Assembly (NCBI GenBank): GCA_028873815.1
Contig: JAPPNN010000011.1
Coordinates: forward strand, 25,024-89,023
Length of the DNA: 64,000 nucleotides
From: Gemmatimonadota bacterium
Lineage (GTDB): Bacteria > Gemmatimonadota > Gemmatimonadetes > Longimicrobiales > Gaopeijiaceae
Reading direction: 5' to 3'
The first letter of the stretch is position 1, and each line of letters starts with the position of its first letter. A model generated the notes under the pieces. It had not been told where the DNA came from. It was given only the letters and a program-made list of their open reading frames with translations, and ran no database searches. This document shows positions 1 through 64,000 of the stretch, one piece after another. The position numbers were made by a program, and so were the translations under genes.

Positions 1-2
1 GG

Positions 3-716
3 CCGGGTGGCTCGTCCGTCTCGGTGCCGTTCTACGTCAGCCGCGGCTACGTCGTCTTCATTCCCGACATCCCGTACGAGATCGGCTATCCCGGCGAGAG
101 CGCCCTCGACGCGGTGGTGCCGGGCGTACTGAGCCTCGTGGCCCGCGGTTTCGTCAAGGAAGACAAGATCGGGGTGCAGGGGCATTCGTGGGGCGGGTAC
201 CAGATCGCGTACATGGTCACCAAGACCAACCTGTTCGCGGCGGCCGAGGCGGGCGCACCCGTCAGCAACATGACCAGCGCCTACGGCGGCATCCGCTGGC
301 AGTCCGGCATGAGCCGCATGTTCCAGTACGAGCGTACGCAGAGCCGGATCGGCGGCACGCTGTGGGAGTCCACGAACGAGTACCTGCACAACTCGCCGGT
401 CTTCTACGCCGACAAGATCCACACCCCGCTCCTGATGATGCACAACGACGAGGACGGCGCGGTTCCGTGGTACCAGGGGATCGAGATGTTCGTCGCCATG
501 CGGCGGTTGCAGAAGCCGGTCTGGATGCTCAACTACAACGGCCAGGGGCACGGTCTGAGCCGCGAGGCCGACCGCAAGGACTGGGCGATCCGCATGCAGC
601 AGTTCTTCGATCACTACCTTATGGACGCTCCCGCCCCGGTCTGGATGGAGGAAGGCGTGCCCGCGATCCTGAAGGGGAAGACCCTGGGGCTGGAAGTGAA
701 GCGAAGGGTGTCGTAG
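3..716 (+). CDS. S9-family (prolyl oligopeptidase-like) serine peptidase, C-terminal part
   Basis: The gene runs in from outside the window, so only the last 237 residues are visible; the GTG at 24 is internal, not a start. The fragment is the alpha/beta-hydrolase catalytic domain of an S9-type peptidase. The nucleophile Ser lies in GHSWGGYQ (codon 186-188), the likely charge-relay Asp in HNDEDGAVP (codon 453-455) and the His in GQGHGLS (codon 549-551), in the order and spacing usual for the family. The missing N-terminal part would normally be a beta-propeller and export signal. Family assignment is firm; whether it is a dipeptidyl, acylaminoacyl or oligopeptidase cannot be told. Confidence 0.9.
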   Translation, partial: PGGSSVSVPFYVSRGYVVFIPDIPYEIGYPGESALDAVVPGVLSLVARGFVKEDKIGVQGHSWGGYQIAYMVTKTNLFAAAEAGAPVSNMTSAYGGIRWQSGMSRMFQYERTQSRIGGTLWESTNEYLHNSPVFYADKIHTPLLMMHNDEDGAVPWYQGIEMFVAMRRLQKPVWMLNYNGQGHGLSREADRKDWAIRMQQFFDHYLMDAPAPVWMEEGVPAILKGKTLGLEVKRRVS

Positions 717-726
717 GGGACGCGCC

Positions 727-1713
727 ATGGCATCGGGAGTGGGGTGGGCCTGGCTGGCGGCGTCCGTCTTCGGGGTGGCTGCCGCCTGCACGCCGCCCGC
801 CGCCGGGCCGCCGCCTGCGGGCGCCTTCGCGTTCGGCGTCTACGGGGACGGCCCCTACTATTTCTGGGAGAACGGACGGTATCGGCGGCTGCTCGCGGAT
901 GTCGCGGCCTCCGACGTCGAGTGGTTCGTGCATATCGGGGACATCCTCTGGACTCCGTGCTCGGACGAGGCGTTCCGCGAGCGCCGGGCGTCTCTGGATG
1001 GACTGGAGCTCCCGGTGGTCTATACGCCCGGGGACAACGAGTGGACCGACTGTCACGAGAAGGCGCCCGGCGGCTATGACACGCTGGAGCGCCTGGCCTC
1101 CCTCCGGCGCGTCTTCTTCGACGACCCGCACACCAGCCTGGGGGGCCGTCCGATGCTGCTCCTTTCGCAGGCGGCGACGCCGGACTACGCCGATTTCCCC
1201 GAGAACGCGCGCTGGAGCCGGGGCGGCTTCGTCTTTGCCACGGTGCATATCGTCGGGTCCGCGAACGGTACGCTGATCTTCGAGGGTCGCACCCCCGCGC
1301 ACGACGCCGAAGTGCTGCGCCGTACCGAGGCCGCGGTGGCATGGCTGGATGGGACCTTCGCCGCGGCGCGCGCCGACAGCGCGAAGGGCGTGGCGATCTT
1401 CGCCCACGGCAATGTTTCCCTGGAAAGGGGAGGTGCGTGGGGTGAGTGGGGATCCGAGCCCTACGAGCCGTTCGTGACCGCACTGGAGAAGCAGGTCTCG
1501 GTCTTTCCTGGACCGGTCCTGTTCATCCACGGCGACTCGCACCAGCAGCGGGTCGACCAGCCGCTACATGACAGCGCGGGCGCGGTCCACGCCAACTTCA
1601 CCCGCCTGGAGACCTTCGGCTCGCCGGACATCGGCTGGGTGCGCGTGGTGGTCGACACCGTCGGAGGGCGCTTTCTGGAGTTTGAGCCGCGGCTCATGCG
1701 GGGCTGGTTCTAG
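727..1713 (+). CDS. Calcineurin-like metallophosphoesterase lipoprotein
   Basis: A 328-residue exported protein with a lipoprotein signal ending VAAAC (Cys21), followed by a Pro/Ala-rich linker. The metallophosphoesterase signature motifs appear in order: GDGPYY near residue 40, HIGDILW near 78, GDNEWTD near 105, then a C-terminal HGNVS and HGDSHQ that supply His ligands. The first motif has GDGP where the family usually has D-x-H, so one metal ligand may be altered. It starts 10 bases after the peptidase gene and probably shares its transcript. Substrate is unknown. Confidence 0.82.
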   Translation: MASGVGWAWLAASVFGVAAACTPPAAGPPPAGAFAFGVYGDGPYYFWENGRYRRLLADVAASDVEWFVHIGDILWTPCSDEAFRERRASLDGLELPVVYTPGDNEWTDCHEKAPGGYDTLERLASLRRVFFDDPHTSLGGRPMLLLSQAATPDYADFPENARWSRGGFVFATVHIVGSANGTLIFEGRTPAHDAEVLRRTEAAVAWLDGTFAAARADSAKGVAIFAHGNVSLERGGAWGEWGSEPYEPFVTALEKQVSVFPGPVLFIHGDSHQQRVDQPLHDSAGAVHANFTRLETFGSPDIGWVRVVVDTVGGRFLEFEPRLMRGWF

Positions 1714-1763
1714 CCTCGCGTCCCGTACTGGTCCCCCCCTCGCCCCCGGCTTACCTTCCAGCC

Positions 1764-2015
1764 ATGCCCATCTACGAGTACACCTGCGGGGACTGCGGCC
1801 TCGACTTCGAGCGCCTCGTGCTCGGCGGACGCACCCCGTCCTGTCCGGAGTGCGCCAGCGAGAACCTTGCGCGGCGCCTGTCGCTGCCTCGGGTCAAGTC
1901 CTCGACCACTCGCGAGATGGCGATGCGCGCCGCCAGAAAGCGCGACGCGGGTCAGGCCCGGGACCGGATGCACGAACGCATCCGGTATGAAGAGAGCCAC
2001 GACCGGCACGGTTGA
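1764..2015 (+). CDS. FmdB-family zinc ribbon protein
   Basis: An 83-residue protein of the FmdB/CxxC_CxxC_SSSS family. The N-terminus MPIYEYTC is the family hallmark, followed by C8-x2-C11 and C27-x2-C30 zinc knuckles (CGDC and CPEC). The C-terminal half is basic and probably disordered. The family is often called a putative regulatory protein, after a gene next to formamidase in Methylophilus, but its function is not established. It sits 3 bases before the next gene. Confidence 0.9.
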   Translation: MPIYEYTCGDCGLDFERLVLGGRTPSCPECASENLARRLSLPRVKSSTTREMAMRAARKRDAGQARDRMHERIRYEESHDRHG

Positions 2016-2018
2016 GCC

Positions 2019-2513
2019 TTGAACCCGGTTCGACTGCTTGTGCTGTTCGCCCTGGCCGTTGCTGCGGCGGGTTGCGCACGCGACCGGGGCGCCGGCGTTC
2101 TGGAGATCATCGCCGGTGAAGCCCGCTCGGCCATCGAGGCGTACGTCGACGCGGTGAACGCGATGGACCTCGATTCGGCCGGCACATTCTACTCGGACGC
2201 ACCGGGATTCCAATGGGTCGAGGACGGCGCCGTGCGCTACGGCTCGACCCGGGAAGCGCGGGAATCGCTGGCAGCCCTGGGCGCGATGGCGTCGTCCACC
2301 AGGCTCACGCTCCGCGACCTGTCGGTGACGGCGCTCGGACTTGGCAGCGCGGTCGCCAGCTGTCACTTCGAGCAGGACATCGGCATCGAGGGCGGGGGCG
2401 GGTTTTCGTACTCGGGGGCGATGACCATCGTGCTGCGCAACGACGACGGCCGCTGGCTCTTCGCCTCCGGTCACACATCGACGGCGGTCACGGAACCCGG
2501 GGAACGCCCGTGA
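2019..2513 (+). CDS. NTF2-like (SnoaL/DUF4440-type) lipoprotein
   Basis: A 164-residue protein starting at a TTG immediately after the zinc ribbon stop. The signal peptide ends AAAGC, giving a lipidated Cys19. The mature part has the cone-shaped NTF2-like pattern: a helix with AIEAYVDAVNAMDLDSAGTF, then alternating strands ending with a W-containing strand RWLFASGHTS. The family includes ketosteroid isomerase-like enzymes and non-enzymatic binding proteins. I see no catalytic set and infer only the fold. The stop overlaps the permease start as GTGA. Confidence 0.78.
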   Translation: MNPVRLLVLFALAVAAAGCARDRGAGVLEIIAGEARSAIEAYVDAVNAMDLDSAGTFYSDAPGFQWVEDGAVRYGSTREARESLAALGAMASSTRLTLRDLSVTALGLGSAVASCHFEQDIGIEGGGGFSYSGAMTIVLRNDDGRWLFASGHTSTAVTEPGERP

Positions 2514-4030
2514 CGAACGGCAATTCCAACGGCGGAGGCACGACCGGCACGCAACCCTCCCCGGGACTCAGCAGGCGGCTGGGGCTGCTCGGGCTGACCG
2601 CGACCGGCATCTGCGCGATGCTGGGTGCCGCGATCAACATCATCCCGATCATGCTGCAGCGGAACGTGCCGGGCATCGGGCCCCATGTTCTGCCCTCGTA
2701 CCTCTTTGCCGCGATTCCGGCGCTGGTGGCCGCGCTCGCCTACGCCAGCCTGTCCTCGGCCATGCCGCGCGCGGGCGGCAGCTACATCTACGTGAGCCGC
2801 TCGCTCAGCCCCTACTGGGGATTCGTGGCGAGCTTCTCGCAGTGGTTCGGGCTCTCGATCGCGATCGGCGTCGTGTCCTACGTGCTCATCCCGTTCCTGA
2901 GGGACATCGCGGATGCCGTGGGATGGGCGGGAACAGCGGCGGCGCTCGACACCGGACCGATCCGGGTCGGTCTCGCGCTCGCGTTCCTGTGGACCTTCGT
3001 GATCGTCAACCTGCGCGGGCTCGGTGTGTACCAGGTCACGCTCGTGCCGATGATGTTCCTCATGTTCGCGCTGGGCAGCGTGGTCATCGTGGCCGGCTTC
3101 CTCTTCGATCACGGGGACTTCGGCGCAGCGTTGATGGCCACCGAGGGGCGGGCCGTCCCGCCCGAGCCCGCGGCTCCCTTCCGCCTCGGTACCTTCCTCG
3201 CGGCCGCCGCGCTGCTCTTCTCCAGCTTCATCGGCTTCGACTCCATCGCCCAGGCGGGCGGGGAAGCGCGCAACCCGGGCCGCAATCTGCCCCTTGCGAC
3301 GGGGCTCGCGGTCGTTACGGTGGGCGCGTTCTACCTCCTCTTCACGGCCGCGATCTATCACGCGGTCCCGTGGAGCTTCGTGGCCCAGGAGGCGCAGCTC
3401 CGCGACCTGACCGCCCCCGGCCTGCTCGGCTACCTGCTTCCCACGGGATGGACGGTGGCGATCGTCGCGGGGGCGGCCGTGGCGCTCATCAACGACCTGC
3501 CCGCCATGCTGCTCGCCGTCTCGCGCCTCATGTTCGCGTGGGGCGAGGACGGGATCTTCCCGCGCGCCGTTGCAAGCGTGAACGCGCGCTGGCGGACCCC
3601 GCACGCGGCGCTCGTGGCGAGTGGCCTGATGGCGACGGTGGGCATCCTGGGAAGCCACCTGGCCGGCGATTTCTTCCTGGGGATCGACATCCTCGTCACC
3701 GCGATGCTGGTCAACTTTCTCCTGATGTGCCTGTCGCTGCTGAACCTGGCGCGCCGCAACCCGGAACGCGCGGCGCGGATGCAGGTCCTCAGGGCGCGTG
3801 CGGGCCAGCTCGTGGTGGGGACGGCGGGCGTCATTCTGCTCACCGTCTTTCTGGGCGTCCACATCAACAAGGATCTGAGCGCCGACGTGAGCGCCTGGTA
3901 CTTCCACTCCACCTGGGTGTGGATCGGCGTGATGGCCGTCGCTTCGGCGATCTTCTTCGTGCGCGTGGGGCGAATGCGGAGGCAGGGCGCGGACACGGGC
4001 GCCCTCTTCCGGGAGCTGCCGCGCGGTTGA
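2510..4030 (+). CDS. APC-superfamily amino acid/polyamine permease
   Basis: The start chosen is GTG 2510, which overlaps the upstream stop by four bases; the frame is open further 5' but that part has no permease character. The 506-residue product has a hydrophilic Gly/Thr-rich N-terminus, then about 12 membrane segments. The first (LGLLGLTATGICAMLGAAIN) and the motif SFIGFDSIAQAGGEARNPGR in the middle are typical of APC transporters. It should import or exchange an amino acid or amine across the inner membrane. Downstream are an AKR-RidA fusion and a HAD hydrolase, so the substrate could be the one they process; that link is inference. Confidence 0.88.
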   Translation: MTNGNSNGGGTTGTQPSPGLSRRLGLLGLTATGICAMLGAAINIIPIMLQRNVPGIGPHVLPSYLFAAIPALVAALAYASLSSAMPRAGGSYIYVSRSLSPYWGFVASFSQWFGLSIAIGVVSYVLIPFLRDIADAVGWAGTAAALDTGPIRVGLALAFLWTFVIVNLRGLGVYQVTLVPMMFLMFALGSVVIVAGFLFDHGDFGAALMATEGRAVPPEPAAPFRLGTFLAAAALLFSSFIGFDSIAQAGGEARNPGRNLPLATGLAVVTVGAFYLLFTAAIYHAVPWSFVAQEAQLRDLTAPGLLGYLLPTGWTVAIVAGAAVALINDLPAMLLAVSRLMFAWGEDGIFPRAVASVNARWRTPHAALVASGLMATVGILGSHLAGDFFLGIDILVTAMLVNFLLMCLSLLNLARRNPERAARMQVLRARAGQLVVGTAGVILLTVFLGVHINKDLSADVSAWYFHSTWVWIGVMAVASAIFFVRVGRMRRQGADTGALFRELPRG

Positions 4031-4061
4031 TGATCGGCTGGACCGAGGGCCCCTCTCGGCC

Positions 4062-5501
4062 ATGAAAGTCGAGCGCGCACCGCTGGGTCCGGGACTCGAG
4101 GTGTCCCGCGTCCTGACAGGACTCTGGCAGGTTGCCGACCAGGAGCGGGACGGGCGGGCGCTCGACCCGGATGCCGCCTCGCGGGCCCTCGACCCGCACG
4201 CCGATGCGGGCCTCACCAGCTTCGACATGGCGGACCACTACGGCTCCGCCGAAGTCATCGCAGGGCGCCTGGCTGCCCGCCGCGGCGACGTCCAGCTCCT
4301 CACCAAGTGGGTGCCCGAGCCGGGCCCCGCGAGCCCGGAGGCGGCGGCCGGCGCGGTGGAACGCGCATTGAAGCGGCTGGGGACCGACCGCATCGACCTC
4401 CTGCAGTTCCACCCGTGGAGCTACGCGGATCCGAGCTGGCTGGACAACCTCTTCCTGCTTGCCAAGCACCAGGCGGCGGGCCGGATCCTGCATTTGGGCC
4501 TCACCAACTGCGACGCCGTCCACCTCGACATGGCGATCCGGAGCGGCGTCCCGATCGTGTCCAACCAGGTGTGCTTCTCCCTGGTCGACCGCCGGGCGGC
4601 GGGCGCCATGTCACGGGTCTGCCGGGAGCACGGCGTGAAGCTCCTCGCGTACGGAACGCTGGCGGGCGGCCTGCTCAGCGACCGCTGGCTGGGCCGCGCG
4701 GAGCCGGCGATCGACGAATCGCTGACCTGGTCGCAGATGAAATACCGTCGCTTCGTCGACGAGGCGGGGGGCTGGGACCGGTTCCAGGCGCTGCTGCAGA
4801 CGGTGCGCGGGATCGCGGATCGGCTCGGCACCTCCATAGCCAACGTGGCCTGCCGCCATGTGCTCGATCAGCCTGCGGTCGCCGGCATCATCGTGGGCGC
4901 CAGGCCCGGCGAACGGAGCCACATCGAGGACAACCTCCGGCTCTTTCGATTCGCGCTCGACGCCCGGGCGCGCCGGGAGCTGGAAGCGGCGTGCGAGGCG
5001 CTCGATCCGATCCCGGGCGACTGCGGCGACGAGTACCGCCGACCCCCCTTCCTGACCGCCGCGGGAGACCTCAGCCACCATGTCACGCACTTCCCCGCGC
5101 CCTGGCCGGTCACCTCCAGCCACGGGGCCGCGCGGGTTTCCACGGGGACGCCCTGGGAAGCGCTGGCGGGCTACAGCCGCGCCGTGCGCAAGGGCAACCG
5201 GATTCACGTGTCGGGCACCACCTCGAACCACGGTGGCCGGCTGATCGGCGGACGCGACGCGGCAGCCCAGACACATTTCATCATCGACAAGATCGACGGG
5301 GCGCTGCAATCGCTGGGCGGGTCGCTGGAGGACGTCGTCCGCACCCGGGTCTTCATTCGCGACGGCGTGGACTGGGAGCCGGTGGCACGGGCCCACGGGC
5401 TGCGCTTCGCCCACATTCGTCCCGCGAACACGCTCGTGCGCGCGAACACGGTGGGCGACGACCTTCTCGTCGAAATCGAAGCGGACGCGGAGGTCTCATG
5501 A
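4062..5501 (+). CDS. Aldo/keto reductase fused to a RidA (YjgF)-like domain
   Basis: A 479-residue two-domain protein. Residues 1 to about 330 form an aldo/keto reductase with the catalytic tetrad visible as Asp55, Tyr60 (DMADHYG), Lys82 (LLTKW) and His117 (LLQFHPW), plus a C-terminal GARPGE nucleotide-binding segment. Residues about 350-479 resemble the RidA/YER057c family (GNRIHVSGTTSNHGG, SLEDVVRTRVFIRD, ANTLVRANTVGDDLLVEIEADA). RidA proteins hydrolyse reactive enamines or imines, so a fusion could pair NAD(P)H-dependent carbonyl chemistry with removal of an unstable intermediate. The stop overlaps the HAD start as ATGA, so the two are translationally coupled. Substrate unknown. Confidence 0.87.
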   Translation: MKVERAPLGPGLEVSRVLTGLWQVADQERDGRALDPDAASRALDPHADAGLTSFDMADHYGSAEVIAGRLAARRGDVQLLTKWVPEPGPASPEAAAGAVERALKRLGTDRIDLLQFHPWSYADPSWLDNLFLLAKHQAAGRILHLGLTNCDAVHLDMAIRSGVPIVSNQVCFSLVDRRAAGAMSRVCREHGVKLLAYGTLAGGLLSDRWLGRAEPAIDESLTWSQMKYRRFVDEAGGWDRFQALLQTVRGIADRLGTSIANVACRHVLDQPAVAGIIVGARPGERSHIEDNLRLFRFALDARARRELEAACEALDPIPGDCGDEYRRPPFLTAAGDLSHHVTHFPAPWPVTSSHGAARVSTGTPWEALAGYSRAVRKGNRIHVSGTTSNHGGRLIGGRDAAAQTHFIIDKIDGALQSLGGSLEDVVRTRVFIRDGVDWEPVARAHGLRFAHIRPANTLVRANTVGDDLLVEIEADAEVS

Positions 5502-6142
5502 AGCCGCCCGGCGCGCGACGCCTACGCCCCGGGGTGATCCTCTTCGACCTTCTGTCGGCGCTGCTCGACTCGTGGTCGCTTTGGGACGACATCGCGGGGG
5601 GCCGCGCCCTGGGACGCCGCTGGCGCATGGAATACCTGAAGCTCACCTATGCTGCGGGCGCCTATGTCCGCTACCGGGACCTCGTCGCCGACTCGGCGGA
5701 GGCGGTCGGCCTGCCCGGCCGGGCCGCGCACGAGCTGGAAGCCCGGTGGGCTGAACTCGCGCCGTGGCCGGGTGCCGGCAGGGTGCTGCGCGAACTCGCG
5801 GCTGAGGGCAGACGGCTGGGCGTCGTGACCAACTGCTCCGAAGCCATGGGACAGCGGGCGGCCGACTTGGTGGACGCACCATTCGAGGCCGTCGTCACCG
5901 CCGAGTCCGCAGGCTTCTACAAGCCCGACGCGCGCATCTACGCGGCCGGCGCGAAGGCCATGAACGCCGCGCCGGACGAGGTTCTGTTCGTGGCCGGATC
6001 TCCCTTCGACGTCGTTGGAGCAAACGCCGCCGGCTTCGCGGTGGTGTGGCACAACCCGGCCGGCCTGAGGTCGCCCGCCGCGGAAGCGACCGCCAACGCA
6101 GTCTTCGACGACCTCCGGGAACTGGCAACGCTGCTGGCGTGA
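5498..6142 (+). CDS. HAD-superfamily hydrolase, type II haloacid dehalogenase-like
   Basis: The ATG at 5498 overlaps the previous stop (ATGA); the frame is open much further upstream only because of GC-rich shadow coding. The 214-residue product has the HAD motifs: nucleophile Asp17 in ILFDLL, a Thr/Asn motif in VVTNCSE, the Lys in GFYKPDA and an acidic loop in AGSPFDVVGANAAG. Position +2 from the nucleophile is Leu rather than Asp, as in L-2-haloacid dehalogenases and unlike phosphatases. It may act on a product of the coupled reductase; phosphatase activity is less likely. Confidence 0.85.
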   Translation: MKPPGARRLRPGVILFDLLSALLDSWSLWDDIAGGRALGRRWRMEYLKLTYAAGAYVRYRDLVADSAEAVGLPGRAAHELEARWAELAPWPGAGRVLRELAAEGRRLGVVTNCSEAMGQRAADLVDAPFEAVVTAESAGFYKPDARIYAAGAKAMNAAPDEVLFVAGSPFDVVGANAAGFAVVWHNPAGLRSPAAEATANAVFDDLRELATLLA

Positions 6143-6236
6143 CTGCCGGCGGGGCTTACCTTCACTCTCTGCCTCGGGCCTGTTGCCGCCCCGGGTTTCT
6201 CACTGCCCCGGGCTTCCCCGGAGAAGGTTGACCCCG

Positions 6237-6917
6237 ATGTCCGCTCGCCGATGCCTGCCCTTGCCGCTCCTCCTTTTGCCCCTTGCCGCCTGCATGCCCG
6301 AGGCAACGCTGGAAACCGACGCCCAGAAGGCCAGCTACGGAATCGGCCTGAACATGGGACGGTCGCTCGTCGACGTGATGGATCACGTGGACATGCCCGC
6401 GCTGATGAAGGGGCTCACCGATGGCCTGGGAGACGTGGATCCCGCGTTGTCGCAGGAGGAGATCCGGACCGCCATGACGGCCTTCAGCGAGGCGGTCCAG
6501 GCTGCCGCCGCGGAGGAGGGCCGGGCGGAGGGGGATGCGTTCCTCGCCGAGAACGGGGCCAGGGAAGGGGTGGTCACCACCGAGTCCGGCCTGCAGTACG
6601 AGGTGCTGGAGCAGGGCGACGGTCCCAGCGTCGAGTCGGGCCAGCTCGCCATTCTGCACTACCGGGGCACGCTCCCGGACGGAACCGTCTTCGACTCTTC
6701 CTACGACGACGACCCGGCCACCGACGACCAGCCGGCCAGCTTCGGCGTCGACAACGTCATCCCGGGCTTCTCCGAGGCGCTCAAGCTGATGGCGGTGGGC
6801 GGCCGTGTCCGGGTGGTGATTCCCAGCGAGCTGGCCTATGGCGAGGCTGGAGCGCCGCCCAACATCGGTCCCAACCAGGTGCTCATCTTCGAGATCGAGT
6901 TGCTGGGCGTGCAGTAG
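6237..6917 (+). CDS. FKBP-type peptidyl-prolyl isomerase lipoprotein (FkpA/Mip-like)
   Basis: The start is ATG 6237, preceded by GGAGAAGG; a TTG at 6183 would add an unlikely leader. The 226-residue protein has a lipoprotein signal ending LPLAAC (Cys19), a helical N-terminal region (KASYGIGLNMGRSL) like the dimerisation domain of FkpA/Mip, and an FKBP domain from about residue 115 with GQLAILHYRGTLPDGTVFDSS, VIPGFSEAL and PSELAYGE. It should catalyse prolyl isomerisation or act as a periplasmic chaperone anchored to a membrane. Its 3' end faces the next, convergent permease gene. Confidence 0.92.
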   Translation: MSARRCLPLPLLLLPLAACMPEATLETDAQKASYGIGLNMGRSLVDVMDHVDMPALMKGLTDGLGDVDPALSQEEIRTAMTAFSEAVQAAAAEEGRAEGDAFLAENGAREGVVTTESGLQYEVLEQGDGPSVESGQLAILHYRGTLPDGTVFDSSYDDDPATDDQPASFGVDNVIPGFSEALKLMAVGGRVRVVIPSELAYGEAGAPPNIGPNQVLIFEIELLGVQ

Positions 6918-6921
6918 GCCC

Positions 6922-8223
6922 TCACGCCCTCCGCCCGGCGAGCAGGTAGAAGACGAGTCCGGCGCCGATCACCACCGGGGCCATCGCGGCCTCGGCCGGC
7001 CGGTCGATCGCAATGTACACCAGGGTCCACAGCGTCAGCCCGATGTAGACGAGCGGCGTCACCGGGAACCCCCAGGCGCGGTACGGCCGCGGCGCATCGG
7101 GCTCCCGCACGCGCAGAACGAGCACCCCGGCGACCGCCAACAGGCTGTTCAGCCCGAGGGTGAACCCGGCGAAGACGAGGATGGACTCGAACGAGGCCGT
7201 GACGATGAAGACGAGCGTCAGCGCGGCCTGGGTCACGATGGCGACCGCGGGTATCCCGTGCCGATTCACGCGGCCCAGCCGCCGGAAGGCGCTGTAGTCC
7301 TCGCCGATCACCTGGAGCACGCGAGGTCCCGCCATGACCATCGCGCTCACCGTGGAGACGAGCAGCGTGGCCAGGGTGACGCCCATGATCGCAGCGCCCA
7401 TCGGGCCGAACACGTGGGTCGCGGCCACGTAGCCGACCTCCAGCCTTCCCTCCAGCTCGGCCATCGGGGCCGCGCGCAGGAAAGCGTAGTTCAGGGCGGC
7501 GTAGAGCACCATCACGAGCAGCGTGCCGGCGCCGAGCACCCGGGGCAGTGTGCGGCCGGGGTTGCGCACCTCTCCCGTGAGATAGGTGGCGGCGTTCCAG
7601 CCGGTGTAGGCGTAGGAGACGTAGATGAGCGACACGGCGAAAGCGCCGCTGAAGACGAGCGCGGCGTCGCCGGGAGCGGGCAGCAGCGACACGGGCTGCG
7701 GCGCGTCGACCATGGTGGCGGCGGCGATGCAGAAGGCGGCGATCAGCACGACCTTCACCGTCGTGAAGGAGCGCTGGAGGAAGCTGGAGTTGCGGTGGGT
7801 CGTGGCGTGGACCCAGGTGAGCGCGACGACCAGTCCCCCGCCGAGCCAGATGGGCGACAGGGAGGGGAACACCGAAGCGAGATAGGTCCCGAAGGTGATG
7901 GCGGCGAGTGCCGTCGGTGCCGCGAAGCCGATCGTGGCCGAGATCCAGCCCGAGATGAACCCCGCGACCGGATGGTAGATCCGCGACAGAAACGTGTATT
8001 CGCCCCCGGACCTGGGGATGGCCGCGCCTAGTTCGGCGTACGAGATCGCGCCGCAGAAGGCCGCAACGCCGCCGACCACCCAGAGGAGGAGCAGGGGGAA
8101 GGTGGACTGCAGGTCGAGCAGCTGGAATCCCAGGCTGGTGAACACGCCGGTGCCGATCATGTTGGCGACCACCACCGACATGGCGGCGTACGGTCCGTAG
8201 CCGCTCGCGCGCACGCCTTTCAT
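6922..8223 (-). CDS. APC-superfamily amino acid permease
   Basis: The start is the ATG at 8223, preceded on the minus strand by GGGAGGTGA with good spacing; a longer open frame reaches 8298 but lacks a site. The 433-residue protein has about 12 membrane segments, the N-terminal consensus VVVANMIGTGVFTSLG, a TM3 SYAELGAAIPRSGGEY and a central YTGWNAATYLTGEVRNPGR, all APC hallmarks. It resembles the LAT/serine-threonine exchanger type. It is divergent from the LOG-like gene with 34 bases between them, so the promoters must overlap. Confidence 0.9.
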   Translation of the reverse strand: MKGVRASGYGPYAAMSVVVANMIGTGVFTSLGFQLLDLQSTFPLLLLWVVGGVAAFCGAISYAELGAAIPRSGGEYTFLSRIYHPVAGFISGWISATIGFAAPTALAAITFGTYLASVFPSLSPIWLGGGLVVALTWVHATTHRNSSFLQRSFTTVKVVLIAAFCIAAATMVDAPQPVSLLPAPGDAALVFSGAFAVSLIYVSYAYTGWNAATYLTGEVRNPGRTLPRVLGAGTLLVMVLYAALNYAFLRAAPMAELEGRLEVGYVAATHVFGPMGAAIMGVTLATLLVSTVSAMVMAGPRVLQVIGEDYSAFRRLGRVNRHGIPAVAIVTQAALTLVFIVTASFESILVFAGFTLGLNSLLAVAGVLVLRVREPDAPRPYRAWGFPVTPLVYIGLTLWTLVYIAIDRPAEAAMAPVVIGAGLVFYLLAGRRA

Positions 8224-8257
8224 TGGCGCGTCACCTCCCGAGTTGCGAGATTGGGGT

Positions 8258-8851
8258 GTGAAGAAGCTACCCATTGTCGGCGTCATGGGCTCGGGCACCC
8301 GCGCCCACGCTGATCTTGCCGCGCCCTTGGGCCGCCGCCTGGCCGCGCTGGGGGTTCACCTCCTGACGGGGGGCGGACGCGGGGTCATGGCATCGGTCTC
8401 TCGTGCGTTCGCCGAAGTGGAGGGGCGCGCGGGGCTGGTGATCGGAATTCTCCCGCACCTGGAACAGGATGGCGGGTCCGCCTCCCCGCCGGGCTATCCC
8501 AACCGCTGGGTCGAATTGCAAATCCGCACGCAATTGGGGAAGGAGGGCTCGGAGCCCGATTCCCGCAACCACGTCAACGTGCTCACCTCGGATGTGGTCG
8601 TGGCGCTGCCCGGCAGCTCGGGTACGGCCTCGGAGGTCGACCTGGCCATCCGCTACGGCCGGCCCCTGATTCTGTTCGGCGATCTCGAGCGGGCGCAAAG
8701 CCTGCCCCGGTCGGTCGCCACCGCCTCGACCGTCGACGAGGTCATCGCCTTCGTGAGGCGCTCCGTGCTCGACGGGGACCCGCCGCTCGCCGCCCAGCAG
8801 CAACAGTGGGAAGCGCCTCCGCCGCCTCCCGAGGGCGGTGCCCAGCAGTAG
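8258..8851 (+). CDS. LOG-like Rossmann-fold nucleotide-binding protein
   Basis: A 197-residue protein beginning at GTG 8258 (a TTG at 8243 is in frame but lies closer to the divergent permease start). It has the TIGR00725/LOG-like fold: a GSGTR loop near the N-terminus, LLTGGGRGVM, and VVALPGSSGTASEVDLAIRYG, a variant of the PGGxGTxxE motif. True LOG proteins release cytokinin bases from nucleotides; many bacterial relatives are nucleotide phosphoribohydrolases or have unknown roles. The C-terminus is Gln/Pro-rich and probably disordered. It leads directly into the aminotransferase gene. Confidence 0.8.
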   Translation: MKKLPIVGVMGSGTRAHADLAAPLGRRLAALGVHLLTGGGRGVMASVSRAFAEVEGRAGLVIGILPHLEQDGGSASPPGYPNRWVELQIRTQLGKEGSEPDSRNHVNVLTSDVVVALPGSSGTASEVDLAIRYGRPLILFGDLERAQSLPRSVATASTVDEVIAFVRRSVLDGDPPLAAQQQQWEAPPPPPEGGAQQ

Positions 8852-8858
8852 TCCCGCG

Positions 8859-10034
8859 ATGCAACCGCCGCCGCCCTCCCGACCCTCCCGTCTGGGCGAC
8901 ATCGTCGGCTTCTCGATCGACCGGGTCGCGCAGGCCGCCGAGTCCGACGCGGAAGTCCTCCGCCTCGAAAACCTCGACACCGACATCCCTCCGCCCCCGG
9001 CCGCGATCGACGCCACCCGCACCGCCGCCGGCCAGGACGACGCCAACAGCTATCTCCCCTTTCTTGGCAGCGCCGGCCTGCGCGCCGCGGCCGCCGCGCA
9101 CGTGAGCCGGCTGAGCGGAGTCCCCTACGATCCCGACGCGCAGACCATCATCACGGCGGGCGGCACCGAGGGGCTGTTCAACGCGCTCCTCGCACTCATC
9201 GAGCCGGGCGATGAGGTCGTAGTCACCGATCCCACCTACGCGGGCATGCTCTACCGGGTCCGGCTGGCGGGCGGCGTGGTCCGTTTCGCGCCCTTCACGG
9301 TCCGCGGTGGCGGCTGGGCGCTGGACCTCGACCGCTTCCGCGACGCCGTCACCGACCGCACCCGCGTGATCTTCCTCATGAACCCGTCCATCCCGTCGGG
9401 CGCGGTGCTGACCCGCGAGGACTGGGACGAAATCGCCCGCGTGTGCACGGAGCGCGGCATCTGGCTGCTCTACAACGCCGCGATGGAGCGCATCCTCTTC
9501 GACGGCCGCCCTTACATCCATCCGGCCGGCGTGGGCGGACTCGCGGACCTCACGATCACGGTCGGCTCTGTCTCCAAGGAATACCGCATGATCGGATGGC
9601 GTGTCGGCTGGGTGACGGGACCGCCCCGAGTCATGAACCGAATCGGTTTGGTGAGCATCTACAATGTCGTCACGCCCGTGGGGATCGCGCAGCCCGGCGC
9701 GCTGGCGGCGCTCGTCGATCCTGCGGGAGCCGGCGTGACCGACGCGGTCGCCGAGTGGGAACGCAGGCGCGACACCGTGCAGGCGGAGCTGGACGGGCTG
9801 CCCGTCGTGCGCGCGGACGGGGGCTGGTCGCTGCTGGTCGACACGGGAGCGCTCGGCTACGACGGGGCGGACGCGTCCGCGCGGTTGCTGGAGCGCGGCA
9901 AGTTGGCGGCCACGCCCATGACCCACTGGGGCCGGGAAAACGCGGCCCAGTTCGTGCGGATCGTCTTCAGCAACGAGCCGGTGGAGCGCTTGCGGGGGCT
10001 AGGGGAGCGGTTCAGGCGGGCCCTGCGGCTCTGA
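8859..10034 (+). CDS. PLP-dependent class I/II aminotransferase
   Basis: A fold-type I aminotransferase of about 391 residues. The Schiff-base Lys is in SVSKEYRMIGWRVGW, with upstream TAGGTEGLFNALLAL and the Asn/Pro motif NPSIPSGAVL and a C-terminal VRIVFSNE containing the carboxylate-binding Arg. Two starts are possible: GTG 8838, inside the preceding gene, or ATG 8859, eight bases after its stop; neither has a clear ribosome site and I chose the ATG. The usual PNNPTG-type motif is PSIPSG here. Substrate unknown. Confidence 0.88.
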   Translation: MQPPPPSRPSRLGDIVGFSIDRVAQAAESDAEVLRLENLDTDIPPPPAAIDATRTAAGQDDANSYLPFLGSAGLRAAAAAHVSRLSGVPYDPDAQTIITAGGTEGLFNALLALIEPGDEVVVTDPTYAGMLYRVRLAGGVVRFAPFTVRGGGWALDLDRFRDAVTDRTRVIFLMNPSIPSGAVLTREDWDEIARVCTERGIWLLYNAAMERILFDGRPYIHPAGVGGLADLTITVGSVSKEYRMIGWRVGWVTGPPRVMNRIGLVSIYNVVTPVGIAQPGALAALVDPAGAGVTDAVAEWERRRDTVQAELDGLPVVRADGGWSLLVDTGALGYDGADASARLLERGKLAATPMTHWGRENAAQFVRIVFSNEPVERLRGLGERFRRALRL

Positions 10035-10039
10035 GAATA

Positions 10040-10070
10040 CTTAACATTCTTGTTAAGTTTCAGCTGATAC
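10040..10070. promoter_or_regulatory. AT-rich inverted repeat abutting a 14-base dyad
   Basis: Just after the aminotransferase gene lies CTTAACA-TTCT-TGTTAAG (10040-10057), a perfect 7-base inverted repeat, immediately followed by GTTTCAGCTGATAC (10057-10070), a 14-base dyad with one mismatch. The second is an imperfect copy of the perfect palindrome at 28317-28332. Both occur in gaps between convergent genes, so a terminator or protein-binding role is more likely than control of a start. AT-rich stems are unusual in this GC-rich DNA. Function not known. Confidence 0.45.
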
Positions 10071-10111
10071 GTGCGCCTTGGGCTCTCGGTTGGAACGTCC
10101 TGCCCCGGAAT

Positions 10112-10131
10112 ACTAAACCAAAATGTTTAGT
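10112..10131. promoter_or_regulatory. Second AT-rich inverted repeat in the same gap
   Basis: ACTAAAC-CAAAAT-GTTTAGT is a perfect 7-base inverted repeat with a 6-base spacer, in the same convergent gap as the repeat at 10040. The flanking sequence has no T-tract on either strand, so an ordinary intrinsic terminator is not obvious. It could be an operator-like site or part of a mobile remnant. Confidence 0.4.
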
Positions 10132-10168
10132 GTTTGGCGCTCCCGACCCTAATCGGCGCCGGCCAACC

Positions 10169-11146
10169 CTATTCGGCGCCCGCCAGTTCGTCCAGCCAGG
10201 CCTGGATCGCGCGCTGGTGGTAGTTCGGGCTGAACATCATCCACTCGCCCAGTTCGGCGGGAACCACGTAGGCCGCCGCCGCGTCGTCCGAGTTGATGCC
10301 GCGTCGCCACGCGTTCCGCGCTGCCTCTTCGACCGAGTCGATGAGCGCGACGTATCGGGACATGACCGCGGCGTCCGCCAGCGGGCCATGGCCGGGTACG
10401 AAGGTGTCGGCGCCCATGGCCTGGAGCGCCCGGACCGAGCGCGACAGACGCGACGGCACCGCGTCCATGTAGTTGGGGAACATGGAGTTCCACACCAGGT
10501 CCCCACACCACACCGGTCCTTCGCCCCCGTCCACCTCTACCGAGAGGTCGCTCGCGGTGTGACCTTCGCGCGGCACGACCGCCACCGTGCGGCTGCCGAG
10601 GTCGATCTCGACCGGGCCGTCCTCGGGCACGACCACCACGTCCGCCCACCGGGCCTTCGCGGCCCCGTCGCCGGGCGAGCCCTGCACCAGGTCGCGCGTC
10701 ACGGCGGTGGCTCGCAGTTGCGGCGCGCTCTCGCCGTCCTCCGCGTACCCCGCGGGCCCGGCCGAATGGTCCCCGTGGTAGTGCGACACCACGACCTGCG
10801 TGGGCCACCGCCCGGTGAGCGCCCGGGCCTGCTCCGCCGCCCACGCCGCCCCCTCGGGCGTGGCGAACGCCTCCACCACCAGCGTCCCGGACGACCCCCC
10901 GATGATGCCGCCGTTGCACACCGTCGTGTAGTCCCCGTTCAGCGGCGTGGAGATGATCGCGAACATCCCGTCACCCAGCTCCTCGATGCGCGCGAAGGGC
11001 GTCTGGGCGACGATCCGGCGCGCCTCCGCGCCGCTCCACCGGCGTAGCGCGGGTGCGCTCAGCAGGGGTCCCGCGGCGGCCAGGTACGAGGCGCAGCCGG
11101 CGGTGGCGGTGACGAAGCGGCGGCGGCTGATCCTGCTCATGCTCAT
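10169..11146 (-). CDS. Exported metallo-beta-lactamase-fold hydrolase
   Basis: A 325-residue protein with a Tat-like signal (SRRRFVTATAGC near the N-terminus) and a metallo-beta-lactamase fold. The zinc motif HYHGDH is near residue 122, with later ligands in REGHTASD, WCGDLVW and PGHGP, matching the SoxH/quinoprotein-relay-associated type as well as B-class lactamases. The substrate is unknown; periplasmic location follows from the signal. Its ATG overlaps the stop of the exporter gene by four bases (ATGA), so the two are coupled. Confidence 0.87.
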   Translation of the reverse strand: MSMSRISRRRFVTATAGCASYLAAAGPLLSAPALRRWSGAEARRIVAQTPFARIEELGDGMFAIISTPLNGDYTTVCNGGIIGGSSGTLVVEAFATPEGAAWAAEQARALTGRWPTQVVVSHYHGDHSAGPAGYAEDGESAPQLRATAVTRDLVQGSPGDGAAKARWADVVVVPEDGPVEIDLGSRTVAVVPREGHTASDLSVEVDGGEGPVWCGDLVWNSMFPNYMDAVPSRLSRSVRALQAMGADTFVPGHGPLADAAVMSRYVALIDSVEEAARNAWRRGINSDDAAAAYVVPAELGEWMMFSPNYHQRAIQAWLDELAGAE

Positions 11147-12447
11147 CGTGATTCAGTCCAATGCAGGTAGAGGTTCGACACGATGCGCCCGCCCAGGAAG
11201 GCTACGACGGCTGCCGTGGCCCCGACCCATCCCAGCCCCCAGGCCAGCACGGGGAAGATGACCAGGATGCCCAGCAATCCGAGGGTCGTGGCCATCGTGA
11301 TCGCCTTGGTGCGGCGCATCAACACCATAATCGCGCTCTGGTGCGCCAGCCAGAAGCCGAGTCCGGGCACCGGGATCAGCACGAGCGCCGGGATTCTGGC
11401 GTATCCGGACAACTCGGGCGTCAGCCCCGAAACGGATTCGAACCAGACGCCGAAGAGCGGAGTGAGGACGATCAGCGCGTAGGCCGCGGTGGTCGCCAGA
11501 CCCATTCGCACCGCGAAGCGTCCCACGGGCCGGCGGTGTTTGAAGTCGTTCCCGGTGAGCGCGATCGCGGCCTCCTGGTAGCTGAGGCCCGCGGCGCGGA
11601 ACAGGAACGAGAGCGAGTGCACGACGGGAAGGACGGCCAGCGACTCGAGCGGATCGCGCGCGCGGCCCACGAAGAAGGTGAGCATGGGGTGCGTGGACAG
11701 CGCGACCAGCGATGTCAGCGCGAGGGGATAGTAGAAGGCGAGGATCGCCCGGTAGCTCATCGGCGCCGTCCCGCTCTCCTCGGGCGAGGTGGCGAGCACC
11801 CGCCGAAGCGCGCCGGTGGCCATGATGCGCGCCGCCACCGCCTCGACGCACACGCCCACGGTAAGGCTTGCGGCGCCCACCCAGGCACCGTGCAGGTCGG
11901 TGAACGCGGGCAGCGTGAATGCGGTGCCCGCCATGGACACCAGGCGGAAGATGGTGCCCACAGCAACCTGCCGCGTCTGGCCCCCGCTGATCATCACGCC
12001 GTGGATGAAGCGCCGGTAGCCGATCGCCGCCGGCCAGGGCAGGTAGATCCACAGCGCCCCGTAGATGATGTCGGCGACCTCGCGGGGAAGATCGAGGAGT
12101 CCCAGGATCAGCGGCTCGAAGACGGCCGGTACCAGGAGCAGGACGACCAGCAGCGTGGAGAGCGCGTTGAGCCCGTGCGCGAAAAGACGCAGCTTGCGGT
12201 AGCTGTCCCGGTCGCGCACCAGTGCCGTGGCCGCGGTCATGAGCATGATCACCGGCGCCTCGACCAGGATGGCGATGGCAAAGACCACGCCGTGCGACGC
12301 CAGGTTGATCTTGGCTTCGGGCAGGCGCGCGATGGTGGCCGCGATGAGCGGGCCCTCGAGCGCCATCATGACCCAGGTCGCGGCCAGGGGAGACCAGAAC
12401 CGCGCGATGTGGCCGGAAGTGAGCGTCCCGCCGGGAGCGGGGTTCAT
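11143..12447 (-). CDS. MATE/MOP-superfamily-like membrane transporter
   Basis: A 434-residue integral membrane protein with about 12 hydrophobic segments in two similar halves; each half has a long first helix after a short polar N-terminus (HIARFWSPLAATWVMMALEGPLI). The overall pattern and the cytoplasmic loop RRFIHGVMISGGQTRQV recall the MOP superfamily, especially ANKH-like members rather than drug-type NorM. No substrate can be inferred. It is coupled to the downstream exported hydrolase and divergent from the FkbM methyltransferase. Confidence 0.68.
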   Translation of the reverse strand: MNPAPGGTLTSGHIARFWSPLAATWVMMALEGPLIAATIARLPEAKINLASHGVVFAIAILVEAPVIMLMTAATALVRDRDSYRKLRLFAHGLNALSTLLVVLLLVPAVFEPLILGLLDLPREVADIIYGALWIYLPWPAAIGYRRFIHGVMISGGQTRQVAVGTIFRLVSMAGTAFTLPAFTDLHGAWVGAASLTVGVCVEAVAARIMATGALRRVLATSPEESGTAPMSYRAILAFYYPLALTSLVALSTHPMLTFFVGRARDPLESLAVLPVVHSLSFLFRAAGLSYQEAAIALTGNDFKHRRPVGRFAVRMGLATTAAYALIVLTPLFGVWFESVSGLTPELSGYARIPALVLIPVPGLGFWLAHQSAIMVLMRRTKAITMATTLGLLGILVIFPVLAWGLGWVGATAAVVAFLGGRIVSNLYLHWTESR

Positions 12448-12532
12448 GTTTAATCAGTCTCCGCGCGGACCGAAGAGCCGCTTGATTGGGGATGAACGAC
12501 AGCAACTACGATAACGTCGCGGCAAACAGGCG

Positions 12533-13468
12533 ATGAGAGAGGCGGGCGCGGGCATGGGCCAGAGTGAAGCTCGGGTTGTGGACGCCTTCGGCGAACCCGG
12601 CGCCTGGGGCGAATGCCGCCCGGGCGGACGGGGCGCGCTCTGGCTGCGCGTGGCGCGTTCCTTTCCCGGCAGCCGGCCCTGGAGCCGGTTCGCGCTTCTC
12701 GCCCGCCGCGCCGCGCGCCGGCACCTTGCCGGCCCCGTCGACACGCGGGTCTGGGGGCAGCGCCTGCGCCTCTACCCGGACCGCTCGGTCTCGGAGGCCA
12801 GGATCCTGTTTCTGCCCCGTTCCTGGGACCGGGCCGAACGCAGGCTCCTCGCGAAGTGGGCGAGGCCGGGATTCACCTTCGTGGACGTCGGCGCCAACGT
12901 CGGCGGCTACTCCTTCTGGGTCCTGTCGCTGGTCCGCACCTCCGTGCGCGTCGTCGCAGTGGAGCCCAACCCCGATCTGGCGCGGCAACTCCGGTTCAAC
13001 GTGGGCATCAACGGCGCGCAGGACCGCGTGCGCGTGTTGGAGGCGGCGGTTGGAGCGGTCCGAGACACGGGTGCGCTGGTTGTCCATCCGCGGAACTCGG
13101 GCGAGGGGCGGCTGGCCGAGGTGGGGGAGCGCCCGGAGTATGCGACTGCCCGGGATTCCACCGGAGCCGGTCGTGTCGCCCCGCCGACCATCCCGGTGCG
13201 CATCGTCACCCTGGCCGACATTGTCAGGGACGCGGGGCTCGACCGCCTCGACTGTCTCAAGGTCGACGTGGAGGGGCACGAGCCCGATGTCATCCAGCCC
13301 TTCCTTCGTGACGCGCCACATGGACTGTGGCCTCGACACCTCATCGTCGAACTCAAGACCGGTCGGCGCGACGGGCAGCGGTCGGCCGAACTGGAATCCT
13401 GGCTCATTGCCCGTGGCTACCGCCTCGAATTGCGCACACGGCTGAACGGGCTCTTCCGGCTGGCCTGA
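12533..13468 (+). CDS. FkbM-family SAM-dependent methyltransferase
   Basis: The 311-residue protein has the FkbM core: motif I FVDVGANVGGYSF near residue 119, the acidic VVAVEPNPDLARQLRFN after it, and C-terminal LKVDVEGHEPDVIQ followed by HLIVELK. FkbM enzymes O-methylate sugars, macrolides or lipids. Two starts are possible: ATG 12533 or ATG 12554, the latter preceded by GAGAGAGG at 10 bases. The first ~70 residues are Arg-rich and outside the catalytic domain. No glycan or polyketide genes lie nearby, so the substrate is open. Confidence 0.85.
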   Translation: MREAGAGMGQSEARVVDAFGEPGAWGECRPGGRGALWLRVARSFPGSRPWSRFALLARRAARRHLAGPVDTRVWGQRLRLYPDRSVSEARILFLPRSWDRAERRLLAKWARPGFTFVDVGANVGGYSFWVLSLVRTSVRVVAVEPNPDLARQLRFNVGINGAQDRVRVLEAAVGAVRDTGALVVHPRNSGEGRLAEVGERPEYATARDSTGAGRVAPPTIPVRIVTLADIVRDAGLDRLDCLKVDVEGHEPDVIQPFLRDAPHGLWPRHLIVELKTGRRDGQRSAELESWLIARGYRLELRTRLNGLFRLA

Positions 13469-13574
13469 GGCCGCGTTCGGTGGCCGGAAGCCGCGGGGAG
13501 GTGGCCCGCATCGCGGGAGCCGGGCTATGTTGCAGCTGTCACCAACAGGGACGCACGCACGAGGAGTCCGCCAG

Positions 13575-14282
13575 ATGAAGTCGCTCTCCCGTCTCACCAT
13601 CGCTTTTGCCGTCACCGGCCTGGTCACGATCGCCTCGTCCGAAGCCGGATCGGCGCAGGCGCGGCCGGAAGCTGTGACGCGCGCATCCCAGCCGGACGGC
13701 TGGGCGATCTCGTTCGCCCCGAGGCTCGGGTATTTCCTGCCCCAGCACGGCGGGGACCAGAGCACCGCGCGGCGGCCCACCTACGGCATGGAACTGGCGG
13801 CGAAGCGCAGGGGCTCCTGGTACGGCGTCAGGGCGCTGTTCGAGCGCTCGACGCGCTGGACCCCGCGGAGCGATCCGGCAAGCAGCATCCTGTCCAACGG
13901 CCTGACCGTATTCGACGATGGTCAGGACTCGCAGTACTTCGAGACCGTGGTCGTGGATCTCATGGCCTACACTCCGTCATACGACGGCGTCCGGGCCTAC
14001 ATGTTCTCGGGCGTCGGCTCCAAGATCATCGGCTCTCCGGAGCAGACGCCCATCCTGCCCTATTCCCTTGTCGGCCACCAGCGCGCACGCACGCTGCACG
14101 GCGGATTCGGAATCGAGGCGCCCGTGGGCGGCGGCGCGGCCGTCTTCGAGGTGGGCGACTACTACGGCAGGAACGGCGGCGAGGACCGCGTGCACGACAT
14201 TCACATCACCCTGATGGCCCGCCTCTCGGGCGTCGGCGACTTCATCAGGACCCTTGTCACGGGCGAAGACTCGGACGGGTAG
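13575..14282 (+). CDS. Predicted outer-membrane beta-barrel protein
   Basis: Start ATG 13575 follows GAGGAG by 8 bases; an in-frame ATG at 13527 would place the signal too far inside. The 235-residue product has a Sec signal with cleavage near GSAQA and then alternating strands rich in Tyr, Gly and Ser (APRLGYFLPQHGG, AYMFSGVGSKIIG, AAVFEVGDYYGRNGG) typical of small OmpA/OmpW-like barrels. No named family is recognised. It stands alone between a methyltransferase and an acetyltransferase. Confidence 0.65.
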   Translation: MKSLSRLTIAFAVTGLVTIASSEAGSAQARPEAVTRASQPDGWAISFAPRLGYFLPQHGGDQSTARRPTYGMELAAKRRGSWYGVRALFERSTRWTPRSDPASSILSNGLTVFDDGQDSQYFETVVVDLMAYTPSYDGVRAYMFSGVGSKIIGSPEQTPILPYSLVGHQRARTLHGGFGIEAPVGGGAAVFEVGDYYGRNGGEDRVHDIHITLMARLSGVGDFIRTLVTGEDSDG

Positions 14283-14310
14283 GCAACCGCGCGGCAGGTC
14301 GGCCGGGAGC

Positions 14311-14364
14311 GGTCCGCGAAGCGTGCGCGGCCCGCGGAGCATGCGCGGTCTGCGGGTGGTGCGC
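14311..14364 (+). repeat. Three imperfect 18-base tandem repeats
   Basis: Units at 14311-14328, 14329-14346 and 14347-14364 follow the pattern GGyCyGCGrAGCrTGCGC with substitutions. Translated in the GNAT frame they give GPRSVR, GPRSMR and GLRVVR. The chosen GNAT start codon (14341) lies inside the second unit, so the repeat either pads the N-terminus or belongs to the leader. Confidence 0.6.
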
Positions 14365-15264
14365 CACGCGGATCCGCGCGCCTTCCTCGACCGGGCCGAG
14401 CCCTGGCTGCTGCAGCGCGAAGCCGAGAACAACCTGCCCCTCGGAGTGGCTGCCTCCCTGGTGGGCGCCCGCCCGGCGTCGTCGCCGGGTCCCGCGGCGG
14501 CATCCGCGCACTCAGCGGCGTCGCCCTCGGGTGTCGAGCCGGCATCCCCACCTCCTCTCTACTTCGCGACGATCGAGTCGGGCAGCGACGTGGTCGGGTG
14601 CGCCTTCCGCACGCCGCCCTACAAGTTGGGCCTGACGCACATGCCCCTGGACGCAATCGAACTTCTGTCCCGGGATGTGGCCGATGTGTACGAGGAGATA
14701 CCGGCGGTGCTGGCGCCGAACCCGGTCGCCCGCGCCTTCGGCGACGCCTGGAGCAAACTCAGGGGTGTAAGCGCCAGGCCCGGAGCCCGGCAGCGAATTC
14801 ACATCCTGGAGCGTGTGGTGCTCCCTGCGCGAATGGCTCCGGGAGCAATGCGGCCTGCACGACCCGCGGACATCCCGCTCGTCGCCGGGTGGCTGGAATC
14901 GTTCGTGCGGGAGAGCGGTCTGAGTGATCCTGGAGATCCCCTCGAGCACGCCCATCGGTTGTGTGGCCGGGAGCGAGGGAACCGCTTGCTGGCGCTATGG
15001 ATGAATGAGGAGCCCGTCTCGATGGCCGGGTTCCCGGCGCGCACACGCCACGGGGTCCGAATCGGCTATGTCTACACACCCGACGAGCATCGCCGCCGGG
15101 GCTACGCCACCACGCTGGTGGCCCAGCTCAGCGGCCATGCGCTCGACTTGGGATTCAGCCACTGCGTCCTCTACACCGACCTCGCGAATCCCACGTCCAA
15201 CAAGATCTACCGCGAGGTCGGGTACCGCCCGCTCCAGGATGTCATGGATGTCGACTTTGAGTAG
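14341..15264 (+). CDS. GNAT-family N-acetyltransferase
   Basis: The 307-residue protein has its GNAT domain in the C-terminal half: IGYVYTPDEHRRRGYATTLVAQLS is the acetyl-CoA-binding segment (consensus R/Q-x-x-G-x-G/A) and YTDLANPTSNKIYREVGYRP closes the fold. The N-terminal half (RAEPWLLQREAENNLPLG) matches the usual first domain of this two-domain type and contains an Ala/Ser/Pro-rich insert near residues 45-80. I start at ATG 14341; an upstream GTG/ATG at 14254 would overlap the barrel gene. Substrate unknown. Confidence 0.85.
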   Translation: MRGLRVVRHADPRAFLDRAEPWLLQREAENNLPLGVAASLVGARPASSPGPAAASAHSAASPSGVEPASPPPLYFATIESGSDVVGCAFRTPPYKLGLTHMPLDAIELLSRDVADVYEEIPAVLAPNPVARAFGDAWSKLRGVSARPGARQRIHILERVVLPARMAPGAMRPARPADIPLVAGWLESFVRESGLSDPGDPLEHAHRLCGRERGNRLLALWMNEEPVSMAGFPARTRHGVRIGYVYTPDEHRRRGYATTLVAQLSGHALDLGFSHCVLYTDLANPTSNKIYREVGYRPLQDVMDVDFE

Positions 15265-15273
15265 TCTTCTCGG

Positions 15274-16323
15274 ATGATCGATCTCCGCAGCGACACGGTG
15301 ACCCGCCCTTCGCCGGCCATGCGCGAGGCGATGGCCCAGGCCGTCGTCGGCGACGACGTCTACGGCGACGACCCGACCGTCAAGCGCCTGGAGGCCCGGA
15401 CCGCGGAGTTGCTCGGCAAGGAGGACGCCGTCTACATGCCGACCGGTTCGATGACTAACCAGGTGGCGATCCGCGCCCACACCGAGCCGGGCGACCTCGT
15501 CCTTATGGACGCCGCGTCCCACGTCGTGCGCTCGGAGGGGGGAGGGCCGGCGGCGCTGTCGGGGGTCACCGCTCAGCGCATTGCCGGCGATCGGGGCATC
15601 TTCACGGCCGATCAGGTGCGCGACGCGCTGGGAACGTCCCACCCGGGGTCGCCCTCCACGCTCGCCCCTCCACCGACCCTGCTCTGCGTGGAGAACACCC
15701 ACAACGGCGGGGGAGGCAGCATCTGGCCCCTGGAGCAAATCGACGCCGTCGTCGGCGTCGCCCGCGCCGCCGGGCTCGGTTGCCACCTCGACGGCGCGCG
15801 CGTCTGGAACGCCTCCGCCGCGACCGGGATCCCGCCGGCCCGCTACGCGCGCGACTTCGACAGCGTGTCGGTGTGTTTTTCGAAGGCGCTGGGTGCGCCG
15901 GTGGGTTCGGCCCTGGCCGGTTCCGAGGACTTTGTGCGGCGGGCGAGGCGGTTCAAGCAGCTGTTCGGCGGCGGGTTCAGGCAGGCCGGCGTCATCGCGG
16001 CGGGGGCACGGTACGCTCTGGAGCACCACCGCGAGTGCCTGAAGGAGGATCATGCCAAGGCGGGCCTCCTTGCCGATGCGCTGGCCGGGCTCCCGGGCGT
16101 GGATCTGGTCCGGGACCACGTGGAGACCAACATCCTCCGCTTCTCCGTGCGCCCCCCGGCGGGCGACTTCGTGGACGCGTGCATCGAGCACGGCGTCAGG
16201 ATGCTGGTGTCGGGACGCCACGATGTGCGGGCGGTGATGCACCGGGACATCTCGATGAGCGACGCCGAGCGAGCGGCTCAGGTCATCCGCGAAGTGATGC
16301 CGACGCTCGTTCCGTCAGGATGA
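15274..16323 (+). CDS. ltaE: Low-specificity L-threonine aldolase
   Basis: A 349-residue PLP enzyme of the threonine aldolase family, cleaving L-threonine or allo-threonine to glycine and acetaldehyde. The N-terminus MIDLRSDTVTRPSPAMREAM is diagnostic; the PLP Lys is in SVCFSKALGAPVGS, with ENTHNGGGG and HLDGARVWNA around the cofactor. Length and motif order are normal. It starts 10 bases after the GNAT gene and its 3' end overlaps the convergent small gene at 16315. Confidence 0.93.
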   Translation: MIDLRSDTVTRPSPAMREAMAQAVVGDDVYGDDPTVKRLEARTAELLGKEDAVYMPTGSMTNQVAIRAHTEPGDLVLMDAASHVVRSEGGGPAALSGVTAQRIAGDRGIFTADQVRDALGTSHPGSPSTLAPPPTLLCVENTHNGGGGSIWPLEQIDAVVGVARAAGLGCHLDGARVWNASAATGIPPARYARDFDSVSVCFSKALGAPVGSALAGSEDFVRRARRFKQLFGGGFRQAGVIAAGARYALEHHRECLKEDHAKAGLLADALAGLPGVDLVRDHVETNILRFSVRPPAGDFVDACIEHGVRMLVSGRHDVRAVMHRDISMSDAERAAQVIREVMPTLVPSG

Positions 16324-16767
16324 CCGTCCGTTTCCGGAGCGCGTGGTCCCGGCGATCAGCGCTTCGATCTCCTTGATGCGCTCGCTGGCCTCCGGGAATC
16401 CGGTCAGAAAGGCGCCCCGGGGCGCGACCAGCGTGAAGAGCGCGGCGGCCTTGGCGAGGGAGGAATGCGCCAACTGCGCGTCTCCCGAGGACAGCAGGCT
16501 TATCCCGTCCGTCATCAGCACCTCGGCCAGCAGCCAGCAGCGCGCAGGATCGACCTCGCCCGTGGGCGCCATCATCGCCGGGAGCGCGTCGATGGACGCC
16601 GCGCGGGCGAGGTCCAGATCCATGCCTGCGCCGGCCGCCGCGCGACGCAGGGTGTCCTCCACGTCGGCCGCCCGGGCCGAGCCGCCCAGGATCGCCCTGC
16701 GCAACGCGATCAGCACCGCGCCCAGCTCCTCGATCACCCGCAGGATGTAGTCGCGCTGCACCATCAT
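16315..16767 (-). CDS. DUF6483-like small helical protein
   Basis: A 150-residue all-helical protein. The N-terminus MMVQRDYILRVIEELGAVLIALRR resembles the family NCBI calls DUF6483, small proteins of unknown function starting with QRDYILRMIE; the match is from memory of the motif. The start at ATG 16767 overlaps the stop of the DUF1854 gene (ATGA). It is the last gene of an ABC transporter / DUF1854 unit, so a partner role for that transporter is plausible. No catalytic motif is seen. Confidence 0.68.
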   Translation of the reverse strand: MMVQRDYILRVIEELGAVLIALRRAILGGSARAADVEDTLRRAAAGAGMDLDLARAASIDALPAMMAPTGEVDPARCWLLAEVLMTDGISLLSSGDAQLAHSSLAKAAALFTLVAPRGAFLTGFPEASERIKEIEALIAGTTRSGNGRSS

Positions 16768-17261
16768 CCGGCGTACGCCCAGAGCCAATCGCGGCTCCCC
16801 GAATCCAGTGCCTCCGGATCGGGGACGTGATACAGGTCGCCGGCCAGGTCGCGAATCAGCAGGCCGCCGCCGGCAATCTGCACGGGCCAGTCGTCCAGCC
16901 GCGTCTGGAACCGCCGTGACCCCTGGCGTGTTCGGACTGCCCAGTGCCGAATCTCAACCTCCTCGGAGACGTCTACAACTGCGGTAATCTCCAGCAGGAA
17001 TCCGGCCGCGACAAGCGCACGCTCGAGCGCGGCGCGCGACTTCTCGCCCAGCTCCGACACGTCGCGAACGTAGGCGAACTCCTCTTCGTCATGGTCCCGC
17101 AGGGAGATGTGCCGGGCCGGATCGGACCACGGAAAGCACCGGTGAACCACGACCGGTGCGCTGCGTCCCCCGGCCTCGGCCCACAGCTGTCCGTCGGGCC
17201 GCCAGCGCAGCACGGCCCGGCCTTGGTCTGAAGTCCCCATTTTCCCTCTCGCTCTGCTCAC
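16764..17261 (-). CDS. DUF1854-family protein, partner of the upstream ABC transporter
   Basis: The 165-residue product has the DUF1854 pattern: CFPWSDPARHISLRD near residue 43, VRDVSELGEKSRAALERAL, a strand pair EIRHWAVRTRQGSRRF and the C-terminal LLIRDLAGDLYHVPDPEALD. In several bacteria DUF1854 genes sit next to an ABC exporter that has been labelled cyanophycin-metabolism-associated; that label is from database usage and I see no cyanophycin genes here. Start could be GTG 17261 (AAAGGA 8 bases upstream) or ATG 17240 (GAGAGGG 3 bases upstream). It follows the ABC gene with one base between stop and GTG. Confidence 0.83.
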   Translation of the reverse strand: MSRARGKMGTSDQGRAVLRWRPDGQLWAEAGGRSAPVVVHRCFPWSDPARHISLRDHDEEEFAYVRDVSELGEKSRAALERALVAAGFLLEITAVVDVSEEVEIRHWAVRTRQGSRRFQTRLDDWPVQIAGGGLLIRDLAGDLYHVPDPEALDSGSRDWLWAYAG

Positions 17262-17262
17262 T

Positions 17263-19572
17263 TCAATCGTCCTTTCGTATTTCGATCTGCAACTCGTAGA
17301 GCCTTCTATAGACTCCGTCCTCGATCGCCAACAGCTCTTCCTGGGTACCCGCTTCGGCGAGGTGCCCGTTCTTCATTACGAAGATCCTGTCCGCTCGTGC
17401 CAACGTCGAAAGCCGGTGCGCGATCGCGAACACGGTTCTGCCGGAAACCAGCCGGTCGATCGCCTCCTGGATCTTGCGCTCGGTCTCGGTGTCGACCGCC
17501 GAGGTGGCCTCGTCCAGGATCAGGATCCGCGGGTCGTGAAGGATCGCGCGGGCGATCGACACGCGCTGGCGCTCACCCCCGGACAGCGTCTGTCCCCGTT
17601 CCCCGACCACCGTGTCGTAACCCAGCGGCAGCCGGCAGATGAAGTCGTGTGCATTGGCCGCCCGCGACGCCTCCACCACCGCGTCGAGCGACGCGTCCGG
17701 GTCACCGTAGCGGATGTTCTCCAGGATCGAGCCGTGGAACAGGTACGGGTCCTGCAGCACGATCCCGATCTGGCGCCGGTAGTGTCCGGTGTCGAGCGTG
17801 CGGACATCGGTTCCGTCGATGAGCACGCGCCCGCCCGTGGCGTCGTAGAAGCGCGCGATGAGGTTCGTGACGGTCGTCTTCCCCCCGCCCGAGGGTCCCA
17901 CGAGTCCGATCATCTCGCCGGGCTGGACCGAGAACGACACGCCCTTCACCACCTGCTTGACGCCGTCGTAGCCGAAGGTCACGGCGTCGAACTCCACCGC
18001 TCCGCGCACCGGCTCCAGCCGCACTGGCCGCGCCGCGTCACGCACCTCCGGCTCCGTGTCCAGCACCTCGAAGACGCGGTGGGCCGAACTCGTCGCCCGG
18101 TTCATCACCCGGGTCATCTGGCCGATGACCTCGATGGGCTGCACGTACATCGTCATGTACAGGAGGAACGACACGAACGTGCCCGGCGTGAGGTTGCCCG
18201 GGCTCCCGGGTGTGCCCAGAAGCCGCGGCACGGCAAGCGCCCACACGGCCATGGTCATGACGTGAATCCCCAGCATCAGGGCGGGCCAGAAGACCGTCCA
18301 GACACGGTGAATGCGGTTGAATTCGCGCATGGCCGAGTCGTTGCTGTGATCGAAGCGCTGCTTCTCGCGGTCCTCCTGGTTGAACGCCTTCACCACGCGC
18401 ATCCCGGGGATCGTGTCGGACAGGATGTCCGTGAGGCCCGACCACTTCCGCCACGCCCGCGCGAACAGGCGGTGGATGCGCTCGCCGTGCCGGAAGATCG
18501 ACCAGCACAACAGGGGCACGGGCAGGATCATGACCAGACCCAGGCGCCAGTCCAGGTTGAGCAGCACGGCGCTCAGGCCCATGAGCATGACGGCCGACAG
18601 CGACACGTCCACAATCCCGAAGGCCAGGAACTCCCACAGCCGGTCCGTGTCCGAGCTGACCCGCGTGATGAGGCCACCCGTCTTCTTCCTGGCATAGAAG
18701 CTCAGGCTCAGACGCTGCAGATGCTCGTACAGTTCGGTGCGCAGGTCCCGCGCCACGTACTCGCCGAGCACGCTCATCTGCTTCAGGCGGACGTGCGCCG
18801 CCCCCTCCCGCAACAGGTACATCAGCGCCATGCCGGCCACCGCGACCCACGCCGTCCGCAGGGCGTCGGCCATGGCGAGCGACCCCTCGCGGGCGGGCCT
18901 GACGACCTCGTCGATCAGGTAGCCCGCCAGGAAGGGCGGCACGAGGCTCACTCCGGTGATCAGGGCCGCCGCGGCGAAACCGGCCAGCAACCGCGTCTTG
19001 TACGGCCCCAGGTAAGAGAGCAGCCTCCACAGGACCGCCCTGCGGGTGCCCCCCACCAGCGCCTGTGCCTCGCGCACGGGGCCGGCCACGCCTCTCTCGT
19101 AATCGAGGTCCGCGTCGGCGGGCGACGTTGCTTCGGCGTGGTCGACGGAAGTCACGGTGGCCGCCCGCTCGACACCGGCTTCGAGCACGAAGCGAAGATT
19201 CTCCATCGCGCGCCGCTGGCGGTGCGTGTAGCGCAGACTCGCCAGGGGCCGCTCACCCGCGGGCCCCAGGACCAGGAGGACCGTGCTGCTCAGCCCTGGG
19301 ATCTCCCGGACGGCCTCGACGTCCCTGCGCTCGAAGGAGTCGATCCTCCACGAGCCGTCGCTGCGCCGGATCGCGGTCGCCCCCCGCGAGGGCCCCACCG
19401 CGAACCACCGCTCGGTGAGCGCCAAGGCCTCGTCCAGGTCGGCCATCGCGTAGAGCTGCACGGGCTCCCCGTCCCAGCGGTCCTCGATGCGCCGCCGCAA
19501 CTCGGCGGGCATGCGCGCCGGCTGATCCGTGTAGCGCTCAATGATTCTCGTGTCTTGTGTCAGGTGTGACAT
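17263..19572 (-). CDS. ABC exporter with fused permease and ATPase, DUF1854-associated type
   Basis: A 769-residue half-transporter. Residues 1 to about 180 form an unusual soluble N-terminal region, then a six-helix membrane domain (about 185-490) and an ATPase domain (from about 525) with Walker A GPSGGGKTT, signature LSGGERQRVS, Walker B ILILDEATS and H-loop AHRLST. All ATPase motifs are intact, so it should be an active homodimeric exporter in the inner membrane. It heads the ABC-DUF1854-DUF6483 unit; its leader carries the hairpin at 19600-19632. The N-terminal ~180 residues may be a domain specific to the DUF1854-associated type. Confidence 0.9.
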   Translation of the reverse strand: MSHLTQDTRIIERYTDQPARMPAELRRRIEDRWDGEPVQLYAMADLDEALALTERWFAVGPSRGATAIRRSDGSWRIDSFERRDVEAVREIPGLSSTVLLVLGPAGERPLASLRYTHRQRRAMENLRFVLEAGVERAATVTSVDHAEATSPADADLDYERGVAGPVREAQALVGGTRRAVLWRLLSYLGPYKTRLLAGFAAAALITGVSLVPPFLAGYLIDEVVRPAREGSLAMADALRTAWVAVAGMALMYLLREGAAHVRLKQMSVLGEYVARDLRTELYEHLQRLSLSFYARKKTGGLITRVSSDTDRLWEFLAFGIVDVSLSAVMLMGLSAVLLNLDWRLGLVMILPVPLLCWSIFRHGERIHRLFARAWRKWSGLTDILSDTIPGMRVVKAFNQEDREKQRFDHSNDSAMREFNRIHRVWTVFWPALMLGIHVMTMAVWALAVPRLLGTPGSPGNLTPGTFVSFLLYMTMYVQPIEVIGQMTRVMNRATSSAHRVFEVLDTEPEVRDAARPVRLEPVRGAVEFDAVTFGYDGVKQVVKGVSFSVQPGEMIGLVGPSGGGKTTVTNLIARFYDATGGRVLIDGTDVRTLDTGHYRRQIGIVLQDPYLFHGSILENIRYGDPDASLDAVVEASRAANAHDFICRLPLGYDTVVGERGQTLSGGERQRVSIARAILHDPRILILDEATSAVDTETERKIQEAIDRLVSGRTVFAIAHRLSTLARADRIFVMKNGHLAEAGTQEELLAIEDGVYRRLYELQIEIRKDD

Positions 19573-19599
19573 GCTTTCTGCTGGCTCCTCAAAAGAAAT

Positions 19600-19632
19600 C
19601 GGCCCCCCGGCGATGTGAGCGCCGGGGGGCCG
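19600..19632 (-). terminator. Terminator-like hairpin in the leader of the ABC operon
   Basis: A perfect 13-base-pair stem (CGGCCCCCCGGCG / CGCCGGGGGGCCG) with a 7-base loop. Read on the minus strand it is followed at once by ATTTCTTTT, as in an intrinsic terminator, and then by GAGGAG and the ABC start codon at 19572. On the plus strand no T-tract follows. No minus-strand gene lies directly upstream, so it looks like an attenuator in the 5' leader, not the end of another operon. Read-through control is inference. Confidence 0.65.
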
Positions 19633-19664
19633 ATTCGGTCCCGATGAACGTCTTGTCTACCGTT

Positions 19665-19730
19665 CTATGGCGCTCTCTCTCTGGTCGCGGCCGCGACGCG
19701 GTCCCTGGCGTTGTGGGTCGTCGGTCTCAT
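19665..19730 (-). CDS. Possible 21-residue Arg-rich leader peptide
   Basis: An ATG-TAG frame of 22 codons ends 32 bases before the hairpin at 19632. It encodes MRPTTHNARDRVAAATRERA plus a final Pro, with five Arg in 21 residues. A short frame placed just before a terminator-like stem is the layout of transcription attenuation. The ribosome site is weak (GGCGAAGC), no repeated-codon run is present, and a chance frame is possible. Confidence 0.25.
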   Translation of the reverse strand: MRPTTHNARDRVAAATRERAP

Positions 19731-19834
19731 TGCTTCGCCGTGTGTCGAGAGTGAAGGTTGTCCACCTGCGTGAACCGGTTACTACGGGGCCGTCTCCGAC
19801 AAGGTTTCGGCGCCCGGTGGGGAGAGGACATGCG

Positions 19835-20272
19835 ATGACGCCGAAGTGTTGGGCCGTGTTCGTGGCGCGGGTGATCCTGGGGCTCATCTTCTTCGCCGCC
19901 GGATTCTGGAAGGTGTTCCGGCTGGGAGCGGTCGAGCACGCCCGCGGCCTGTTCGTGGAACCCTACGCTGCCAGCCCGTTGCCCGAATGGTCGCTCTGGT
20001 TCACCGGCGTCGTGGTCCCGTACGTGGAGCTCATCGGCGGCGCGCTCATGCTGGCCGGCTGGAAGCGCTTTGCGGCCGCCGTCGGGTTGGGGTGCGTCCT
20101 GATCCTGGTCACCTTCGGGCACCTCCTGGCCGAGCCGCTGTACGCGTTCCACACCCACGTGATCCCGCGCGTCCTGCTGCTGATCGTAGTGCTGGCGCTC
20201 TTCGAAGAGGACCGGTTGAGTCTGGATTCGTGGCTGGCCGGGAGACGCCAGGCTGCCTCGCCTACCCCATGA
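19835..20272 (+). CDS. DoxX-family membrane protein
   Basis: Start ATG 19835 follows GGAGAGG by about 8 bases; the frame is open to 19667 but that extension is basic and unlike the family. The 145-residue protein has four membrane helices typical of DoxX: VARVILGLIFFAAGFWKVF, SLWFTGVVVPYVELIGGALMLAG, a third around VGLGCVLILVTFGHLL, and VIPRVLLLIVVLALF. DoxX proteins are linked to quinone or thiol redox processes, though most are uncharacterised. Its stop overlaps the start of the MerB-like gene (ATGA), so the two are made together. Confidence 0.85.
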   Translation: MTPKCWAVFVARVILGLIFFAAGFWKVFRLGAVEHARGLFVEPYAASPLPEWSLWFTGVVVPYVELIGGALMLAGWKRFAAAVGLGCVLILVTFGHLLAEPLYAFHTHVIPRVLLLIVVLALFEEDRLSLDSWLAGRRQAASPTP

Positions 20273-20943
20273 CGCCGCCCGCCGAAGCCTTCGCGTGGCG
20301 CCTGCGCGGCCACCTCTACCGCCGGATCCGGGACACCGGGACGGTGCCTTCCCGCGGCGAGCTTGCCGCTGACCTCGGTGCGGCCGGCGCCGAGATCGAC
20401 CGGGCCCTTCGCTTCCTCGCCGACGCCTGCGTGCTGGCGCTGGACGACGACGGCGAAGTCTGGATGGCCCATCCCTTCTCGGCGGTGCCCACGCCGTACC
20501 GGGTGGAGACGTTGATCGGTGCGTACTGGGCGAACTGCGCCTGGGATGCGCTGGCGATTCCGGTGCTTTTCGGCACCGATGGCCGCACGCGCACCAGCTG
20601 CCCGCATTCGGGCACGCGTTTTGACCTGACCATGACGCGTGGCCGGGCCGGGCCAAGTGGGGCTGTCGTCCGCCTGGCCGTGCCCCTGCGCGACTTCTGG
20701 GACGACATCGGCTTCACCTGAAGCAACATCGTAGCCTTCCGGTCGGAGGGGGATGCCAGAGCGTGGGAGCGGGGGCGGGGCGGGGATCCCGGCGCCATCG
20801 TGCCGGTCGAGGTGCTGGGCGAGTTAAGCCGGGAGTGGTACGCGGGGCGGCTGGACGACGCATGGCGGCCGTATTCGGGCCAGACAAAGCAGGCGCTGCT
20901 AAGGGATGCGGGGTTGAGCGGGGAGTTCTGGGAGCTGGGGTGA
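20269..20943 (+). CDS. MerB-like (alkylmercury lyase family) selenoprotein with in-frame UGA
   Basis: Read through the UGA at 20719-20721, the frame is 224 residues with selenocysteine at position 151 and ends at TGA 20941. Residues 1-60 form a winged-helix-like N-terminus; the catalytic part has ANCAWDAL (Cys90, Asp93), SCPHSG (Cys111) and WDDIGFT-Sec-SNIVAFRS. In MerB of plasmid R831b the catalytic Cys96, Asp99 and Cys159 and the structural Cys117 occur in the same order with spacings 3, 18 and 42; here they are 3, 18 and 40. The 73 codons after the UGA contain no stop and encode a typical family tail (LSREWYAGRLDDAW, DAGLSGEFWELG). A hairpin with GGU in its loop follows the UGA at the right distance. 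MerB cleaves carbon-mercury bonds; many relatives have unknown roles. A simple nonsense mutation is the main alternative, weakened by the hairpin and the intact tail. Confidence 0.82.
20719..20757 (+). promoter_or_regulatory. SECIS-like hairpin after the MerB-like UGA
   Basis: After UGA (20719-20721) the stem CCUUC (20735-20739) pairs with GGAGG (20745-20749) around the loop CGGUC, which contains GGU at nucleotides 20-22 after the UGA. A lower stem CAUC (20727-20730) / GAUG (20752-20755) is separated by an internal loop. The GGU lies one base from the position seen in the formate dehydrogenase gene of this window (19-21). This is the expected site and loop for SelB binding in bacteria. Confidence 0.75.
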
Positions 20944-21154
20944 TTGCGGGGTCGCGATCGCATCAGTCCAGTAAGGACGAGACGACCGCGCGCAACCAGC
21001 GTCAGCCCCCTGACCCCCGCACGCGTCCTCTTTGGCGCGAAACGACATCGGCGAGCCGGGGTTCCGGTTCGGCGGTGATTGCGGGGACGCGCAGCCGGAA
21101 GCATCCTGCTAGCTGCCGTACCAACTCACGCTACAACCGCCACCGAGGCCACGC

Positions 21155-24100
21155 ATGAGCCGTTTCACCGCCGCCGCTACCGCCGTCTTCCGCAGGCTGC
21201 CCGCAACCCTGTCCGGGACGATGCGCGCCCGGGCCAATCCCGCGTCCCACACCGCCGCCCTCCTCCCCTCAACCAAAGTTGCCACACTGGCACTGGTCGC
21301 CCTCTGCACCCCCCTCCACGCCCAGTCCCCCACCATCGACGAGGCCCTCCTCTCCGCCCTCGAACTCCGGGGCATCGGCCCGGCCTTCATGTCCGGCCGG
21401 ATCGCGGACGTGGCGGTCGACCCGACCAACCGGAGCGTCTGGTACGTCGCCACCTCCTCGTCGAACGTCTGGAAGACCGAGAACCGCGGCACCACCTGGA
21501 CGCCCATCTTCGACGAATACCCTGCGTACTCCACCGGCTCGATCGCCATCGACCCCACCGACTCCAACGTGATCTGGCTGGGGACCGGCGAGAACACGAG
21601 CCAGCGGAGCGTCGGCTGGGGCGACGGCGTGTACAAGAGCCTGGACGGCGGGCGGAGCTGGACCAACACCGGCCTGCGCACCTCCGAGCACATCGGCCAG
21701 ATCCTCATCGATCCGCGCGACCCTGACGTGGTTTACGCGGCGGCGATGGGCGGGCTGTGGGCGCCCGGCGGTGACCGCGGCCTCTACAAGACCACCGACG
21801 GCGGCGCCAGCTGGACCCCGGTGCTCGAAATCAGCGAGAACACCGGCATCGCCGATGTGGCCATGGACCCGCGCGACCCGGACGTTCTATATGCGGTCGC
21901 CTTCCAGCGCCGCCGCCACGTCGGCGTGCTGGTCGCCGGCGGCCCCGAGTCCGGCGTCTGGAAGAGCACCGACGGCGGCGAAACCTGGCGCGACATCACG
22001 AGCGGGCTGCCTCCCGGCGACCTCGGCCGCATCGCCCTGGCGGTCTCCCCGATCGACCCCGACGTGCTCTACGCAAATGCCGCCGCCACCGAGGACAACA
22101 GCGGCTTCTACCGCTCGCCCGACCGGGGCGAGACGTGGGTGCGCATGTCCGACTACATCGTCGTCGACCCGCAGTACTACGGCGAACTCTACCCGGATCC
22201 GCACCGCATGGACCGGGTGTACGCGGTCGACGTAATCATCCACGTCACCAACGACGGCGGGCGCACCTTCGACCAGGTCAACACGCGCTTCAAGCACGTC
22301 GACAACCACGAGATCGTCTTCGACCCGGACGACCCCGACTACATGCTCGTCGGCAGCGACGGCGGCCTCTACGAGACCTTCGACGGCACCCGCACCTGGC
22401 GCTACGTCTCCGGCAACATGCCGCTGATGCAGTTCTACCGCGTCGGCATCGACAACAAGTCGCCCTTCTACACGGTCTACGGCGGCACGCAGGACAACTC
22501 GTCCGTCGGCGGCCCGTCGCGCACCGACAACGTGCACGGGATCCGCAACAGCGACTGGTTCATCACGCACGGCGGCGACGGGTTCCAGGCGCGTATCGAC
22601 CCCGACGACCCGAACATTGTCTACACGCAGTCCCAGTACGCGGGCATCGTCCGCTACGACCGGGCCAGCGGCGAGGAGCTCGACATCCAGCCGCAGCCCG
22701 AGGCGGGGGAGGGGGCGCTCCGCTGGCACTGGGACTCGCCGCTGATCATCAGCCCGCACAACTCGCACCGCATCTACTTCGCGGCCCAGAAGCTCTTCCG
22801 CTCCGACGACCGCGCCGAGACTTGGACAGCCGTCAGCGGGGATCTCAGCCGCGGGCTGGACCGCAACCAGCGTCCGGTGATGGGCCGGATCTGGCCGCCC
22901 GAGGCCGTCTGGAAGAACGTCTTCACTTCCCCCTACGGGACGATCGTGGCGCTCGACGAGTCGCCTCTGGTCGAAGGGCTGCTGTATGTAGGGACGGATG
23001 ATGGACTCGTGCAGGTCAGCGAGGACGGCGGTGGCAGTTGGCGCCGGCACGAGACGTTCCCGGCGGTGCCTGCGATGGCCTACGTGGCCGACGTGGTGGC
23101 GTCCCGGCACATGGGCGACCGGGTCTACGCCGTCTTCAACAACCACAAGGAGGGCGACTTCGCGCCGTACGTCGTGCGGAGCGACGACCGGGGCGCGAGC
23201 TGGACGAACATCACCGGGGACGTCCCCAACGGGCAGTCGAGCTGGACGCTCATGGAGGACCACGTCGACCCGGACCTGCTCTTCCTGGGCACCGAGTTCG
23301 GGCTCTTCGTGACGCGGGACAGGGGTGGGTCGTGGGTGCGCCTGCGCGGCGGACTGCCGACGATCGCGGTGCGCGACCTGGAGATCCAGCGCCGCGAGGA
23401 CGACCTGGTGCTCGCGACGTTCGGGCGCGGGTTCTACATCCTGGACGACTACTCCCCGCTCAGGGAGATGGACGAGGCGGTGGCGGGGGCGGGTGCGGTT
23501 GCGACGGGCGAGGCGGGCGCGGTCGGCGACGCGGGTGCGGCCGGCACGGCGACCCCGGCCCACCTCTTCCCCGTGAAGGACCCGTGGGCGTACATCCCGG
23601 CGCGCCCGCTGGGCGGGCAGGAGAAGGGGACTTTCGGCGACTCCTTCTTCACGGCGCCCAACCCGCCCTTCGGCGCGGTCTTCACGTACTACCTGCGCGA
23701 AAGCCACGAGTCGCTGAGGGAGCGTCGGCAGCGGCTGGAGCGGGAGACCCTGGCGCGGGGCGAGGACATCGCCTACCCCGACCAGGCCACGCTGACCGCC
23801 GAAGACATGGAGCGGCCTCCCGAAGTGTTCGTGGTGGTATCCGACGCGGCCGGCGATGTGGTGCGGCGTGTCCCCGCTCCGAGAAGGGCGGGGCTGCACC
23901 GTATTGCGTGGGATCTGCGGTACGCGTCGTTGCAACCGCCGTCGCCCGGTGGCGGCGAAGCGGACGGCCCCATGGTGGCCCCCGGCGAGTTCTCCGCGCG
24001 GGTCGTTCTGGCAACCGGCGACGGCTACCAGGATCTCACAGCCCCGCAGTCCTTCACCGTCAAGCCGCTCGGCACGGCCACCCTCGCCGCTGCCGACCGG

Positions 24101-24574
24101 GATGCGCTGCTGGCCTTCCAGCGCGAAGTCGCCGAGTTGCAGCGGGCCGCGGTCGCGGTGGACCGTGCGGCGCGGGAAACCTCGGAACGGCTGGCACTGC
24201 TGCGCCGTGCGGTACGCGCCGCCCCCGACGTGGACGCGGCACCCTACGAGACGCGTATCACCGCCTTCGAGGCGCGCCTCTTCGAGATCCGGCGCGTGCT
24301 GTCGCGAGACCGCACCGCCCTCGACCGGGCGGAATTCGCGCCGCCGTCGGTCATGCAGCGCGTCTCGCGCATCGTGGGCGCGCAGTTCAGGGCGACGTCC
24401 GCGCCCACGACCACTCAGCGCGACAGCTACGCGGTCGCGTCGGCGCAGCTGGCCGAGATGTCGGAAGCGCTGAGGGCGCTGGTGGAAGCGGACCTGGGCG
24501 CACTGGAGGCGGAACTCGGGGCCGCGGGCGTGCCGTGGACGCCAGGGCGGCCGATCCCGAGGTGGCTGCGGTGA
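21155..24574 (+). CDS. Large exported BNR/sortilin-type beta-propeller protein
   Basis: A 1,139-residue protein. GAGG lies six bases before the ATG. A signal-like hydrophobic segment (TLALVALCTPLHAQ) ends near residue 57, after a long basic N-terminus. From there to about 770 are repeated BNR/Asp-box units such as GVYKSLDGGRSWTN, GLYKTTDGGASWTP, GVWKSTDGGETWRD and FYRSPDRGETWVR, as in sortilin/Vps10-type propellers and glycosyl-hydrolase-like proteins. A Gly/Ala low-complexity linker follows near 780-800, then a helical C-terminus with coiled-coil character. No sialidase catalytic set is apparent; the family is common in Gemmatimonadota and unassigned. Its stop overlaps the next start as GTGA. 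Confidence 0.87.
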   Translation: MSRFTAAATAVFRRLPATLSGTMRARANPASHTAALLPSTKVATLALVALCTPLHAQSPTIDEALLSALELRGIGPAFMSGRIADVAVDPTNRSVWYVATSSSNVWKTENRGTTWTPIFDEYPAYSTGSIAIDPTDSNVIWLGTGENTSQRSVGWGDGVYKSLDGGRSWTNTGLRTSEHIGQILIDPRDPDVVYAAAMGGLWAPGGDRGLYKTTDGGASWTPVLEISENTGIADVAMDPRDPDVLYAVAFQRRRHVGVLVAGGPESGVWKSTDGGETWRDITSGLPPGDLGRIALAVSPIDPDVLYANAAATEDNSGFYRSPDRGETWVRMSDYIVVDPQYYGELYPDPHRMDRVYAVDVIIHVTNDGGRTFDQVNTRFKHVDNHEIVFDPDDPDYMLVGSDGGLYETFDGTRTWRYVSGNMPLMQFYRVGIDNKSPFYTVYGGTQDNSSVGGPSRTDNVHGIRNSDWFITHGGDGFQARIDPDDPNIVYTQSQYAGIVRYDRASGEELDIQPQPEAGEGALRWHWDSPLIISPHNSHRIYFAAQKLFRSDDRAETWTAVSGDLSRGLDRNQRPVMGRIWPPEAVWKNVFTSPYGTIVALDESPLVEGLLYVGTDDGLVQVSEDGGGSWRRHETFPAVPAMAYVADVVASRHMGDRVYAVFNNHKEGDFAPYVVRSDDRGASWTNITGDVPNGQSSWTLMEDHVDPDLLFLGTEFGLFVTRDRGGSWVRLRGGLPTIAVRDLEIQRREDDLVLATFGRGFYILDDYSPLREMDEAVAGAGAVATGEAGAVGDAGAAGTATPAHLFPVKDPWAYIPARPLGGQEKGTFGDSFFTAPNPPFGAVFTYYLRESHESLRERRQRLERETLARGEDIAYPDQATLTAEDMERPPEVFVVVSDAAGDVVRRVPAPRRAGLHRIAWDLRYASLQPPSPGGGEADGPMVAPGEFSARVVLATGDGYQDLTAPQSFTVKPLGTATLAAADRDALLAFQREVAELQRAAVAVDRAARETSERLALLRRAVRAAPDVDAAPYETRITAFEARLFEIRRVLSRDRTALDRAEFAPPSVMQRVSRIVGAQFRATSAPTTTQRDSYAVASAQLAEMSEALRALVEADLGALEAELGAAGVPWTPGRPIPRWLR

Positions 24575-25725
24575 GGCCATTTCCTTCGAGGCCCGGCCGT
24601 GGCGTTCTGCCGTCTCTGGTGTTTGCTGCGGCCATGGCTCACGGGGACGGCACGTGGCGCCCACTCCTTGCCCAAACCCGGGTAGTGGATCTCTCGGATA
24701 GCCCCATCGCCACCATCGTCCCCTCCGAGTACGATCGGGGATTTCTGGAACGCATCGGAAATGTCGTGGTCACGGAACTCGGGATATGGCTGGCGGACTA
24801 CGGGCAGACCAAGGTCTTGAGGTTTGACGATCAGGGGAATCTGATGGCTGAATACGGTCGAGGCGGCGGTGGGCCCGGCGAGTTCGCGTCTGTCGGGAGG
24901 TTCCGAGTCGATTCAATCCTCACCGTGAACGACCCCCGCCAGGGTCGCGAAGTCCGTTTTGGTCTGGACGGCACCCATCTGGAGACCCGCCAGAGCTTGC
25001 GTTTCAGGGACGGGACAGGACGCGAACGGCCGGTGAGGGGTTCCGCTCAACTCCGCAACGGAGTGCATGTTCTCCACAGCGAGCCCGGATTCACCTGGCC
25101 CAGTGTCCAGAACAGTGAACCCTTCCAGAGAGTGGTCCTCGCCTACCCGGGGGTCGAACGCCTCGACACACTGTTGAGCTATCACTGGGGAGTCGCCGGA
25201 TGGGGCACCGAGAGAAGGGCGGGTCTGCTCCGCACACCATTCGGAAACGGTGGTGCCTGGGAGCTTCTGGGTGACACCGCAATCGTTCTGGCCGATGGCG
25301 TTGCCGGCACCTTGACGTTCGTCAGGCCAATGGGCGACTCGTTCGAAGCTGACACCATCGATCTGGAACTGGCTGGCCGCCCGATCAGTTCGCGAGACCT
25401 CGACCGCGCGAGGGCGGAAGACGATCTGCCCCGCGGGGCCGAACTCTTCGATGTCCCCGAGTATTGGTCGGTTGCAACCAGACTGATCTTGGGCCAGGAC
25501 GGCCAATACTGGCTTCGCCAGGCGGTCGAGGGTGACCAGGAGCACTGGATCGTCGTTGTGCTGGGCACGGGGGAGAAATGGCGCATTGTTCTCCCCGAGC
25601 GGTTCCGGCTCAACGACGTTTGGGGTGGCTTGCTGTACGGAGTCGCCACGGATGAGCTGGATGTCCCGAGCGTGGGGGCGCTGGTGAACCCCGTCGGCAC
25701 AAACCCGACTCCGGAGCCTGCATGA
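24571..25725 (+). CDS. Exported 6-bladed beta-propeller protein
   Basis: The start is GTG 24571, overlapping the preceding stop by four bases. The 384-residue product has a signal (VLPSLVFAAAMAHG) and a propeller with NHL-like blades: GIWLADYGQTKVLRFDDQGN, EYGRGGGGPGEFASVGRFRVD and later ELLGDTAIVLADGVAGTL. The RxGxGPGEF motif is typical of the 6-bladed propeller proteins of this phylum. It is the first of three related propeller genes in a coupled series; this one has no lipobox. Ligand unknown. Confidence 0.75.
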   Translation: MRPFPSRPGRGVLPSLVFAAAMAHGDGTWRPLLAQTRVVDLSDSPIATIVPSEYDRGFLERIGNVVVTELGIWLADYGQTKVLRFDDQGNLMAEYGRGGGGPGEFASVGRFRVDSILTVNDPRQGREVRFGLDGTHLETRQSLRFRDGTGRERPVRGSAQLRNGVHVLHSEPGFTWPSVQNSEPFQRVVLAYPGVERLDTLLSYHWGVAGWGTERRAGLLRTPFGNGGAWELLGDTAIVLADGVAGTLTFVRPMGDSFEADTIDLELAGRPISSRDLDRARAEDDLPRGAELFDVPEYWSVATRLILGQDGQYWLRQAVEGDQEHWIVVVLGTGEKWRIVLPERFRLNDVWGGLLYGVATDELDVPSVGALVNPVGTNPTPEPA

Positions 25726-27008
25726 GCAACGCGCGCTGCGCTTGGTCCACCCGGGTCGTGGCCACCACGATCCTCCTCACGGCCGCCGCCTGCGATCCCG
25801 CCGAAATACATACTTTACATACTTTAGACACCGACTCCACCGGAGTCCCCGTCGTCACCGCCGTCGCCCCTCTCTGGCAACCGGGCAACGCCTGGACGGT
25901 CGACGCGGAGCCGCTCGTCGAGATCGGGACCGTTTCCGGCGCCCTCGAGTACCAGTTCGGCGATGTCGCGGCCGCGGTGCGTTTGAGCAACGGCGACATC
26001 GTGGTCGCGGACCGGGGCGCCTCGGAACTGCGGAGCTACGACGCCGCGGGCAGGTTCCAATGGCGCGCGGGGAGATTCGGACAGGGGCCCGGCGAGTTCG
26101 AGAGCCTGGACTTTCTCGGGACCATCGCCGGCGATTCGCTGGTGACCTACGACGAGTGGCTGTTGCGCGTACAACTCTTCGACCCGGACGGGCGGATGGC
26201 GCGGAGCTTCGACCTGCGGCCGCAACGATTCGATTCCGACCGCGCTGAAAGCATGTCTTCCCCGGAAGACGTATCGGTTCCCGACAAGGCGGTGGGCATT
26301 GTGGGGCGCCAACTGATCGTTCGGTTCTTCGAGGTGGGAGACCGGAGGACTAGCGGAGTCGTGCGGCAAGGGGACGACCGGGTGGTGGCCGTCGCACTGG
26401 GAGACGGCTCCGCCGCGGGCCTGATCGTGGTCGGCGGCGAGGAATCCCTGTTGCGCGGCGGTCGCTCGCAAGGCTTGTACGCCTTCGGGAACATGCCCGA
26501 ATTCGGAGCCGCGGCGGACCGGGTCGCCGTCATTGACACAGAAGCGTACGTGGTCCGCGTACTCTCCCCGGCCGACGCGACCATCGAGCGGATCGTGCGG
26601 CGCGATGTCGAGCCGCGGGAGACGACCGACGCCCTCTTCGAGGAGCATCTGGCCGGAATCCTCGACCTGATCGGCAGCGTGCCCCCCGAGGAGGTCGATC
26701 GCGTTGAGCGGATGTGGCGCGGCTACCCCAGGGCCCCTGTGCTCCCTGTCCTGCGCGCCGTCCACGTCGACACCACCGGGCACCTCTGGCTGCAGCCCTA
26801 CTACGTGGCGGGTGCACAACCCCCGCCCTTCGAGATCCATGCCCCCGACGGCACGTGGCTGGGCAGTGTCTCCGTGCCGCCCGGGCGCCGGCGGGCCTTC
26901 ATCCAATACCAGGCCCCCTACATGGAGATCGGGGAGGACTACATCCTGGGCGTCTGGACGGACGAACTGGACGTGCAGTACGTGCGGATGTACCGGATCA
27001 ACAAGTAG
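25722..27008 (+). CDS. 6-bladed beta-propeller lipoprotein, copy 1 of a tandem pair
   Basis: A 428-residue lipoprotein (LLTAAAC lipobox) whose ATG overlaps the previous stop (ATGA). After the Cys come an AT-rich stretch encoding EIHTLHTLDTDS and then TGVPVVTAVAPLW, the usual DSxG(V/I) spacer before the propeller. Blade motifs include LSNGDIVVADRGASELRSYD and GRFGQGPGEFESLDF; the C-terminus GVWTDELDVQYVRMYRINK closes the ring. It is highly similar to the next gene, and their last 39 bases are identical. Periplasmic or surface location anchored by lipid; ligand unknown. Confidence 0.8.
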   Translation: MSNARCAWSTRVVATTILLTAAACDPAEIHTLHTLDTDSTGVPVVTAVAPLWQPGNAWTVDAEPLVEIGTVSGALEYQFGDVAAAVRLSNGDIVVADRGASELRSYDAAGRFQWRAGRFGQGPGEFESLDFLGTIAGDSLVTYDEWLLRVQLFDPDGRMARSFDLRPQRFDSDRAESMSSPEDVSVPDKAVGIVGRQLIVRFFEVGDRRTSGVVRQGDDRVVAVALGDGSAAGLIVVGGEESLLRGGRSQGLYAFGNMPEFGAAADRVAVIDTEAYVVRVLSPADATIERIVRRDVEPRETTDALFEEHLAGILDLIGSVPPEEVDRVERMWRGYPRAPVLPVLRAVHVDTTGHLWLQPYYVAGAQPPPFEIHAPDGTWLGSVSVPPGRRRAFIQYQAPYMEIGEDYILGVWTDELDVQYVRMYRINK

Positions 27009-27015
27009 CTGGCCA

Positions 27016-28299
27016 ATGCCCGATCCCGGACGAGCACTCGTGGCGTTATTCCCTCTGGCAGGCCTGCTCGCCACCGCCGCCTGCGACTCCGCCGAAATAC
27101 ATATTTTACACACTTTACACACTGACTCTGCCGGGATCCCCATCGCCACCGCCGTCGAGCCGCTATGGGGTCCGGACGAGGGCTGGACGATCGAAGCGGA
27201 GCCCCTCGTCGAGATCGGGACGGTCACTGGCGCGCTCGAGTACCAGTTCAGCGAAGTCGTGGCCGCGGTGCGTCTGAGCAACGGCGACATCGTGGTCGCG
27301 GACCGCGGCGCCTCGGAACTGCGGAGCTACGACGCAACGGGGACCTTCCAATGGCGCGCGGGAAGGTTTGGACAGGGCCCCGGCGAGTTCGAGAGCCTGG
27401 ACTTCGTCGGAAGCACGACTGGCGATTCGCTGGTGACCTACGACGAGGCGCTGATGCGCGTGCAGCTATTCGATGCCGGGGGACAGGTGTCGCGGAGCTT
27501 CGACGTCCATCCCCAGCGATTCGATTCCGGTCGCGCAGGCGACATGTCATCCCCGGAAGACCTGTCGTTTCCCGACAAGGCAGTGGGCATTGTTGAGCGC
27601 TACCTGATCGTTCGGTTCCTTGAGCTGAGAGGCCGGAGGACAAGCGGAGTCGTGCGGCAGTGGGACGACCGTGTGGTGGCAGTTGCACTGGGAACCGGCT
27701 CCGCCACGGGCCTCATCGTGGTCGGTGGCGAGGAAACCGTATTGCGCGGCGGCCGCTCGCAAGGCCGCTACGCCTTCGGCAACTACGCCGAATTCGGAGC
27801 CGCGGCCGATCGTGTCGGCGTCATCGATACAGAGGCCTACTCGGTCCGCGTGCTTTCCCCGGTGGACGGCACCATCCAGCGGATTGTCCGGCGCGACCTG
27901 GCACCGCGCGAAGTGACGGACGCTCTCTTCGAAGAGCACCTGGCCGGAATCATGGACATGATCGGCGACGTTCCACGCGAGGAGGTCGATCGCGTTGAAC
28001 GGATGTGGCGGGACTTCCCCAGGGCCCCCGTGCTCCCCGTCCTGCGCTCCATCCACGTCGACGCCACAGGACACCTCTGGCTACAGCCCTACTACGTGGC
28101 CGGTGCCGAGCCCCCGCCCTTCGAGATCCACGCACCCGACGGCTCCTGGCTGGGCAGCGTCGCCGTGCCACCCGGGCTCGAGCGCGCGTTCATCCAGTAC
28201 CAGGCGCCCTACATGGAAATCGGCGATGACTACATACTGGGCGTCTGGACGGACGATCTGGACGTGCAGTACGTGCGGATGTACCGGATCAACAAGTAG
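27016..28299 (+). CDS. 6-bladed beta-propeller lipoprotein, copy 2 of a tandem pair
   Basis: The start is ATG 27016, seven bases after copy 1; the frame runs upstream through copy 1 only as a shadow. The 427-residue protein has a lipobox (ATAAC), the same AT-rich EIHILHTLHTDS segment and the same blades as copy 1 (LSNGDIVVADRGASELRSYD conserved exactly). Divergence is spread over the gene, with many synonymous changes, so the duplication is not very recent. It ends the propeller series; the next gene is convergent. Confidence 0.8.
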   Translation: MPDPGRALVALFPLAGLLATAACDSAEIHILHTLHTDSAGIPIATAVEPLWGPDEGWTIEAEPLVEIGTVTGALEYQFSEVVAAVRLSNGDIVVADRGASELRSYDATGTFQWRAGRFGQGPGEFESLDFVGSTTGDSLVTYDEALMRVQLFDAGGQVSRSFDVHPQRFDSGRAGDMSSPEDLSFPDKAVGIVERYLIVRFLELRGRRTSGVVRQWDDRVVAVALGTGSATGLIVVGGEETVLRGGRSQGRYAFGNYAEFGAAADRVGVIDTEAYSVRVLSPVDGTIQRIVRRDLAPREVTDALFEEHLAGIMDMIGDVPREEVDRVERMWRDFPRAPVLPVLRSIHVDATGHLWLQPYYVAGAEPPPFEIHAPDGSWLGSVAVPPGLERAFIQYQAPYMEIGDDYILGVWTDDLDVQYVRMYRINK

Positions 28300-28316
28300 C
28301 CGGGACCCCGGAAAAA

Positions 28317-28332
28317 CGTTTCAGCTGAAACG
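28317..28332. promoter_or_regulatory. Perfect 16-base palindrome in a convergent gap
   Basis: CGTTTCAGCTGAAACG is a perfect dyad placed between the end of the second propeller gene and the end of the convergent NTF2-like gene. A copy with one mismatch in its 14-base core lies at 10057-10070, also between convergent genes. Placement at 3' ends argues against a normal operator. It may act in termination or be a binding site of a nucleoid or mobile-element protein. Confidence 0.4.
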
Positions 28333-28383
28333 CGTCGCGCCTGGTCTGCCGCGGCAGGGGGAGCCTGCGCCAGCCGGGCTGCT

Positions 28384-28956
28384 CTAGTTCGAGGGCGGGC
28401 CGGGCACCTCGGGCGGGCTCGGCACCTCGGGCGGGCTGGGCACTTCGTCGTCGAGCCTGAAGAGCTGGGCCCGGATTCTCCAGTCGCGGCCCTGGCGGAT
28501 CAGGACCGTCATGTGGATCCCCCCGACCGTCCGCGATCTCCGCGCTTCGCGCATCTGGAAGGTCAGCAGGCCGGAGATGAGTCCCATGCGTCCGCTCGCG
28601 TCGAAGTCGGTAAAGGCCGCCTGCACCTCGCCGGTTCTCTCGAGGAGCGTCACCAGCTTCTCGCGGATCGCCTCGCGCCCCTGAACCGGGGCATCGTTGG
28701 TGAAGATGAAGGAGGCGTCCTCGGTGTAGAGTTCCAGCAGGGCGTCAAGGTCGTCCGCCGCCCACGCCGCGCGCCACTTGGAGAGGACCTCGTTGGTGTG
28801 CTCCAGGACGTCGGCGTAGAACTCGGCCCTGGCCGCGGCCGCCGAGAATCCGTCGCTGCCCGGCGCTCCCGGGTGGCGGCGTGTCTGCCCCTCGGCGTCC
28901 GCTGGAAGCAGGCTCGCCGACAGCACGAGGGCGATTGGCAACAGGCCACGCGTCAT
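28384..28956 (-). CDS. Exported NTF2-like (DUF4440/SnoaL-type) protein
   Basis: The start is ATG 28956, giving a signal peptide (LLPIALVLSASLLPADAEG); the frame extends to 29085 without signal character. The 190-residue product has the DUF4440-type fold: EVLSKWRAAWAADDLDALLELYTEDASFIF, then GREAIREKL and strands ending DWRIRAQLFRLDD. The C-terminus repeats a PSPPEV unit, from an 18-base tandem repeat. It is divergent from the iron-uptake operon with 239 bases between. Function unknown. Confidence 0.8.
   Translation of the reverse strand: MTRGLLPIALVLSASLLPADAEGQTRRHPGAPGSDGFSAAAARAEFYADVLEHTNEVLSKWRAAWAADDLDALLELYTEDASFIFTNDAPVQGREAIREKLVTLLERTGEVQAAFTDFDASGRMGLISGLLTFQMREARRSRTVGGIHMTVLIRQGRDWRIRAQLFRLDDEVPSPPEVPSPPEVPGPPSN
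28389..28443 (-). repeat. 18-base tandem repeat encoding a PSPPEV-type tail
   Basis: Three imperfect copies of a unit close to GGCGGGCTCGGCACCTCG (plus strand) encode PSPPEV, PSPPEV and PGPPSN at the end of the NTF2-like protein. It is a short, probably length-variable, disordered tail. Confidence 0.65.
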
Positions 28957-29107
28957 ACTCTGTATCCCATCCTCGGGCCGTGGACACACATGTTGAGCCG
29001 GCGACGTCCGTGTGGAACCGGCAGCCGCACCATCTAGAATACGCGTTCCGCCACGTCTCGCCAACTCGGCCGACCGGGGACCCATGGGCGGACCAGGCGC
29101 GCCAAGG

Positions 29108-29136
29108 TTGCAGAAATATTTAGGCTTGCCTAAATT
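29108..29136 (+). promoter_or_regulatory. feo operon promoter with a DtxR/IdeR-type operator
   Basis: The dyad ATTTAGGC-TT-GCCTAAAT (29118-29135) is a perfect 8-base inverted repeat whose TTAGG...CCTAA halves match the DtxR/IdeR/MntR operator type. It lies inside a good sigma-70-like promoter: TTGCAG (29108-29113), 17-base spacer, TAAATT (29131-29136). A bound repressor would block the promoter. The gene downstream codes for a DtxR protein, so autorepression by iron (or manganese) is the natural reading. Confidence 0.78.
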
Positions 29137-29195
29137 CGAGGCGATTCCTTACCACAACACTACGTCCAGCCGACCGCCCGGTCCCCAGAGTCCCC

Positions 29196-30227
29196 ATGAC
29201 CGATCCGTTCCTCGCTCTCGCCGTCTTCACGGGCCTGGTTGCGCTTGGCTGCGTCGTCCTGTGGCCCGGCTCCGGCGTCGCCGCGCGGGTGCGGCGACTG
29301 GCCCGCCTGACCGAGCGTGTACGGCTGGAGGACATGCTCAAGCAGCTCTACAAACTCGAGTACGACCGACACCCCGCCACGGCGGATAGCGTCGCCGGAG
29401 GCGTTCAGATCCCGCGAAACCAGGCCATTCGGCTTCTGCAGCGGTTGGAGGAAGAGGGTATGGTGACGGCAAGCGGGACCCGGTTCGACCTTACCGAGTC
29501 CGGTCGCGGCCAGGCCCTGCGGATTGTGCGGACTCACCGCCTGTGGGAGCGCTTCCTTGCCGACAGGACGGGGACGCGTCCCGAGGAGTGGCATGACCAG
29601 GCGGAAAACCGGGAGCACACGCTGTCGGCGGAGGAGACCGAGGACCTGGCGGCGTCGCTGGGGAATCCGGTCTACGACCCGCACGGCGATCCGATCCCGA
29701 CGGCCTCGGGCGAGATGCCCGCCCGGACGGGGGTGCCGCTGTCGTCTCTGAGAGCGGGAGATCAGGCGGTCATCGTTCACCTCGAGGACGAGCCTCCCGA
29801 GATTTACGGTCAACTTGTCGCGCTCGGGCTCGGGCTGATGGAGCCGGTGCGGCGATTGGAGGGCGAGGCGGGCAGGGTGCATTTCCAGACCAGCGACCGG
29901 CAGTACGAGGTTTCCAGTGCGCTGGCCCGCAACGTGACGGTTGAAATCGCGGAAGACGTGGCCGGGCCCCGCTGGTCCCGGACGCTGGCCGAAATCGAGC
30001 CGGGGGAGGTCGCTACCGTGGTCGGGATCTCGACCCGATGCCGTGGTCCGGCCCGCCGGCGCCTCCTGGACCTCGGGGTCGTGCCGGGCACGGTCGTGCG
30101 GCCCCGGATGCGCAGCGCGGGTGGCGATCCGGTCGCATACGACATCAGGGGCGCATTGATCGCCCTGCGCCGCGAGCAGGCCGCGCTGATCCATGTCAAC
30201 GGCGAGTGGCTGGAGGACGGGTCGTGA
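29196..30227 (+). CDS. DtxR-type regulator fused to FeoA-like domains, with N-terminal membrane segment
   Basis: The 343-residue protein begins with a hydrophobic helix (about residues 4-24, [18 protein letters not shown]) and a basic stretch, then a DtxR winged helix ([29 protein letters not shown]), the metal-binding/dimerisation region ([24 protein letters not shown]) and two SH3-like FeoA-type domains (about 178-250 and 262-335, the latter [32 protein letters not shown]). It should sense Fe2+ and control iron uptake; FeoA domains normally aid FeoB. The membrane anchor is uncommon for a DtxR regulator. Stop and FeoB start overlap (GTGA). Confidence 0.85.
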
Positions 30228-32500
30228 CCGCCCAGGCGGCAGCCGCGACGCGCCATGGACCGGGGCCGCGACGCGAGCAGAACCTGATCCGTCTCGGTCT
30301 CAGCCCCCACAAGTGGGATCACCTGATCGCGCTGGCCGGCAATCCCAACGTCGGCAAGACGACCGTCTTCAACGCGCTGACCGGGCTCCGCCAGCATACC
30401 GGCAACTGGCCCGGCAAGACGGTGACCCGGGCCGAGGGCGCGTTCCTGTACGACGGAAGCCGGGTCAAGGTCGTCGACCTGCCTGGTACCTATTCCCTCC
30501 AGGCCGGCAGCGTCGACGAGGAGGTCGCACGCGACTTCATTCTGTTCGGGCAACCGGATGTGACGGTCGCGGTGGTGGACGCCATGCGGCTGGAGCGCAA
30601 CCTGAACCTGGTGCTGCAGATCCTGGAGATCACCGATCGCGTGGTCGTCTGCCTGAACCTGATCGACGAGGCCCGGCGGCACGGCGTGTCAGTGGATCCG
30701 GCGCGGCTGGAGAAGGAGCTCGGCGTGCCGGTGGTGCCGACCGTGGCGCGTCAGGGGGAGGGGATTGACGCATTGCTGCGCACGGCTTCCGAAGTGGCCA
30801 CCGGCGCGCGCAAGACGGCTCCGCGCCGCCTGCGCTCGCATCCGGCCGGCGTGGAGGAAGCGGTCGACGCGCTCAAGCCCCTGATCGTGGACGCGTTCCC
30901 GGAGCTGCCCAACGCCAAGTGGGTGGCGCTGCGGCTGCTGAACGCCGACGAACGGGTGACCGAGGCCGTGCGCTCCGGCGAGATCGGCGATCTCAACCTG
31001 GATACGCCCCCGGAAGTGGCCGGTGGCGGCGAGGGGGCGACTGAGAACCGTCCGGCTCGCGCGTCACCACCCGAGGCGACCGCGGCCCGGGCGCGCATCC
31101 TCGATGCCGCCACCCGTCAGCGCTGGACCCTGCGGCCCGGCTTTCAGGACGCCGTTGCGGAGAACCTCTACCGGGAAGCCGCAAGGATCGGCGAGGCGAG
31201 CGTGCATCGGGGACTGAAAAAGGTGGGCGCGGGCCTGGACCGTCGCCTGGATCGCTGGCTTACGAGCCGCGTCCTCGGCTTCCCGCTCATGCTGGGCATC
31301 CTGGCGGTCGTCTTCTGGCTGACGATTGCCGGTGCGAACGTGCCTTCGGCGATGCTCGCCACGCTTCTGATCGACACCCTGCACCCCATGCTGCTGAACT
31401 TCGGCGAATGGGCCCGAATGCCCTGGTGGCTGAGCGGATTTCTGTTCGACGGGGTGTACCGGGCGACCGCCTGGGTGGTGAGCGTCATGCTGCCGCCCAT
31501 GGCCATCTTCTTCCCGCTCTTCACGCTGCTCGAGGACTTCGGGTACCTGCCGCGCGTCGCATTCAACCTGGACTCGCTCTTCAAGCGTGCTGGCGCCCAC
31601 GGCAAACAGGCGCTGACCATGAGCATGGGCTTCGGCTGCAACGCGGCCGGGGTGGTCGCGACGCGCGTGATCGACAGTCCCAGGGAACGCCTGATCGCGG
31701 TCATCACCAACAACTTCTCCCTGTGCAACGGGCGCTGGCCGACTCAGATCCTGATCGCGACGATCTTCATCGGGGCCCTCGTGCCGCCGCACCTGGCGGG
31801 TGTGGTCGCCGCCGGCGCCGTCGTGACGATCGCCCTGCTCGGGATCTTCTTCATGTTCATCACTTCGTGGGGGCTGTCCAACACCGTGCTGAAGGGCGAG
31901 GCCACGACCTTTTCGCTCGAACTGCCGCCGTACCGCCCGCCACGGGTCCTGCAGACGCTGTACACGTCGATCATCGACCGCACCCTGATCATCCTCTGGC
32001 GCGCGGTCCTCTTCGCGGTGCCCGCCGGCGCGGTGATCTGGCTGATTTCGAACATCGGCTTCGGCGGTGCCTCATTGGCCGAGCACGCGATCGACTGGAT
32101 GAACCCCTTCGGCGTGCTGCTCGGGCTCAACGGGGTCATCCTGCTCACCTACATCATCGCGATCCCGGCCAACGAGATCGTGATTCCGACCATCCTGATG
32201 CTCACCGTCCTGACCCTGGGGACGCCCGAACTCGGCGAGGGGGCCGGCGTGATGTTCGAGCGGGATTCGGTTGGGCAGATGGAGGGATTGCTGGTCGCGG
32301 GAGGGTGGGAGTTGCTGACCGGGGTCAACCTCATGCTGTTCAGCCTGCTGCATAACCCCTGCTCCACGACGATCTACACCATATACAAGGAAACGAAGAG
32401 CGGTCGCTGGACGGCTGTGTCCGCGCTGCTGCCGCTGGCGATGGGATTCGTGGTCTGCTTCCTGGTGGCGCAGTTCTGGCGGCTCGCCGGGGGCGTCTAG
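30224..32500 (+). CDS. feoB: Ferrous iron transporter FeoB
   Basis: The start is GTG 30224, overlapping the regulator's stop; the frame is open upstream but without homology. The 758-residue protein has a G domain with G1 GNPNVGKT (39-46), G3 DLPGTYSL and G4 NLID, a helical spacer, and the FeoB membrane domain with two Gate motifs ([34 protein letters not shown]) and NGRWPTQI. It imports Fe2+ across the inner membrane, energised or gated by GTP hydrolysis. Expression is expected to be iron-repressed through the site at 29118-29135. Its TAG overlaps the convergent reductase stop in a shared CTAG. Confidence 0.95.
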
Positions 32501-33879
32501 CGGGGTGCCCCCGCGGCCTCCAGCATCTCCGGCACCCGGCAGAACTTGACCCGCGGACGCCCCTGAGCCTCTCCGGCCGCCGTTTCGCAGGCGTCCATGC
32601 GCGCCCACCCCTCCTTGTCGACCCAGCGAACGCCCCTCCGCTCCAGCAGCCGCGGAAGATCGTCCGCGCGTGAGCTTCTCCTCCCGGCGGTGACCCCCGC
32701 GCCCCGGTCCTCGGCCATAAGGGCGACCGTGCCTGCCGCGTCGGCCTTGTTCGTCCCGATCACCCCCGACGGCCCCCGCTTCGCCCAGCCGACGACGTAT
32801 TCACCCGGGACGACCTCCGGGCCATCCGCCAGCGCCAGCACGCGGCCGCCGTCGTTCGGCACGATCCCCGCGCGCTCGTCGAAGGGCACGCCCGGCACCG
32901 GAGCGCCCCGGTATCCCACGGAGCGGATCAGCAGCCCGCACGGGAGCGTCTCCACCAAGCCGGTGCCCTCGGCGCGCTGGTAGCCGTCCTCCTGCGCGAC
33001 CAGGCGGTTCCGCTCCACGCGCACGCCGCACACCTTGCCGTCCTTACCCACCACCTCGACCGGCGACACCAGAAAGCGGAAACGCACGACCCGGTCCCCG
33101 TCCCCAGGCTCGGCCTCGGCGTAGCCTCGTAGCGTGTTCATGTTGCGCTTGCGCACGGCGTTGTCCTCGATTTCGGCCGCGCTCGCGTCGTCCAACTCCA
33201 GTTCGGCGGCGTCCACCGTGGCCGAGACCCCGTCCAGGCGACCGAATTCCCGCAGCTCCGGGTTGGTGAACGACGCCTGCGCGGGACCCCGGCGACCCAG
33301 CAGCGTGACCCTCCTCACGCGGCTTTTGCGCAGCGCCGCCAGCGCGTGGTCGGCGATGTCGGTGGTCGCCAGGCGGTCGGGCGAGAGCACCAGGATGCGC
33401 GCCACGTCGATCGCGACGTTGCCGTTCCCGATGACCACCACGTCCTCGCAGTCGAGATCGAATGTCTCGTTCCGGAAGTGCGGATGGGCGTTGTACCAGC
33501 CCACGAACCGCATCGCGGCGTGGCTTCCGGCCAGATCCTCTCCCGGGATGCCCAGGCGGCGGTCGCTCTGCGCCCCGACCGCGTAGACGATCTGGTCGTA
33601 GCGGGAGCGCAGATCCTCCAGCGTCACGTCTTCGCCAAGCGTGACGTTGCCGAAGTAGCGGACCTCGTCCCGGGCCAGAAGCTTCGCGTAGACGCGCGCG
33701 ACCGACTTGATGGCCTGGTGGTCCGGGGCCACGCCGTCGCGCACGAGCCCGTAGGGCGCGGGCAGGTTGTTGATCATGTCGATCGCGACGGGGTCGTCAC
33801 GCTTCAGCAGCGCTTCGGCCGCGAAGAATCCGGCCGGTCCTGCTCCAATGATCGCGATGCGCGTCGGCGATGTCGTCAC
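32497..33879 (-). CDS. fprA: FprA-type ferredoxin-NADP+ reductase
   Basis: A 460-residue flavoprotein of the adrenodoxin reductase/FprA family. The FAD motif [15 protein letters not shown] is at residues 10-24, and the NADP-binding motif [16 protein letters not shown] is near 150. [15 protein letters not shown] is a hallmark, as is [16 protein letters not shown] near the C-terminus. About 70 extra residues follow that motif, as in FprA. It transfers electrons between NADPH and ferredoxin. I chose GTG 33879 because the homology begins right after it; the frame reaches 34020 with no family similarity. It is divergent from the cytochrome gene. Confidence 0.92.
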
Positions 33880-33995
33880 GGTCTCGGGGGTCCCTGGGCT
33901 CGATGCGGCACATCTGCGGTTGACCGCCACCACGCCCGCAAGCGAGCTTCCGGTCGCACCACATGGAATGCACACTGATCCGAGGAACGAAGATA

Positions 33996-34487
33996 ATGAC
34001 TGGGAACAAGGGGCATGCACCGCTCCCTCAGGCCATCCTCGCGGCGACGCTCTTCACGGCGGCCGCCTGCGGTGGAGGCGATTCCGGCTCCGCAGGGTCG
34101 GGGGAAGCGTCGGACACGGACGCGAATCCGGCGTCGGCAGCCGCCACGGAGCCCGTTGACCTGCTGGCCGGACTCGATCCGGCGCTCCTTCCGGAAGGCG
34201 TGACGGTCGCCATGGTCGAGCAGGGACGTGACCTCTTCAACGGCGGAGGAATCTGCTATACCTGTCACACCGTCGAGGCCACAGGCGGGCCGCTCGCGCC
34301 CGACCTTACCGACGACACGTGGATCAACGTGGACGGCGAGTACCAGTCGATCATCGAGCTGGTCAAGACCGGCGTCTCACAACCCATCGAGCATCCGGGC
34401 GCGATGCTGCCACGTGCCGGAATGCCGCTGACCGACGAGCAGGTGGAGGCGGTCTCCGCGTACGCATACATTCTGAGCCGATTGTAG
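33996..34487 (+). CDS. Monoheme c-type cytochrome lipoprotein
   Basis: Start ATG 33996 follows GAGG by about 10 bases. The 163-residue protein has a lipobox TAAAC (Cys25), a low-complexity Gly/Ser/Ala linker, and a cytochrome c domain with CYTCH (87-91) and a likely distal Met in GAMLPRAGMP. It should be a membrane-anchored periplasmic electron carrier. It stands alone between two divergent or convergent minus-strand genes. Confidence 0.88.
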   Translation: MTGNKGHAPLPQAILAATLFTAAACGGGDSGSAGSGEASDTDANPASAAATEPVDLLAGLDPALLPEGVTVAMVEQGRDLFNGGGICYTCHTVEATGGPLAPDLTDDTWINVDGEYQSIIELVKTGVSQPIEHPGAMLPRAGMPLTDEQVEAVSAYAYILSRL

Positions 34488-34515
34488 GACTTCCGGGCGA
34501 ACACACGCGGACACG

Positions 34516-35625
34516 CTAGGAGTCGAAGAGGTCTCCCTGGGTCCCTCCGTGCCTCCGGAAGGCCTTCGTCGAAAGCCGGGGCCCCTTCCCGTCCAGCCCC
34601 AGCTTGCGAGCGGTCGCGCGGAACAGTCGTTCAATCTGCTTCGCGTATTGTCCCTTGCCTCGAAAGCGGGTGTGAAACCCGGAGTCGTTCAGCCTGCCGC
34701 CGCGCACCTCCCTGATCCTGTGGAGGACCTTGGCCCTCCGGTCGGGGAAATGAGCCTCCAGCCAGTTCTTGAAGTGGTCGGCCACCCCCAACGGCAGCCT
34801 CAGGAGCAGAAAGGACGCGTATGCGGCACCGGCTTCGGCGGCCGCCTCCAGGATAGCGGGTATCTCCTCGTCGTTCAGTCCGGGAATCACGGGGGCTACG
34901 AACACGCCGACCGGTATCCCGGCGGATGAGAGACTCCAGATCGCGTCGAGCCGCCTTGCCGGGACGGAGGTGCGGGGCTCCATCACGCGTTGCAGTTCGT
35001 TCTTCAGGGTGGTTACGGACACCGTCACGTTCGCGCAGTTGTGCGCTGACAGGTCTCCCAGCACATCGGCGTCCCTGGTCACAAGGTGGTTCTTGGTCAC
35101 GATGGCCACCGGGTTGCGGAAGTCCCTCAGCACTTCCAGGCAGCCCCGGGTAAGGCCCAGGCGCCGCTCCACCGGCTGGTACGGATCGGTGACGCCCGAC
35201 ATGCCGATCAGCCTCGGCCGCCAGGAGCTCGCCGAAAGCGCCTCGCGCAGCAACTCGGGCGCCCGGTGCTTCACCAGGATCTTCCTCTCGAAGTCCAGGC
35301 CGGAAGAAAACCCGAGGTATTCGTGCGTAGGACGCGCGTAGCAGTAGACGCAGCCGTGCTCGCAGCCCCGATAGGGATTGACCGACGCGTCGAAGGGAAT
35401 GTCCGGACTGCGGTTTGTCGCTATGATCTCCCTCGTGGCATCGTTGAGGAACTCTGTGCGGGGAGGTTCACCTGCCAGGTCCGCGGGGTCGATCTCCGTG
35501 TGAACCGTTTCGAAACGGTTGGGAGGATCGTAAGGTACGGCACGTCCCTTGAGCCGATGGCGGATCGAAAGGCCCGCCCGAGGACGGCCCGGATCCCTCC
35601 GGAGTTTGACAGTTGGCATCCGCAT
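34516..35625 (-). CDS. Radical SAM protein, PA0069/SplB-like family
   Basis: A 369-residue radical SAM enzyme with the cluster motif RGCEHGCVYCYARPTHEY (CxxxCxxC). SVNPYRGCEHGC and GMSGVTDPYQPVE are typical of the PA0069 family, distantly related to spore photoproduct lyase; the physiological reaction is not known. C-terminal features include FLLLRLPLGV and the final DLFDS. The start at ATG 35625 is six bases upstream of another ATG (35619); the frame runs to 35943 but overlaps the divergent SufE gene. The start-to-start gap to sufE is 48 bases. Confidence 0.88.
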   Translation of the reverse strand: MRMPTVKLRRDPGRPRAGLSIRHRLKGRAVPYDPPNRFETVHTEIDPADLAGEPPRTEFLNDATREIIATNRSPDIPFDASVNPYRGCEHGCVYCYARPTHEYLGFSSGLDFERKILVKHRAPELLREALSASSWRPRLIGMSGVTDPYQPVERRLGLTRGCLEVLRDFRNPVAIVTKNHLVTRDADVLGDLSAHNCANVTVSVTTLKNELQRVMEPRTSVPARRLDAIWSLSSAGIPVGVFVAPVIPGLNDEEIPAILEAAAEAGAAYASFLLLRLPLGVADHFKNWLEAHFPDRRAKVLHRIREVRGGRLNDSGFHTRFRGKGQYAKQIERLFRATARKLGLDGKGPRLSTKAFRRHGGTQGDLFDS

Positions 35626-35673
35626 GTCCCAATTTCGGACTTTATTCGGCTTTTTGCAAGGAGATCGCTCCGA

Positions 35674-36084
35674 ATGACGCTGGAAGAGCTCGAAAAGAGG
35701 CTGAACAGCCTGGCCGACCGAACGCTGAGATACCACTACATCATTCAGCTGGGTCGGCGGCTGCCTCCCATGCCGAGCGAGCTGAAGACGGAGGCGAATC
35801 AGGTGCGCGGATGCATGAGTCCGGCCTGGCTCGCCGGTGGCCTGGAGGACGGTGACCCTCCGGTCCTCCGCTTCGTCGGGGATTCGGAGTCCGTCATCGT
35901 GAAGGGACTCTTCGCGATCCTGGCGGAGGTGTACAACGGCCACCCGCCGGAAGAGGCCCTGGCGGTGGACCTCTCCGACGTCTTCGAACGGCTCAAACTG
36001 GGGGAAGCCCTGAGCCCGAACCGGCGCAACGGGTTCTATTCGATGGTCGAGAAGATCCGCAGGGTAGCCGCCTCGCTCGCCTGA
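35674..36084 (+). CDS. sufE: SufE-family cysteine desulfurase partner
   Basis: A 136-residue protein with the SufE fold and its persulfide-accepting Cys47 in QVRGCMSPAWL. Other family positions are DRTLRYHYIIQLGRRLPPMP and GFYSMVEKIR. SufE takes sulfur from the desulfurase SufS and passes it to the SufBCD scaffold. AAGGAG lies 10 bases upstream of ATG 35674. No suf partner is in the window. It is divergent from a radical SAM gene, whose cluster would need the SUF machinery. Confidence 0.92.
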   Translation: MTLEELEKRLNSLADRTLRYHYIIQLGRRLPPMPSELKTEANQVRGCMSPAWLAGGLEDGDPPVLRFVGDSESVIVKGLFAILAEVYNGHPPEEALAVDLSDVFERLKLGEALSPNRRNGFYSMVEKIRRVAASLA

Positions 36085-36093
36085 GATGGTCCG

Positions 36094-36534
36094 TCAGACG
36101 GCCTCGATCTCGTAGCCGATGCGCCAGTTGGTCATGTTCTCGGGGTCGTCGGAACCCTCGTCGCCGGGCTGAATCAAGGCGACATGCTCCCCGATGGGGC
36201 CCGTGAAGGTCCTCCGGTATGTGTCCAGCTGGTCGTTGGCGCTGAACTGGTCGAGTTCCTCACCCCGCAGTTCGACGACCAGGTGATCGGTCACCTCGCC
36301 CTCGAACAGCACCTTGTCGAGGTTCTTCAGGCGGTTCCACCGCGGGCGGTCCGAGATCGAGTAGTGCCCCTGTCCGGGCATCCGGGTCTCCTGCACCTGA
36401 CCGCCGTGGTTGTCCGTGATTACCTTCGCCCAAAAGACGAACTCGCCCTTCTCCTTGAAGAACGGCTCCAGGTTGTCGAGGATCTGCAGCCACCGCAGTG
36501 TAACCCTGATCCGCGTTCCGCCCTGTCCAGTCAT
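36094..36534 (-). CDS. Hypothetical protein, 146 aa
   Basis: No family is recognised. The product has no signal or membrane segment and appears to be a beta-rich soluble protein (LRWLQILDNLEPFFKEKGEF, VLFEGEVTDHLVVELRGEEL, NMTNWRIGYEIEAV). Its codon use resembles its neighbours. It lies 73 bases after the AhpD-like selenoprotein on the same strand and could be in its transcript. Confidence 0.65.
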   Translation of the reverse strand: MTGQGGTRIRVTLRWLQILDNLEPFFKEKGEFVFWAKVITDNHGGQVQETRMPGQGHYSISDRPRWNRLKNLDKVLFEGEVTDHLVVELRGEELDQFSANDQLDTYRRTFTGPIGEHVALIQPGDEGSDDPENMTNWRIGYEIEAV

Positions 36535-36607
36535 TTCCGCCTAGCTCCTTGGTTGTGGGCCCGAGGCACCCGGGCAACGGTCGGCGTCAAGGTACGACAA
36601 AACGGGG

Positions 36608-37192
36608 TCACACGTCCAGACCCCATTCGCTGATGAAAGTCTCCGGCTCCACCCCCAGGCCATCTGCGATCCGCGTGATGTAGTTGAAAAAGCCGACGAC
36701 CTGCACGGCGTCGTGGATCGCCCGGTCGCTCAATCCCACACGCCGCAGTCGGTCCAGGTCTGCCTCGGTCATGCCCGTCTGTTTGCGCGTCAGCCTGGTC
36801 GCGTAGTCGCACAGTGCCCGGTCTGTCTGGGCAAGCGGCGCCTCGGGCCAGTCGGCCACGATCCGGTGCACCAGCGCATCGCCCTCCTCATCGCCCATGC
36901 CCATTTCCTGGACCTCTGCCCGGAGGTCATGCGCGTGCGCCTGGGTTCAGTAGAAGCAATCCAGTTCGGCAGAGACCACCGTGGCGAGGAGTTCGCGCTG
37001 GAATCGGGACAGGGGAGACGGGCCGAACATGATGGCTCCATACTGTGCCATGGTGGTCCGCAGGACCGGCGCATTCAGGCTCATCACCTGCACGATGTTC
37101 CAGACGCGGCCGGAGCGCGCCACCGCCGCCTCGAACTCCCGTCGGAGGAGCCCGGTGGCCTCCGCCGGCGGGATTTCCTCGATCCAGGCCAT
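36608..37192 (-). CDS. AhpD-like (carboxymuconolactone decarboxylase family) selenoprotein, CxxU
   Basis: Read through UGA 36947-36949 the frame is 194 residues with Sec82. The N-terminus MAWIEEIPPAEATG and SLNAPVLRTTM are typical of peroxidase-related AhpD-fold proteins. The active site reads ELDCFY-Sec-TQAHAHD, matching ExxCxxCxxxH with the second Cys replaced by Sec. The part after the UGA (RIVADWPEAPLAQTDRAL, GLSDRAIHDAVQVVGFFNYI) is a normal AhpD C-terminus. Both parts are in the same frame with no other stop. AhpD-like Sec forms are known. It should be a thiol-dependent peroxidase or reductase partner. No clear ribosome site precedes ATG 37192, where a MITE-like element ends. Confidence 0.86.
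36911..36949 (-). promoter_or_regulatory. SECIS-like hairpin after the AhpD-like UGA
   Basis: On the minus strand, nucleotides 19-36 after the UGA form a perfect 6-base-pair stem GACCUC / GAGGUC with the loop CGGGCA (36911-36928). The GG pair in the loop lies about 26 nucleotides from the UGA, further than in the other two genes but within the range accepted for bacteria. The loop has GGG rather than GGU. Confidence 0.6.
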
Positions 37193-37197
37193 GGTTC

Positions 37198-37371
37198 AGC
37201 AGTCCGTGGATAAAGCCGCCCGAGCACCGAGAGCGGCGAGGCGCCGGGTCGGCAAGGCGCGACGAAAGGCCAGTAGCAGCGCTACGGGCCCGAGGAGCAA
37301 CGCAGAGCGAAGCGGTCCGGCTCGGATGCATCGCCGCTCGAATGCCGGGGGGCTTTTGTCCACGGGCTGCT
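37198..37371. mobile_element. MITE-like element with imperfect terminal inverted repeats
   Basis: The left end AGCAGTCCGTGGATAAA-GCC (from 37198) and the inverted right end AGCAGCCCGTGGACAAAAGCC (ending 37371) match at nearly every position. A further matching block, GAGCGGCGA, occurs at 37231-37239 and inverted at 37331-37339, so the repeats extend about 40 bases. The 174-base interval has no coding frame of its own. It ends six bases from the AhpD-like start codon. No target-site duplication is clear. A large structured leader is the alternative. Confidence 0.5.
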
Positions 37372-37384
37372 CAGTCCTTCCTCG

Positions 37385-38305
37385 TCACGTAACCGGCTCG
37401 AAACGCTGCAGCATCCGGGTGCGCAACGCAACCGCGAGTTCCTTGCGATCGGTGGCGCGCACCGGCGTGTCGCCGAACCGGATTGTGCAGTACGCCCGCT
37501 TGAGTCCGAAGAGCGCCAGCGCGTGAGGCACGAAGCCGACCCCCTGCCACCAGCAGACCCGGTCGCGGGCCGACGGGCTTCCGGGAGGCGTTCCATACGA
37601 TAGCGTCATCCAGTAGACGGGCATGTTGCGCTCGGCGGCGGCGGCCAGGAGCGCCGGCTTCAGCGGGCGAATGGTCGATCCGTCGGTGGTTGTGGCCTCC
37701 GGGAAGATCAGGACACGGTCGCCGCGCCCCAGGGCCGCCTCAATGTCGCGCCGGACGCGGATCACGTCGCGCTTCCTGGCCCTGTCGACGAAAACGGTTC
37801 CGCCCAGTGCCGCCATGGCTCCCCAGAAAGGCCACCTTCGCACATCGGCTCTGGAAACGAAGACCATCGGCGCGACGGAGTTCACCGCCGCAATGTCCAG
37901 GTATCCGAGGTGGTTGGAGACGACCAGGGCTCCGTCGGGCGGGGGCGTCCCTTCCGCGGATACCCGGACGCCGGTGGCGAGCATCATGCCCCTCCCCCAG
38001 GTGCGCTGGGCTCGGCGCCGAATCCGGGCTCGCAGCCCTGGCCCCGCGGCCCTAAACGCCAGCGTCGGTGCCCAGGCCGCGAGCATCGCCGTGGCGACAG
38101 CGCTGGTCAACAGGAACACCACAACCGTGCGCCGGATCGCGCGGAGCCATTCGCCCGCCCATAGCTGCGGCAGCCGGGACATTTCGGGCGTGGTGTCGGG
38201 CCCTTCGGCTTCGGCGACCGTCTGCAAGCGCGCCCCGGCTCCTTCGTTCGGTGAAGTGGATGACGGATTCACGGAGAAGCTACAGCCGGTGCCCATGAGG
38301 CGCAT
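37385..38305 (-). CDS. 1-acyl-glycerol-3-phosphate acyltransferase (PlsC-like)
   Basis: A roughly 306-residue acyltransferase with one N-terminal membrane helix (RRTVVVFLLTSAVATAMLAA) and the family motifs NHLGYLD (HX4D), GGTVFVDRARKRD and FPEATTTDGS. It should acylate lysophosphatidic acid or a similar lipid at the inner membrane. Starts at ATG 38305, 38296 or 38182 are all possible; the frame reaches 38485 but overlaps the divergent gene's promoter. The 38305 start is a compromise. Its 3' end lies 13 bases from the MITE-like element. Confidence 0.85.
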   Translation of the reverse strand: MRLMGTGCSFSVNPSSTSPNEGAGARLQTVAEAEGPDTTPEMSRLPQLWAGEWLRAIRRTVVVFLLTSAVATAMLAAWAPTLAFRAAGPGLRARIRRRAQRTWGRGMMLATGVRVSAEGTPPPDGALVVSNHLGYLDIAAVNSVAPMVFVSRADVRRWPFWGAMAALGGTVFVDRARKRDVIRVRRDIEAALGRGDRVLIFPEATTTDGSTIRPLKPALLAAAAERNMPVYWMTLSYGTPPGSPSARDRVCWWQGVGFVPHALALFGLKRAYCTIRFGDTPVRATDRKELAVALRTRMLQRFEPVT

Positions 38306-38424
38306 GTGCCCTGGCAACCGCGGTGCGTGAAACAAACCGTTTCGGCGGCTCGTACCATCTGGAGCGTGGCTCGACCTTGCGAGCGTGGCCCGATGAATTC
38401 GTCCCAGGACCCGGAGAGAGACCC

Positions 38425-39237
38425 ATGTCCGACCCCTATTCGGAAGCGACTCGTCACGACCGGCGGGGAATGTCCCCGTTGGCAAAGATCATGGTCGTCG
38501 TGGCAGGGTGCGCCGCTTTGGGGATGACGGCGCTTGTCGTCGTGGGCTTGCTGCTGGTGCGCAAGGCGTCGGACAGGGCTGTCGATTTCCGCGAGAATCC
38601 GGCGGAGGCCTTCGCGGAAATGGCCGAGCGGTTCGCCGAGGACGTCACGGTCGTGGAGACCGACGAGAACGCGGAGCGGGTGGTTGTTCGCTTCGGCGAC
38701 GAAGGCGAGCTGGTTACAGTGGACCTCGCTCAGGTAATGGACAGGGTCCGGGAAGGCGTTCGGTTTGAAGGCGAAGCGGGGGAATCCGGAGGGCGGATCC
38801 GGATCCGGACTGCGGACGGCGAGACCATTATCGAACTCCGGGGCGACGCGGACGGTGGTTTCCTGCGTATAGACTCGCCCGACGGCGCGATACGGTTCAG
38901 CGGAGGCGACGAGGCAGGAGAGCTTCCGAATTGGGTGCCGGTGTATCCCGGTGCGAGGGTGCGGAATGTGCTCTTTGCCAATGAGTCGGAGTCGGGGCGG
39001 GCGGGGGCCGTGGTGTTGAGCACCGACGCGGCTGCCGGCGATGTCGTTGCGTGGTACGAAGACCGGCTGGACGGGGCCGGTTACAGCACATCGGTGGTGG
39101 TCGTGGAGCCGGACCGGGGACGCCTGGAGGTAACGTCGCGTGACGACGGTGACGAGGGGCGCAAGCTCTCGTTGGTGGCCGGGCGGGACGATGACGGGAG
39201 CGGGGTGATCTTCCTCCTTTACGGCGAGGGGGGGTAG
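38425..39237 (+). CDS. Hypothetical single-pass membrane protein
   Basis: ATG 38425 follows GGAGAGAG. The 270-residue product has a short polar N-terminus, one helix (IMVVVAGCAALGMTALVVVGLLL) and a large acidic exterior domain rich in Glu, Asp and Gly. The segment PNWVPVYPGARVRNVLFANE followed by GDVVAWYEDRLDGAGYSTS is like small domains found in lipoproteins of unknown role that pair a PxYP motif with an amphipathic helix. No enzyme motif is seen. Confidence 0.7.
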   Translation: MSDPYSEATRHDRRGMSPLAKIMVVVAGCAALGMTALVVVGLLLVRKASDRAVDFRENPAEAFAEMAERFAEDVTVVETDENAERVVVRFGDEGELVTVDLAQVMDRVREGVRFEGEAGESGGRIRIRTADGETIIELRGDADGGFLRIDSPDGAIRFSGGDEAGELPNWVPVYPGARVRNVLFANESESGRAGAVVLSTDAAAGDVVAWYEDRLDGAGYSTSVVVVEPDRGRLEVTSRDDGDEGRKLSLVAGRDDDGSGVIFLLYGEGG

Positions 39238-39275
39238 ATCCGGCCGCAGCAGGTCCGAGGGCTTGCGCGCTCCGC

Positions 39276-40136
39276 CTAGCGGGTACGGAGCAACAGCGCG
39301 CCGTTGGCCGCCCGGGCACCATAGCGGGCCAGTGCTTCGAGGGGCGGTATGATCTCCAGGCTTGCCAGATCCGCCGGCGTGATGTTTGCGAGGACTTCTG
39401 CCGGATCGGGCACGGGAACGTCGTCCACGACTACCGCCATCATGGCGCAGGCGTCCGCGCGAGCCGCGATATCGTCCTCGTTGGCGAAGCCCAGCTGGTC
39501 CCTTGCGCCGCCCAGCCGGCTGCTCGTCTTGGGCAGAACCGAGCGATTGCGCCCCAGTTCGACACACAGGCCGGTTTCGGGAGCTCCGGTGGATAGCGCC
39601 ATGCGGCGCGCTCGGAGCCCCGGGATGTTCATCGTCGCCAGGAGCGACACCAGGTCGCTGCGGGGTCCTCGCGACTCGATCTCCGCGCGCGTCAGCCGCC
39701 CGACCAGTGTGCCGCGGGAGCGCTCCCCCGGCAGGAGGCCTCGCAGGCGGCCCGCATCGGGAGTATTGCGCGTCGACCGGACCGTGAGCGAGTCGAGTGT
39801 GATGGGCGTCGGGGGGAGCAGGATGTCGACGGTGACGTCGTCCGCACCAACGTCAAGTGGAGGGGAGATCGCCTGCTGGTACCCGATCCGCGCTACGCCC
39901 AGCATGTAGGAGCCGCTGCCCGGCGTGTCGATCGCGAAGATGCCGCCGGGATCGGTGAAAACGCTGGCAACGCGGTCCCCGGTCTCGTTGACCAGGACGA
40001 CGAGCGCATTCTCGACGGGAAGGGTGGAGGCGGGATCGGTCACGCTGCCCCGTATCGTCTGAGCGACGCCCTCCTGCCACGTCGGCAGAGAGCCCGCCAG
40101 AACCGCCAGCACGACCGTGACCACTTTGATTCGCAT
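39276..40136 (-). CDS. Exported protein with carboxypeptidase-regulatory-like and TonB-plug-like domains
   Basis: The 286-residue protein has a signal ending near EGVAQT, then a carboxypeptidase-regulatory/CNA-B-like beta-sandwich (RGSVTDPASTLPVENALVVL, GSYMLGVARIGYQ) and a plug-like C-terminus (TLVGRLTRAEIESRGPRSDLVSLL, VVVDDVPV, LASLEIIPPLEALARYGARAANGALLLRTR). This is the N-terminal arrangement of SusC/TonB-dependent receptors without the barrel. It may be a stand-alone plug-like protein, common in this phylum. Confidence 0.75.
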   Translation of the reverse strand: MRIKVVTVVLAVLAGSLPTWQEGVAQTIRGSVTDPASTLPVENALVVLVNETGDRVASVFTDPGGIFAIDTPGSGSYMLGVARIGYQQAISPPLDVGADDVTVDILLPPTPITLDSLTVRSTRNTPDAGRLRGLLPGERSRGTLVGRLTRAEIESRGPRSDLVSLLATMNIPGLRARRMALSTGAPETGLCVELGRNRSVLPKTSSRLGGARDQLGFANEDDIAARADACAMMAVVVDDVPVPDPAEVLANITPADLASLEIIPPLEALARYGARAANGALLLRTR

Positions 40137-40230
40137 ACTGTGCCCTCAGCTTTTGCCCCTCCAAGTTACTATCCTGAGTCGTGTACGTTCCACCCGCAAC
40201 GACGATTACGGTCAGGAGGAGGCACCCCCA

Positions 40231-41430
40231 ATGTCACACCGGCTCAAGCTGACGATCCCTTGTGTGCTCGCTTGCCTGCTTGCGGCAGGTGCGTGCGCGC
40301 CCGAGTCCGCGGATGTTGCCGAGTCCGAAACGGACGGGGCCCTCGACTTCCCCGCCATCGTCGCCGCCATGCTGGAGCGGGCCGACCTGCAACCCGGTGA
40401 ACGGGTCCTTTTGGTGGGACAGGCCGGGACCCGGTGGGATTCGATTCTGCCGCTTCTGAGCACTGGAATCCAGGAGGCGGGAGCCGCGTACCTGGGTGCG
40501 GTGGATATCTTCGGCGCACCGCTTCCGGGAGCGGAGCCCGCCGAGTTCGCGGCGGGGCTCGGGCTTGATCCGGAGGGGTGGGCGGATGCGCTGGCCGAGG
40601 TGGACCTCGCGGTGAAGCTTCCCGGCGCCACGCCGTCGCCCGACGTCGACTACGACGTGTATCGCGCCCTCCAGGACGTCCTGCGCGGAGACCGCGGCCG
40701 CACCGTGCACTTTCACTGGGCCGGCGCGACCTCGTTCGGGATGGTCGAGCTTCCCGTGGACGAGAACGTCGACATGGTGTACCAGAGAGCGCTGCTGGAA
40801 ACCGATTACGAGGCACTGGCCGCGACCCTGACCGCCTTCGAGGCCGCGTTGCGTGCGGGCGTGGCGAGGGTGACCACCCCGGCCGGCACCGACATCAGCT
40901 TCGAGGTGGCCGACCGGCCGGTGACGCGCCAGGACGGGGACGCCTCGGCGGCGCGAATGACGGAAGCGCGCAACCTGATCGACCGCGAAGTCGAGTTGCC
41001 GGCCGGGGCCGCGCGCGTGTCACCCGTACCGGAGACGGTGGAGGGGAGGATCGCCTTTCCGCCTGCCCAGTGGGGTGGCAGTGCGGTCGAAGGGCTGGTC
41101 CTGAGCTTCGTGGAGGGCCGTGTCGTCGACGTGGAGGCGGACAGCGGCAGGGAAGGGGTGATCGCGGAGATGGATGCCGCTGGCGATGCGGGACGCACAT
41201 TCCGTGAACTGGCCGTGGGCTTCAACCCCCTTCTCGCGATTCCGAACGGGGAGGAATGGATCCCGTACTACGGTTACGGTGGCGGGGTGGTGAGGCTCTC
41301 GCTGGGCGACAATACCGAACTCGGTGGAGCGGTGGGCGGAGGCTACGTTCGCTGGAATTTCTTCACCGACGCCACCGTGATGGTGGGCGGGGAGGTCTGG
41401 GTCCGGGACGGAGTGCTGGTCGCGCGCTGA
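40231..41430 (+). CDS. M29 aminopeptidase-like lipoprotein, possibly inactive
   Basis: A 399-residue lipoprotein (AGAC lipobox, Cys22) with a strong AGGAGG site. The body matches thermophilic aminopeptidases of family M29: LQPGERVLLVGQ near the start of the domain, ARNLIDREVELPAGAARVSPVPETVEGRI in the middle and a C-terminal RWNFFTDATVMV. In active M29 enzymes the corresponding places read PxGEVFTAP and IHWD and supply metal ligands; here the Glu is Ala, and the His and Asp appear as Arg and Asn. The fold is likely, but catalysis as an M29 peptidase is doubtful. Confidence 0.75.
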   Translation: MSHRLKLTIPCVLACLLAAGACAPESADVAESETDGALDFPAIVAAMLERADLQPGERVLLVGQAGTRWDSILPLLSTGIQEAGAAYLGAVDIFGAPLPGAEPAEFAAGLGLDPEGWADALAEVDLAVKLPGATPSPDVDYDVYRALQDVLRGDRGRTVHFHWAGATSFGMVELPVDENVDMVYQRALLETDYEALAATLTAFEAALRAGVARVTTPAGTDISFEVADRPVTRQDGDASAARMTEARNLIDREVELPAGAARVSPVPETVEGRIAFPPAQWGGSAVEGLVLSFVEGRVVDVEADSGREGVIAEMDAAGDAGRTFRELAVGFNPLLAIPNGEEWIPYYGYGGGVVRLSLGDNTELGGAVGGGYVRWNFFTDATVMVGGEVWVRDGVLVAR

Positions 41431-41447
41431 CCGGACGCCTGCGGGGG

Positions 41448-42938
41448 TCAGGCCGCGGTGCCGCGCTTCTCCTCCGCGAAGAGACGGTCTATTTCCGCCG
41501 ACTCGTACGCAGGCGTCCACTTCGCAACCGCCCAGTAGGTGAGGAATGAGAGTCCTACGCCCGGGAAGACCTGATGGATGCCCCCGGTACCCGGCAAGCG
41601 GTTCCACAGGAGGAGCACCGCGAGCCCCACGACGAACGACGCCACCGTGGCGTTGCCATTGCCCCTTCGCCAATAGAGCCCCATGAGAAGCGCCGGTCCG
41701 AAACAGGCACCGTAGACCGCCCCCGAGAACGCGGTGAGGGCGACCACGCCGTCCGGGGGGTTGAGCGCGATGATGGCGGTAATGAAGGCGAAGAGGGCCA
41801 CGTACCAGCGGGTCGCCGTCAAGGTGCCGCGTTCCGAGACGGATCCATACGCAACGCCCACCAGGTCCCGCTGCACGGTTGAGGCGAGTACGAGGAGCAC
41901 GCTGTCCAGCGACGACATCGCCGCCGCGACCATCGCGAGCAGGAGAAAGGCGCTCGTGCCGGCAGCAAAGACATCCGGTGCGGCGAGCAAACGGGGCACG
42001 ACCAGATCGGTATCGGCCAGGCCGCCCGGAATGATGTTGCGCGCGTACAGGCCGACCGGGATCAGTAGCGAATACACGAGGATGAACGCGGCCGTGGACA
42101 CCCACACGCCCTTCCGGATCGCGGCTCTGCTCTCAAGCGCGTAGAAGCGCGACAGCTGCCGCGGCTCGACCGCGAACTTGACGGTTCCCGCGAAAACGAC
42201 CCCCAGCGCCAGCGGTACGGACACCCCGCCGCCCCATCGAAGAAGGGGTTCCGTCGACGGGTCGTTCGCCAGCGCTGCCACGGAGTCGAGTCCGCCCGCG
42301 GCCGCGACCGCTCCGCGAAACAGGAGGACGCCCGCCACGATCATCACCACGCCCTGCACGGCATCGGTCTTCACCACCGAGATGAAGCCGCCCACGACCG
42401 TGTAGATCATCACGATGAAGAAGACGATGATGATCGCCGTCCGGTACGGAATCTCGAGGAAGACCTCGAGCAGGTTCCCGATCCCCTTGAACACCGCCGT
42501 CATGTAGAAGAACGACGCGAAGATGACGATCACGGCCGCGAGGACACGCGCGGACGTGCTGCCGAAACGGAAGCCGATGAAATCGGGGATCGTCAACGAG
42601 CCGAGCGATTCGGTGAAGGTTCTCAGCCGGGGCGCGACCGCGATCCACGCGAACAGCGAGAATCCGACCACTGCCGGGACGAGCAGGAACCACGTGACCC
42701 CCCAGTCATACGCCTGTCCGGAGAATCCGACGAACGAGTTCGTGCTGGAGTAGGTCGCAAAGAACGACAGACCGATCGCAATGGGCCCCATGGAGCGTCC
42801 TCCGACGAAATAGTCGGTGACGCCGCTCGTCTTTCGGTTCCCGTGCCAGGCGTGGTAGGCCAGAAGCACCGTGTACACGAGCAGGAGCGCGTGGACGATC
42901 CAGTACGTACGCAGGTTGTCCAGGATGGCCTGAATCAA
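41448..42938 (-). CDS. Sodium:solute symporter (SSS family)
   Basis: The start is TTG 42938, overlapping the stop of the upstream gene (TTGA) and preceded by GAGGAA at 5 bases; a longer open frame to 43160 is a shadow. The 496-residue product has 13 or so membrane helices with the LeuT-type SSS core: YFVGGRSMGPIAIGLSFFATYSSTNSFVGF (helix 1), VGGFISVVKTDAVQG and AMVAAAMSSLDSVLL. It imports an organic solute with Na+. Pairing with an acyl-CoA synthetase suggests a carboxylic acid substrate; this is inference. Confidence 0.88.
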   Translation of the reverse strand: MIQAILDNLRTYWIVHALLLVYTVLLAYHAWHGNRKTSGVTDYFVGGRSMGPIAIGLSFFATYSSTNSFVGFSGQAYDWGVTWFLLVPAVVGFSLFAWIAVAPRLRTFTESLGSLTIPDFIGFRFGSTSARVLAAVIVIFASFFYMTAVFKGIGNLLEVFLEIPYRTAIIIVFFIVMIYTVVGGFISVVKTDAVQGVVMIVAGVLLFRGAVAAAGGLDSVAALANDPSTEPLLRWGGGVSVPLALGVVFAGTVKFAVEPRQLSRFYALESRAAIRKGVWVSTAAFILVYSLLIPVGLYARNIIPGGLADTDLVVPRLLAAPDVFAAGTSAFLLLAMVAAAMSSLDSVLLVLASTVQRDLVGVAYGSVSERGTLTATRWYVALFAFITAIIALNPPDGVVALTAFSGAVYGACFGPALLMGLYWRRGNGNATVASFVVGLAVLLLWNRLPGTGGIHQVFPGVGLSFLTYWAVAKWTPAYESAEIDRLFAEEKRGTAA

Positions 42939-44662
42939 GCGGGTTCCTCGTTCGGCTGGGGGAGAGGCGTGAACATGCGTGAGACGGCGTCTTTTCGCAC
43001 CTTTCCCATCGCGTTGCGGGGCAGATCGCCGACCGGAAGGAAGTTGTGGGGCACCTTGTAGGGGGCAAGCCGCTCCTTGCCCCACGCGCGCAGGGTGGGC
43101 CCGTCCACGGGGCCGAAACCGTCCGCTGCCACCCACGCCGCGCAGATCCGCTCGCCCCATTCCGGGTCCGGCACGCCGACCACGGCAAGATCACGGATCG
43201 CCCGGTGCGTCCTGTAGAGTTCCTCCACCTCCAGCGCCGACACCTTGTAGCCTCCGGTCTTGACGATGTCCACGCTGCGCCGTCCGAGGATCCGGTGGTA
43301 GCCCCCGTGGCCCACCCGTCCTTCGTCACCGGTGCGGAACCAGCCGTCACGGAAGGACGCGTCCGTCTCCCGGGGGCGCCGCCAGTACTCGCGGAAGACC
43401 TGGGGACCGCGAATGACGATCTCACCCTGGGCCCCTGCGCGGACCGGTTGCCCGTCACCGTCTACGATCCGCACCTCGACTCCGGGCAGCGGATGTCCCA
43501 CATGCCCGGCCCGGCGTTCCCCCTCCAGCGGATTGGACAACGCCATGCCGATCTCCGTCATGCCGTACCGCTCGAGCAGCGTGTGGCCGGTGATCTCCCG
43601 CCAGCGGTGAAAGGTCGCCACGGGAAGCGCCGCCGAACCCGCCACCATGAGGCGGAGCCGCCGGGCCCCCCGCGCCCACCGCTGCCGGGTGGAGCGGGGA
43701 GCGTCCTCCCAGGCGCGGATCAGGCGGGCGTAGACAGTGGGGACCGCCATGAACAGCGTGATGTCGCCGGAAGCGAAGCGCTCCCAGGTGGAGGCCGGCG
43801 CCCCCCGGCCGAACTCGCATGTGGCGCCGGACCAGAGGGCGCAGGCCAGTGCATTGACGAGGCCGTGGACGTGGTGGAGGGGAAGCGTATGGAGGATGCG
43901 GTCGCTCTCGTGCCACGCCCACGCGGTGGTCAGCGCGGTGATCTGAGCTGTGACGTTCTGGTGGGTGGAGACGACTCCCTTGGGCCGGCCCGTGGTGCCG
44001 CTGGTGTAGAGGATGAAGGCGGGATCGGTCGGGTGGGGCGGGGGTAAGTCGGCGCGGTTGGCGCGGGAGGCGGGCCGGGGTGGGGGTGCGGTGCCGTGGA
44101 CCTCCAGTATGGGGATGCCCCTCGCCGACGCGGTGGTGGCGAGCGCGGCCGAGTGCGGCAGCGCCGGATCCAGCACGACGATGCTTGGTTGGGCGTCTTC
44201 GAGCACGTACTCGAGTTCCGGGGGAGGGTGTGACACGGCAAGCGGCACCGCGACCCCGCGTGCCAGCCACGTGCCCAACTGTACCGCGACATGGCTGCCT
44301 CCAGGCGGGATCAGGTAGGCCACCCGCTCGCCGGCGAGGGATTCGTCGGGCGATCCCGGCGGCGCCCCCAGTGAACGTGCGGGTGCCGGTTCCGGCGGCC
44401 GGGATGTTCTCGCCGCCTCCACCAGGCGGTCACGGGTCGTGGTCGCGGCGTCCAGCAGGTCGGCGTAGGTCCAGCGGCTCTCTCCGTCGATCAGGGCCGT
44501 TCGGTCGGAGCAGGCGGGCCGCGCGATCCGGGCGGGCAGGGTGTTGGCGTCGTGTGCGATCGGAAAGCTGCGGGGTTCGAGGAAGGTGTGTGTGGCCAAT
44601 CCCGAAGTTTGCGGAGACACGCGTGCGCGCAACAGGCCGAAGCGATGGTCGTCCGAGAGCAA
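42935..44662 (-). CDS. Acyl-CoA synthetase, malonyl-CoA/short-chain type
   Basis: A 575-residue ANL-family ligase. The AMP-binding motif is YTSGTTGRPKGV; LPLHHVHGLVNAL, RYGMTEIGMALSNPLEGERRAGHVGHPLPGVEVRI and the C-terminal PRNAMGKVRKDAV (catalytic Lys) are in order. The YGMTEIGMALSNP...GERRAG pattern is typical of the MatB/ACSF3 group, which activates malonate or methylmalonate. It is coupled to the symporter (TTGA) that may import its acid. The start ATG 44662 lies 39 bases from the divergent Yip1-like gene. Confidence 0.86.
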   Translation of the reverse strand: MLSDDHRFGLLRARVSPQTSGLATHTFLEPRSFPIAHDANTLPARIARPACSDRTALIDGESRWTYADLLDAATTTRDRLVEAARTSRPPEPAPARSLGAPPGSPDESLAGERVAYLIPPGGSHVAVQLGTWLARGVAVPLAVSHPPPELEYVLEDAQPSIVVLDPALPHSAALATTASARGIPILEVHGTAPPPRPASRANRADLPPPHPTDPAFILYTSGTTGRPKGVVSTHQNVTAQITALTTAWAWHESDRILHTLPLHHVHGLVNALACALWSGATCEFGRGAPASTWERFASGDITLFMAVPTVYARLIRAWEDAPRSTRQRWARGARRLRLMVAGSAALPVATFHRWREITGHTLLERYGMTEIGMALSNPLEGERRAGHVGHPLPGVEVRIVDGDGQPVRAGAQGEIVIRGPQVFREYWRRPRETDASFRDGWFRTGDEGRVGHGGYHRILGRRSVDIVKTGGYKVSALEVEELYRTHRAIRDLAVVGVPDPEWGERICAAWVAADGFGPVDGPTLRAWGKERLAPYKVPHNFLPVGDLPRNAMGKVRKDAVSRMFTPLPQPNEEPA

Positions 44663-44701
44663 CGTTGGCAGCGTCCGGGGGCTGAGCCCATCTTTCCCAC
44701 C

Positions 44702-45238
44702 ATGTCCGTCGACTCCAACAAAACGTCGGATTCACCCCGTCGTGCCAACCCCGTCAGCCGGGGCGCATGGGCCAGGGTCCGCGATGCGGCGCTCCTGGAC
44801 AGGAGTGTGTACGACGAGGTGGCCCGGGATCGGCGCGCCACCACGCAGGCCGCCTGCGTGGTCATTCTTGCGTCGCTGGCGGTGGCCAGCAGCGATTACC
44901 CGCTGGGGTGGATCGAGATGGCAAAGGCCGCCGCCGCCGGCATTCTGCAATGGTGGGTCTGGGCAGCCATAGCCCATGTCGTGGGTGGTAGGATCCTGGG
45001 CGGGAACGCCGACTGGGGAGCGCTGATTCGCGTACTGGGCTTTGCGAGGGGGCCGGGAATCTTCGCGGTCCTGGCACCGCTGGTCGGAGGGATCCACCTC
45101 GCGGCGCAGGCCTGGGTGCTCGTGGCCGGGACGGCGGCGCTGCGCGCGACCATGGGCTTCGGCACAGGACGGGCCCTGGTGACCGCGTTGGCGGGAATGG
45201 TGCCGTACTGGTCCGTCCAGCTCTTCTACCTCCACTGA
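44702..45238 (+). CDS. Yip1-domain membrane protein
   Basis: The 178-residue product starts at ATG 44702 with a soluble N-terminus followed by about four or five membrane helices (AACVVILASLAVASSDYPLG, AAAGILQWWVWAAIAHVVGG, FARGPGIFAVLAPLVGGIHL, VLVAGTAALRATMGF). The WWxxxxxAH and LAPLVGGIHLAAQAW pattern is Yip1-like. The function of bacterial Yip1 proteins is unknown. The frame extends upstream over the divergent synthetase, without similarity. Confidence 0.72.
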   Translation: MSVDSNKTSDSPRRANPVSRGAWARVRDAALLDRSVYDEVARDRRATTQAACVVILASLAVASSDYPLGWIEMAKAAAAGILQWWVWAAIAHVVGGRILGGNADWGALIRVLGFARGPGIFAVLAPLVGGIHLAAQAWVLVAGTAALRATMGFGTGRALVTALAGMVPYWSVQLFYLH

Positions 45239-45246
45239 CAGATCAG

Positions 45247-46650
45247 ATGTTCATGCGGACAACACGGGCAATTCGGTGGGGAACCGGTGGCGTCGCCGCT
45301 TTCGCAGCGATCGGGGCATGGTTCGCCGGCGCCGCGGGGTCGCGGGCGGGTGCGCCGTGGCCGGACCAGGCCCAGCCGGACGGAGAACGCCTCGTCGCGT
45401 CGCTTGGGTGTGGCGCCTGTCACGAGGGAGTACCCGAAGCGGAGGAAGTCCGGCTGGTGTCGCCCGCGATGGGAGCCGGAGCCGCACCACTGGCACCGGC
45501 CTACATCTTCCACTACATGGCCGATCCGCAGACAATCCGGCCCGACATCGCACCGGCGCGGATGCCTCGCTACGACCTTACCGAACGGGAGCGCGTGGCC
45601 CTCGCGCTCTTCGTCACGAACGAGCGGGAACTGCGGGGTGTGGACGATGCGTTTCGCGCAGCACTGGAGCGTCACCCGGACGCGGACAGAGCCGAGGGTC
45701 GAACCCTGTTTCAAACCCTGAACTGCGCGGGATGCCATGCGCATCCGGAGGTGGCGCCCAGCCGTAGTGCACCGGACCTGAGCCTTCAGGGATCGAGGGT
45801 CGTCGCGGATTGGCTGGCCGAATACCTGTCCGACCCGGTGACGATCCGGCCTGCGGGACCCGTGCCCGGGCTTGGTGGGCAGATGCCCGATTTCCGCCTG
45901 GAGTCTGCGGAGGTGGGCGCGATTGCCGGCTATCTGATGGACCATTCGGCTCCGGCTGTCGCGGCCTGGGAGCCGGCCGAGCTGTCCCCGTTCTCCATGG
46001 AGAAGGCCGAAACGTTGCTGCGGGATCGATGGAGCTGCCTCGGCTGTCATCGACTCGGCGATGAAGGCGGCAGGATCGGACCCAGTCTCGATGGCATCGT
46101 TCATCGGCTTCAGCCCGGATACGTCCGCTCGCTGATTGAGGCCCCGGCCCATCTGGCTGCCGACATCGTCATGCCGGGATCGCTGGAGCAGCCGGATCGG
46201 CTCAATCTGGTCGCGTCCTTCCTGCTTCGCCGGGAAGGGGCGTGGCTCGGCGCCGATCCCGTGCCGGGAATGCCCGCCCTGCCGGATGTGGCCAGGGGCG
46301 CCGGGGCCACGACAACGGCTGGGGCTGCCACGCCACCGACGGGTGAAGCGCTCTACCTTTCGCGTTGCGCAACCTGCCACGGTGTGGACGGTGGAGGCGA
46401 CGGCTTCAACGCGCCCTTCATGCCCGTCCCTCCCGCAGCGCATGCCGATTCAGCGGCGATGTCCATTCGTCCCGACGACACCCTGTACGACGGAATCCAC
46501 GCGGGAGGCTGGATTCTGGGCAAAAACCACCGCATGCCCGCATTCGGGAAATCCCTGGACAACGGTCAGATCAGGTCGCTGGTCGCCTACATCCGCACGC
46601 TCTGCAATTGCGAGGGGCCTGCCTGGTCTCGGGACGGCCGTCGCCCCTGA
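45247..46650 (+). CDS. Tetraheme c-type cytochrome
   Basis: A 467-residue exported protein with an N-terminal signal or anchor helix and four CxxCH heme sites: CGACH (55-59), CAGCH near 160, CLGCH near 262 and CATCH near 376. The modules resemble serially joined monoheme domains. It is probably a periplasmic electron carrier, perhaps of a denitrification or alternative oxidase chain, but no partner is nearby. Starts at 45247 and 45253 are equivalent. It lies eight bases after the Yip1 gene. Confidence 0.9.
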   Translation: MFMRTTRAIRWGTGGVAAFAAIGAWFAGAAGSRAGAPWPDQAQPDGERLVASLGCGACHEGVPEAEEVRLVSPAMGAGAAPLAPAYIFHYMADPQTIRPDIAPARMPRYDLTERERVALALFVTNERELRGVDDAFRAALERHPDADRAEGRTLFQTLNCAGCHAHPEVAPSRSAPDLSLQGSRVVADWLAEYLSDPVTIRPAGPVPGLGGQMPDFRLESAEVGAIAGYLMDHSAPAVAAWEPAELSPFSMEKAETLLRDRWSCLGCHRLGDEGGRIGPSLDGIVHRLQPGYVRSLIEAPAHLAADIVMPGSLEQPDRLNLVASFLLRREGAWLGADPVPGMPALPDVARGAGATTTAGAATPPTGEALYLSRCATCHGVDGGGDGFNAPFMPVPPAAHADSAAMSIRPDDTLYDGIHAGGWILGKNHRMPAFGKSLDNGQIRSLVAYIRTLCNCEGPAWSRDGRRP

Positions 46651-46659
46651 CCACCAGCG

Positions 46660-47427
46660 CTAGAACTGCCAGACCAGCAGCAGCTGGACGGTGTTCTCGT
46701 CCACCTCCGTCCCCAGCTTGTTCCGCCAGTACTGGTACTCGATGCCCACGAAGTGCCCGTTCTGCTCGCCGATGTCCCAGCGGAACTGTGGCTGGGCCAG
46801 GATCCAGAACGGCACTTCGTTGCCGAGTTCGTCGGTTGTGGGGCCGATGTACTCAGCGTGGCCGGTAATCGAGAACGACTGGCTGCCAAGGTTGAACGGC
46901 AACAGCCCGTTGATATCGAAGACGAAGCGCCCGCCCGCCTTCGGCGCCCCTCCGCTATCGAGGCCTCCGCTGTAGTCCGCAGCCCCCATGAAATCGGTGT
47001 TGAGAAAGACGAAGCCCGGAATGCGCCACGAAATGCGGGCGCCCGTCAACGTCTGAAGGAAGTTGGCATCTCCGCCCGCGGCGAAGCCAAAGATCACGCC
47101 GAGGTCCGCAACGGGACCGGTCTCCAACCCTCCGCCACGCAGCTTGGTCAGGCTAATGTTCGAGTACAACTCGCCATAGAAGTCGATGTCGTTGAACCCG
47201 TCGTCGACCCCATCGTCGATCACGTCGATGAAGAAAAAGTGGTCGCCGGACTTCCAGAACGACGCGTGCTGGAAGGTGACGACGGCCGTGCCGGTGCTGG
47301 TCTCGGCGAACGGGTTTGCGAGGCTCCCGTACTGGAAGTGCACCTCGGTCTGGGCCTGGCCGGCATCCGGCGCGACCGCGAACGGAAGCACGGCGAGCAG
47401 GGCGCGCAACCGGGAACTGACGGTCAA
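46660..47427 (-). CDS. Tsx-like outer-membrane channel protein
   Basis: The start is TTG 47427, overlapping the symporter's stop (TTGA) with GGGAGG six bases upstream; the frame reaches 47589 without signal character. The 255-residue protein has a signal (LRALLAVLPFAVAPDAGQAQ) and 12 or so strands ending in WRNKLGTEVDENTVQLLLVWQF. HFQYGSLANPF, FFFIDVIDDG and ELYSNISLTK are like Tsx nucleoside channels. It may let the substrate of the coupled symporter cross the outer membrane. Confidence 0.8.
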   Translation of the reverse strand: MTVSSRLRALLAVLPFAVAPDAGQAQTEVHFQYGSLANPFAETSTGTAVVTFQHASFWKSGDHFFFIDVIDDGVDDGFNDIDFYGELYSNISLTKLRGGGLETGPVADLGVIFGFAAGGDANFLQTLTGARISWRIPGFVFLNTDFMGAADYSGGLDSGGAPKAGGRFVFDINGLLPFNLGSQSFSITGHAEYIGPTTDELGNEVPFWILAQPQFRWDIGEQNGHFVGIEYQYWRNKLGTEVDENTVQLLLVWQF

Positions 47428-49115
47428 GACCGGCCTCCCGTCTTGATCGTACCGGGCACTCGGATACGGTCGATGAGCTCGTTGATACCGGCCGGTGGCG
47501 CCGGCGTGAGCGTCGATACCGTGAACGCGACGGCGAAGTTGAGCAGCATGCCAAGCGTCCCGATCCCCTCGGGTGAAATACCGAACCACCAGTTTTCCGG
47601 CGAGTCGGCGGCCGGATTCACGAAGCGGAAGTAGATGATGTACGCGGCGGTGAAGGTGATACCGGAGAGCATCCCGGCGATCGCTCCCTCGCGGTTCATC
47701 GTGCGGGTGAACGTCCCCAGAATGATGACGGGGAAGAACGACGACGCGGCCAGGCCGAACGCAAACGCCACGATCTGAGCTACGAACCCCGGCGGATAGA
47801 TTCCGAGCAGGCCCGCCACCCCCACTGCAAACGCCGCGCTGATCCTCGCCGCCAGCAGTTCACCCTTCTCCGATATGTCCGGTTTCCAGGCCCGTTTCAG
47901 CAAGTCGTGGCTAATGGCCGACGAGATCACCAGCAGGAGCCCCGCCGCCGTCGACAGCGCTGCCGCCAGCCCGCCCGCCGCCACCAGTCCCACCACCCAG
48001 TTGGGCAGGCGCGAGATCTCCGGGTTGGCGAGCACCATGATGTCGCGGTCGATCGTGAGTTCGTTTTCGGCCGCGTCGCCCACGTACTGGATGTTCCCGT
48101 CGCCGTTCTTGTCGTCGAACGTGATGAGCCCGGTGTCCTCCCAACCGCTGAACCACTCGGGCATGGCGTCGTACGGCTGTCCGGCCACGGTGTCCAGCAG
48201 GTTGGCGCGCGCGAACACGGCCACCGCCGGTGCGGTCGTGTAGAGGATCGCGATGAAAAGGAGTGCCCACCCAGCCGAGATGCGCGCGTCCCGTACCCGG
48301 GGCACGGTGTAGAAGCGGATGATCACGTGCGGCAGCCCGGCCGTGCCCAGCATGAGCGCCGCCGTGATGAAGAACACGTCGATCGTCGACTTGGTGCCGT
48401 CCGTGTAGGGCGTGAAACCCAGCTCCTGGTGCAGGCCATCCAGCTTGTCGAGCAGGAAGACGCCGGTGGCCGGATCCGCGCCGCCGAATCCAAGCTGAGG
48501 GATGAAGGTGCCTGACAGCATGACCGCCAGGAAGATTGCCGGCACCATGTAGGCGAAGATCAGCACGCAGTACTGCGCCACCTGGGTATAGGTGATGCCC
48601 TTCATCCCGCCCAGGACGGCGTAGAAGAAGACGATCCCCATCCCGATGACGACGCCGACGGTCACGTCCACCTCGAGAAAGCGGCTGAACACGATACCCA
48701 CGCCGCGCATCTGGCCGCTCACATACGTGAACGAGACGAAGATCGCGCACGCCACGGCCACCACCCGCGCCACCTGCGAGTAATACCGCTGGCCCACGAA
48801 CTCCGGAACCGTGTACGCCCCGAACTTCCGCAGGTATGGCGCCAGCAGCATCGCCAGCAGCACGTATCCCCCCGTCCATCCCATCAGGTAGACCGAGCCG
48901 TCATACCCCATGAACGAGATCAGCCCCGCCATCGAGATGAACGAGGCCGCCGACATCCAGTCGGCCGCCGTAGCCATCCCGTTGGCCAGCGGCGACACGC
49001 CCGTGCCGGCCACGTAGAAGTCCCTGGTGGAGCCGGCCCGGGACCAGATCGCCACCCCGATATATAGGGCGAACGAGATCCCCACCATGATGAAGGTCCA
49101 GAGGCGGACGTCCAT
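47424..49115 (-). CDS. Sodium:solute symporter, ActP-like VC_2705 type
   Basis: A 563-residue SSS transporter whose N-terminus (DFYVAGTGVSPLANGMATAADWMSAASF) is typical of acetate-permease relatives. Ion- and substrate-site helices appear as VLGGMKGITYTQVAQY and LSTAAGLLLVISSAISHDL. An insert near residues 300-360 (DDKNGDGNIQYVG) looks like an external Ca2+-loop. Members next to a DUF4212 gene are called VC_2705-type. The DUF4212 gene lies upstream and a Tsx-like channel downstream. Acetate or another short acid is a plausible substrate. Confidence 0.9.
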   Translation of the reverse strand: MDVRLWTFIMVGISFALYIGVAIWSRAGSTRDFYVAGTGVSPLANGMATAADWMSAASFISMAGLISFMGYDGSVYLMGWTGGYVLLAMLLAPYLRKFGAYTVPEFVGQRYYSQVARVVAVACAIFVSFTYVSGQMRGVGIVFSRFLEVDVTVGVVIGMGIVFFYAVLGGMKGITYTQVAQYCVLIFAYMVPAIFLAVMLSGTFIPQLGFGGADPATGVFLLDKLDGLHQELGFTPYTDGTKSTIDVFFITAALMLGTAGLPHVIIRFYTVPRVRDARISAGWALLFIAILYTTAPAVAVFARANLLDTVAGQPYDAMPEWFSGWEDTGLITFDDKNGDGNIQYVGDAAENELTIDRDIMVLANPEISRLPNWVVGLVAAGGLAAALSTAAGLLLVISSAISHDLLKRAWKPDISEKGELLAARISAAFAVGVAGLLGIYPPGFVAQIVAFAFGLAASSFFPVIILGTFTRTMNREGAIAGMLSGITFTAAYIIYFRFVNPAADSPENWWFGISPEGIGTLGMLLNFAVAFTVSTLTPAPPAGINELIDRIRVPGTIKTGGRS

Positions 49116-49198
49116 GGGCTAGCGCGGCGCTGCCGGAGGGAACCGCCGAGGGGCCCGCCTGGTCAGCCCTGGGCCTCGCGGCGCGTTGGGGCCGTCCC

Positions 49199-49456
49199 TC
49201 ATTCCTCGGCCACCCCGAACTCCCTGTCCAGCCGGTTCATCAGGCGTGAGTACACGAAGATCAGCACCACGAAGACGTAGATCGATCCCTGCTGTGCGAA
49301 CCAGAAGCCGAGCTTGAAGCCCGTGCCGGGTATCCGGATCGCGTTGAGCGCGTCGGCGAAGACGATCGCGCAGCCGTAGGACACCACGAACCAGATGGAC
49401 AACAGGATCCCGAGATAGCGGAGGTTGCGGGACCAGTAGGCGTTGGCGTCGGGCAT
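49199..49456 (-). CDS. DUF4212 small subunit of sodium/solute symporter
   Basis: An 85-residue protein with two membrane helices. WSRNLRYLGILLSIWFVVSYG, FKLGFWFAQQGSIYVFVVLIFVYSRLMNRLDREFGV is the standard DUF4212 sequence pattern. Such proteins accompany VC_2705-type symporters and may be accessory subunits. The start at ATG 49456 lacks a clear ribosome site. The gene precedes the symporter by 83 bases. Confidence 0.9.
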   Translation of the reverse strand: MPDANAYWSRNLRYLGILLSIWFVVSYGCAIVFADALNAIRIPGTGFKLGFWFAQQGSIYVFVVLIFVYSRLMNRLDREFGVAEE

Positions 49457-49557
49457 GGCGATGGGTTGGGGGGTTGGAAGAGGTCGACGGGTTCGATGCG
49501 GCCACAACTTGGGCAAGCAAGCGGTTGTTGGCCAGCCCCGCCAGGAATCAGGCCGCC

Positions 49558-49994
49558 CTACTCTTTGACGAGCACGATCGGGGAGCCGCCTCCAGTCGGC
49601 CGCAACTCGATCCGTCCGGTGTTGACGATCTCCCTTTCGTAGATCAACGGGCCCTTCTCCTTCCACGTCTCCCAAACGCGCACCTGACCGGAGTCGAACT
49701 CGAAATGATGGACGGTATCCCCGTCATCGAACCCGCGAGCCGGCGAGCGTGCGGCCGAATGACGACGGCCAGGCAGATCAAAACGGCAACCGAGGCCGGC
49801 AGGGCGCCCACCCCGAACAGGATGTCCGTGAGAATGATGTTGCCCACCACCGGCAACAGGACGAGTGCACCGATCAGCGAGGTCCGTGGCCAGGCGAGCA
49901 GGAGCCCGCCGCCGATCTCGACCAGTGCGATGACCGTGCCATAGAAGCCGGAGAAGTAGTACCAGGTCAGCCAGAAGCCGCTGACCTGGCCCAT
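49558..49994 (-). pseudogene. DoxX-family gene remnant with frameshift
   Basis: From ATG 49994 the frame encodes WYYFSGFYGTVIALVEIGGG, three more helices and then, past about 49750, nonsense. From about 49745 a different frame continues as DGDTVHHFEFDSGQVRVWETW and EREIVNTGRIELRPTGG to a stop at 49558. In relatives I recall, the two parts belong to one protein: a DoxX-like N-terminus with one more helix and a longer middle segment. So the copy seems truncated at the start, internally shortened and frameshifted. An assembly error could explain the frameshift alone. Confidence 0.55.
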
Positions 49995-49997
49995 CCC

Positions 49998-51665
49998 CTA
50001 CATCAGGCCCGAGATTACCCCGTCCTCGTCGATGGTCATGTTCAGCGCGGCCGGCCTTGCCGCCAGCCCCGGCATCGTCATGATCGACCCCGTCTTCACG
50101 ACCACGAACCCCGCGCCGGCCGACGGCGTGACCTCCCGCACCGCGATCCGGAACCCGCGCGGCCGTCCCAGCAGCGCCGGGTTGTCCGAGAACGAGTATT
50201 GCGTCTTGGCGATGCAGACGGGCGCGTCGGCCAGCCCGAAGGACTCGAGGCGCTCCAGTTCGGCGGTCACCCCGGGCTGGAAGTCCACCCCCGCCGCGCC
50301 GTAGATCCGGGTCGCCACGGTCTCGATCTTTTCCTTGAGCGGCATCGCGTCCGGGTAGAGGGGCCGGAAGTCGGCGTCCCCGCTGTTGGCGATCTCCCAG
50401 ACCGCGTCGGCCAGGTCGACGCAGCCGGCACCGCCGCCGCCGTGCGGATCGGCTTCCACCGCTGCGATCCCGCGCGCCGCGCAGCCATCCAGCACGGTCG
50501 CGATCTCGGCGGGCGTGTCGCTCGCAAACCGGTTCAGAGCGACCACCGCCGGGACCCCGAACCTGGCCACGTTCTCGACGTGGCCGTAGAGGTTCTCCAT
50601 GCCGCGCCGGAGCGCGTCCACGTTCTCGGACGCCAGGCTGTCTTTGGATGCTCCCCCATTCATCTTGAGCGCGCGGATCGTCGCGACGATCGCGACGGCA
50701 TCGGGGCTGAGCCCACCCAGCCGACACTTGATGTCAAAGAACTTTTCGGCCCCCAGGTCGGCCCCGAAGCCCGCCTCCGTGACCACGATGTCGCCGAGCT
50801 TGAGTCCCGCGCGGGTGGCGATCAGCGAGTTGCAGCCGTGCGCGATGTTGGCGAACGGTCCACCGTGGACGAACGCAGGCGTGCCCCCCAGCGTCTGCAC
50901 GAGGTTGGGGTGCAGCGCGTCGCGCATGAGGATGGTCATCGCCTTGTGGGCGCCGATGTCGCGGCAGCGCACGGGCTCGCGGCTCCGGGTGTACCCGATG
51001 ATGATGTTGCCCAGACGACGCTCCAGGTCGGCCAGATCACGCGCCAGGCAGAAGATTGCCATGACCTCGGAAGCGGCCGTGATCATGAACCCGTCCTCGC
51101 GCGGAATCCCGCCGAAGGGCCCGCCCAGACCCACGATCACGTTGCGCAGGGCGCGGTCGTTCATGTCGACGGCGCGCCCCCAGGTAATGCGGCGGTGATC
51201 CAGCCCCGTGCTGTTGGGCCGGAAGAGGTGGTTGTCCAGCATGGCCGAAAGCAGCGAGTGCGCCGACGTGATCGCATGGAAGTCGCCGGTGAAGTGGAGG
51301 TTGATGTCCTCCATCGGGACCACCTGCGAGTACCCCCCGCCAGCCGCCCCGCCCTTGATCCCGAAGACGGGGCCCAGCGAGGCTTCGCGAATGCAGAGCA
51401 CGGGGTTGCGCTCCCGCAGGTTGAGCGCGTCGGCGAGGCCCACCGAGACCGTGGACTTGCCCTCGCCCGCCGCGGTCGGGCTGCACCCGGTGACCAGCAC
51501 GAGCCTGGCCCCCCGGTCGGGCCGCGCGTGCACCACGTCCAGGGGGACCTTGGCCTTGTCGTGGCCGTATTGGAGAATCTCGTCCGGACCGAGCCCAACG
51601 CCGGCGGCGATCTCGGCGATCGGCTTCATTCGGTGAGCTTGCGCGATTTCGATGTCGGAAAGCAT
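49998..51665 (-). CDS. fhs: Formate-tetrahydrofolate ligase
   Basis: A full-length 555-residue FTHFS, making 10-formyl-THF from formate, THF and ATP. The P-loop variant is SPTAAGEGKST, with MLDNHLFRPNST, TWGRAVDMNDRALR and the C-terminal GSIMTMPGLAARPAALNMTIDEDG all as in the family. It lies beside a formate dehydrogenase, so the organism can link formate and the folate C1 pool. It is divergent from the ADP-ribosylglycohydrolase gene (114 bases). Confidence 0.95.
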   Translation of the reverse strand: MLSDIEIAQAHRMKPIAEIAAGVGLGPDEILQYGHDKAKVPLDVVHARPDRGARLVLVTGCSPTAAGEGKSTVSVGLADALNLRERNPVLCIREASLGPVFGIKGGAAGGGYSQVVPMEDINLHFTGDFHAITSAHSLLSAMLDNHLFRPNSTGLDHRRITWGRAVDMNDRALRNVIVGLGGPFGGIPREDGFMITAASEVMAIFCLARDLADLERRLGNIIIGYTRSREPVRCRDIGAHKAMTILMRDALHPNLVQTLGGTPAFVHGGPFANIAHGCNSLIATRAGLKLGDIVVTEAGFGADLGAEKFFDIKCRLGGLSPDAVAIVATIRALKMNGGASKDSLASENVDALRRGMENLYGHVENVARFGVPAVVALNRFASDTPAEIATVLDGCAARGIAAVEADPHGGGGAGCVDLADAVWEIANSGDADFRPLYPDAMPLKEKIETVATRIYGAAGVDFQPGVTAELERLESFGLADAPVCIAKTQYSFSDNPALLGRPRGFRIAVREVTPSAGAGFVVVKTGSIMTMPGLAARPAALNMTIDEDGVISGLM

Positions 51666-51779
51666 GGTAGTTATCGGAGAGAGAGTGGGGGCGTGCGGTC
51701 GGACTCAGGTGACGCCGGATCACGAAAAACGGCGACCGAAGTCTGGCGCGGATGTGAAGTGCGAGCAAGGGGGATGCAC

Positions 51780-52631
51780 ATGTGGGGCGCGATTATCGGG
51801 GATGTCGTCGGATCCGTCTACGAATGGGACAGGATCAAGACCAAGACGTTCGACCTCTTCCACTCGGAGGGTCACTTCACGGACGACTCGGTCTGCACGG
51901 CCGCGATCGCCGACATCCTCCTGCACGACCGCGGGGCTCCCGAGACGCTCCAGAAATGGTGCCGCCGGCATCCCGCATCCTACGGCGGCTGGTTCGTCGA
52001 CTGGATGTGGTCCGATCACCCCGAGCCCTACGGGAGCTTCGGCAACGGGGCGGCGATGCGCATTTCGCCGGCCGCGTTTCTGCACTACGACGACCTCGAC
52101 GCCGCGCTCGCCGCCTCCGACCGGCTCACGGAGATCACGCACAATCACCCGGAAGGGCTCAAGGGTGCGAGGGCGACCGTGCACGCGACCTGGCTGGCGC
52201 TCGAGGGCGAAGAGGCGCACGTCATCCGCAGGACCATAGCGGCCCGCTACCGTTACAACCTCGTGCGGTCGGTCGACGACATACGGACGTTCTACCGCTT
52301 CGACGAGACCTGCCAGAACACGGTCCCGGAGGCGATCACCTGCGCGCTCGAGTCGACCTGCTTCGAGGACGCGATTCGCAACGCCATCTCCCTGGGAGGC
52401 GACTCCGACACGGTCGCCGCCATCGCCGGTCCGATCGCGGAGGGCCTCCACGGCATCCCGGAAGGCATACAGCGGGTCGTGGAGGAGCGCTTCCTGGCCA
52501 AGGCGCCCGACATCGTGGAGGTGATGCACGAAATGTACGACGAGGTCGAGAGGCGCCGCGCCAGACAGCGGAAGCTCCGCCGGAAAAAGGCTACAAGGCC
52601 GCGAACCCGGTTTCCGGCCCGGTCTGGCTGA
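51780..52631 (+). CDS. ADP-ribosylglycohydrolase family protein
   Basis: A 283-residue protein of the DraG/ARH family. MWGAIIGDVVGSVYEW starts at ATG 51780, with AAGGGGG about 8 bases upstream; an ATG at 51774 is too close to that site. Metal ligands are FTDDSV near residue 36 and GGDSDTVAAIAGPIAEG near 200. It could remove ADP-ribose from a protein or small molecule. It has a basic C-terminal tail, and its last 41 bases overlap the end of fdhA on the other strand. Confidence 0.9.
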   Translation: MWGAIIGDVVGSVYEWDRIKTKTFDLFHSEGHFTDDSVCTAAIADILLHDRGAPETLQKWCRRHPASYGGWFVDWMWSDHPEPYGSFGNGAAMRISPAAFLHYDDLDAALAASDRLTEITHNHPEGLKGARATVHATWLALEGEEAHVIRRTIAARYRYNLVRSVDDIRTFYRFDETCQNTVPEAITCALESTCFEDAIRNAISLGGDSDTVAAIAGPIAEGLHGIPEGIQRVVEERFLAKAPDIVEVMHEMYDEVERRRARQRKLRRKKATRPRTRFPARSG

Positions 52632-55356
52632 GCGCCGGCGGAGGGCCCACGGGCTTCAACGCCACCGGACACGCCTTGAGCGCGGCCGTCTGCGTCACCG
52701 GATCGTAGCCGCCCCCGGTCAGTACGTTCACCGGCACGTCCTCGAAGGCGAACGACGCGAAGACCGTCCCCTTCGGCGACTTGGTGGTCCCGTGCACCTT
52801 CACGTACACGCAGCCCCGGGGATTGCTCAGCTCGGCATACCCGCCGTCCTCCAGCCCCAGCCGCACGATGTCGTCGGGATGCACCTCCAGCGTCTCCTCC
52901 GACAGCAGGTAGTCGATCCCGTCCGAACGCCCGGTCTGCGTCCGCGTGTGGTACTGGGGCAGCCGCCGGCCGGTCGTGAGCCACATCGGGTACTCGTCCG
53001 AAAGCGTCTCCTCGGGGTCGCGATACTCCAGCATCTTGAAGATCCCGCGCCCGTTCTCGAAGCGCTCCTCGTGCAGCCTCGGCGTCCCCGGGTGGTCGCG
53101 GGCGGGCACGGGCCACTGGTACTCGCCCCGGTCGATCCGGTCCCAGTCGAGGCCGTTGTAGAGGGGTGAGAGGGCGCAGAGCTCGTTGAAGACCTCCTTG
53201 GCGGACCCGAAATCGAAGCCTTGCCAGCCCATTCGCCGAGCGAGCTGCGAGAGGATCCACCAGTCGGGCTTCGCTTCGCCTGGCGGCGGCACCGCCGCAC
53301 GCAACCGCTGCACGCGGCGCTCGGTGTTGGTGCAGACGCCGTCGGTCTCGGCCCAGGCCGTGGCCGGGAACACCACATCGGCCACCTTGGCCGTCTCGGT
53401 CATGAAGATGTCGATCACGACCAGGCAGTCGAGGCTCTTGAGCGCGTGTTCGCAGTGGTGGCGGTCCGGGTCGGTGACCAGCGTGTTCTCGCCGTCGATG
53501 ATCATCGCGTGGATGCCGTCGCCGCACAGGTCCAGCGCCGTGACCTTGGTCATGCCCGTCTCCAGGTCGACCTTGCGCCCGTACGCCCGGTGGAACTTCG
53601 CCTGGTGGGCGGGATCGGTGACGGTCTGGAAGCCGGGGTAGTTGTTGGGCAGCGCGCCCGCGTCGCCGGCGCCCTGGATGTTGTTCTGCCCGCGCATGGG
53701 GTTCACCCCCGTGCCCTCGCGGCCAAGGTTGCCGGTCATCAGGGCCAGGTTGCAGAGGCTCTGCACGTTGTCGACGCCGCAGATGTGCTCGGTGACCCCG
53801 ACCGTGTAGTAGATGGCGCCCCGGTCGGCCCCGCCGTACAGCAGCGCCGCCTTTTCGATGTCCTCGGGGTCGCACTCGCTGATCCCGGACGCCCACTCCG
53901 GGGTGTACTGCGCGACGTGCTGCATGAAGTCCTCGCCGTGGGCCGTGCGCTCGTCGATGAAGGCCTGGTCCATCAGCCCCTCCCGGGCGATCACATGCGC
54001 CATCGCGAGCAGCAGCGACACGTCGGACCCCACGCGGATGGGCAGGTGCACGTCGGCGATCTCGGCCAGCCCGATCCGGCGCGGGTCCGCCACGATCATC
54101 TTCGCGCCGCGCGCGAGCGCCCGCTTGAGCCGTGTGGCGGCCACGGGGTGGCACTCGGTCATGTTGGTGCCGATGCAGAAGATCACATCGGGCTTGTCCA
54201 TGTCGGCGAGAGGGTTCGACATCGCCCCTCTTCCGATTGTTGCCGCCAGACCGGCGACTGTGGGGGCGTGTCAGGCACGGCTGCAGTTGTCGATGTGGTT
54301 CGTCCCCAATCCCGCCCTGATGAAGCGTTGCATCATGTAGGCGGCCTCGTGGGGAGCGCGTCCGGAGGCGATCCCGTAGACGGCGCGGCGCCCGTGGTCC
54401 CTCACCACCTTGCGCAGCTTGTCGGCGGCGAAGTCCAGCGCCTCGTCCCACGACGCGGGGCGCAGTTCCCCGGTCTCGTCGTCGCGCACGAAGGGCGTGG
54501 CGAGACGGTCGGGATGGTGCACAAAGTCGAAGGCGAACTGGCCCTTCACGCACAGCGCCCCTTCGTTCGCCGGTCCGTCCATCGCCGGCAACACGCCCAC
54601 GATCTTCTCCCCGCGCGTCATCACGTCGACCGAGCAGCCGACGCCGCAGTAGGGACAGACGGTGCGGGTCGTCTCGGTCTCGCCCGGAACGTCCCTGTTG
54701 GCGAGCGCCTTGAGGTCTCCCAGCGCACCCGTCGGACAGGTCTGGATGCACTGCCCGCAGAAGGTGCACGCCGAGTCCTTGAGGTGGCCGCCGAACTCGG
54801 TGGTGATCTGCGTGTGGAAGCCGCGATTCATCACCGAGATCGCGTAGTCCCCCTCCTGCTCCGCGCACACGCGCACGCAGCGATAGCACGAGATGCAGTT
54901 CTCGTAGTCGCGCTTGATGAAGGGGTTGTCGTCGTCCGGCCGGCTCGTGCCCGACGTGGCGCCCGCGAAGCGGCCGGTACGGGCATCGTAGCGGTCGAGC
55001 AACTCGGCCATTTCCTGCGACGCGTAGCCGTGCATCGGGTCCACGTCGGCGTCGCGGTTCTCCGACGCGACCATCTCCATGAGGATCCGGCGCTGCACCT
55101 CGATGCTTGCGGTTCGCGTGCGCACGACCATGCCGGGGTCGGCCTGCATCGTGCACGACGCCACCGGGTTGCGTGCGCCTTCCAGTTCGACGACGCACAG
55201 CCGGCAGCCGCCGAAGGGTTCGAGCCGGGGGTCGTAGCAGAGCGTCGGGATGTCCCTGCCGTGGCGTTCGGCCACCTCATAGAGCGTCTCGCCCCGAGTG
55301 AAGGCGACCTTCTCCCCGTCAAGGGTCAGGGTCAGTGCCGCACCGTTGTGCCTCAT
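52591..55356 (-). CDS. fdhA: Formate dehydrogenase catalytic subunit, selenocysteine form
   Basis: With UGA 54271-54273 read as Sec362 this is one 921-residue Mo/W-bis-MGD enzyme. N-terminal [2Fe-2S] domain (Cys40, 51, 54, 68), a His-containing Cys-poor linker, two [4Fe-4S] motifs (Cys154/157/160/164 and Cys197/200/203/207) and the catalytic-domain cluster (CPYCGVGC, 234-241). The active site reads IDNCSRA-Sec-HAPTVAG, the classic FDH motif, followed by GTNMTECHP and the MGD-binding C-terminus. Partnered with a NuoEF-like subunit four bases upstream, it is of the soluble NAD-dependent type. It oxidises formate or reduces CO2. Read as two genes it would be wrongly split at 54271. Confidence 0.95.
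54224..54273 (-). promoter_or_regulatory. SECIS element after the fdhA UGA
   Basis: After UGA the sequence folds with GUCGCC / GGCGGC closing the loop GGUCU at nucleotides 19-23. The E. coli fdhF element has the same loop sequence GGUCU starting at the same distance. A lower stem GCCCC / GGGGC joins nucleotides 4-8 and 43-47. This matches the known bacterial SelB-binding hairpin closely. Confidence 0.9.
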
Positions 55357-55360
55357 CGTG

Positions 55361-57082
55361 TCACCCCTTCCTGGGACGCGCGCTCACGGCGGGACCCGGC
55401 GGGGCCCCCACATGCGCGCGGATCCGGTCCGGGAAATAACGGATCAGGCTCTCCGTAAGCAAGGGCGCGGCCTGTCCGAGCCCGCACGCGCTCGTCTTTT
55501 TCATGACATCGTTCAAGTCGCTCACTTCGTCGACCCAGGCCTCGACGGTACGGGGGCCGCTGCCCTCCAGTCGCTCCACCAGACGCTGGCACCCGATCCG
55601 GCACGGGAAGCACTTCCCGCACGACTCCTCGGCGAAGAATTCCATCGATTCGCGGGTGACCCGGATCATGTCGCGCGAGTCGTCGAACACCATGATCCCG
55701 CCCGCGCCCAGGAAACTGCCCTTCGACCGGATCGAGGGCTCGTCGAGCGTGACGTCCAGGTCCGTGCCCGCCAGGAAGCCGCCCGACAGACCCGCCATGG
55801 TGACGGCCTGGAAGGAGCGTCCCGGCGGCGCACCTCCCGCCCAGCCGTTGAGCAGCTCCATGAGCGGCAGCCCGATGGGGACCTCGTAGTTCCCCGGCTG
55901 CGCCACGTCGCCCGACAGGCTGATCACCTTGGTGCCTGCGTGATCGCCGAGTCCCAGGTCCCGGTACCACTCCGCGCCGTGCACGAGAATGGGCGGGACG
56001 GAGACAAGGGTTTCCACGTTGTTAACGACGGTGGGGAGGTTTTCATAGCCGTGCGTGACGGGGAAGGGGGGGCGGTTCCTGGGGAACGGGTGCTTGCCCT
56101 CCAGCGAATTGAGCAGGGAGGTCTCCTCGCCGCAGATGTAGGCGCCGGCCCCGCGCCGCACCATCAGGTCGAACGAGAAGCCGGAGCCAAGGATGCCGTC
56201 GCCGACCAGGCCGGCCGCCGCCGCTTCGGCGATCGCGCCCTCCAGGATGTCCAGCGTCTCGGGGTACTCGTAGCGCAGGTAGATGAAGCCGCGCTCGGCA
56301 CCCGTCGCGTAGGCCGCGATCGCCATCCCCTCGATCAGTGCGTGGGGGTCGTGATCCATGAGCAGGCGGTCCTTGAAGCAGCCGGGCTCTCCCTCGTCCG
56401 CGTTGCAGACGATGGTCCTGGGAGTGCCGTCCGCCTCCGCCACCGCACGCCACTTCCGGCCTGTCGGGAAACAGGCGCCACCCCTGCCGGCAAGGCCGCT
56501 GCGGTCCACGATCCCGATCACTCCGTCGGGAGTCCTTCCGGTGACTGCCCCCGTCAGCGCCTCGTAGCCACCCTGTGCGCGGTATCCCGCCAGGGCCGCG
56601 CGCCCGGGGTCGCGGATCCCCGCGAAGACGCATTCCTCGACGCCCGCGGGAGCGGGGGCCGGCAGTGGCGACGGCCCGGTCACGAGACTGCCCGCAGTCT
56701 TTCCGGTCAACACCGTTCGACCATGGATCACGGGTACGGGCTGGTCGCACCTGCCCGGGCACGGCATCGCGTGCGGGTCGTGTCCGGCCGCCCGCAGGCT
56801 GGCGATCAGGACATCGGAGCCCCGCATGCTGCAGACCGGTCCGTTACACACCCTGGGCCGTTCGGCTCCGCCCTCCTCGCGGGAAAAGTGGTGGTAGAAG
56901 GTGACGGTCCCGAAAAGGTCCGCCAGCGGAATGCGCAGCCCCTTCGATACCGACCGCAACGCCGGCTCCGACAGATACCCATCGCGTGCGTGGAAGGCGT
57001 GGAGCAGCGGCAGCAGGGGTGCCGGCTCGTCCTTCCAGCGCGCAATAAGGGCTTCGTCTGTCGGGTTCGGCATCCGGGCCAC
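55361..57082 (-). CDS. NAD-dependent formate dehydrogenase NuoE/NuoF-type subunit
   Basis: A 573-residue fusion. Residues 1 to about 130 are NuoE-like with a thioredoxin-fold [2Fe-2S] site (VCNGPVCSMRGS, CPGRCDQPVPV); the rest is NuoF-like with the FMN/NADH motif GRGGACFPTGRKW, CNADEGEPGCFKDR, GAGAYICGEETSLL and the [4Fe-4S] site SCGKCFPCRIGC with a distant Cys in SACGLGQ. It should pass electrons between FdhA and NAD+. The gene heads the fdh operon, four bases before fdhA. Confidence 0.92.
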   Translation of the reverse strand: MARMPNPTDEALIARWKDEPAPLLPLLHAFHARDGYLSEPALRSVSKGLRIPLADLFGTVTFYHHFSREEGGAERPRVCNGPVCSMRGSDVLIASLRAAGHDPHAMPCPGRCDQPVPVIHGRTVLTGKTAGSLVTGPSPLPAPAPAGVEECVFAGIRDPGRAALAGYRAQGGYEALTGAVTGRTPDGVIGIVDRSGLAGRGGACFPTGRKWRAVAEADGTPRTIVCNADEGEPGCFKDRLLMDHDPHALIEGMAIAAYATGAERGFIYLRYEYPETLDILEGAIAEAAAAGLVGDGILGSGFSFDLMVRRGAGAYICGEETSLLNSLEGKHPFPRNRPPFPVTHGYENLPTVVNNVETLVSVPPILVHGAEWYRDLGLGDHAGTKVISLSGDVAQPGNYEVPIGLPLMELLNGWAGGAPPGRSFQAVTMAGLSGGFLAGTDLDVTLDEPSIRSKGSFLGAGGIMVFDDSRDMIRVTRESMEFFAEESCGKCFPCRIGCQRLVERLEGSGPRTVEAWVDEVSDLNDVMKKTSACGLGQAAPLLTESLIRYFPDRIRAHVGAPPGPAVSARPRKG

Positions 57083-57163
57083 GCTGTGTTGCGGGGAGGG
57101 AGGTTGCTGGGTCCGTTGGTGGACGCGTTCGGGTGACTCTTCGCGGAATTCCCGCGTGCCCTA

Positions 57164-57169
57164 CATAAT
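57164..57169 (+). promoter_or_regulatory. Possible -10 box for fdhD
   Basis: CATAAT lies in an AT-rich pocket between the divergent fdh operon and fdhD, 45 bases before the fdhD ATG. A weak TTCGCG would be 18 bases upstream. GGAATTCC, a palindrome, overlaps the spacer. Weak evidence. Confidence 0.3.
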
Positions 57170-57214
57170 AGTTGGAGGAAACATTTGCCGACACCGGAAA
57201 GGAAGGGAACGGCG

Positions 57215-58111
57215 ATGAACCAGCGCCGCGCAGGCATGGGCGGTCCGAGCGGTCTCCGCCGCAAGGCTGCTCGGGTGCGTGTGGGACGCATGCGCGGTGG
57301 CCGGTTCTCGACGCGCGGCGACAGCGTGGCCGTGGAGGAGCCGATGGAGGTTCGGCTGGAGGTGCCGGGCGACGACGGTATCCGCGAACATCCGGTTTCG
57401 GTGACGATGAGGACACCGGGGGACGACTTCGAACTCGCGGCCGGCTTTCTCTTTACCGAAGGCGTGGTCATCGACCCGGCGGCGGTGGCCGATGTCCGCT
57501 ATTGCCGAAACGTGGAACCGCAGGAGTACAACGTCGTGACGGCTTCCGTGCGGGACCCCGCCGCCTTTGATGCCACCAGCCTGACGCGCAACTTCTACGT
57601 GACCTCTTCGTGTGGCGTGTGCGGCAAGGCGTCGCTCGAGGCGGTCGAAGTCATGGGATGCCAGCCGGTTGCCGGGGGCACCTTCACCATCGCCGAAGAC
57701 GATGTCCGGGCGCTGCCGGACAAGCTGCGAACGCTGCAGAGGACCTTCGAGCGCACCGGCGGCCTGCACGCGGCCGGGCTCTTCGACGGCGACGGCCGGA
57801 TCACGGTGGCGCGCGAGGACGTCGGCCGCCACAACGCCGTGGACAAGGTGATCGGGGCGCTCGTGCTGTCGCGGGCGCTCCCCGGCTCGGCGTCGGGCCT
57901 GATCGTGTCGGGCCGTTCGTCGTTCGAGATCCTCCAGAAGGCCGCCATGGCGGGCATCCCCGTGGTGGTTGCCGTGGGAGCGCCGTCGAGCCTCGCCGTC
58001 ACTTTCGCCCGGCGCTTCAACATGACCCTCGTTGGATTCGCGAACCGGGACGGGTACAACGTCTACTCCGGCGGAGACCGGATCTCGCGGGGCGACGGAG
58101 CGGGGGAGTGA
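57215..58111 (+). CDS. fdhD: FdhD, formate dehydrogenase sulfurtransferase
   Basis: A 298-residue FdhD that transfers sulfur to the molybdenum cofactor to activate formate dehydrogenase. The catalytic CxxC is in TSSCGVCGKAS; GDDFELAAGFLFTEGV and RFNMTLVGFANRDGYNVY are also typical. Start ATG 57215 follows GGAAGGG by 7 bases; an upstream frame from 57185 has no site. It is divergent from the FDH operon and coupled to the MobA-MobB gene (GTGA). Confidence 0.95.
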   Translation: MNQRRAGMGGPSGLRRKAARVRVGRMRGGRFSTRGDSVAVEEPMEVRLEVPGDDGIREHPVSVTMRTPGDDFELAAGFLFTEGVVIDPAAVADVRYCRNVEPQEYNVVTASVRDPAAFDATSLTRNFYVTSSCGVCGKASLEAVEVMGCQPVAGGTFTIAEDDVRALPDKLRTLQRTFERTGGLHAAGLFDGDGRITVAREDVGRHNAVDKVIGALVLSRALPGSASGLIVSGRSSFEILQKAAMAGIPVVVAVGAPSSLAVTFARRFNMTLVGFANRDGYNVYSGGDRISRGDGAGE

Positions 58112-59217
58112 GCGCTTTCACCGGTGGCGATGGACGGCCGCTGCTCGGCGTCGTTCTGGCCGGTGGCGAGAGCCGCCGCTTCGGATCGCCCAAGGCGCTG
58201 GCCACGTTGCATGCGAAGCCTCTGTGGCAAGTGGCGGTGGAGCGGCTGAGCGCGGTGTGCGACCGCGTGGAGGTGTCGGCCAACGACGCGCGGGTGGCCG
58301 GCGTGGTGAGTTCCACGGTCGGGGTGTTCGCGGATCGCGAGGCGAACGCGGGTCCCCTCGGGGGCCTCCACGCAGCCTGGAGGCGCGCGGTTGAAGTGGG
58401 CAGCGGAGGGATCATGGTGTTGGCGGTCGACACGCCGTGGGTGCCGCACGAAGCGCTCGTCCGCCTCGCCACGCAGTGGCGGTCGCACGGCAGGGCGTGC
58501 GTGGCCGCTGCCGGTCCGCCCTGGGGCTTCGAACCGTTGACTGCGGTCTATCCCGTCTCTTCGCTGGATAGCGTGGAAGACGCGTTGCGGGGCGGCCATC
58601 GCCAGGCCGGGGCGTTCGCGGAGTCGCTGAGCCCCTTGGTGGTGGACACGGGCGTGGATTCCGCCCGCTTCCGCAGCGTCAACCGGCCCGAGGACCTGCC
58701 GCCTCCCGCGTTCTCGATCGTCGGCAACAAGAACTCGGGCAAGACGACGCTGACGGTCGCGGTGATCGCCGAACTGGCCCGCCGAGGACGGAGGGTGATG
58801 TCCGTCAAGCACGGCCACCACTTTCGAGTGGACAGTCCCGGCACGGATTCGTGGCGCCACCGGCACGAGGGCGGCGCGGAACGCGTGCTGCTGGCCGGCC
58901 CGGATGAATTCGCCGTGATGGGGGGCTGGGAGACCGGCTCCGAGCCTCCCCTCGACCTCCTGCTGTCCCGTCACCTGGCGGATGCCGAGATCGTGGTGGT
59001 CGAGGGATATCGCCACGAGGAGCTTCCCAAGGTGGAGATCTTCCGCTCGGAGGTGCAGCCCGAGCCGGTGCTGGGACCGGAAGAGGCTCGAAAAAGGGGA
59101 GTCCTTGCCGTGGTCACCGACCGCGACGACCTCCAGTGGCCCGCGCCGGTGCTGGATCCGGATGCCGCGGACACGGCTGCACGGGTCGTGGATGCTGCGG
59201 AAAGGGCCCTGTTTTGA
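58108..59217 (+). CDS. MobA-MobB fusion for molybdenum cofactor maturation
   Basis: The start GTG 58108 overlaps the fdhD stop. The 369-residue protein has MobA first (LAGGESRRFGSPKAL, GPLGGLHAAW, DTPWVP), adding GMP to molybdopterin, then MobB from about residue 205 (IVGNKNSGKTTLTVAV, VMSVKHGHHF, VEGYRHEELPKVEIFR), a GTP-binding helper. Bis-MGD made here would be the FDH cofactor. The operon fdhD-mobAB faces away from fdhBA. Confidence 0.92.
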   Translation: MSAFTGGDGRPLLGVVLAGGESRRFGSPKALATLHAKPLWQVAVERLSAVCDRVEVSANDARVAGVVSSTVGVFADREANAGPLGGLHAAWRRAVEVGSGGIMVLAVDTPWVPHEALVRLATQWRSHGRACVAAAGPPWGFEPLTAVYPVSSLDSVEDALRGGHRQAGAFAESLSPLVVDTGVDSARFRSVNRPEDLPPPAFSIVGNKNSGKTTLTVAVIAELARRGRRVMSVKHGHHFRVDSPGTDSWRHRHEGGAERVLLAGPDEFAVMGGWETGSEPPLDLLLSRHLADAEIVVVEGYRHEELPKVEIFRSEVQPEPVLGPEEARKRGVLAVVTDRDDLQWPAPVLDPDAADTAARVVDAAERALF

Positions 59218-60353
59218 CCACGCCGTCGCCCGGGCGCCTCGCGTCCCTGGATGCCTTCCGGGGCCTCGCCGTCGCGGGAATGATCCTCGTCAACAACCCG
59301 GGGAGCTGGTCACACGTCTACGGCCCGCTCAGGCACGCTCCCTGGCACGGCGCCACGCCGACCGACCTCGTCTTCCCGTTCTTCCTCTTCGCCGTCGGCG
59401 TGTCGCTGTCGTTCTCCTTCGCGGCGCGGACCGCCAGGGGAGCCTCGCGCCGCGACCTGTGGACGCACGTCGCGCGGCGCGCCCTCATCATCTACGGGCT
59501 CGGCCTCTTCATGGCGGCGTTTCCCGGCTTCGACCTCGCAACCGTGCGGCTCGTCGGAGTGCTCGCGCGCATCGCCCTGGTCTACCTGGTTGCGGGCACA
59601 CTGGTCCTGTGGCTGTCCCGGCGGGCCGTGTGCGCCGTCATGCTGGCGCTGCTGTTCGCCTACTGGGCGCTCATGTCGTGGGTGCCCATCCCGGGGTTCG
59701 GACCGGGGGACCTGTCTCCAGAAGGCAACCTGGCCGCGCACCTCGACCGCATGATCCTTGGCATGCACATGTGGAGCGGAGGCGGAGGCGTGTACGATCC
59801 CGAAGGCCTGCTCAGCACGCTACCGGCCGTGTCGACCACGCTATCGGGGCTCTTTGCGGGGGACTACCTGCGCACCAGGCGGGCTGCGGCGGACAAGGGT
59901 CCGGAGCCCGCCGGCCGTCTTGCCGCGACCGGCGTTGCACTCGTGCTGGCCGGATACGCCTGGGACGTCCTGTTTCCGATCAACAAGCCGTTGTGGACCA
60001 GCTCCTACGTGCTGTTCACGACCGGGTGGGCCCTCGTGGCGCTGGCGTTGCTGTACTGGCTGATCGATGTGCGGGGCCAGCGCGCCTGGGCGAAGCCGTT
60101 CGTTGTGTACGGCATGAACGCGATCACCGTCTTCGTCGCGTCGGGGCTCCTGGCCAAGGTGCTGGTGCTGCGGAGGGCGCCGGCGGGGGCGGACGGCGCC
60201 ACCACGTCGCTCTACAACCGGATCTACGAGGTCGGCTTCGCTTCCTGGGCCGGTCCACTGAACGGATCCCTCGCGTTCGCGATGGCGACGGTGCTCCTTT
60301 GGCTCGCGGTCCTCTGGGCGATGTACCAGCGGCGGATCTTCATCAAGGTCTAG
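59214..60353 (+). CDS. HGSNAT/NagX-like acyltransferase-family membrane protein
   Basis: The start is TTG 59214, overlapping the previous stop (TTGA), with AAAGGG seven bases upstream. The 379-residue protein has about ten membrane helices. RLASLDAFRGLAVAGMILVNNPGSW and DLVFPFFLFAVGVSLSFSF are hallmarks of heparan-alpha-glucosaminide N-acetyltransferase-like (DUF5009) proteins, which acetylate sugars across a membrane. Substrate unknown; its coupling to mobAB seems incidental. Confidence 0.85.
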   Translation: MTTPSPGRLASLDAFRGLAVAGMILVNNPGSWSHVYGPLRHAPWHGATPTDLVFPFFLFAVGVSLSFSFAARTARGASRRDLWTHVARRALIIYGLGLFMAAFPGFDLATVRLVGVLARIALVYLVAGTLVLWLSRRAVCAVMLALLFAYWALMSWVPIPGFGPGDLSPEGNLAAHLDRMILGMHMWSGGGGVYDPEGLLSTLPAVSTTLSGLFAGDYLRTRRAAADKGPEPAGRLAATGVALVLAGYAWDVLFPINKPLWTSSYVLFTTGWALVALALLYWLIDVRGQRAWAKPFVVYGMNAITVFVASGLLAKVLVLRRAPAGADGATTSLYNRIYEVGFASWAGPLNGSLAFAMATVLLWLAVLWAMYQRRIFIKV

Positions 60354-60358
60354 GGCGC

Positions 60359-60685
60359 CTAGGGCTGCCCCTGACCGGGCTCCGTGCCGGAGGGAAGCGC
60401 CGTCTCGCTGTCCGCGGCCCGCAGTTGCGCGTCGAACTCGGACGCCTCCACGAGACGAGTGAGGGATCCCTGCAGCTCGTCCAACTGCGATTCCAGAAGA
60501 CCGAGCCGGCGTTCGACGATCTTGATGGACTCCTGGGTCCCCTGTCCCTCGAAGTAGCGTCCAAGCGCCTCGACGATGGGCTTGAGCGCGTACCGCGCCG
60601 TGAGCCCGACAATGGGGACCAGCACCACCGAGACCCCCATGATGACCGCGACGAGCGCTACGAAGTCGATGGGAAGTACCTGCAT
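60359..60685 (-). CDS. Hypothetical small membrane protein with coiled coil
   Basis: A 108-residue protein with one N-terminal helix (FVALVAVIMGVSVVLVPIVGL) and a predicted coiled coil near residues 53-80 (VERRLGLLESQLDELQGSL). AAGGA is 8 bases upstream of ATG 60685. No family is recognised; it resembles small proteins found next to anti-sigma or DUF4097 genes in this phylum. Confidence 0.7.
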   Translation of the reverse strand: MQVLPIDFVALVAVIMGVSVVLVPIVGLTARYALKPIVEALGRYFEGQGTQESIKIVERRLGLLESQLDELQGSLTRLVEASEFDAQLRAADSETALPSGTEPGQGQP

Positions 60686-60801
60686 CGGCAGTTCCTTTCG
60701 GTAGGCAAAACTTTCAGGATGTTCCGAGCGTAGGTCCCGCTATGAGGCTCCCGGTCATGGTGGCCGGGGCCGCGTGCGGTACCCCAACAAGGATACTGGG
60801 A

Positions 60802-61893
60802 ATGAATACGTGGAAAGTCACACCCGGGTTCAGCCGGGCAAGGTATGCCGTGCCGGCGATTCTGCTTGTCGCAGGGTTCGCTCCGGCTCCCGGATCGCTC
60901 GCCCAGGAGACCTACCGGGTGGACGGCGGCAGCGTTGCGATCTACAACCTCGCGGGCGAGGTCGAGGTCGTCCGGGGGCGGGGGAGCCAGGTGGAGGTCG
61001 ACATCAGGCGCGGAGGTGCGGACCGGGCGCGGCTGCAGGTGGAGGTCGGACAGGTTGGAGACTCGGAGGCGCTGCGCGTCATCTACCCGGAGGACCGCGT
61101 CGTCTACGAGCGCATGGGCCGCTCCAGCACGACCATCCGCGTGCGGGACGACGGGACGTTCTTTCGGAACCGGTCCTTCGGGGGCCTGTGGGACGGGGAC
61201 GAGGTCCGGATTTCGGGCCGCGGCCGGGGGCTGGAGGCGCACGCGGACATGATCGTGCGCGTACCCGCCGGCGTCAGCGTGGCAATCTTCCTCGCTGCCG
61301 GGTCGGGACGCGCCGACGGGCTGGCATCGGACCTGGTCTTCCGCACCGCTTCCGGTGGAGTCGAGGTGGCCGGCATCGTGGGGGACGTCGAGGTCGACAC
61401 GGGCTCCGGCTCGGTGGCGATCGCCGATGTGGAGGGGGATGTGACGGCCGATACGGGTTCCGGTTCGATCGGCCTGGAGGATATCCGCGGAGACCTGCTG
61501 TCTGCCGACACGGGTTCGGGCAGTGTAAGCGGGCGCAATGTCTCGGTCGCCGAGCTGTATGTGGACACGGGTTCCGGCGGCATCCGGATCGAGGGACTGA
61601 GCGCCGCGGACGTCGAGTGCGACACCGGCAGCGGCTCCGTACACCTCGGCATGCTCTCGGACGTGGACAGGCTGGTCGTGGACACGGGTTCAGGCAGCGT
61701 CTCGCTGGAAGTGCCGCGCGACTTCGGGGCCGAGCTGGAGCTGGATACCGGGAGTGGCGGCATCAGCGTCGATGTTCCCGGACGCGTTGTGGAGACCTCC
61801 AGGCGGCACCATTTCCGGGGCTCCGTGGGTGACGGCGAGGGAACGGTCGTAGTCGACACGGGTTCCGGCGGGGTGACCATCCGCCGCGGCTGA
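60802..61893 (+). CDS. DUF4097-type exported beta-helix protein with DTGSG repeats
   Basis: Start ATG 60802 follows AAGGA at 9 bases; ATG 60742 would add a poorly conserved leader. The 363-residue protein has a signal (VPAILLVAGFAPAPGSLAQ), a DUF4097-like N-terminal part and then nine or so short repeats of the form D-T-G-S-G-(S/G), each about 20 residues, consistent with a right-handed beta-helix. Such proteins are thought to be envelope-stress related, but the role is not established. Confidence 0.82.
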   Translation: MNTWKVTPGFSRARYAVPAILLVAGFAPAPGSLAQETYRVDGGSVAIYNLAGEVEVVRGRGSQVEVDIRRGGADRARLQVEVGQVGDSEALRVIYPEDRVVYERMGRSSTTIRVRDDGTFFRNRSFGGLWDGDEVRISGRGRGLEAHADMIVRVPAGVSVAIFLAAGSGRADGLASDLVFRTASGGVEVAGIVGDVEVDTGSGSVAIADVEGDVTADTGSGSIGLEDIRGDLLSADTGSGSVSGRNVSVAELYVDTGSGGIRIEGLSAADVECDTGSGSVHLGMLSDVDRLVVDTGSGSVSLEVPRDFGAELELDTGSGGISVDVPGRVVETSRRHHFRGSVGDGEGTVVVDTGSGGVTIRRG

Positions 61894-61997
61894 CTCCCCG
61901 TCGCCATCCGCATCAGTCGCGTCCGTTGCAGCCTTCCGGAGGCGACGCCGGTCGTCTTCGCCGGATCTTTTTGCGCCCTTGCGATGTAAAAGTCATG

Positions 61998-62027
61998 TTG
62001 ACCTTGACCGAAATGGAATCGTACATT
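61998..62027 (+). promoter_or_regulatory. Candidate promoter for the TPR gene
   Basis: TTGACC (61998-62003), an 18-base spacer and TACATT (62022-62027) lie in an AT-richer part of the 279-base gap before the TPR gene. The gap holds no open frame that looks coding. The transcript would have a leader of about 140 bases. Confidence 0.4.
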
Positions 62028-62172
62028 ACTCAGTCTTCCCAACTGAATCTGCGACGCCCTGGCGACGGCGCGGCGGTGGCCGTATTGTGTGCGGCTGTTG
62101 ACCCCGCGCGGTTGGCGGTGCGTCGCGGCGTACGGAGAGTCCCGGAGACTTACCATCGAGAAGAGAGGAAAC

Positions 62173-63921
62173 ATGAGGAGTTGGCTACGGATCGGGATTG
62201 TCGCGACGGGCGCGCTCGTCCTGCTCTTCGGGCCCCTGCTGGCGGCGCCAGCGAGCGCCCAGGTGTCCGAGCGTTTCAGGGTGATGGTGACCAACCTGAT
62301 GCCGCTCAACGACGCCAATGACGACTTCGGCAAGGACCTCGCCAAGGAGTTGCGCGACCTGATCAACCAGTTCGGCACCCATCAGCCGATTGACGAGAGG
62401 GAGATCAGGGACGCGGCCGACAGGTTCGACCTCGACATGGAGGACCTGGACTGCGTCCGGTCGCAGCAGCTTGCCGGGCAGATCAACGCGAACGTGGTGT
62501 TCTGCGGCACCTACACCGAGGACAAGGACGCCGACACCTTCTCGCTCCAGGGGATCCAGTTCGCCGCCCCCGGTGGTCTTACCTTCATGATCGAGGACAA
62601 GACCTGGCACAAGGACGATCACGAAGTCGCGGCTCAGGAGATCGCCGGCGCGTTCGAGACGTACGTCGACCAGCTCCGCACCGCACAATTCTGCGGCGAC
62701 TACTACCAGTCCAAGGACTGGGAGGGCGCTGACAGGACCTGTACTGCCGCCCTCGAGATGAACCCCGACAACTCGCAGGTCAGGTTCGTCTACGCCAACG
62801 TCCTCTTCCAGACCGAGCGCCTCGAGGAATCGTACCGGGAGACCCTCCAGGTCATCGAGGCGGACCCGCTGCACGAGGGCGCGCTGCAGCTTGCCGGGTA
62901 CGTGGCGGCCAGCCTGGAACTCAACGACGAAGCCCGGGAGCACTATTCGGCCTACCTCGCGCTGAATCCGGGCGATGCGATCATACGGATGCAGATCGCC
63001 TACGACCTGGCTCAGGCGGGTGACGTCGAGGGTGCGATGCTCATGACGGAAGAGGGGCTCGCGATCGAGCCGGACAACGTCGAGTTGCTGCTTCGTCATG
63101 CCGCCTTCGCCACGCGTGCCGCGCAGGACATCACGGCCCGTGCGGAGCCGGGGGCCCCGCTTTCCGCCGAGGTGGCCGAACTGTATCGCAAGGCGATGGG
63201 CTCGTACGAGGTCGTGTACGAGGTCCAGGGCGACGAGATGGAGGTGGGCCACATACTCAACATGATCGCCGGCTTCACGGAACTGGAGCAGCTCCAGGAC
63301 GCGATCGACATGGCCGCGCGCGCGCTCGAGACCCACGGAGACGACGCATCGCTGTGGTCCCGCTACGCCGACGTCCTCAAGAGGGCCGAGCGCGTCGAGG
63401 AGGCGATCGCGGCGCTGAACGAGGTGGAGGCGCGGGATCCAGGTTTCGCCAACGTCAAGGCGCGACAGGGCTCCTGGCTGCTGGAAACCGGCCAGGAGGA
63501 CGACGCGCTCGGCTTCCTGCTGGAGGCGGTCGAGAAGGGTGAGCAGACCGCGGACGCCATGGCCGTCCTGCTCCTGGCCAATGCGCACTCGAAGGGCGTC
63601 GTCCCGAAGGATTGGGGCCACGCCCTGCGCGTCATCGGCCTCGCGAAATCCTTCGAGAACGAGGTCGCCGAGGGAACAAGGGGGCAGTTGGACTTCTGGC
63701 ACGGCTTCTCGCTCTTCAATCAGGCGCTTGAGCAGGAGAGGCCGCAGACCCTGGAGACCGCCCAGTTGACGCTGCCCAAATTCCAGCAGGCGGCGCGGTT
63801 CTTCGTGCTTCCGAGGGTTGCAGCCTACGCCGAAGCCAATGCGATCGGGCTGCAGCAGTTCCGGGACGCCACCCAGCAGTACATCGAGATTCAGGAAGCG
63901 ATCATTCAGAGAGGGCGCTGA
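62173..63921 (+). CDS. Exported TPR-repeat protein
   Basis: Start ATG 62173 follows GAGAGG at 6 bases. The 582-residue protein has a signal (GIVATGALVLLFGPLLAAPASAQ), an N-terminal alpha/beta domain (RFRVMVTNLMPLNDANDDFGKDLAKEL and a Cys pair near 97 and 113) and from about residue 180 a series of TPR units such as DWEGADRTCTAALEMNPDN and NDEAREHYSAYLALNPGD. It likely acts as a periplasmic scaffold. The window ends 79 bases later. Confidence 0.85.
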   Translation: MRSWLRIGIVATGALVLLFGPLLAAPASAQVSERFRVMVTNLMPLNDANDDFGKDLAKELRDLINQFGTHQPIDEREIRDAADRFDLDMEDLDCVRSQQLAGQINANVVFCGTYTEDKDADTFSLQGIQFAAPGGLTFMIEDKTWHKDDHEVAAQEIAGAFETYVDQLRTAQFCGDYYQSKDWEGADRTCTAALEMNPDNSQVRFVYANVLFQTERLEESYRETLQVIEADPLHEGALQLAGYVAASLELNDEAREHYSAYLALNPGDAIIRMQIAYDLAQAGDVEGAMLMTEEGLAIEPDNVELLLRHAAFATRAAQDITARAEPGAPLSAEVAELYRKAMGSYEVVYEVQGDEMEVGHILNMIAGFTELEQLQDAIDMAARALETHGDDASLWSRYADVLKRAERVEEAIAALNEVEARDPGFANVKARQGSWLLETGQEDDALGFLLEAVEKGEQTADAMAVLLLANAHSKGVVPKDWGHALRVIGLAKSFENEVAEGTRGQLDFWHGFSLFNQALEQERPQTLETAQLTLPKFQQAARFFVLPRVAAYAEANAIGLQQFRDATQQYIEIQEAIIQRGR

Positions 63922-63946
63922 CCTAACTCGTCGCCGTAGGCGAACG

Positions 63947-64000
<54 letters not shown>

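Follow-up and report, generated by a model that had tools for sequence, protein, structure and literature searches.

The MerB-like gene that begins at position 20269 of this stretch raises the question of whether a UGA in the middle of its frame ends a short protein or encodes selenocysteine (Sec) in the active site of a longer one. The stretch, referred to here as the window, comprises 64,000 nucleotides of contig JAPPNN010000011.1 from a Gemmatimonadota bacterium, and the positions of all features are collected in Table 1.

A MerB-like frame interrupted by UGA

From its ATG, the frame runs through 150 codons to a TGA at codon 151, continues for 73 sense codons, and closes at a second TGA. 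This confirms the initial annotation, which had described a 150-residue product under normal decoding and, beyond it, a stop-free extension encoding a family C-terminus. The read-through protein matches Pfam MerB (PF03243) with 92 bits against a cut-off of 27 over residues 70-191, so that the match crosses codon 151, with 33 residues lying C-terminal to it. When aligned by HMMER to the MerB chain 3f2g, Cys96, Asp99, Cys117, and Cys159 of MerB pair with Cys90, Asp93, Cys111, and codon 151, respectively, which places the UGA at the position of Cys159, as had been proposed. An essential role of Cys96, Asp99, and Cys159 in MerB is stressed in the available part of an earlier account (PMC8261052). 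A structural model of the read-through protein has a pLDDT of 96.5, with MerB and MerB2 as its best fold matches.

Table 1. Features of the MerB-like locus and further selenoprotein genes in the window
Feature	Position	Strand	Remarks
DoxX-like membrane protein	19835..20272	+	end overlaps the MerB-like start (ATGA)
MerB-like gene, predicted to contain Sec	20269..20943	+	224 residues with UGA 20719 as Sec; stop TGA 20941-20943
Cys90 codon (= MerB Cys96)	20536..20538	+	61/61 rows, window's phylum and window
Asp93 codon (= MerB Asp99)	20545..20547	+	52/61 rows (window's phylum and window), including all 37 U rows
Cys111 codon (= MerB Cys117)	20599..20601	+	44/61 rows, window's phylum and window
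UGA, predicted selenocysteine 151 (MerB Cys159 position)	20719..20721	+	alignment, relatives, tRNA-Sec match
Predicted bacterial SECIS hairpin	20735..20750	+	6 pairs; apical loop GGUC 20741-20744
AhpD-like peroxidase-related protein, CFYU	36611-37195, UGA 36949	-	TIGR01926 119.6 bits, cut-off 81.8
Formate dehydrogenase alpha subunit (FdhA)	52594-55383, UGA 54273	-	TIGR01591 730 bits, cut-off 666

The UGA column in relatives

Within the phylum, 298 genomes were searched and the MerB family was found in 62; of the 68 hits lying beyond the window, 60 were fetched, the other eight being short and partial. Together with the window these give 61 rows, in which the UGA column holds U in 37 and Cys in 23; the remaining row (L072) lies close to the end of a contig, is out of frame, and is not comparable. 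Further in-frame stops are rare in these matches: L075 has a TAG at another place, and the degenerate L071 has an additional TGA. A scan of named records, from which the best 80 of 248 relatives were kept, returned UGA in 75, UAG in 4, and a contig that ends before the column in 1. The initial annotation had made its reading depend on homologues with Cys or UGA at this column, and the relatives hold Cys, UGA, or UAG. Because the UGA column is shared among them, chance or a sequencing error at UGA 20719, the latter having been named as a possible refutation, is excluded.

Database proteins give the same column as gene callers see it. Among the best 120 of 1405 homologues, 106 are short and 14 are long, and 105 of the 106 short proteins stop exactly one residue before the column codon. 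Twelve of the 14 long homologues could be read at the column, where six have Cys, four have Trp (P0002, P0004, P0005, and P0007), and one each has Gly or Arg (P0003 and P0006), the last two counting against the Sec reading. In P0010 and P0011, the MerB domain is joined to a DNA-binding domain of the LuxR/CsgD type, and P0010 has Cys at the column. A plasmid search returned four distant records, none of which covers 80% of the query.

UAG codons and tRNA-Sec anticodons

The four UAG genes (L138, L140, L162, and L173) all belong to Geodermatophilaceae, namely Modestobacter, Geodermatophilus (2), and Blastococcus. A tRNA-Sec above the Rfam cut-off is present in 8/8 genomes tested, four with UAG and four with UGA, and its anticodon as read by ARAGORN is CTA in 4/4 UAG genomes and TCA in 5/5 others, these being the window genome and the four UGA genomes. 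ARAGORN labels the CTA tRNAs Pyl on account of the anticodon, while Rfam identifies them as tRNA-Sec. The tRNA-Sec matches ranking next in the UAG genomes were fetched as well; 5/5 were Ser or Tyr tRNAs, and on this basis no second, UCA-reading tRNA-Sec was found there. With UAG accompanied by CTA and UGA by TCA, the column codon tracks the Sec codon of the genomes exactly, which we regard as the strongest single evidence for a predicted Sec at this position.

UAG-coded Sec in Geodermatophilaceae is known for FDH, UGSC, and AhpC proteins (PMC5330540), and the four MerB-like genes share with those selenoproteins both a UAG Sec column and a CUA tRNA-Sec. No MerB-like protein is named among the UAG-coded selenoproteins in the available part of that article, so these genes would add one family to them. 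The UAG/CUA match also serves as an independent natural control of a kind that few predicted selenoproteins have.

Sec machinery and other selenoprotein genes

All four genes of the Sec machinery, whose presence the initial annotation had made a point of inquiry, occur in the window genome: selA (494 bits), selB (306), tRNA-Sec or selC (79.7), and selD (381). According to ARAGORN the window contains no tRNA, and selC lies on another contig. SelD of this genome is probably itself a selenoprotein, given one in-frame TGA (L197, G000:C5:31565-32488). Counted over all 298 genomes, selB is present in 37/37 genomes with the UGA form versus 182/261 others (p=5.6e-6, relatedness ignored); a narrower selB search took in 57 of the 62 genomes in which the MerB family was found. 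The two further selenoprotein genes previously noticed in the window were identified as FdhA, where the in-frame UGA lies in NCSRAUHAPTVAGL, and an AhpD-like CFYU protein (Table 1). Two MerA-family hits below cut-off (G116:C26 and G148:C101) have one in-frame TGA each and are possible further selenoproteins.

A constrained hairpin after the codon

Bacterial SECIS elements are hairpins placed just after the UGA, with a G in the apical loop. A hairpin with GGU in its apical loop, noted previously, was recovered in the window with the loop GGUC, which begins 19 nt after the UGA, and it fits this rule of distance and loop. Codon use across the element is strongly constrained. In 92 distinct regions, drawn from 116 in which named and unnamed loci overlap, Phe is TTC in 91/91, Arg is CGG in 91/92, and Ser is TCG in 87/87, versus 81% TTC, 31% CGG, and 38% TCG elsewhere in those genes, and the constrained codons build UUCC-GGUC-GGAA, with further pairs outside. 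RNAalifold, applied to 39 regions (the window and 38 out of 75 distinct named ones), found six pairs. In two of these both partners vary, and columns 14-29 show UA and CG pairs.

Measures of stability are less uniform. Compared with synonymous recodings, the window hairpin is only mildly more stable (z -0.93, rank 0.21), and over 91 regions the mean z is -1.56 with a median rank of 0.09; the recoding and shuffle tests were run without L142, which has a deletion. The outer four pairs reach 0.632 versus 0.598 in shuffles, where the highest shuffle is 0.668, so that there is no clear excess. When folded as 48-nt stretches, the examples inspected often have another structure as their minimum-energy fold. 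At gathering scores, Rfam gave no match anywhere in the window and is therefore neutral on the hairpin.

Signs of translation beyond the codon

Downstream of the codon, frame 0 stays free of stops over 66 codons in 79/80 sequences, versus 17/80 for frame +1 and 38/80 for frame +2. In 281 pairwise comparisons the median pN/pS is 0.38 upstream of the codon and 0.44 downstream of the hairpin, which supports continued purifying selection past the UGA. Across the 28 Sec forms of alignment A1 (which excludes L045, L049, L054, L056, L057, L063, L066, L067, and L071), Phe157, Arg158, Glu160, Trp166, Trp190, Tyr191, Gly215, Leu216, and Trp221 are invariant.

A column of Cys, UGA, or UAG, the tRNA-Sec anticodons, the conserved hairpin, the Sec machinery, and the purifying selection after the UGA together support Sec at codon 151, which we predict from these genomic data with near certainty. 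None of the outcomes that the initial annotation had listed against its proposal, whether a column lacking Cys and UGA, missing machinery, or a sequence error, arose. Two other readings of the codon can be weighed on the same data. Were UGA 20719 a true stop or a sequence error, the gene would encode a 150-residue fragment or be a pseudogene; the database calls that end there speak for this, but the open frame, the pN/pS values, and the conserved residues beyond the codon speak against it, as do the recurrence of this column in separately assembled genomes from several phyla and the UAG codons paired with CUA tRNA-Sec in Geodermatophilaceae, and we consider it highly improbable. Still less credible is the decoding of UGA as another amino acid such as Trp through a changed code or a suppressor. 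The four database proteins with Trp at the column are what such a reading would give, and also what a table-4 gene caller prints, yet the MerB-like gene itself ends in UGA, relatives that lack a stop in the 61-row phylum set carry Cys and not Trp, and UAG appears exactly where tRNA-Sec is CUA. If Sec is indeed inserted, the genes described here would add a large misannotated selenoprotein family with Sec at a known catalytic residue, and the consequences of exchanging Sec and Cys could be tested directly in an enzyme fold that is already well characterised.

Relation to MerB, MerB2, and SaoL

By profile and predicted fold, the window protein belongs to the same superfamily as the organomercurial lyases MerB and MerB2 (PDB 5c17, 3f0o; PF03243). 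It matches Cys96 and Asp99 of MerB, whereas at Cys159 it has a predicted Sec, with selenium in place of sulphur. Its score against the NCBIfam MerB equivalog is 48.6 bits, below the cut-off of 193, and it reaches the cut-off of no NCBIfam model (June 2026 models).

The initial annotation pointed to no described Sec form of MerB. SaoL, however, is a MerB-like selenoprotein already known, with the motif CU and the same accession in the available parts of two articles (PMC13188914, PMC9312934). There, SaoL is described as a MerB-like organometallic lyase, and the Sec-assisted organometallic (SAO) operon as one of six selenoprotein genes. Sec in a MerB-like protein thus has a precedent, yet SaoL constitutes a different family. 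Against the SaoL model NF040728 (cut-off 140), the window protein scores 29 bits, and the family as a whole scores 29-64 bits where it matches; of seven Sec rows compared, six match at 35.5-63.9 bits and one gives no match. The CU motif of SaoL contrasts with TU here, Thr preceding Sec in 28/28 Sec forms (A1), and, unlike SaoL, the MerB-like family has about 70 residues after Sec. SaoL sits in a multi-selenoprotein operon; the neighbours of the Sec MerB-like genes differ between families. An ungapped extrapolation puts the window Sec at profile position 158 of 159 in NF040728, from which the Sec of SaoL may lie at or next to the same site.

A literature search, in the parts of the sources available, found only SaoL as a Sec MerB-like form. 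An earlier description may exist elsewhere, although the lack of any NCBIfam model that the window protein satisfies speaks against one. The available parts of PMC12013277 and PMC5029168 contain no MerB or mercury word, and that of PMC2398784 has only MerP and a transport protein as mercury-related words. On its model scores, the residue before Sec, and the length of its tail, we place the predicted Sec MerB-like family apart from SaoL, as a distinct family of the same general kind (MerB-like selenoproteins) and not as a new kind.

Gene neighbours and MerA

Six further loci from the window's genus have a DoxX-like gene near the MerB-like gene, directly next to it in three and at about 1.3 kb in three, and so does L109, from a record titled Acidobacteria. 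As it is a neighbour only in the window's genus and in L109 among the loci compared, the DoxX-like protein was set aside as a functional partner. In genera g7 and g22 of the window's family, UbiA-type and peptidase S58 genes lie just ahead of the Sec-MerB gene in the same orientation, and behind come genes for CoA-transferase, enoyl-CoA hydratase, and a TRAP transporter; genus g12 shares part of this arrangement. In L065 (1247-3335 and 4001-8999), Sec-MerB begins about 10 nt after the UbiA-type/peptidase S58 genes, a possible operon. No link of the UbiA-type, S58, CoA-transferase, enoyl-CoA hydratase, or TRAP genes to mercury was found, and no mer gene or mercury operon was seen near the Sec MerB-like genes among the neighbours examined, for which 18 proteins were scanned with Pfam. 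Outside the window's family, no neighbour is shared among the loci compared, except for the DoxX-like gene in L109.

With five candidates considered per genome, MerA exceeds its cut-off in 4/37 Sec-form genomes versus 21/261 others (p=0.53), and the best MerA score in the window genome is 375 bits, below the 454 required. Classic MerB, by contrast, occurs with MerA in 7/17 genomes (p=1.4e-4, likewise five candidates per genome); it is linked to MerA, while the Sec MerB-like form is without such a link.

Predicted function and mechanism

Our preferred reading, which we hold to be probable, is that the gene encodes a full-length MerB-family protein with Sec at the Cys159 position, likely cleaving carbon-mercury or similar carbon-metal bonds. 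Granted the Sec, carbon-metal cleavage is itself a moderately favoured prediction, and since each catalytic residue of MerB has its counterpart here once Sec stands in for Cys159, cleavage of the C-Hg bond is the simplest form of it. The analysis shows the open frame, the column, the agreement of codon and anticodon, the constraint on the hairpin, and the predicted fold; Sec insertion, substrate, chemistry, and metal release are extrapolated from these. We infer that, in vivo, SelB and tRNA-Sec(UCA) would recognise the GGUC hairpin after the UGA and insert Sec151. The metal of an organomercurial substrate would then be held by Cys90 and the Sec151 selenolate; protonation of the carbon by Asp93 would let the hydrocarbon depart, and small thiols would afterwards take off the metal, as computed for MerB in the available part of PMC4525700. 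In the same account, Hg is freed from MerB by the removal of two ligands, of which Cys159 is one. With a selenolate, binding of Hg should be tighter, and this could make the attack faster and the release slower. As possible functions, the initial annotation had suggested tight Hg binding, C-Hg cleavage, or another redox reaction.

The same selenoprotein may instead have another job, with Sec151 and Cys90 serving in thiol/selenol redox, in soft-metal binding or storage, or in reactions with organometals other than those of mercury, as has been suggested for the SAO system to which SaoL belongs, a plausible alternative that we lean against. A role in redox or on a non-mercury organometal would be compatible with neighbours that vary by lineage and, among those examined, include no mer gene, and with the missing MerA link, and SaoL, from an operon with six selenoprotein genes, is after all called a MerB-like organometallic lyase in what is available of its descriptions. 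A plain redox pair, however, would need no Asp93, the counterpart of the protonating Asp99 of MerB, which is kept in 75/75 UGA rows among the best 80 of 248 named relatives, and the best fold matches are to MerB and MerB2. Were the preferred reading, carbon-metal cleavage by a Sec MerB, to hold, a single active site would bring together the chemistry of selenium and that of mercury, and surveys of demethylating microbes that use full-length merB gene calls would probably miss the Sec genes.

Evolution of the predicted Sec branch

In a quick tree of 107 rows (excluding L110, L113, and L135), classic MerB lies outside, and the Sec group includes two Cys subgroups. Sec and Cys are distributed on it with three changes; the nesting of the Cys subgroups suggests that Sec is old and was lost twice, although support for the deep branches of this tree is limited (SH-aLRT about 80-90). 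Going by their record titles, Sec rows come from Gemmatimonadota, Acidobacteriota, Chloroflexota, Actinomycetota, Fidelibacterota, and Planctomycetota, together with a KSB1 record, such phylum labels being titles that can be wrong, many of them on binned genomes. A broader reading, offered tentatively and only slightly more doubtful to us than credible, is of a Sec MerB branch in at least six phyla by title, in which the selenolate would break carbon-metal bonds in a non-redox reaction without MerA; Sec would be ancestral and the Cys forms later losses, one of them with a change of Asp99 to Cys. As part of this reading, the branch would have stayed hidden from mercury-gene surveys, since automated annotation truncates almost all of the listed copies at the Sec codon.

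The L076 Cys subgroup has Cys for Asp93 in its seven rows from the Gemmatimonadota phylum (L076, L078, L080, L082, L087, L091, and L092), mostly in the motif NCAWC..YTCSTM, and with Cys at the Asp99 position the acid of MerB is lost in this subgroup where Sec is Cys. Two records titled Gammaproteobacteria, L102 and L108, are placed among the Gemmatimonadota rows and are likely mislabelled bins.
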